A stretch of 21,334 nucleotides of DNA. Source: Planctomycetaceae bacterium UBA4732 (lineage in GTDB: Bacteria; Planctomycetota; Planctomycetia; Gemmatales; Gemmataceae). Shown here piece after piece: positions 1-21,334 of the stretch (its first letter is position 1; every line of letters starts with the position of its first letter). Made by a program: the position numbers and the translations under genes. Location: the NCBI GenBank assembly GCA_002404095.1, contig DHJA01000128.1:1-21334 (forward strand), in the 5' to 3' direction. The notes beneath the pieces were generated by a model that worked only from the letters and a program-made list of their open reading frames with translations, did no database searches and was not told where the DNA came from.

Positions 1-20
1 TCCATGCGTGACGAAGCACT

Positions 21-39
21 AGGACTCATGGGACTTATG
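21..39. repeat. Partial copy of a 9-bp-unit palindromic repeat
   Basis: The 18 bases at 21-38 match 17 of 18 positions of 17401-17418, which is the right arm of the large palindrome at 17367-17423. The shared unit is a 9-mer of the GGACTTATG/GGACTTATA type. Only two units are present here and no opposite arm is seen. It lies just downstream of the ABC ATPase stop, as the other copy lies between two gene ends. A dispersed intergenic repeat is the simplest reading. Confidence 0.5.
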
Positions 40-64
40 TGTTAAACTGAGACGCCACTGGTCT

Positions 65-793
65 TTACGAAACCAGAGCGAAGAACAACTCCTCCAAATC
101 TTGCTGCCTATAGCGTTCGCGCAATTCGGTCAACGTGCCGCAGGCCAACACTTTGCCGCGGTTGACGATTGCCACGCGGTCGCACAGTCGTTCCACCTCG
201 CGCATGATGTGCGTCGAGAAGAGGATGCACTTGCCCAACTCGCGGAGCTTTTCGATGTTGTGCTGGACCGCGCGGGCCACCAGTACGTCGAGGCCCACTG
301 TCGGCTCGTCGAAGATCAACACCGGCGGATCGTGAACGATGGCGCGGGCTATTGACACCTTTTGACGCATTCCGGTACTCATCTTGGCGCCGAGCGTGTC
401 GCGGAAGTCGTTCATCTGGAGGGACGTAAAAACCGTCTCCAATCGTTCGCGCAGGCGTTCTTCCGTCAGTCCGTACAGCCTGCCGAAGTACTGGACCAAT
501 TCCCATGCTGACATACGGTCGTAAATAGCGGTGTTCGCGGAGAGGAAACCAATGTTTTGGCGTACTTGGCTTGGTTGCGTGGCCACGTCATAGCCGGCGA
601 CAACGGCGCGGCCGCCGGTCGGGCGTAGGACGGTGCAAAGAATGCGCATGGTGGTCGTCTTGCCGGCGCCGTTGGCGCCAAGCAAGCCGAAAATCTCGCC
701 CGGATGGGCCGTAAAACTGACGTGATCGACGGCGTGGACGAGGCCGCGACGGAGGTCGCGGAAGGATTTCGTCAGGTTCTCGACTTGGATCAT
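65..793 (-). CDS. ABC transporter ATP-binding protein, NatA-like
   Basis: This is the cytoplasmic ATPase of an ABC-2 type exporter of the NatA/CcmA group. It should power a membrane permease that is not in the window; only 64 bases remain beyond the stop. Visible motifs are Walker [10 protein letters not shown] (residues 39-47), the signature MSTGMRQKV (138-146), Walker B VLIFDEP (158-164, catalytic Glu 163), a D-loop GLDV, and the H-loop His 195 in FSTHIM. The S-T-G form of the signature and the lack of a clear Q-loop Gln are usual in NatA-like ATPases, so they are not defects. At 242 residues it has the normal length of a single ATPase domain. It diverges from the acyltransferase gene on the other strand. 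The family call is firm; the transported substrate is unknown. Confidence 0.9.
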
Positions 794-832
794 GCTTGCG
801 CTCCGGGTTGGTAGATAGCCATCCTATAGCGC

Positions 833-859
833 TTGACGCCATGCGATCATCCGTATAGT
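833..859 (+). promoter_or_regulatory. Possible sigma70-type promoter for the Aas-like gene
   Basis: A TTGACG box at 833-838 and a TATAGT box at 854-859 lie in the divergent intergenic region, about 60 bases before the GTG start at 922. The spacer is only 15 bases, shorter than the optimal 17, so this is a weak prediction. Confidence 0.3.
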
Positions 860-921
860 CTGCGTGGTTAGCGAATACTAGCGAGAGCAACCAACCTGTA
901 GTCCCGTCGTGGAGTTGCGTA

Positions 922-3276
922 GTGGCAGAGCCTTCGGCTATCCTCCCGCTTCTCGCCGTCGTGTACGGATCGGGATGGGTCGTTCCAGCGTCGGTCGGAG
1001 TGCTGCTATTGGCCGCGCTCGCCGCCGTCTGTTGGCTGCGCCCCTATTGGCCTCTGCGCGTATTCCTTTGGTTCGTGACCCATTCCATTTACTGGCTGCG
1101 CGTACTGGGACGCCCCAATATTCCCACAAAAGGCGCCGCGCTGCTCGTCTGCAACCACGTCAGCTATGTCGATTGGCTGCTGTTGATGGCGTCGCAGCGG
1201 CGTTTCATCCGCTTCGTCGTATGGGCCGGATTTACCAAGACCTGGGGTCTGCGCCGCGTACTTCAATGGGGCGGTTGCATCCCCATTGACGGCGGGGGTG
1301 GGCCGCGCGCCGTCGTGAAATCGCTGCGCGCCGCCAGCGACGCCCTGGCTCGCGGCGAGTTGGTGTGCATCTTCGCCGAGGGCCGTTTCACCCAGACCGG
1401 TCTTATGCTGCCGTTTCACCGCGGCTTCGAGCAGATTGTCAAAAAATGCCAAGCACCCATCATTCCGGTCTGCCTCGATCAAGTCTGGGGCAGCATCTTC
1501 AGCTACTATAGCGGAAAGATTTTTTGGAAGATCCCGCTCGAAATACCCTACCACGTCACGGTCGCCTTCGGCGAACCGATGCCGAACGACACGAAGGCCG
1601 CCGATGTGCGCCAAGCGGTGCAGAAGTTGTCGGCCGACTGTTCTATCGCCCGCTCGAAACAGCGCGTGCCGGTCCACCGCCAGTTCGTGCGCATAGCGAA
1701 ACGGAGTTTTTTTCGCCCGTGTTTCAGCGACAGCACCCTCAAGGACCAGGAACTCACTTACGGCAGGACGTTGGCGGCCGTACTGTGCCTGACGCGGGAG
1801 ATGCGGCCGTTGCTCGGCGAGGCGCCAATGGTCGGCGTCTGGCTGCCCTCCAGCATGGGCGCCGCCGTCACCAACATTGTTTTAGCGATACTCGGTAAAA
1901 CGTCGGTCAATCTCAATTACACCTCGGCCCCGGACGCCGTTCAATCGGCCTTGCGCCAATGCGGCTGCACAACCGTCCTGACATCCAAACGCTTCATGGC
2001 TCGCCTCAAGCTGGAGCCGGGGCCGGGCGTCACGTTGCTGTATCTCGAAGATTTTAGAGAGAAAATTAGCAAATCTAAACGGGCGAGGGCGTGGCTGATG
2101 GCGTTGCTGACGCCGACGTTCGCTCTCGAGCGCTGGGTGTTGGGCCTGAGCAGGCACACCATCAAGGACTTGGCGACGATCATCTTTTCCAGCGGCAGCA
2201 CCGGCGAGCCGAAGGGCGTGATGCTGACGCACGGCAACATTGCGGCCAACGCCGAGTCGCTGATCCAGGCGGCAGGGCTGGAGGCGCGCGATCGTCTCCT
2301 GGGCGTGCTGCCGCTCTTCCACAGCTTCGGCTACACCGTGACGCTGTGGGCGCCTTTACAACTCGGGGCGTCGGTAATCTACCACGCCGACCCGCGACAG
2401 GCCAAAGAGATCGGCGAATTGTGCAAAACCTACCGATGCACACTCTTCGTTTCGACGGCGACGTTTCTGCGGTTCTGCCTGCGCAAGTGCGAGCCGGACG
2501 ACTTCAAGACGTTGCGCATCCTGATGTGCGGCGCCGAGAAGCTGCCGCAAGCGCTCGCTCAGGAATTCCAGAAGAAGTTCGGCGTCCTGCCGCTCGAAGG
2601 TTACGGCTGCACGGAGTTGTCGCCGGTGGCGGCGGCCAACATACCGGACAAAGTGATAAACGATTTCCGGCAAATCATGAACAAGCCGGGCACGGTCGGC
2701 CAGCCGGTGCCGGGCGTGGCGGCGCGAGTGGTCGATCCGGACACGCGGCAGACACTGCCGGTCGGCGCCGAGGGGCTGCTGCTAATCCACGGCGCCAACG
2801 TGATGCAGGGCTATCTCGGCCAGCCGGAGCTGACCGCGCAGGTGGTTCACGACGGCTGGTACGTGACGGGCGACATGGCGAAAATCGACGACGATGGCTT
2901 TATCACGCTGACGGGCCGGCTGTCGCGTTTCGCTAAAATTGGCGGCGAGATGGCGCCGTTGGAGAAGATCGAGGAAGTGCTGAACGAAGTGCTGGGGACG
3001 ACGGAGCGCGTCGCGGCCGTGACGTGCGTACCGGACGAAGCGCGCGGCGAGCGGCTGGTGGTGCTATACCTGGAGCAGCCGTTGGCGCAACTGGGCTTCG
3101 ACGTGCCGAAATGGTGGCAGGCCGTGAACGGACGAGGACTGCCTAACCTTTGGGTGCCGGGTCAGCGCGACTTCTATCCGGTGGCCGAGATGCCGCTATT
3201 AGGGAGCGGTAAACTCGACCTCAAGGGATTGAAGGATCGGGCGCTGGAACTCGCCGTGAACGCCAAGCGCTCATGA
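922..3276 (+). CDS. aas: Bifunctional lysophospholipid acyltransferase / acyl-ACP synthetase (Aas-like)
   Basis: This two-domain protein probably re-acylates lysophospholipids using fatty acids it activates itself, as Aas does at the inner membrane. Residues 25-60 are hydrophobic. The PlsC-type acyltransferase domain follows, with the NHVSYVD motif (78-84, an NHx4D motif) and FAEGRFTQTG (151-160), the Aas form of the EGTR motif. From about 270 onward it is an AMP-forming ligase: SSGSTGEPKG (423-432), YGCTEL (561-566), YVTGD (647-651), LTGR (663-666) and the catalytic-type lysine in GSGKLDLK (Lys 764). The length of 784 aa compares with about 720 aa for E. coli Aas. No MFS transporter domain is attached, unlike many fusions. 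The GTG start is supported by GGAG seven bases upstream. Its stop overlaps that of the convergent gene in the 6-bp palindrome TCATGA. Substrate preference is inferred. Confidence 0.88.
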   Translation: MAEPSAILPLLAVVYGSGWVVPASVGVLLLAALAAVCWLRPYWPLRVFLWFVTHSIYWLRVLGRPNIPTKGAALLVCNHVSYVDWLLLMASQRRFIRFVVWAGFTKTWGLRRVLQWGGCIPIDGGGGPRAVVKSLRAASDALARGELVCIFAEGRFTQTGLMLPFHRGFEQIVKKCQAPIIPVCLDQVWGSIFSYYSGKIFWKIPLEIPYHVTVAFGEPMPNDTKAADVRQAVQKLSADCSIARSKQRVPVHRQFVRIAKRSFFRPCFSDSTLKDQELTYGRTLAAVLCLTREMRPLLGEAPMVGVWLPSSMGAAVTNIVLAILGKTSVNLNYTSAPDAVQSALRQCGCTTVLTSKRFMARLKLEPGPGVTLLYLEDFREKISKSKRARAWLMALLTPTFALERWVLGLSRHTIKDLATIIFSSGSTGEPKGVMLTHGNIAANAESLIQAAGLEARDRLLGVLPLFHSFGYTVTLWAPLQLGASVIYHADPRQAKEIGELCKTYRCTLFVSTATFLRFCLRKCEPDDFKTLRILMCGAEKLPQALAQEFQKKFGVLPLEGYGCTELSPVAAANIPDKVINDFRQIMNKPGTVGQPVPGVAARVVDPDTRQTLPVGAEGLLLIHGANVMQGYLGQPELTAQVVHDGWYVTGDMAKIDDDGFITLTGRLSRFAKIGGEMAPLEKIEEVLNEVLGTTERVAAVTCVPDEARGERLVVLYLEQPLAQLGFDVPKWWQAVNGRGLPNLWVPGQRDFYPVAEMPLLGSGKLDLKGLKDRALELAVNAKRS

Positions 3277-3807
3277 AGCCGCCATTTCCGCAAGTTCCTT
3301 GATATTAGATCGGCCGCGGCCCGGCGCTACGACGCGGGTGAAGAGGGTAACGAGTAGATTAGTGAACCGTACGCGAGTCTCGACCCCTCCCGTCATCAAG
3401 ATCGAGTGTGTCAGTGTGCCGTCTTCCGAGACGTCGAACTCATCGTATAGGGCGAACAATATCGTGCCCGCCGCAGCGGTCCCCTCGTGCAAAACCACCT
3501 TTAATGGCTTGACCATGTCGTAACGGAGCTGGACCCCCGCCCGGCCGTCCCCGTCGGCCAGCTTAAAACTCAGGAAGAACTGGGGCCGGCCGCGTTCCTT
3601 GGCGAGGTTGGTGGTTAACAAATAGGCGTCATGGAGCGTGATGGAGCGCATCAACCGTCGGACGCCGAGGGGCAGGCGGTGATGTATCTCTTGGAGCCGC
3701 TTGCGATAGGCCGCGGCCCGCCGTTGCCACTTAGCGGCGGCGGCCTCGGCAACCTCTGGATCCAATGACCGGCACTCGGCCAGTAGGTCCGGCGTGAAAT
3801 ACTTCAC
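3271..3807 (-). CDS. Conserved hypothetical protein, 178 aa
   Basis: I do not recognise a named domain. The protein begins MKYFTPDLL, followed by an alpha-helical, Ala/Arg-rich segment (residues 18-45). A second half looks beta-rich, alternating hydrophobic and charged residues (about 70-165). There is no signal peptide or membrane segment, so it is probably cytoplasmic. The start is GTG, with a purine-rich ribosome site (AAGGGGA) lying in the last codons of the upstream gene, which stops one base before. This suggests translational coupling with the 122-aa gene. The stop overlaps the convergent Aas-like stop. From memory, proteins opening in this way with a central LHDA motif recur in planctomycetes; that was not checked. 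Confidence 0.65.
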   Translation of the reverse strand: MKYFTPDLLAECRSLDPEVAEAAAAKWQRRAAAYRKRLQEIHHRLPLGVRRLMRSITLHDAYLLTTNLAKERGRPQFFLSFKLADGDGRAGVQLRYDMVKPLKVVLHEGTAAAGTILFALYDEFDVSEDGTLTHSILMTGGVETRVRFTNLLVTLFTRVVAPGRGRSNIKELAEMAAS

Positions 3808-3808
3808 T

Positions 3809-4177
3809 TTATCCCCTTCTTCGGTTTTGGCGGTTTCCGTTGCCGAGCATACGGCGCGGGAAGCGAGTCAAAAAATACGTGGACTTCGGGAAACGTCCGT
3901 CCGGGTGGAAGTGTGGAAGGGACATCGGGCCGCCATGGGGCGAGTCCTCCTCGCAGCCCCCGAAGGCAAGAACCGTCACCCGTCTGGCCTCATCCCGGTT
4001 GCCGCGCCAGGATGGGCCGCGGACCACCACGTCGTCTTCGTTTTGTAACCGGCCGATCACCTCTGCATCCGTTAGCGGGTCGCCCCACCACTCCACCGCG
4101 CCGTCGGGACCGCCCATACGTTCCGCCCGAAAGGGGGTTGGGGTGGCGGGTACGGGCGGTGGCGCCGCGCGGGCCAT
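3809..4177 (-). CDS. Hypothetical protein, 122 aa, coupled to the downstream 178-aa gene
   Basis: The function is not recognised. The middle of the protein looks genuine (WWGDPLTDAEVIGRL, then a Trp/His/Phe-rich stretch including PHFHPDGRFPKS), and its tail is very basic (residues about 108-122). The reading frame ends one base before the GTG of the next gene, whose ribosome site overlaps this tail; that is the best evidence that it is translated. No ribosome site is visible before the ATG at 4177. The internal Met 21 (ATG at 4117) is an alternative start. A 184-aa frame lies on the opposite strand but is Arg/Pro/Ser-rich and looks like a shadow. Confidence 0.45.
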   Translation of the reverse strand: MARAAPPPVPATPTPFRAERMGGPDGAVEWWGDPLTDAEVIGRLQNEDDVVVRGPSWRGNRDEARRVTVLAFGGCEEDSPHGGPMSLPHFHPDGRFPKSTYFLTRFPRRMLGNGNRQNRRRG

Positions 4178-4303
4178 TAGGGATACTCAGCGCGAGAAGC
4201 GTGCCGGTCACAAGGGACAAAGTACCATTCCCTCGCCCGTTCTCCAAGACCAACGAGCCGCCGTTTGCTCGCCCCTGCCCCGAAGAAGCGCGTCGAGACC
4301 CGA

Positions 4304-4537
4304 TCAGGCGTTTGCTTGTCCCATCAGGTCGCCGATCACCTGGCTGACGCCTTCGTGGTCGAAGACCACCGGAACGCCGCCCCGCCCGAGATAGACCGCC
4401 GCCCCGTCCCGCACCAGCAAGGCTTCGGGATGGTCTACCTCGAAGCGGTCGCCGTTCACTAATGCGACCGTGAATGGGCGGAATGGCGTCCTCCGCTTGA
4501 ACGTCCGCAAAGTCTCGTCGAAGTTCGCCAACTCCAT
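4304..4537 (-). CDS. Small conserved hypothetical protein, 77 aa
   Basis: This small soluble protein has a basic RTPFRPFTVAL segment, a NGDRFEVDHPEALLV strand pair, and a final helix (HEGVSQVIGDLM). From memory, the pattern 'RPFxPFxVxLxxGxxxxVxHPE' is common in small bacterial proteins of unknown function, often in many copies in planctomycetes and relatives. The frame is open to 4690, but I placed the start at the ATG at 4537 because a GGGAGGG ribosome site lies about eight bases upstream and the conserved part begins there; the extra N-terminus would be low-complexity. The 126 bases before the next gene hold nothing recognisable. Confidence 0.7.
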   Translation of the reverse strand: MELANFDETLRTFKRRTPFRPFTVALVNGDRFEVDHPEALLVRDGAAVYLGRGGVPVVFDHEGVSQVIGDLMGQANA

Positions 4538-4739
4538 TTCAACCGCCCTCCCATGTCTCCACCACCGATCAACTCCCCAGCGCGATAATACCACAACACC
4601 GCGCTTCTCGGCAAATACCAAGCCCCGCCAGATTCGGCCCTCATCTTTTCGTTCCGTCTTGCCCGAACTCCCGTTTGGCAGGAGGGACAAGGGAAACCAG
4701 AAATAACATCATGCCGCCGCGATCAGGTCCACTTATTTG

Positions 4740-5645
4740 TCAGCTGCCCTGGCACGCTTCAGGTACTCGGACCATATCGACCATCTTCACATCAAGTACC
4801 TTTCTGAGGCGTTCCAGGTCTTCAGGGAAAGCACCTTCCAAAATCAACACGGCTTCGGCAGAGTCATCGCTGTCCTCCACCGCCACGCAGGCTCGCAGGA
4901 CCGCACGATACTTGACGCACTGGAAAAGGCCCCGGACAATGTCCTCGCGCGGCGAGATGCGCGACTTCACCTCCACGGCCGTACGAACGGATGCGTGTAC
5001 GAAGAAGACATCGACGCTGTCGCCGGATGGGAGGGATTTCTCCTGTTCGCCTGGCCCCGCTCCAACGGGTAGGCCAACCACTCCTGGGTTCTCGGCAACG
5101 TACTTCTTCAACGCCTTGTGGAGATCCGTCTCGCCACCGGCACCATACCTCGCCGCCGCCTCGATGGTGGCCCTATACCCTGACGAACCAAAGCCAGACC
5201 ACCCATGCGGCGGCATGACCTTGTAATACCCTTGTGGAGCAAGAGTCACCGGCTTACCCTGGAGATTCCGCAGTGCGGACATTTCAAAGTCAGCAGGATC
5301 GACCCTGTTGATGACTAGGGCGTGCTTCCACGGCTCGAATTGGATGTTGTTCTTGTTCTCCTGCCATTCTCTTATCCATTTACTCGGTCTGACATCTCCA
5401 TATAATTCGGGTTTCTCGTAATGATCCGTCGAGAAAGGCACGACATCCTCGATGAAGGCTGCGTACTGGACCTTGTCTCCGCTTCCGCTTATGTGAATGA
5501 ACCCTTCTATCGGAAATGACTGAAAAGTCGCCTTCCGAATCGGAAACGTGACCTCAAAGTAAAGCTTCTGATGCTTCTGAAGATGACTAACAGCGTCATC
5601 CATGTTGCACTTCTTCGGATCGGCGCTAAACAAGATCGAATTCAT
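4740..5645 (-). CDS. Putative PD-(D/E)xK nuclease with N-terminal EVE/PUA-like region
   Basis: The C-terminal half carries the layout of a PD-(D/E)xK nuclease: a Glu in the first helix (ETDLHKALK, Glu 172), an Asp on a beta strand (DSVDVFF, Asp 212), the EVK motif (Glu 225, Lys 227), and then GLFQCVKYRA (239-248), resembling the Q-x3-Y motif that follows the active site in many restriction and repair enzymes. Residues about 28-145 form a beta-rich region (YFEVTFPIRK, GDKVQYAAFIEDVVPF, SKW, HALVINRV) that resembles an EVE/PUA-like modified-base-reading fold; that part is inference. Together these suggest a modification-dependent restriction endonuclease. A ribosome site (AGGAGA, eight bases before the ATG) lies inside the 44-aa ORF, whose stop overlaps this start. 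It is the last gene of a tight three-gene cassette, with more AT-rich sequence than its neighbours. Confidence 0.65.
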   Translation of the reverse strand: MNSILFSADPKKCNMDDAVSHLQKHQKLYFEVTFPIRKATFQSFPIEGFIHISGSGDKVQYAAFIEDVVPFSTDHYEKPELYGDVRPSKWIREWQENKNNIQFEPWKHALVINRVDPADFEMSALRNLQGKPVTLAPQGYYKVMPPHGWSGFGSSGYRATIEAAARYGAGGETDLHKALKKYVAENPGVVGLPVGAGPGEQEKSLPSGDSVDVFFVHASVRTAVEVKSRISPREDIVRGLFQCVKYRAVLRACVAVEDSDDSAEAVLILEGAFPEDLERLRKVLDVKMVDMVRVPEACQGS

Positions 5646-5776
5646 TTTGCACTCTCCTGTGGGCGTATTGTGGAAACAGTGTGAGTTTCTTTAGCAAGGT
5701 CAGCCGCGAACTGCCGATTCGCCAAAATGAACCAACGCCATTTGCCCTCCTCAATATAGGTAGTTTTATGCTTCAT
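5642..5776 (-). CDS. Small ORF, 44 aa, between two cassette genes
   Basis: This short frame runs from an ATG six bases after the stop of the 198-aa gene. It ends at a TGA that overlaps the ATG of the nuclease-like gene (ATGA). Spacing on both sides is what a real operon member would show. The peptide begins MKHKTTYIEEGKWRWFIL and is charged, with an aromatic patch; no family is recognised. Against it, its own ribosome site is weak (it could be reached by coupling). Also, a strong GAGGAGG inside it precedes an out-of-frame ATG at 5741 that would give only a 13-aa peptide. It could instead be a leader or a translation-coupling device. Confidence 0.5.
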   Translation of the reverse strand: MKHKTTYIEEGKWRWFILANRQFAADLAKETHTVSTIRPQESAK

Positions 5777-5782
5777 TAATGG

Positions 5783-6379
5783 TCAGTCTTCCCAATCACG
5801 TAGCACGATTGAGCCTGCTGGAATACCCTCGCGACAGATAGCCTCGCCAAGAACCCGCCACTTGTAATGCGGTGCTGCCTCTACCCCCGCCATGTAGATC
5901 CCGTCGCCGAGTGCTTTCGCCTCAACCGTCGGGATGTCGCGTTGCCTGGTGTTGCGGTTGTTTAGCTCGTACCTTGTCCCCACGGCGTCGATCACCTTGG
6001 CTGCGTCCATGTAGCCAGCCCAGAGGCGCAGCGCAATGGTAATCCTTGTCAACAAATCCGGAACGTCGTGCATATGACGCCCGCTAACCTGTGCAACCGG
6101 GCTTGCCGGTAGCACTCGCTGAAGTGCTCTGGTTACTTCCTGAATCTGTGGGGTCAGGTCGTATGGGTCCACAGCACTCGCCGCTTGCACCGGCGTGACC
6201 TGCCCATTTATCAAGGGGTCGTCAATTTCTTGAAGAAACCTAGCTCTCCGCTCGTTCGCTTCACGAAGCGTGCCGCCCATGAGGGACGCCGGCAGCACCA
6301 GCCCGTGCCCAATGAGATTCAAGCCTGTCTGTCTTGCGAGCTCCATAGTTGGATCGTCGATCCTCGCCGGCGTGCTCAT
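5783..6379 (-). CDS. Hypothetical protein, 198 aa, first gene of the nuclease cassette
   Basis: No domain is recognised. The protein looks soluble and mixed alpha/beta. The N-terminal half is helical (LREANERRARFLQEID; TPQIQEVTRALQRVL), there is a His/Asp patch (SGRHMHDVPDLL, about residues 101-112), and a conserved-looking C-terminus holds TVEAKALGDGIYMAG and PHYKWRVLGEAI. There is no signal peptide. The ATG at 6379 follows a good AAGGAG ribosome site at eight bases. Its stop is six bases before the 44-aa ORF, so all three genes are probably one transcript. By position it could be a regulator, specificity or immunity partner of the nuclease; nothing in the sequence decides this. Confidence 0.65.
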   Translation of the reverse strand: MSTPARIDDPTMELARQTGLNLIGHGLVLPASLMGGTLREANERRARFLQEIDDPLINGQVTPVQAASAVDPYDLTPQIQEVTRALQRVLPASPVAQVSGRHMHDVPDLLTRITIALRLWAGYMDAAKVIDAVGTRYELNNRNTRQRDIPTVEAKALGDGIYMAGVEAAPHYKWRVLGEAICREGIPAGSIVLRDWED

Positions 6380-6513
6380 ACAACCATCTCCTTTTGTAAC
6401 TTACTAATTACCATGCGCCCAACCGCTGCATAGCAAAGCAACAGCTAGCCTGGCGATTGCCCCAGCGGAGAAAGTCCTCTCCTTACCCCGCAGCGTGCCC
6501 CCATACGCTCTAG

Positions 6514-6651
6514 GAATCTCTTCCCACGGAGCGTCCGCCATGCCGACCTTCCTCCCCCCACTACGTCCCCACCGAAGGCCCGCTCGGTTTCCCCATGCGC
6601 GACCGCCTGGCCCGGCAGTTCGCCTTGCTCAAGTCCCTGCCGAAACTCTGA
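6514..6651 (+). pseudogene. Possible C-terminal gene fragment in an otherwise empty gap
   Basis: The gap between the cassette and the next gene holds one frame that reads like a protein tail. It ends with MRDRLARQFALLKSLPKL and a TGA at 6649-6651, just before the stop of the convergent small gene. Upstream it meets a TAG at 6511-6513, and there is no good start or ribosome site in frame. It may be the remnant of a gene interrupted here, or chance. The rest of 6380-6513 shows nothing recognisable. Confidence 0.25.
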
Positions 6652-6852
6652 TCATGCGGTCTTGTGCGATGCGAGCAACCGTCGAATCTCAGGTAGCAGG
6701 GCAGTCGGTACGGTAATGACGGTCTGGTCGCGCCCGTCGGCCTCCTCCTCGTCCGCCGCGACCCACTCCTCTTCCGTCCGCGCGTCCAATTCGGCCAGCA
6801 ACCGCATCACGCGCTGCTCATCCCAGCCAGCCGGGAAACGCTGTTCGTTCAT
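6652..6852 (-). CDS. Small antitoxin-like protein, 66 aa
   Basis: A small acidic protein opening MNEQRFPAGWDEQRVMRLL, with a Glu/Asp-rich middle (EEEWVAADEEEADG) and a C-terminal segment TVPTALLPEIRRLLASH. From memory, this 'PxGWDexRVxRLL...TExEEW..EDE...VPxxLxPxIRxLL' layout belongs to a widespread small-protein group that often sits beside toxin-like genes; no name is certain. The longer open frame to 7134 runs antisense to the methyltransferase and is rejected. The ATG at 6852 has an AAGGAG site nine bases upstream. No toxin partner is evident on the same strand: downstream is the gap, and upstream is the truncated methyltransferase. Confidence 0.6.
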   Translation of the reverse strand: MNEQRFPAGWDEQRVMRLLAELDARTEEEWVAADEEEADGRDQTVITVPTALLPEIRRLLASHKTA

Positions 6853-6937
6853 CGTCCACGTCTCCTTTGCCGCTGCCGGAACGCTGGGAGTTGTCTGCCG
6901 GCGAATGGATAAGCCGTCGCCACAAAAACACATCATA

Positions 6938-7627
6938 TCACTCCAACTCAAATCGCAGTAACCGGCAGGCAATCTTCCCATTATAGAGCGGTATTTGCGC
7001 CGCAGGTCGCAGCCCAATCGCGTCCGCCAGCATCGGGTTGCCCGTGAACACGAACGCGGTCCAGCCCTTGCACCGCTGCGCGAAGACTTCGCCGAGCGAC
7101 TTATACAGCGGAATAAGGTCTGTTTCTTCGCCAATACGTTCGCCGTAGGGCGGGTTACACAGAATCACACCCGGCGGCCCTTCCGGCGGTCGGAAGTCGC
7201 GCACGTCGCGCTTATCAAAGCGCAGCAGACGGCCGATGCCGGCCGCGCGGGCGTTGTCGATGGCGAACGCCACCGCGTCGCCGCGCAGGTCCGAGCCGAG
7301 GATCGGCGCCGGCAGCGTTCGACCCACGCCGCGCCGCGCCTCGTCGCGCAGAGCCGTCCACAATTGCACGTCGTAGTCCATCCAACCCTGAAAGCCGAAG
7401 CGTTTGCGCGTCAGGCCGGGCGGCCGGCGCAGCGCCATCCAAGCCGCTTCTATCGGTAATACGCCTGAGCCACATAGCGGATCGACAAAGGGCGTTTCGT
7501 GCCTCCAGCCGGTCATCAGGATCAGGGCGGCCGCCAGAGATTCGTTGAGCGGCGCCTTGGTGAGAATCGGCCGGTAGCCGCGCTTGTGCAGCGATTTCCA
7601 GGCGTTAGGCAAGCCCCTCGGCGTCAT
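6938..7627 (-). CDS. RlmL-type 23S rRNA guanine-N2 methyltransferase, N-terminally truncated
   Basis: This is the S-adenosylmethionine-dependent methyltransferase domain of the RlmL/YcbY/Trm14 class, which modifies a guanine of 23S rRNA. SLHKRGYR (residues 12-19) and KAPLNESLAAALI (24-36) lead into the AdoMet motif DPLCGSGVLPIEAA (49-62). GSDLRGDAV (111-119) follows, then the catalytic motif CNPPYGER (157-164). Complete family members carry a THUMP domain of roughly 150 residues before SLHKRGYR. Here it is absent: from about base 7594 leftward in the protein, the frame reads antisense through the XylR gene, so residues 1-9 and the ATG are accidental. The C-terminal RlmK half of the E. coli fusion is also absent, which is normal outside proteobacteria. 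The gene is probably inactive, or its front lies elsewhere. Confidence 0.85.
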   Translation of the reverse strand: MTPRGLPNAWKSLHKRGYRPILTKAPLNESLAAALILMTGWRHETPFVDPLCGSGVLPIEAAWMALRRPPGLTRKRFGFQGWMDYDVQLWTALRDEARRGVGRTLPAPILGSDLRGDAVAFAIDNARAAGIGRLLRFDKRDVRDFRPPEGPPGVILCNPPYGERIGEETDLIPLYKSLGEVFAQRCKGWTAFVFTGNPMLADAIGLRPAAQIPLYNGKIACRLLRFELE

Positions 7628-8315
7628 GGCATGTAACGACGTTCGCGGCCAGCAAGTATTGGACGCGTGTCAGCGCAGCGGCATTTGTGTGCCGGATGAG
7701 GTTGCCGTGGTCGGCGTGGACAACGATGAAGTGTTGTGCGAACTGTGCAATCCGCCGCTCTCCAGCGTTGTGCCGAACCCGCAACGCATCGGTTATGAAG
7801 CGGCCGCGCTCCTTGCCCAGCTGATGGCCGGCTCCGCACCGGACCCGGAGGAAATGCTGATTGAACCCGTCGGCGTGACGACCCGGCAATCCAGCGACGT
7901 GCTGGCCATCGACAATCCGCAGATCGCCGCCGCTATTCGCCATATCCGGGAACATGCTTGTCGCGGCCTGTCGGTGCCGGAGTTGTTGAAGTATGTGCCG
8001 CTTTCGCGGACGGTTCTGGAACGACAGTTTCGCAAGTACCTGGGCCGGTCGCCGCAGGCCGAGATTCGCGCCGTACAGCTGAAACGCGCCCGCGAACTCC
8101 TGGCGAAGACGGATATGGGCCTGGCGCACATCGCGCGGCTGGTGGGGTTTGAACACCCTGAATATCTGAGCGTGGTATTCAAGAAACCAGGGGCACAGAA
8201 AGGCCAGGGCAAGTGGCCCGAAAGCGAGATTGACCGCGCGACCAAGATAATGGATGAGTACTTCAAGAGAAAAAAACAAGCCGCCGAAGCCAGCGATGGG
8301 AACCAACAGTCATGA
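7584..8315 (+). CDS. XylR-family (LacI/AraC hybrid) regulator fragment with a foreign C-terminus
   Basis: Residues about 5-105 match the C-lobe of a LacI-type sugar-binding domain as found in XylR (KPLGVMACNDVRGQQVL, VPDEVAVVGVDND). Residues about 113-200 are an AraC-type double helix-turn-helix (AAIRHIREHACRGLSVPELL ... LAHIARLVGFEHPEYLSVVF). A full XylR is about 390 aa; the N-lobe is missing and the first codons are antisense RlmL, so the nominal start is artificial and no ribosome site supports it. After FKK (about base 8184) the expected GxTPxxYR ending is replaced by an unrelated Lys/Glu-rich tail. That tail ends in an ATGA overlap with the next gene. The frame is thus a fragment with a second join at its 3' end. 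Native ligand and targets are unknown. Confidence 0.75.
   Translation: MCSDFQALGKPLGVMACNDVRGQQVLDACQRSGICVPDEVAVVGVDNDEVLCELCNPPLSSVVPNPQRIGYEAAALLAQLMAGSAPDPEEMLIEPVGVTTRQSSDVLAIDNPQIAAAIRHIREHACRGLSVPELLKYVPLSRTVLERQFRKYLGRSPQAEIRAVQLKRARELLAKTDMGLAHIARLVGFEHPEYLSVVFKKPGAQKGQGKWPESEIDRATKIMDEYFKRKKQAAEASDGNQQS
7592..7604. other. Head-to-head junction of two 5'-truncated genes
   Basis: Recognisable RlmL homology (minus strand) stops at Ser 12 of its frame, base 7594. Recognisable XylR homology (plus strand) starts at the FQALGKPLGVMACND segment, about base 7596-7614. The two conserved genes therefore meet within roughly 20 bases and each lacks its whole N-terminal domain. This is a rearrangement breakpoint or an assembly join, not a gene boundary. 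Confidence 0.7.
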
Positions 8316-8743
8316 CAAAAACACTTGTCGAGCGCTACGTCGAAGATCCTGATCATATGCGACTGTTCCAACAGGAACGCGCGATTTACGAAGCGACCGA
8401 ACTGCTCGAATCCACGATGGCCGAACTGGAGGTGACTCGCACCGACCTTGCCAAGCTGCTGGGCAAATCGAAAGGTTGGATAACTCAGCTGCTTGACGGG
8501 GAATCCAACAAGACGATTCGTACCGTTGCCGACGCATTTGCCGTTCTCGGGCGCGAATACTGCTCATTTCAGCGCCCAATCCGCATTGGGAACCAATCGC
8601 CGCACGTAGCTTCCGCGCGTGTAACGCCCAGCGCAGGGGCATCAACCCGACAGGACATTGACCAAGATGTGCATGTCCTCAAAATGTATAGGACAGGCCG
8701 GTCTCCAGCGACCTCTGTCATAAGAATGCAAGCGAATGAGTAA
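8312..8743 (+). CDS. XRE/Cro-CI type helix-turn-helix protein, 143 aa
   Basis: A small DNA-binding protein. Residues about 20-85 contain a leading helix (LFQQERAIYEATELL) and the helix-turn-helix core TRTDLAKLLGKSKGWITQLL, followed by NKTIRTVADAFAVLG, typical of Cro/CI-like repressors and HigA-type antitoxins. The C-terminal 55 residues are polar and show no domain. The start overlaps the preceding frame by ATGA, and its end overlaps the DUF6941-like gene by eight bases, so these are translationally coupled. It likely autoregulates this small operon. Whether it is an antitoxin or an ordinary regulator is open. Confidence 0.75.
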   Translation: MTKTLVERYVEDPDHMRLFQQERAIYEATELLESTMAELEVTRTDLAKLLGKSKGWITQLLDGESNKTIRTVADAFAVLGREYCSFQRPIRIGNQSPHVASARVTPSAGASTRQDIDQDVHVLKMYRTGRSPATSVIRMQANE

Positions 8744-9248
8744 GATGCCTAATCACAAGAACCTATCAGAGAAGAAAACAGCAGGCCCGTATCTGGCCGC
8801 AGCGATCTTCTGTGAAACGATCATAGAGGACAAGCAGGATAATGTGCTAAGCGCCATACGCATAATCGACACCTTCACTATGACGCTTGCCGCTTCCACA
8901 CCGCCGGATGTTCCGTCAGAGAAGAACCGCCTTCCAGTCAATGTGAATGGTTTGCTCATCTTCAAGACGGGGAGTTCGACCAAGAAAACCCACGCACTGC
9001 GTATCGTCATGCAATCGCCATCGGGAAAGCGGGGGAAGGTTCTTGAAGAGACGATCCCTTTTCCGCCGGAGCCGCAAGCTAGCGCGAATGTCCGTTTAGC
9101 AACCACAATTGCCGTAAAGGAAGGCGGACTCTTCTGGATGGACGTTTTTCTGGACACTAAGCGACTCGCCCGTATGCCGCTCATGATCCATATTCAACGG
9201 CAGGAACTGGCTCCCCATTCGCCCATCAAGTCCGACGCCACGTCTTAG
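8736..9248 (+). CDS. DUF6941-like protein, 170 aa
   Basis: A soluble, beta-rich protein of unknown function. PYLAAAIFCETIIEDKQDNVLSAIRIID (start of the conserved part, about residue 18) and the closing GGLFWMDVFLDTKRLARMPL (about 129-148) match what I recall of the DUF6941 family, in which short proteins repeat an 'FCE...DGVLSxIRIxD' and '..DVxLDGxLLxRxPL' layout. No signal peptide, membrane segment or catalytic motif is seen. It overlaps the XRE-type gene by eight bases, so the two are expressed together and probably act together. Met 4 (MPNHK) is an alternative start. Confidence 0.6.
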   Translation: MSKMPNHKNLSEKKTAGPYLAAAIFCETIIEDKQDNVLSAIRIIDTFTMTLAASTPPDVPSEKNRLPVNVNGLLIFKTGSSTKKTHALRIVMQSPSGKRGKVLEETIPFPPEPQASANVRLATTIAVKEGGLFWMDVFLDTKRLARMPLMIHIQRQELAPHSPIKSDATS

Positions 9249-9330
9249 GGTTTATAGGCAGTCGGGTTGGGTTTGCAGGCAAGTCGCCAAGTCCGGACGG
9301 TTTAGAGGCAAAGCCAGGTTTTGAGGCAAA
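9249..9330 (+). repeat. Four degenerate copies of GGTTTnnAGGCAA
   Basis: Imperfect copies begin at 9249, 9270, 9299 and 9317, between the DUF6941-like stop and the YkgJ gene. The spacing is irregular (21, 29, 18 bases). They share the pattern GGTTT-two bases-AGGCAA, with one or two changes each; the last has an extra T. The last copy lies directly before the YkgJ start, so an operator or leader role is possible, but a decayed tandem repeat is equally likely. Confidence 0.4.
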
Positions 9331-9339
9331 ACTCCTCCC

Positions 9340-9750
9340 ATGTCCAACCCCTGGTATCCCTCCGGTCTCCATTTCACCTGCACCCAATGCGGCGACTGCT
9401 GCACTGGCGCCCCCGGTTTCGTCTGGGTCGAAGACGCCGAGTTGGCCGCCATCGCCGAATACCTGGGCGAGCCGATTGAGGAAGTCCGGGGTTTAACTAC
9501 TCGGGCGACCACGCGCGGCCGTACTCTGCGCGAAAAGGCCAACGGCGATTGCGTCTTCTACGAAAAGGGTAAGGGTTGTACCATCTACCCCGTCCGGCCA
9601 GCCCAGTGCCGCACCTGGCCGTTTTGGGAGAGCAACGTCGCCTCGCCTGAGACGTGGCGCCAGACCTGTGAGGTATGTCCCGGTTCCGGCCGCGGCGAGC
9701 TGATTCCGGCTGAAGAAATCACCCTCCGCTTGAACATCATCCGCTTATAA
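9340..9750 (+). CDS. YkgJ family cysteine-cluster protein
   Basis: A small cytoplasmic protein with the CxxCxxCC-type cluster (PF03692), thought to bind zinc or an Fe-S centre; its biochemical role is unsettled. The first cluster is TCTQCGDCC (Cys 14, 17, 20, 21). The second part holds GDCVFYEKGKGCTIYPVRPAQCRTWPFW-type elements (Cys 71, 80, 90), and a final CEVC is at 110 and 113. At 136 aa it is full length. Only a weak AGGCAAA ribosome site precedes the ATG. It sits about 100 bases before the DUF1592-type gene on the same strand, but a promoter-like site at its end suggests the two are separately expressed. Confidence 0.88.
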   Translation: MSNPWYPSGLHFTCTQCGDCCTGAPGFVWVEDAELAAIAEYLGEPIEEVRGLTTRATTRGRTLREKANGDCVFYEKGKGCTIYPVRPAQCRTWPFWESNVASPETWRQTCEVCPGSGRGELIPAEEITLRLNIIRL

Positions 9751-9758
9751 TGGATAAT
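9730..9758 (+). promoter_or_regulatory. Candidate sigma70-type promoter for the DUF1592/DUF1552 pair
   Basis: TTGAAC at 9730-9735 and GATAAT at 9753-9758 are separated by the optimal 17 bases. They lie across the stop of the YkgJ gene, about 97 bases before the ATG at 9855. This would drive the two exported proteins as one transcript. It is a by-eye match without experimental support. Confidence 0.4.
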
Positions 9759-9854
9759 AGTCTGTGTAGAATAATCGCTCGCCCTCCCGCCAGGATGCCT
9801 TGTCCGCCTCGCCCGCCCGCCTCATAAGCCCGCCGCGTCTGAAGGAATGGCCTG

Positions 9855-11753
9855 ATGAAACGTTGGTCGTCATTGCTGTGCATGGGCTGCGCCTTAACGG
9901 TTTTGGCCATCGGCAGTTGGGCGGCGTCCGCTCGCTCGGAGACGCCTGCCGTCAAGCCGTCGATCAAGACCGGCTTTGATGACGTGCGGCCCATCGTCGG
10001 CAAATACTGCGTCAAATGTCATACCGGCGCCAAGGGGCGCGGCGGTCTCGCCCTCGACGGCTTTAACGATCAGGCGTCCGTCCTGAAAAAACCGAAGGTC
10101 TGGGAAAAGGTTTCCAAGTACCTCCACGGCGGTATGATGCCGCCCGAAGGCAAGCCGAAACCCACGCCTGCCGAACTCGACGCAGTCTACGCCTGGCTCG
10201 ACGACGACGTACTCAAAGTGGACTGCACCACCGGCAAGAAAGACCCCGGCCGCGTTACCATCCGCCGGCTCAACCGCGCCGAGTACGACAACACCATCCG
10301 CGACCTCGTCGGCATTGCCGTCCGCCCCGCCGAGGACTTCCCCTCCGATGATGTCGGCTACGGCTTCGACAACAACGGCGATGTGCTGTCCATGCCGCCC
10401 ATCCTCACCGAAAAATACCTCGCCGCCGCCGAAAAGGTCGTTGACGCCGCCTGGAAGTCCGACGACGCTCGAAAACGCATTCTCATTTGTCAGCCCGCAG
10501 ATAAGAAGCAAAACCGCGAATGCGCCCGCAAAATCCTCCGCGCCTTCGCCAACCGCGCCTGGCGCCGGCCCGCCGCCGATGACGAGATCAAACGCCTTCT
10601 GCGCTTCGTTGAGGCGGCCGATAAGAATGGGGAGCCGTTCGAGACGGGCGTTCAGTTCGCATTGGAAGCGGTACTCACCTCGCCGCACTTCCTCTTCCGC
10701 GTCGAGATCGACAAGGAAAAGGGCGAGGCTTCGCATCCCATCAATGATTGGGAATTGGCCACGCGGCTATCGTATTTCCTGTGGAGCAGTATGCCGGACG
10801 AGGAGCTATTCAACCACGCCCGTAAGTCGGACCTGCACAACCCCGAGGTGTTGGAAGCGCAGACGCGGCGAATGCTCAAAGACCCCAAAGCGCACGCGCT
10901 GGTCGAGAACTTCGCCGATCAATGGCTGTTGATCCGCAACCTCAAGAGCGCCACGCCCGACACGGCCCTGTTTCCGAACTTCGACGAACCCCTGCGGCGC
11001 GCCATGCAGAAGGAGACGGAGCTGTATTTCGAGAACGTCGTGCGCGAGGATCGCAGTATTATCGACTTTATCGACTCCGATTATACTTTTGTCAACGACA
11101 GGCTGGCGAAACATTACGGGATCGACGGGGTGAAGGGCGACGAGTTCCGCAAGGTGACGCTCAAGGACGGCCGGCGCGGCGGCGTCCTGACGCAGGCCAG
11201 CGTCTTGACCGTCACCTCCAACCCGACGCGCACTTCGCCAGTAAAGCGCGGCAAGTTTATCCTCGACAACATCCTCGGCACACCGCCGCCGCCGCCGCCG
11301 CCTGACGTGCCGGCGCTCAAGGAAGACAAGGAGGTCGCCGATTCCGTCTCGCTGCGCCAGCGCATGGAGTTGCACCGATCCAACCCGGCCTGCGCCTCCT
11401 GTCATCAGAAGATGGACCCGCTTGGCTTCGGCTTCGAGAACTTCGACGCCGTGGGCGCCTGGCGCGATCGGGACGGCAAGAACGCCATCGACCCGGCCGG
11501 CGTACTGCCCGGGGGCGCCGCGTTCAAGGGTCCGGCCGAGTTAAAGACTATCTTGAAGGCGAATCAACAGGATTTCGCACACTGTTTGACCGAAAAGATG
11601 TTAACCTATGCTCTGGGCCGCGGCCTGGAGCGCCCCGACCGTTGCGTCGTGGAAGAGGTGACGCGCGAGGTCGTGCGAAACAAGTATACGTTTTCCAGCC
11701 TGGTGCTGGGAATCGTAAAGAGTGAGCCGTTCCTGATGCGAAGAGGAAAGTGA
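9855..11753 (+). CDS. Secreted DUF1587/DUF1595/DUF1592/DUF1588/DUF1585 protein with cytochrome c-type motifs
   Basis: A planctomycete-type exported protein of unknown activity. A signal peptide (residues 1-27) leads to a haem-binding motif CVKCH (52-56). Then follow DUF1587 (RRLNRAEYDNTIRDLVG onward), DUF1595 (ILRAFANRAWRRPA), DUF1592 (WELATRLSYFLWSSMPDEEL), DUF1588 (GGVLTQASVLTVTSNPTRTS), a run of seven prolines near residue 476, a second CASCH (513-517) followed by QKMDPLGFGFENFDA, and DUF1585 at the C-terminus (LTEKMLTYALGRGLERPD). At 632 aa it is complete. It is paired with a DUF1552 gene almost directly downstream, as in most planctomycete genomes. A periplasmic redox or polymer-processing role is often guessed but not shown. 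Confidence 0.9.
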   Translation: MKRWSSLLCMGCALTVLAIGSWAASARSETPAVKPSIKTGFDDVRPIVGKYCVKCHTGAKGRGGLALDGFNDQASVLKKPKVWEKVSKYLHGGMMPPEGKPKPTPAELDAVYAWLDDDVLKVDCTTGKKDPGRVTIRRLNRAEYDNTIRDLVGIAVRPAEDFPSDDVGYGFDNNGDVLSMPPILTEKYLAAAEKVVDAAWKSDDARKRILICQPADKKQNRECARKILRAFANRAWRRPAADDEIKRLLRFVEAADKNGEPFETGVQFALEAVLTSPHFLFRVEIDKEKGEASHPINDWELATRLSYFLWSSMPDEELFNHARKSDLHNPEVLEAQTRRMLKDPKAHALVENFADQWLLIRNLKSATPDTALFPNFDEPLRRAMQKETELYFENVVREDRSIIDFIDSDYTFVNDRLAKHYGIDGVKGDEFRKVTLKDGRRGGVLTQASVLTVTSNPTRTSPVKRGKFILDNILGTPPPPPPPDVPALKEDKEVADSVSLRQRMELHRSNPACASCHQKMDPLGFGFENFDAVGAWRDRDGKNAIDPAGVLPGGAAFKGPAELKTILKANQQDFAHCLTEKMLTYALGRGLERPDRCVVEEVTREVVRNKYTFSSLVLGIVKSEPFLMRRGK

Positions 11754-11761
11754 GGCGGGTA

Positions 11762-13108
11762 ATGGGAAAAAACTTGCGAATCTCCCGGCGGACCGCTCTG
11801 AAGGGTCTGGGCGCGTGCATCGCCTTGCCGTGGCTGGAAGCGATGACGCCGCGCACAGTTTTGGGCGCGGCGACAAAGGGATCAGCGCCGTTGCGGATGG
11901 CCTTCCTCTACGTTCCCAATGGCATCAACATGACCGAATGGACGCCGAAGGAAGAGGGCGCCGGCTTCGCGTTGACGCCGACGCTTGAACCGCTGAAGGC
12001 GTTCAAAGACGACTTCATGGTGTTAAGCGGCCTGACGGCGGACAAGGCCCGGCCGCACGGCGACGGCGGCGGCGATCACGCCCGCGCCATGGCCAGCTTC
12101 CTCACCGGCCGGCAGGCCCGCAAGACCGACGGCGCCGACATCCGCGTTGGCATATCGGCCGATCAGGTGGCAGCCGAGAAGGTCGGCCAAGCCACTCGGT
12201 TCGCTTCGCTGGAAATTGGTTGCGAGGGCGGCAAGAACGCCGGCAACTGCGACTCCGGCTATAGCTGCGCCTACTCGTCGAACCTCTCCTGGCGCGGCGA
12301 ATCGTTGCCGATGTCCAAGGAAATCAACCCGAAGTTGGTGTTCGACCGCCTGTTCAGCACGACGGCGAAGGGCGACGGCGATCAGGCACGCCGCGACCGC
12401 TACAAGCAGAGCGTCCTCGATTTTGTAGCTGAAGACGCCAAGGCGCTGCAATCGAACCTCGGAGCAAACGATCAGCGCAAGCTCGACGAATACCTGACGG
12501 GAGTGCGCGAGTTGGAGCTGCGCATCGCCAAGGCGCCGCCGACCGTCGATCTGGGGTCGAACAAGATGAATCGGCCGAACGGCGTGCCGAAGGACTACAA
12601 GGACCACATCCGGCTGATGGGCGATTTGTTGGCGATGGCCTTCCAAGCGGATCTGACGCGCGTGGCGACGTTCGTGTTCGCCAACGACGGCAGCAACCGC
12701 AGCTACAAGGACGACATTGGCGTCGGCGAAGGCCATCACGACCTTTCGCACCACCAGAAGAAGAAAGAGAAGCTGGAGAAGATCCAACAAATCAATACAT
12801 TCCATATCTCGCAACTCGCGTATTTGCTGGAGCGATTGAAGGCGGTGAAGGAAGGCGAGGGGACGCTGCTGGACCATTGCATGATCGTATACGGCGCCGG
12901 TATCAGCGACGGCAACGCGCACAACCACGACGACCTGCCGATCCTGGTGGCGGGCAAGGGCGGCGGTACACTGAAACCTGGCCGGCATATCCGCTATCCG
13001 AAAGAGACGCCACTAACGAATCTGTATGTGTCGATGCTGGACCGGATGGGGGCGAAGGTGGACTCGTTCGGCGACAGCAATGGGCCGCTGCCTTCATTGG
13101 AAGGGTGA
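11762..13108 (+). CDS. DUF1552 family exported protein (twin-arginine signal)
   Basis: The standard partner of DUF1592-type proteins in planctomycetes, predicted to be exported folded through the Tat system: the N-terminus has SRRTALKGLGACIALPWLEA. The body contains FLYVPNGINM, LSGLTADKARPHGDGGGDHA, ASFLTGRQARKT and VYGAGISDGNAHNHDDLPI, the last typical of this family and of the related sulfatase-like DUF1501 proteins. I chose the ATG at 11762 rather than the GTG at 11750, because the ATG has a GAGG site at suitable spacing and puts the twin-arginine near the N-terminus. The GTG would overlap the previous stop. Substrate and activity are unknown. Confidence 0.88.
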   Translation: MGKNLRISRRTALKGLGACIALPWLEAMTPRTVLGAATKGSAPLRMAFLYVPNGINMTEWTPKEEGAGFALTPTLEPLKAFKDDFMVLSGLTADKARPHGDGGGDHARAMASFLTGRQARKTDGADIRVGISADQVAAEKVGQATRFASLEIGCEGGKNAGNCDSGYSCAYSSNLSWRGESLPMSKEINPKLVFDRLFSTTAKGDGDQARRDRYKQSVLDFVAEDAKALQSNLGANDQRKLDEYLTGVRELELRIAKAPPTVDLGSNKMNRPNGVPKDYKDHIRLMGDLLAMAFQADLTRVATFVFANDGSNRSYKDDIGVGEGHHDLSHHQKKKEKLEKIQQINTFHISQLAYLLERLKAVKEGEGTLLDHCMIVYGAGISDGNAHNHDDLPILVAGKGGGTLKPGRHIRYPKETPLTNLYVSMLDRMGAKVDSFGDSNGPLPSLEG

Positions 13109-13113
13109 GCTTT

Positions 13114-13383
13114 GTGAACAACGGCGCAACCAAGCCCATCCGGTTGTCGTATCACGCACGGGGCTATTTCTCCCGCAGAGGCTTTACGGAGGCGGAAGTC
13201 TGTGACGCCATCCGTACTTCGCCGTGGCGGGCCACACGAGGCCCGCGGTGGGAAACATCGAAAGAATTCCCGTACAATACTGTCTGGAATGGAACTTTCT
13301 ACGCCGTTAAACGTGTGCGCCCCATCTTCGTCGAAGAAGCGACGGAGATCGTCGTCGTGACGGTTTACACCTATTTCTTCTGA
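13114..13383 (+). CDS. DUF4258-like protein, probable toxin-like partner
   Basis: A small basic protein with the DUF4258 layout: RLSYHARGYFSRRGFTEAEV, then DAIR, a middle WNGTFYAVKRVRPIFVEE, and a hydrophobic end EIVVVTVYTYFF. The fold is related to RelE/BrnT-like small toxins in many annotations; activity here is not shown. It is followed 13 bases later by a DUF2283 gene, a recurrent pairing. I chose the GTG at 13114, with GGAAGG nine bases upstream, over the GTG at 13105 that overlaps the DUF1552 stop. Its frame is also open far upstream inside the DUF1552 gene, which is not meaningful. Confidence 0.7.
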   Translation: MNNGATKPIRLSYHARGYFSRRGFTEAEVCDAIRTSPWRATRGPRWETSKEFPYNTVWNGTFYAVKRVRPIFVEEATEIVVVTVYTYFF

Positions 13384-13396
13384 CGGAAGACTCAAT

Positions 13397-13630
13397 ATGC
13401 GTATCCGCTATGACGCCGAGGTGGACGCCCTGAGCATCGTCTTCCGGGACGCCGCCGTGACCACCCAGGAACTTGCCGAAGGCGTGGCCGGGGAGTACGA
13501 CGATCAGGGCCGCCTCGTCGGCTTGGAGATTTTGGACGCGGCCAAACGGTTCGGCGACCCAAGCACATTTCAGCAAATCATTCTTGAAGGCGTCGGGCCA
13601 GTCCTTCCGGCGGCCGCGCTCGCGCCATGA
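13397..13630 (+). CDS. DUF2283 family protein, probable antitoxin-like partner
   Basis: A 77-aa acidic protein with the full DUF2283 signature: MRIRYDAEVDALSIVF, a central acidic strand region GVAGEYDDQGRLVGLEILDA, and a C-terminal tail. The family is small and soluble and is commonly found next to DUF4258 genes, as here. That gives the pair the look of a toxin-antitoxin unit, although the family has no firmly established activity that I can cite. GGAAG lies about eight bases before the ATG. The stop overlaps an upstream ATG of the DUF433 frame (ATGA), so the whole cluster could be co-translated. Confidence 0.8.
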   Translation: MRIRYDAEVDALSIVFRDAAVTTQELAEGVAGEYDDQGRLVGLEILDAAKRFGDPSTFQQIILEGVGPVLPAAALAP

Positions 13631-13689
13631 ATCCCAACGAACGGGCGCATGGTACATCGGTTGGTTTGCCGGCTCTTGATGGGGGACGT

Positions 13690-14016
13690 ATGAAGACGAA
13701 AACTCCCACGCCAACCCCGCACATCTGGCTGGACGAGACCGGCCGCGCGTGGATCGACGACACCAACATCAAGGTGATCGAGGTCGTACTTGACAAGATG
13801 AGGCCGGAGCGATGGACGGCCGATCAAATCTATGAGGCGCACGACCACTACTTGTCGTTAGCGCAGATCTACGCGGCGTTCGCCTACTACTACGACCACC
13901 AGGCCGAATTCGACGAGGAAATCGAACGACAGGATCGCATGGTCGAGGAAATGCGGGCACAGAGCCTGAATTCTCCTGGACGGCAGAAACTCCGCGCGAT
14001 GGGGCTAATCCCTTGA
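13690..14016 (+). CDS. DUF433-like antitoxin protein, copy 1
   Basis: A DUF433-type small protein, usually the antitoxin partner of DUF5615/PIN-like toxins. The domain shows IWLDETGRAWIDDTNIKV, VIEVVLDKM, WTADQIYEAHDHYLSLAQIY and AAFAYYYDHQAEFDEEIE, the last being the 'YYxDHxxExD' hallmark. The first ATG in the frame (13627) overlaps the DUF2283 stop. I prefer the ATG at 13690 because it has a GGGGGA ribosome site and matches the start of copy 2 (both begin MKTKT). The stop overlaps the TTG start of the broken DUF5615 gene. It is nearly the same protein as the gene at 14387-14716 over its first 85 residues; the tails differ. Confidence 0.8.
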   Translation: MKTKTPTPTPHIWLDETGRAWIDDTNIKVIEVVLDKMRPERWTADQIYEAHDHYLSLAQIYAAFAYYYDHQAEFDEEIERQDRMVEEMRAQSLNSPGRQKLRAMGLIP

Positions 14017-14361
14017 GCTTATCTTTGTTCATGGACGCCCACATTGGGTGGGCCGTGACGCTGGGACTCCGCCATCGCGGCATGACCGTCCTGATGGCAA
14101 TAGAGGACGGTTCCAATACTCTGGCGGACCCGGCCTTACTGGACCGGGCAGGGGGCGTTGGGTCATGTGTTATTTACCCAAGACGTTGATTTCTTGATTG
14201 AGGGCGCCCGGAGACAGCGAGCGGGGGAGTTTTTCAGTGGCGTCATCTACGCGAAGCAACAGGTCGTCTCCGAACGACGCTGCATCGACGATCTGGAATT
14301 ACTGGCAAAAGCGTACGACACTCCAGACATGATGAACCGCGTGGAATACTTGCCCCTGTAG
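14013..14361 (+). pseudogene. DUF5615 (PIN-like) toxin gene, frameshifted
   Basis: Read from the TTG at 14013, which overlaps the DUF433 stop, the frame gives SLFMDAHIGWAVTLGLRHRG ... DPALLDRAG, then goes out of register and stops at 14187-14189. Removing one G from the five-G run at 14151-14155 restores the family sequence: ...LLDRAGALGHVLFTQDVDFL ... RQRAGEFFSGVIYAKQ ... DLELLAKAYD ... NRVEYLPL, ending at 14361. DUF5615 proteins are PIN-like predicted RNases, normally encoded directly after a DUF433 gene, as here. The restored length of about 115 aa is normal for the family. It could be a true mutation, a phase-variable G-run, a programmed shift, or a sequencing error. Confidence 0.8.
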
Positions 14362-14386
14362 AACTACTTCCGACGGCGAGGAATGT

Positions 14387-14716
14387 ATGAAGACGAAAAC
14401 TGCAACGCCGACTCCGCACATCTGGCTGGACGAAACCGGCCGGGCATGGATCGACGACACGAACATCAAAGTGATCGAAGTGGTACTCGACAACTTGGCA
14501 CCGGAGCATCTGACGGCCGATCAAATCTACGAGGCGCACGGCCGCTACTTGTCGCTGGCGCAAATCTACGCCGCGTTCGCCTACTACTACGACCACAAAG
14601 CCGAGTTCGACGCCGAGATCGAACGACAGGAGCGCGAGTTTGTGGCGCTTCGGGCCTCGAGTCTCATTAACGATCCCATCCGGGCAAAGCTGCGCGCCCT
14701 GCGGAAAATTTCTTGA
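14387..14716 (+). CDS. DUF433-like antitoxin protein, copy 2
   Basis: A second DUF433-type protein, 109 aa, with the same start (MKTKT), the same IWLDETGRAWIDDTNIKV and YLSLAQIYAAFAYYYDHKAE segments, and a diverged tail (SSLINDPIRAKLRALRKIS). Most differences from copy 1 in the first 250 bases are at third codon positions, so both copies have been under selection for protein sequence since duplication. GAGGAA lies five bases before the ATG. No intact toxin gene follows; the next gene is a YkgJ protein. It may be an orphan antitoxin, or it may still control the broken DUF5615 gene upstream. Confidence 0.8.
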   Translation: MKTKTATPTPHIWLDETGRAWIDDTNIKVIEVVLDNLAPEHLTADQIYEAHGRYLSLAQIYAAFAYYYDHKAEFDAEIERQEREFVALRASSLINDPIRAKLRALRKIS

Positions 14717-14724
14717 GGCCGCCC

Positions 14725-15132
14725 ATGTCCGAACGCATCCGCCTGCAAGTGCTGGAAATATACAAAGAAGTGGACCGCGAGGTCGCCGCCGCCGGGCCGG
14801 TGTGCGTGGCCAGCGGCCGTTGCTGTCGGTTCAAGGAATACGGCCACGTTCTTTACCTCAGCAGCATGGAGGCCGAAACCCTTCTCGCCGCCGCGCCGCC
14901 GTATGAACAGCCCGTGACGCCCGACTTCTGCCCCTTCCAAAAGGGCAATCTCTGCACCGCCCGCGAGCCGCGTCCGCTAAGCTGCCGCGTCTACTATTGC
15001 GATCCCAATTATCAAGAAAAGAGCGGCGAAATCACCGAGAAATACCTGCGCCGTCTCAAGCAGCTCGCTGACACCGAGGGCGTTCCCTGGCACTACGCCC
15101 CGCTGCACCATTTCTTAAATGGTGAAGGGTAA
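14725..15132 (+). CDS. YkgJ family cysteine-cluster protein, second
   Basis: A 135-aa cysteine-cluster protein (PF03692-like), distinct in sequence from the one at 9340. Conserved cysteines are at 27, 33 and 34 (CVASGRCC, lacking the second Cys of the usual CxxCxxCC), then 69 and 77 (CPFQKGNLC), 87 and 92 (LSCRVYYC). It probably binds a metal. The frame is open four codons upstream from a TTG overlapping the DUF433 stop; I chose the ATG at 14725 (MSERIRL). Eight bases separate it from the DUF433 copy, so it may be read from the same transcript, though no functional link is apparent. Confidence 0.82.
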   Translation: MSERIRLQVLEIYKEVDREVAAAGPVCVASGRCCRFKEYGHVLYLSSMEAETLLAAAPPYEQPVTPDFCPFQKGNLCTAREPRPLSCRVYYCDPNYQEKSGEITEKYLRRLKQLADTEGVPWHYAPLHHFLNGEG

Positions 15133-15182
15133 AGCTGTTTTGCTATAGTATCCCCAGCGGATTTCGCTCTCCGGTGCGTTTC

Positions 15183-15872
15183 ATGGCCGACGTGATCCCT
15201 ATCGACGACGCGGTTCCTCCCACGGTACATGCCGGCGTTGAAGCGCTGCGCGACGTGGCCGCGCTCTTCTGGCAACAGGGCTGGTCGCGCGGCACCAGCA
15301 GTAATTACAGCATCGTTCTCAACCGCGATCCGTTTCGTCTCCTACTTACCGCCAGCGGTAAAGACAAACGCCGCCTCAGAGCCACCGATTTCGTCGTCGT
15401 CGATGAGGCCGGCCGACTCGTAGCCGCCAGCGAGGAACGACCGTCGGCCGAGACCGGGCTGCATCTCGTGCTGGCCAAGCAGCCCGGCGTCGGCTCGGTG
15501 CTGCATACCCACTCGGTCTGGGGTACTCTGCTGTCCGAACTATACGCCCCGGCCGGCGGCTTCCGCATCGAAGGTTACGAAATGCTTAAGGGTCTTACCG
15601 GCGTCCGCACCCACGAACACCGTGAATGGGTGCCGATCTTCCCCAACACGCAGGACATTCCTTCCCTGGCGCGCGATATCGCCAAGCGCCTGATCGACCC
15701 GGTTCATACGATGACCTATGGCTTCCTGATCCGTGGCCACGGCCTCTATACCTGGGGCCGCGACGTGGAGGAGGCGCGGCAGCACGTCGAGATTTTCGAG
15801 TTCCTCTTCGAGGTGGTCGCACGTCGGCTCAGCCTTGAAGCGGCATTTTCCGTTCTTCCTCTTTCGACCTGA
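15183..15872 (+). CDS. mtnB: Methylthioribulose-1-phosphate dehydratase
   Basis: A class II aldolase-fold, zinc-dependent enzyme of the methionine salvage pathway, converting 5-methylthioribulose 1-phosphate to 2,3-diketo-5-methylthiopentyl-1-phosphate. Visible features are RGTSSNYSIVL (36-46), TASGKDKRRL (56-65), PSAETGLH (87-94), the zinc ligands HTH (108-110) and RGHGLYTWG (184-192, third His 186), and EGYEMLKGLTG (130-140) with the likely catalytic Glu 133. The length of 229 aa is normal. The ATG at 15183 is used; the GTG at 15174 is an alternative. A TATAGT box lies at 15144-15149 without a convincing -35. No other salvage gene (mtnA, mtnC, mtnD) is in the window. Confidence 0.88.
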   Translation: MADVIPIDDAVPPTVHAGVEALRDVAALFWQQGWSRGTSSNYSIVLNRDPFRLLLTASGKDKRRLRATDFVVVDEAGRLVAASEERPSAETGLHLVLAKQPGVGSVLHTHSVWGTLLSELYAPAGGFRIEGYEMLKGLTGVRTHEHREWVPIFPNTQDIPSLARDIAKRLIDPVHTMTYGFLIRGHGLYTWGRDVEEARQHVEIFEFLFEVVARRLSLEAAFSVLPLST

Positions 15873-16234
15873 ACTTCGCATTCCCCCCACTTCTTGACTC
15901 CCTTCCCCCGCATTGCGTAGTTCACCCAAATAGCCAAGTCAAGTAAAACTTGCCTCTGGACCGTTTGCGACGCTTGGGCGGGCCTACCAAACAAGGAAAA
16001 ACGAGCCGGCGCGCTGTTTTCGGGAAAGCTGCTAAAGGAGGGGAATGCGGTCGGCCGATGAAATGGGTACGAATCAGCGAACCGATCATCCGGGAGGAAT
16101 GGGCGGGACGCTGGTTGCGGAGCGAAACTGGATCAGGAAAGGCGCAGGTTGTCGTACGAGCCGGGGCGGAACGCCTATACGCCTCGGAACGTCGGCCTTT
16201 CGCCGAAGTCATTCTCCAACGGAGGTTTTCACTC
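15873..16234 (+). other. Gap before the Cys-rich protein gene; no supported gene
   Basis: This 362-base stretch is open in the frame of the following gene from 15950, but that part is Arg-rich, lacks a ribosome site at its first ATG, and would put 95 residues before a clear signal peptide. A strong AAGGAGGGG at about 16036-16044 precedes an ATG (16045) in another frame. That frame runs 99 codons, reads as a low-complexity shadow in its second half, and overlaps the real gene. It could be a short leader. No clear promoter is seen. Confidence 0.4.
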
Positions 16235-17278
16235 GTGAATGCTGCGTTTCTGCTAGTCACTTCGGCGTGGCTTGCGGGCGGCGACGCCGCCGCAGCTGCG
16301 CCGGCGGCAACGGCCGCCCCGATTGTTTCCAGCGCCTCGTGTAGTAGCTGCGGCGGAAGCAGCAGCTGCGGCGGGTGCAACAGCTGCGACTCCGGTTGCG
16401 GCTGCGAAAAAGAAGGCTTCTTCGCACGTCTGCGCGCCAAGTTCGCTCGCGGCGGCGATTGCGGTTGCGAGCAGGCGTCGAACTGCGGATGCGCCGCGGC
16501 CGCCCCGTCTTGCGGCTGCGAAAGCGAAGGCTTCTGGTCTCGCATGAAGGGGCACTTCCACCGTTCTTCTGAGTGCGGTTGCGGCTGCGCCGCCCCGGTT
16601 CAGACGAGCTGTGGCTGCGCCTCGACCTCGGCTTGCGGCTGCGAAAGCGGCCCGTCGCTGTGGGAACGCCTCAAAGGCCGCTTCCATCACTCGGAATGCG
16701 GCTGCGAGAGCGGCTGCAACACCGGCTGCAACAGCGGCTGCAACAGCGGTTGCTCGTCTTGCGGCGGCGCGAACGGCGCGGTCGGCGCCTATAGCGCTCC
16801 GGTGAACGCCTCCCCGATGCCGGCGGCCGGTGAGCATGTGAAGCCGCCGAAAGATCTGGACCCAGGTAAGAAGCTGCCGGAAGGCGGCAAAGAGAAGGAA
16901 GTCCGCGCCCCCGCCGCCTTCGATGTGGCCCCCGTCTCGACGACCACCATCGAAAAGGAGTCCAAAAGCCCTTTTGATTTGGACCGTCGGCATGAGAATC
17001 GCGTAGAGCGCGCCGCGGATTACAGCCGCCTGACTGGGCAGCTGTTCTTCGTGCATGCCGACGGTGGTCTTTGGGTACTTCGGTACGCCTCACTCTCCAA
17101 TGAAGATGCTAACGGTGGCGGGGTTGTGCTGGCCCGAGATCGCCAAATGGACAGCTATCGCGAGGGCGACCTCGTGACCGTCCATGGGGAGGTTCTCAAC
17201 CAAAAAGGTTCGAGATTCCTCGGCGCCCCTCTTTATCAGGCGTCGTCCATCGAACTTGTCGAACGAACTCAGCCGTAG
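16235..17278 (+). CDS. Secreted cysteine/glycine-rich protein with three basic-helix modules
   Basis: The function is not recognised. A signal peptide (about residues 1-21, ending in an Ala run) is followed by about 150 residues with 27 cysteines, mostly as CGC or SGC. Three similar modules each combine a CGCE-type knot with a short basic aromatic helix: GFFARLRAKFAR, GFWSRMKGHFHR and SLWERLKGRFHH. Tandem NSGC repeats close the region. A charged, Pro/Lys-rich linker follows. The last 80 residues form a compact beta-rich domain (LTGQLFFVHADGGLWVLRY, GDLVTVHGEVLNQKG) reminiscent of a small OB-like fold. I chose the GTG at 16235, with GGAGG nine bases upstream and directly before the signal peptide. 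Metal binding or disulfide cross-linking of a cell-envelope protein is plausible. It ends at a strong terminator. Confidence 0.75.
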   Translation: MNAAFLLVTSAWLAGGDAAAAAPAATAAPIVSSASCSSCGGSSSCGGCNSCDSGCGCEKEGFFARLRAKFARGGDCGCEQASNCGCAAAAPSCGCESEGFWSRMKGHFHRSSECGCGCAAPVQTSCGCASTSACGCESGPSLWERLKGRFHHSECGCESGCNTGCNSGCNSGCSSCGGANGAVGAYSAPVNASPMPAAGEHVKPPKDLDPGKKLPEGGKEKEVRAPAAFDVAPVSTTTIEKESKSPFDLDRRHENRVERAADYSRLTGQLFFVHADGGLWVLRYASLSNEDANGGGVVLARDRQMDSYREGDLVTVHGEVLNQKGSRFLGAPLYQASSIELVERTQP

Positions 17279-17317
17279 GGCCGCCGTCTCGCTCGACTTG
17301 ACTGACCAACCCCTCGA

Positions 17318-17353
17318 CCCTGCAGCGCTTGCCCAGCGTTGCGGGGTTTTTTT
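17318..17353 (+). terminator. Rho-independent terminator after the Cys-rich protein gene
   Basis: A 12-bp stem (17318-17329 with 17335-17346, all pairs allowed if two G-U/T pairs are counted) closes a five-base loop. It is followed by seven T at 17347-17353. It lies 40 bases after the stop. Confidence 0.85.
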
Positions 17354-17366
17354 GATCTACCTATAA

Positions 17367-17423
17367 GTCCTATAAGTCCCATAAGTCCTATAGGTCCCAT
17401 AGGACTTATGGGACTTATAGGAC
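17367..17423. repeat. Large perfect palindrome built of 9-bp units
   Basis: Arms 17367-17391 and 17399-17423 are exact reverse complements (25 bp) around a seven-base loop. Each arm is itself a tandem of 9-mers of the ATAAGTCCT/ATAAGTCCC type. It sits between the terminator of the Cys-rich gene and the end of the DUF11 gene, which are convergent. There is no T-run, so it is not a typical terminator. A related half-copy is at 21-39. Confidence 0.9.
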
Positions 17424-17441
17424 AACCGGAAACACTGCTGA

Positions 17442-19247
17442 CTACTTCCCACCCTCCGGCGCGTCGGAGTAGATTCGCGTCGATTCCGATTTCTCGACCG
17501 CCTGGACCAAGTTGGTGCTGGTCACAAGGATCTTGAAGTATACGACGCCCTGCTCGCGGGCCTTCACATTGATCCGAAGGATGGCGTCTGCGTGCGGCGC
17601 CAGCTTCTCGATGGGATCGAATACGATAGTCTTGCCCTCCGCGTGGGCGTGTACCGGACCCTGCGCGTCCTTAAAGTCCTCTTTTTCTGGCACGATCGCT
17701 ACGAGCTTGATGTCCGTTTCCGTTTTCGAGCCGGTGTTCGTGATGCGGACTTCGTAGGCCGTGTCGCCGCCGACTTCGACCGGGTCCTCGGTATCGACCA
17801 TCTCCACCATTAGGGCCGAGATGCCTTCGACTCGCGTCACTTTATCGACTTCGGCCTTAAGACCACGGGCGCCTGCCACGGTCGCGTGATGCTTTTGCTC
17901 GCCGGCGGTGACGGCTTGCACCTCTAGCTTCACCTCGCGCGTCTGGCCAGCGGCGACCTCGCCCAGGAACCACGACACCGTGCGCGTAGAGGAATCGTGA
18001 CGACCGCCGTCGCTGGCGGCCAACACTTTGAAACCGATCGGAACTACATCGCTAACCGTCACGTTCGACGCCTCGGCGTCTCCCGGATTGGCGACCTTGA
18101 AGGTGTAGATCGCTTTTCGATCCAGGTATCGCAAACCGGGGCCTTCCACCACGAGATCGAGCCGCGGCATGACGATGTCCACGTTAGCCGTGTCTTTGCC
18201 GGTCAGACCGCCCTCGGCCTCGGCGATCACTTCGCAGTGCTGCATTCCGCCCGTCTTGGCGCCGCAGATGAGTGTGACGCTGCGCGTGTCGCCAGCGGCC
18301 AAATCGCCGATCTCGAAGTCAACGCGCGGGGCGCGGGCGTGTTCCAGCCCTTCCGAAAGGGTGGCGTGAATCTTCACTTTTTCGGCGGAGCCGTCGCCTG
18401 GATTGGCTACAGTCAAGGTGAAAGCAGCGATTTCGCCGATCATCACCTTTTCCGCGACCGCCGCCTTGATCGTCAACTTCGGCTCGCGCACTTTGAAGCT
18501 CGTAACTGTTGAGCCGGTGAACGTGACCCAGGCTTGCGGGGCCACATCGCCCTTCGCCTGGGCCAGCATCTTCATCTGCAAATTCTTTTCCTGGCCAGGC
18601 ATCAGCGTCGCTAGGTCCCAGGCGAGGGTGCCATTCTCCTCGGTCGCCTTAGGCTCTGAGGAGGCGACGGTGCAACCGGCGGGGACTTTGACCTGCACCA
18701 GCACTTTTTGCACGGGGATCTTACAGGTATTGCGGACGACAAGCGTGAAGTCGGCGGCTTGGCCCACCTTGACGACCGGCGGCCCCACCCACTCCATGCT
18801 CACGGCCGGCTCTTGTCGTCCCGTGGGATTGCTAGAGGACGTAGTGACCTGCGGCTTGTCGTCGCTAGATGGGGCGCGCGGCGGAAAATCGGCGCCGGGC
18901 GGGATGCTCGCTGGATCGGGAAGGACTGCGGGTTTCAGCCCGCCCGAGGTCGTAGGATCGGCAGCGGCCGTTGGAATCAGAAGGCCGGAAGCGGGCGCCG
19001 GAGGCGCGGGCTTAACCGTGCCGAACTGATCCGTCCCGGCAACGGGTAGCGCAGGCCCAACCGGGGCCGGAGGAGATAAGGGAGCGATCGGTTCCACAGC
19101 CGGACTAGGCAAAGGCGGTTTCGCAGCCGACGGCGCGGGAGCTTCCGGAGCTTTATCCAAAGAAGGCTGCGCCCACGCCAGGGCCGCCCAACTCACCAGG
19201 GTCGCGCAGAGCATGGCGACGCCGGCGATCAGAAGAACTCGCCTCAT
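17442..19247 (-). CDS. Secreted DUF11-repeat protein, 601 aa
   Basis: An exported cell-envelope protein. The signal peptide (1-26, cleavage likely after ALAWA) is followed by a Pro/Ala-rich linker to about residue 145. Four immunoglobulin-like modules of the DUF11/conserved-repeat type follow, each starting with a 'G..A.FTL.V.N.G' strand: GQAADFTLVVRNT, GEIAAFTLTVANPGDGSAEKV, RKAIYTFKVANPGDAEASNV and GDTAYEVRITNTGSKTETDI. Each closes with a strand after 'L..G....'. Such modules serve as spacers or adhesion domains; no catalytic domain is present and the C-terminus lacks an obvious anchor. AGGAGA lies eight bases before the ATG. Proteins of this kind are common in planctomycetes. Function beyond structure is unknown. 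Confidence 0.85.
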   Translation of the reverse strand: MRRVLLIAGVAMLCATLVSWAALAWAQPSLDKAPEAPAPSAAKPPLPSPAVEPIAPLSPPAPVGPALPVAGTDQFGTVKPAPPAPASGLLIPTAAADPTTSGGLKPAVLPDPASIPPGADFPPRAPSSDDKPQVTTSSSNPTGRQEPAVSMEWVGPPVVKVGQAADFTLVVRNTCKIPVQKVLVQVKVPAGCTVASSEPKATEENGTLAWDLATLMPGQEKNLQMKMLAQAKGDVAPQAWVTFTGSTVTSFKVREPKLTIKAAVAEKVMIGEIAAFTLTVANPGDGSAEKVKIHATLSEGLEHARAPRVDFEIGDLAAGDTRSVTLICGAKTGGMQHCEVIAEAEGGLTGKDTANVDIVMPRLDLVVEGPGLRYLDRKAIYTFKVANPGDAEASNVTVSDVVPIGFKVLAASDGGRHDSSTRTVSWFLGEVAAGQTREVKLEVQAVTAGEQKHHATVAGARGLKAEVDKVTRVEGISALMVEMVDTEDPVEVGGDTAYEVRITNTGSKTETDIKLVAIVPEKEDFKDAQGPVHAHAEGKTIVFDPIEKLAPHADAILRINVKAREQGVVYFKILVTSTNLVQAVEKSESTRIYSDAPEGGK

Positions 19248-19386
19248 CCTTCAATCTCCTGTTCAGGACTGGAATAATTCGCGGTTCCGCGACGTCGCCC
19301 GGCTTTCCGTAGAAGGGCGCCAACTCGGGCGCAAGGACCCGAGGAAGCGGCACTATAACGGGAGTCGGCGTCCCGTCAAGCCCGCA

Positions 19387-19493
19387 CCGCCGCGAACGGC
19401 GGGTCTACAGGCCGAAGCCCGGTAAACCGGGCTGCGAGGCAATTCCAGCCCCATTCACGGGGCTTTGGCCTGTAGACCCGCCGTTCACGGCGG
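19387..19493. repeat. Composite palindromic element 1 (cloverleaf-like)
   Basis: Two 27-bp arms (19387-19413 and 19467-19493) are reverse complements with one mismatch. Between them are two more perfect hairpins: a 7-bp stem with TAAA loop at 19415-19432, and a 6-bp stem at about 19446-19463. The outer ends of both arms also self-pair as 6-bp GC hairpins (CCGCCG/CGGCGG). The whole resembles a REP/BIME or MITE-like element in the gap upstream of the DUF11 gene. Confidence 0.85.
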
Positions 19494-19513
19494 GGCGGTC
19501 GTGCCGGACGCGC

Positions 19514-19619
19514 CCAAAATCAAGAGGCAGACCGCCCTCTCGATTTTGGCGTAGGGGCGGGGTTTCCTTGACATCGCAGGGCGGGGAAACCCCGCCCCTA
19601 CGACCCAAAATCGAGAGGG
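19514..19619. repeat. Composite palindromic element 2
   Basis: A 15-base word, CCAAAATCGAGAGGG, occurs three times: degenerate (13/15) at 19514-19528, inverted at 19535-19549 and direct at 19605-19619. Inside the last two, an 18-bp inverted pair (19550-19567 with 19585-19602) surrounds a 17-base centre. Together the second and third copies form a palindrome of about 34 bp per arm with one small bulge. It directly follows element 1. The rest of the 19248-19718 gap shows no gene. Confidence 0.85.
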
Positions 19620-19718
19620 ACAGCCTAATACTCCGCGATTTGTGTCGGGCAATCGGCGTTCTGGGAGGATGGAGTGGATGGAGACTGGCGCCAATAGGCG
19701 AGGCGCCGGCACGAACAC

Positions 19719-19755
19719 AAAAAAAGGCTCCGAGACCACGCGTGGTCTCGGAGCC
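19719..19755 (-). terminator. Rho-independent terminator for the octapeptide-repeat gene
   Basis: Bases 19726-19755 are a perfect 30-bp palindrome (15-bp arms, no unpaired centre). On the minus strand it is followed by seven T (19725-19719). It lies 38 bases past the stop of the gene at 19794, in the right orientation. Confidence 0.88.
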
Positions 19756-19793
19756 TGGCGTCGAAAACGACGCTTATCGTTGCCGCACTTCAA

Positions 19794-21334
19794 TCAACGC
19801 ACCGCGTAGTCGAAGATCTGGATGCCCTGATCTTGATACATGTGGTTGCCATTCTCGTCTTGCTCGGGGACGAGCCAGAGTTCCTGGTTCTTGAAGGTGT
19901 TCCACTCGTCGCCGTTTTCGGACTTGACCCAGATGTGCGCGGAAGCGGCGTTGATACGCCAGCCGTTGTCATCCAGGTCGGTAACTTCCCCGGGTTCCAG
20001 CCGGAACTGCAAGGCGTCGTCGCCGTCCCCGGACCAAACCCAGTCGCCCTGATCGTTTAGCGCCTGGTACTGCACGAAGATCGTCACCGGTTTGTCCGTG
20101 TCGTTGGCGACGCGCAAGTAACGAGTTTGCTGCAAGACGTCGGCGGCTTGTGCGAGACCGCTGGCCGCCAATTCCAAGGCGTCGGCGTTCTGGTCGCCGC
20201 CGATGTCCGCGAAACCGGGGTATTCGCAGGGTAATACCGCGCATTCGATTCCAGGTCCGTCCGGAATGCCGTCCGGCCCGAAGCCGGCCGAAGAGTCCGA
20301 GGGAATCCATACCACTGACGTGCCGGCAGGGAAAGAATTGCCGCCGCCGAGAATGAAATCTTCGCCCTGGCCGCCGCCGGGAATAAACCCACCAAACAGA
20401 GTGCCGGCGTTAATGATGGTGGCGCCGATCCCAGGGGGCAAACCGCCGATAAAGGGTGGGTTGAAACCCGTGGTCATTTGGTTAGCGGCGATCTCCAGAT
20501 TGCCTTGGGCGACTGCGACCGCGAGAGGCGACCCCGGCGGAGCTTGGCCTCCGATGCCGTTAAAAACGTCCCGCTCTTGGGAGTTCAAGGTCTTGCCTTG
20601 AAGGAACTTGTTGATCACCTGTGCCTGTTCTTGCGAGGTTGTAGGTTTCACCGCGAACTTTTGCAATGCGGCAATGCCCTGGCCGTCTATCAAGGCCGCA
20701 CCGCTCGCGGGACTTTTGCGAAGCTCATTATGGATGGCGGCGGCCTGCTTGGGATCCGTCACGTTGGCCTGTGCGGCTTTCAGGGCATCAACACCCGAAT
20801 TGCCCAACGGCTTGTTTTTGGTCCTCCCCACGGCGGGATAGGTCTTGGCGACTTGCCCAAGGGCGTCGGTTTTCCCTTTCACGTCCACCGGTGTGCCTTT
20901 CGGCTTGGCGCCCTTTTGCGGGCCCGAAGGCGTCGTAGTCTTCCCATTCCGCGCCGGTTTCACAACGGCCGTATGCGTCGCTTTCTCATTGGCCGCCTTC
21001 GCCGCGTTAACCTTATCTTTTTTGTCTTTAGGAGCCTTATCGAAAATCGCCTGGGTCGCTGCCGACGGCTGGGGAGGCGCCGGTGGCTTAGTACCAGTAG
21101 GCTTGGCATGCACCTTCGTCCCTATGTCGTTAGGCTTCGTTCCGTTGCCGTTGGGCTTCGCCCCGATGCCGAGCGGATTGCTGGGCTTGTTGCCAAGCGG
21201 GTTGCTGGGCTTGTCGCCGAGCGGATTGCTAGGCTTGTTGCCGAGCGTGTTGCTGGGCTTGTTGCCGAGCGGGTTGCTGGGCTTGTTGCCGAGCGGGTTG
21301 CTGGGCTTGTCGCCGAGCGGATTGCTGGGCTTGT
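19794..21334 (-). CDS. Octapeptide-repeat protein, C-terminal part (runs off the window)
   Basis: The frame stays open to the right edge, so the N-terminus is missing; the GTG at 21113 is not needed as a start. The first visible residues are seven copies of (N/D)KPSNPLG, then related KPNGNGTKP units and a Lys/Ala/Pro-rich, basic region to about 220 residues into the visible part. A Gly/Pro-rich middle follows (GFNPPFIGGLPPGIGATIIN, FGGFIPGGGQGEDFILGGGN). The last 115 residues form a beta-sandwich-like domain with many aromatics (RYLRVANDTDKPVTIFVQY, GWRINAASAHIWVKSENG, ELWLVPEQDENGNHMY). From memory, similar C-terminal domains occur in planctomycete secreted proteins. An exported or surface protein is likely. 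It ends at a very strong terminator. Confidence 0.75.
   Translation of the reverse strand, partial: KPSNPLGDKPSNPLGNKPSNPLGNKPSNTLGNKPSNPLGDKPSNPLGNKPSNPLGIGAKPNGNGTKPNDIGTKVHAKPTGTKPPAPPQPSAATQAIFDKAPKDKKDKVNAAKAANEKATHTAVVKPARNGKTTTPSGPQKGAKPKGTPVDVKGKTDALGQVAKTYPAVGRTKNKPLGNSGVDALKAAQANVTDPKQAAAIHNELRKSPASGAALIDGQGIAALQKFAVKPTTSQEQAQVINKFLQGKTLNSQERDVFNGIGGQAPPGSPLAVAVAQGNLEIAANQMTTGFNPPFIGGLPPGIGATIINAGTLFGGFIPGGGQGEDFILGGGNSFPAGTSVVWIPSDSSAGFGPDGIPDGPGIECAVLPCEYPGFADIGGDQNADALELAASGLAQAADVLQQTRYLRVANDTDKPVTIFVQYQALNDQGDWVWSGDGDDALQFRLEPGEVTDLDDNGWRINAASAHIWVKSENGDEWNTFKNQELWLVPEQDENGNHMYQDQGIQIFDYAVR
21171..21334 (-). repeat. 24-bp coding tandem repeat, seven units to the window edge
   Basis: Seven in-frame units of 24 bases, the last cut by the window end, encode the octapeptide (N/D)KPSNPLG. 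Units differ by only a few bases (for example AAT/AAC, GAC/AAC, one CCG to ACG change), so the array is recent or kept uniform. The true copy number is unknown because it continues beyond the edge. Confidence 0.92.

Follow-up and report, generated by a model that had tools for sequence, protein, structure and literature searches.

The window, by which we mean the whole stretch of 21,334 nucleotides analysed, carries three minus-strand frames whose coordinates are given in Table 1. The 198-aa and 44-aa frames are separated by 6 bases, and an ATGA overlap (5645-5642) joins the 44-aa and 301-aa frames; this arrangement, set out in the preliminary description, held when the coordinates were rechecked. 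By homology, the 198-aa and 301-aa frames are real genes, and each is preceded by a Shine-Dalgarno-like AAGGAG / AGGAG about 8 nt before its ATG. The 44-aa frame was rejected as a gene, because its length is close to what chance would give (an ATG-initiated frame of 40 or more codons arose in 7.0% of 20,000 Markov-1 sequences with the length and composition of the spacer), its GC3 of 0.477 is below the values of the flanking genes (0.645 and 0.652) and it shows no coding signal; in the sequence read upstream of it no clear ribosome site was seen. The three frames had also been said to lie in an AT-rich patch. Their GC content (0.555) is indeed lower than the contig mean (0.597, sd 0.035), but only mildly so, as 11.7% of the windows of equal size are as low or lower. 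None of the three frames matched a PADLOC family, with E values up to 10.

Table 1. Positions of the genes, domains and signals in the window
Feature	Coordinates	Strand and start	Assignment
198-aa gene	5783-6379	minus, ATG start	upstream neighbour, family of unknown function; homologues exist
44-aa frame	5642-5776	minus, ATG start	within the 137-bp spacer that separates the two genes; probably not a gene
301-aa two-domain gene	4740-5645	minus, ATG start	predicted PUA-like reader and PD-(D/E)xK nuclease
N-domain of the 301-aa protein, residues 1-152	5190-5645	minus	predicted PUA-superfamily reader
Nuclease module of the 301-aa protein, residues 156-301	4743-5180	minus	PD-(D/E)xK core, as predicted
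AGGAG, Shine-Dalgarno-like	5654-5658	minus	8 nt ahead of the start codon (ATG) of the 301-aa gene; read from sequence

The C-terminal half of the 301-aa protein had been taken for a PD-(D/E)xK nuclease, and a conserved motif together with a predicted fold bears this out. The module carries E172, D212, E225-x-K227 and Q242-x3-Y246, and this motif is invariant in all 116 nuclease relatives among the matches listed. Their alignment confirmed the positions previously assigned to Glu172, Asp212, Glu225, Lys227 and FQCVKY (241-246); at the level of the sequence, the catalytic motif of the 301-aa protein is intact. The fold of the module was predicted with high confidence. A check for a predicted fold lacking the nuclease core was run, and the core is present in the model, with the E...D...ExK motif placed on it as in the PD-(D/E)xK superfamily. 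The 301-aa protein has 404 homologues, and the counts given here cover the 120 among the matches listed. Another N-terminal domain is found in 111 of the 116 listed nuclease relatives, a second kind in three and yet another in one, and one relative is short. The main nuclease family (P0014, P0017, P0079 and others; ~284 aa) is large and unnamed and may be of a restriction type; its N-domain may resemble the DNA-binding domain of alkyltransferase-like proteins (ATL/MGMT-like).

No Pfam family, EVE included, matched residues 1-158 at the cut-off. Only six database proteins were related to the N-domain at E <= 0.001, by a method in which relatives have to share exact words of short length; one further locus, L002, came from scanning genome contigs. 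The best AF2 model of the N-domain had a pLDDT of 76.8 (other models, 62.3 to 39.0). Its first Foldseek match was the Zymomonas ASCH protein (E 2e-4); several small structural-genomics proteins were matched as well, and the structure of PD-T4-3 (CMoRE) ranked 12th (E 0.02). VIA-align gave scores of 8.0 for AF2351, 7.7 for ZmASCH, 7.5 for Atu2648, 6.8 for human THYN1 with 5mC DNA, 6.3 for the N-domain of T. gammatolerans McrB and 6 to 7 for many YTH domains; we take both Atu2648 and PDB 1zce to be EVE. The absence of SRA chains from the 50 VIA matches listed excludes nothing. The predicted model has the PUA-like fold by which the PUA superfamily is recognised; the fold is predicted with moderate confidence, and membership of the superfamily is likely, although not proven. 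The N-terminal reader proposed in the preliminary description is compatible with this fold, predicted for residues 1-150, and the domain may read modified bases. The proposal is supported by the homologues, as these carry the N-domain where VcaM4I has EVE and TagI has SRA, before the same kinds of HNH nuclease.

The position of the N-domain within the superfamily was examined with profiles and motifs. Alignment by hhalign with EVE and ASCH profiles (21 of 25 EVE and 18 of 25 ASCH loci, the others having been excluded beforehand) gave no match, and the ASCH-EVE positive control failed too. An EVE-like N-terminal motif was present in 8/8 N-domains, 16/21 EVE and 0/18 ASCH sequences and in 8/499 background pieces. 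It was set post hoc from both sets, an earlier form with the wrong spacing having matched 0/21 EVE sequences, and is for this reason a hint only, by which the N-domain leans to EVE. EVE domains are marked by an additional strand that follows the core and lies next to strand 1 (PMC7897488, excerpt). F-S-A-x-P occupies residues 6-10 of the N-domain. Near its end, Tyr140 is found in 8/8 members and Gln138 in 7/8, and this Q138-x-Y140 resembles the base site of VcaM4I, in which Gln128 takes the vacated place in the stack and Tyr130 stacks against the base that is flipped out (PMC7897488, excerpt); the two pairs may correspond to each other. In text searches of the literature, as distinct from searches by sequence, no paper naming the N-domain was found.

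When the 301-aa protein was compared by BLAST with the fetched set, six proteins aligned on the N-side only, ending between residues 146 and 162, and 114 aligned on the C-side only, starting between residues 154 and 171; for P0006 and P0017 the alignments start at 137 and 105, yet neither protein matches a complete N-domain. The partners of the N-domain vary. Its partner in P0121 is an HNH nuclease that matches VcaM4I (E 8.5e-19; by phmmer, VcaM4I is matched over the HNH part only), and P0003 has a Pfam HNH of identical type. P0001 combines it with an HNH matching TagI (E 6.6e-16) and EcoKMcrA (E 1.9e-4), in P0027 a PLD nuclease precedes it (E 1.8e-6), L002 links it to NucS_C (E 5.8e-13) in a gene that ends early, and P0122 continues into a stretch with weak Hjc/Tox-REase-9 matches. 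P0002, of 166 aa and on a contig of 1036 bases, stops after the N-domain. From these one-sided alignments and varied partners, both halves are therefore read as separate, mobile units: comparison of the sequences shows that the two domains of the 301-aa protein were inherited separately and that the N-domain pairs with several nuclease types. Among the homologues examined, its pairing with this PD-(D/E)xK module was seen only in the UBA4732 gene. This domain swapping is the strongest of the arguments given here. It is possible, with the odds somewhat against it, that the N-domain is a new branch of the PUA superfamily apart from EVE, SRA, YTH and ASCH, that it moves as a unit across three nuclease superfamilies and no fewer than five module types (this PD-(D/E)xK, NucS_C, VcaM4I-like HNH, TagI-like HNH and PLD), and that it reads a modification outside the range of the known readers.

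Base composition was not used as evidence of a recent reader swap. GC is 0.491 in the N-domain part and 0.605 in the nuclease part of the 301-aa gene, with a change point that only 0.2% of 2,000 codon shuffles reach; none of eight other genes stood out in this way. Because the change point falls at codon 103 and thus away from the junction, and the two parts are close in GC3 (0.605 and 0.687), amino-acid make-up may explain the shift. Another genome of the phylum contains a distant nuclease relative (L009:904-1875) with a sub-threshold NucS_C match and an N-terminal sub-threshold EVE match, which is perhaps another reader-nuclease fusion.

The architecture can be compared with established modification-dependent enzymes. 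VcaM4I is one of these and consists of an N-terminal PUA-superfamily domain of 147 residues, a linker and a C-terminal nuclease (PMC7897488, excerpt). The order of its domains is that of the 301-aa protein and its HNH type that of P0121, whereas the 301-aa protein has PD-(D/E)xK in place of the HNH of this EVE-HNH enzyme. TagI, likewise established, combines an SRA reader with an HNH nuclease (PMC6212794, excerpt) and differs in both from the 301-aa protein; its likeness is to P0001, in which the N-domain is joined to a TagI-like HNH. EVE-PD(D/E)XK fusions have been predicted to be type IV enzymes (PMC7641849, excerpt) and, going by that prediction, would share reader class and nuclease class with the 301-aa protein; Pfam does not assign the N-domain of the latter to EVE. 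CMoRE / PD-T4-3 is, like the proposed enzyme, a single-protein type IV system, specific for 5hmC (PMC12923530, excerpt), with a structure matched by the N-domain model at the rank noted above, but it has a GIY-YIG nuclease and a C-terminal reader.

The genome sets searched (392 of the phylum, 95 of the family and 397 of the class) overlap. The N-domain was found in 1/397 class genomes, UBA4732 itself, and in no viral contig; a weak match in L005 (E 2.5e-4) was dropped, as its frame does not look like a gene. The nuclease half was present in 5/392 phylum genomes, UBA4732 included, the other four matches being a clear relative (L007), two distant ones (L009 and L010) and one judged to be due to chance (L008). 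Besides UBA4732, 2/95 family genomes matched the 301-aa protein, one with the nuclease half only and one spuriously (L012); L008 and L012 were judged by reading their frames. The 301-aa protein had no match in 50,697 phage records, and plasmids gave only nuclease-side matches (5 records).

Nuclease relatives were near defence genes at 3/8 loci inspected, a proportion for which there is no baseline. On a Rhizobium plasmid the relative lies between a restriction endonuclease gene and a methyltransferase gene, with Shedu nearby; on a Chryseobacterium plasmid it is near two Abi genes; and in the viral contig L020 (2973-8318) EcoRII, C5-methylase and Vsr genes are followed by a nuclease-family gene. 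Defence genes were not evident near the relatives in Falsirhodobacter, L015, L016, L018 and L022, the last four inspected by eye. The eight loci did not comprise L013, L014, L017, L019, the genome loci with short flanks and the Methylobacterium and Lactiplantibacillus plasmid places. Around the catalytic site, the frame in L020 diverges from those of its relatives. L002, the only N-domain relative with flanking DNA, adjoins a PemK toxin/MazE antitoxin pair and a resolvase.

With a probability of about 0.72, the 301-aa protein is a solitary restriction endonuclease of the modification-dependent kind (type IV) that needs no NTP and carries an unnamed PUA-like reader. As in type IV enzymes, a reader-type domain and a nuclease are found in one chain, the former presumably reading modified bases. 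When phage or plasmid DNA comes in, the N-terminal domain would flip out a modified base and retain it in a pocket, and the C-terminal module would cut the DNA nearby by means of E172, D212, E225, K227 and metal ions, probably as a dimer. We infer modified-base binding, a DNA rather than an RNA target, dimerisation and a role in phage defence from the features described above. If correct, this would enlarge the set of readers in type IV restriction by one unnamed family. That one rare domain occurs on HNH, PLD, NucS-type and PD-(D/E)xK modules suggests a rule by which the target is determined by the reader and the cutter is interchangeable, and new readers are useful for mapping modified bases.

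The protein might instead be a NucS/EndoMS-like nuclease that acts on damage or mismatches in the cell's own DNA and not in restriction. The best VIA matches of the nuclease model are a repair endonuclease and EndoMS (PDB 2vld is, we assume, NucS), and the homologous N-domain of L002 is fused to NucS_C. NucS/EndoMS is a mismatch repair enzyme with an N-domain other than that of the 301-aa protein. A housekeeping repair gene would however be expected to be widespread, whereas the distribution is patchy (2/95, 5/392 and 1/397, as detailed above), and the partners of the N-domain include HNH modules of known modification-dependent enzymes; a repair function appears unlikely. An RNA-directed nuclease, in which the PUA-like domain reads a modified base of tRNA or phage RNA, is very unlikely: YTH and EVE domains are mostly tied to modified RNA bases (PMC7897488, excerpt) and ASCH is the first Foldseek match of the N-domain, but VIA places DNA enzymes first among the matches of the nuclease, although RNA-cutting viral endonucleases of the same superfamily appear too, and the N-domain is found with HNH kinds of DNA-cutting enzymes. 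We regard as extremely improbable an ordinary type II restriction enzyme whose methyltransferase has been lost or lies elsewhere. The relatives in the EcoRII/C5-methylase/Vsr cluster of L020 and between the endonuclease and methyltransferase genes of the Rhizobium plasmid would fit it, but the L020 gene carries the other N-domain, and a Pfam scan of 19 window proteins revealed no cognate methyltransferase, only a UPF0020 gene like those of rRNA methyltransferases.

The 198-aa and 44-aa products had been proposed as partners acting with the nuclease in a three-gene defence system. The common strand, short spacing and ATGA overlap would agree with this, as would the finding that the other relatives searched lack the 198-aa gene as well as the N-domain, which looks like a joint gain. 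Against it stand the near-chance length of the 44-aa frame and the distribution of the 198-aa family, which comprises 22 database proteins. Outside UBA4732 no member was detected in the phylum, family and class genomes (first-look candidates scored per genome: at most 8 in the sets of 392 and 397, 35 in the set of 95) or in viral contigs, and its profile matched 0/72 loci outside the UBA4732 contig, some with only 1.5 kb of flank. The linkage is consequently without a second example, and the 198-aa gene was rejected as a shown partner. Both genes are rare, the idea of a cassette is unsupported, and we consider a three-gene system quite unlikely. No Pfam family matched the 198-aa protein at the cut-off; P0144, one of its 22 relatives, carries the source label MarR.

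Around the solitary type IV enzyme proposed here, Pfam identified among the 19 window proteins an ABC transporter ATPase, an acyl-CoA ligase/acyltransferase, small unnamed proteins, a piece of a UPF0020 methyltransferase and a piece of a regulator; the contig also carries planctomycete-type PSD/PSCyt and DUF1552 genes, which point to a planctomycete as the probable host. The UPF0020 (RlmL-like) gene (minus, 7627-6938) overlaps a XylR/AraC-like regulator (plus, from 7584) head to head at 7584-7627. Of the regulator's first domain only the later portion is matched, and both genes look N-terminally shortened, which suggests a rearrangement or an assembly misjoin. Ten further window proteins were compared with PADLOC, two of which gave matches: the ABC protein, whose matches were taken as generic ATPase matches, and a weakly matching one at 8312-8743. 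The latter, an HTH protein (PDC-M64B/C, E 1.8e-4), is followed by a protein with a sub-threshold DUF6941 match, and the two form a second AT-rich pair (8312-9248) that is a possible candidate defence pair.
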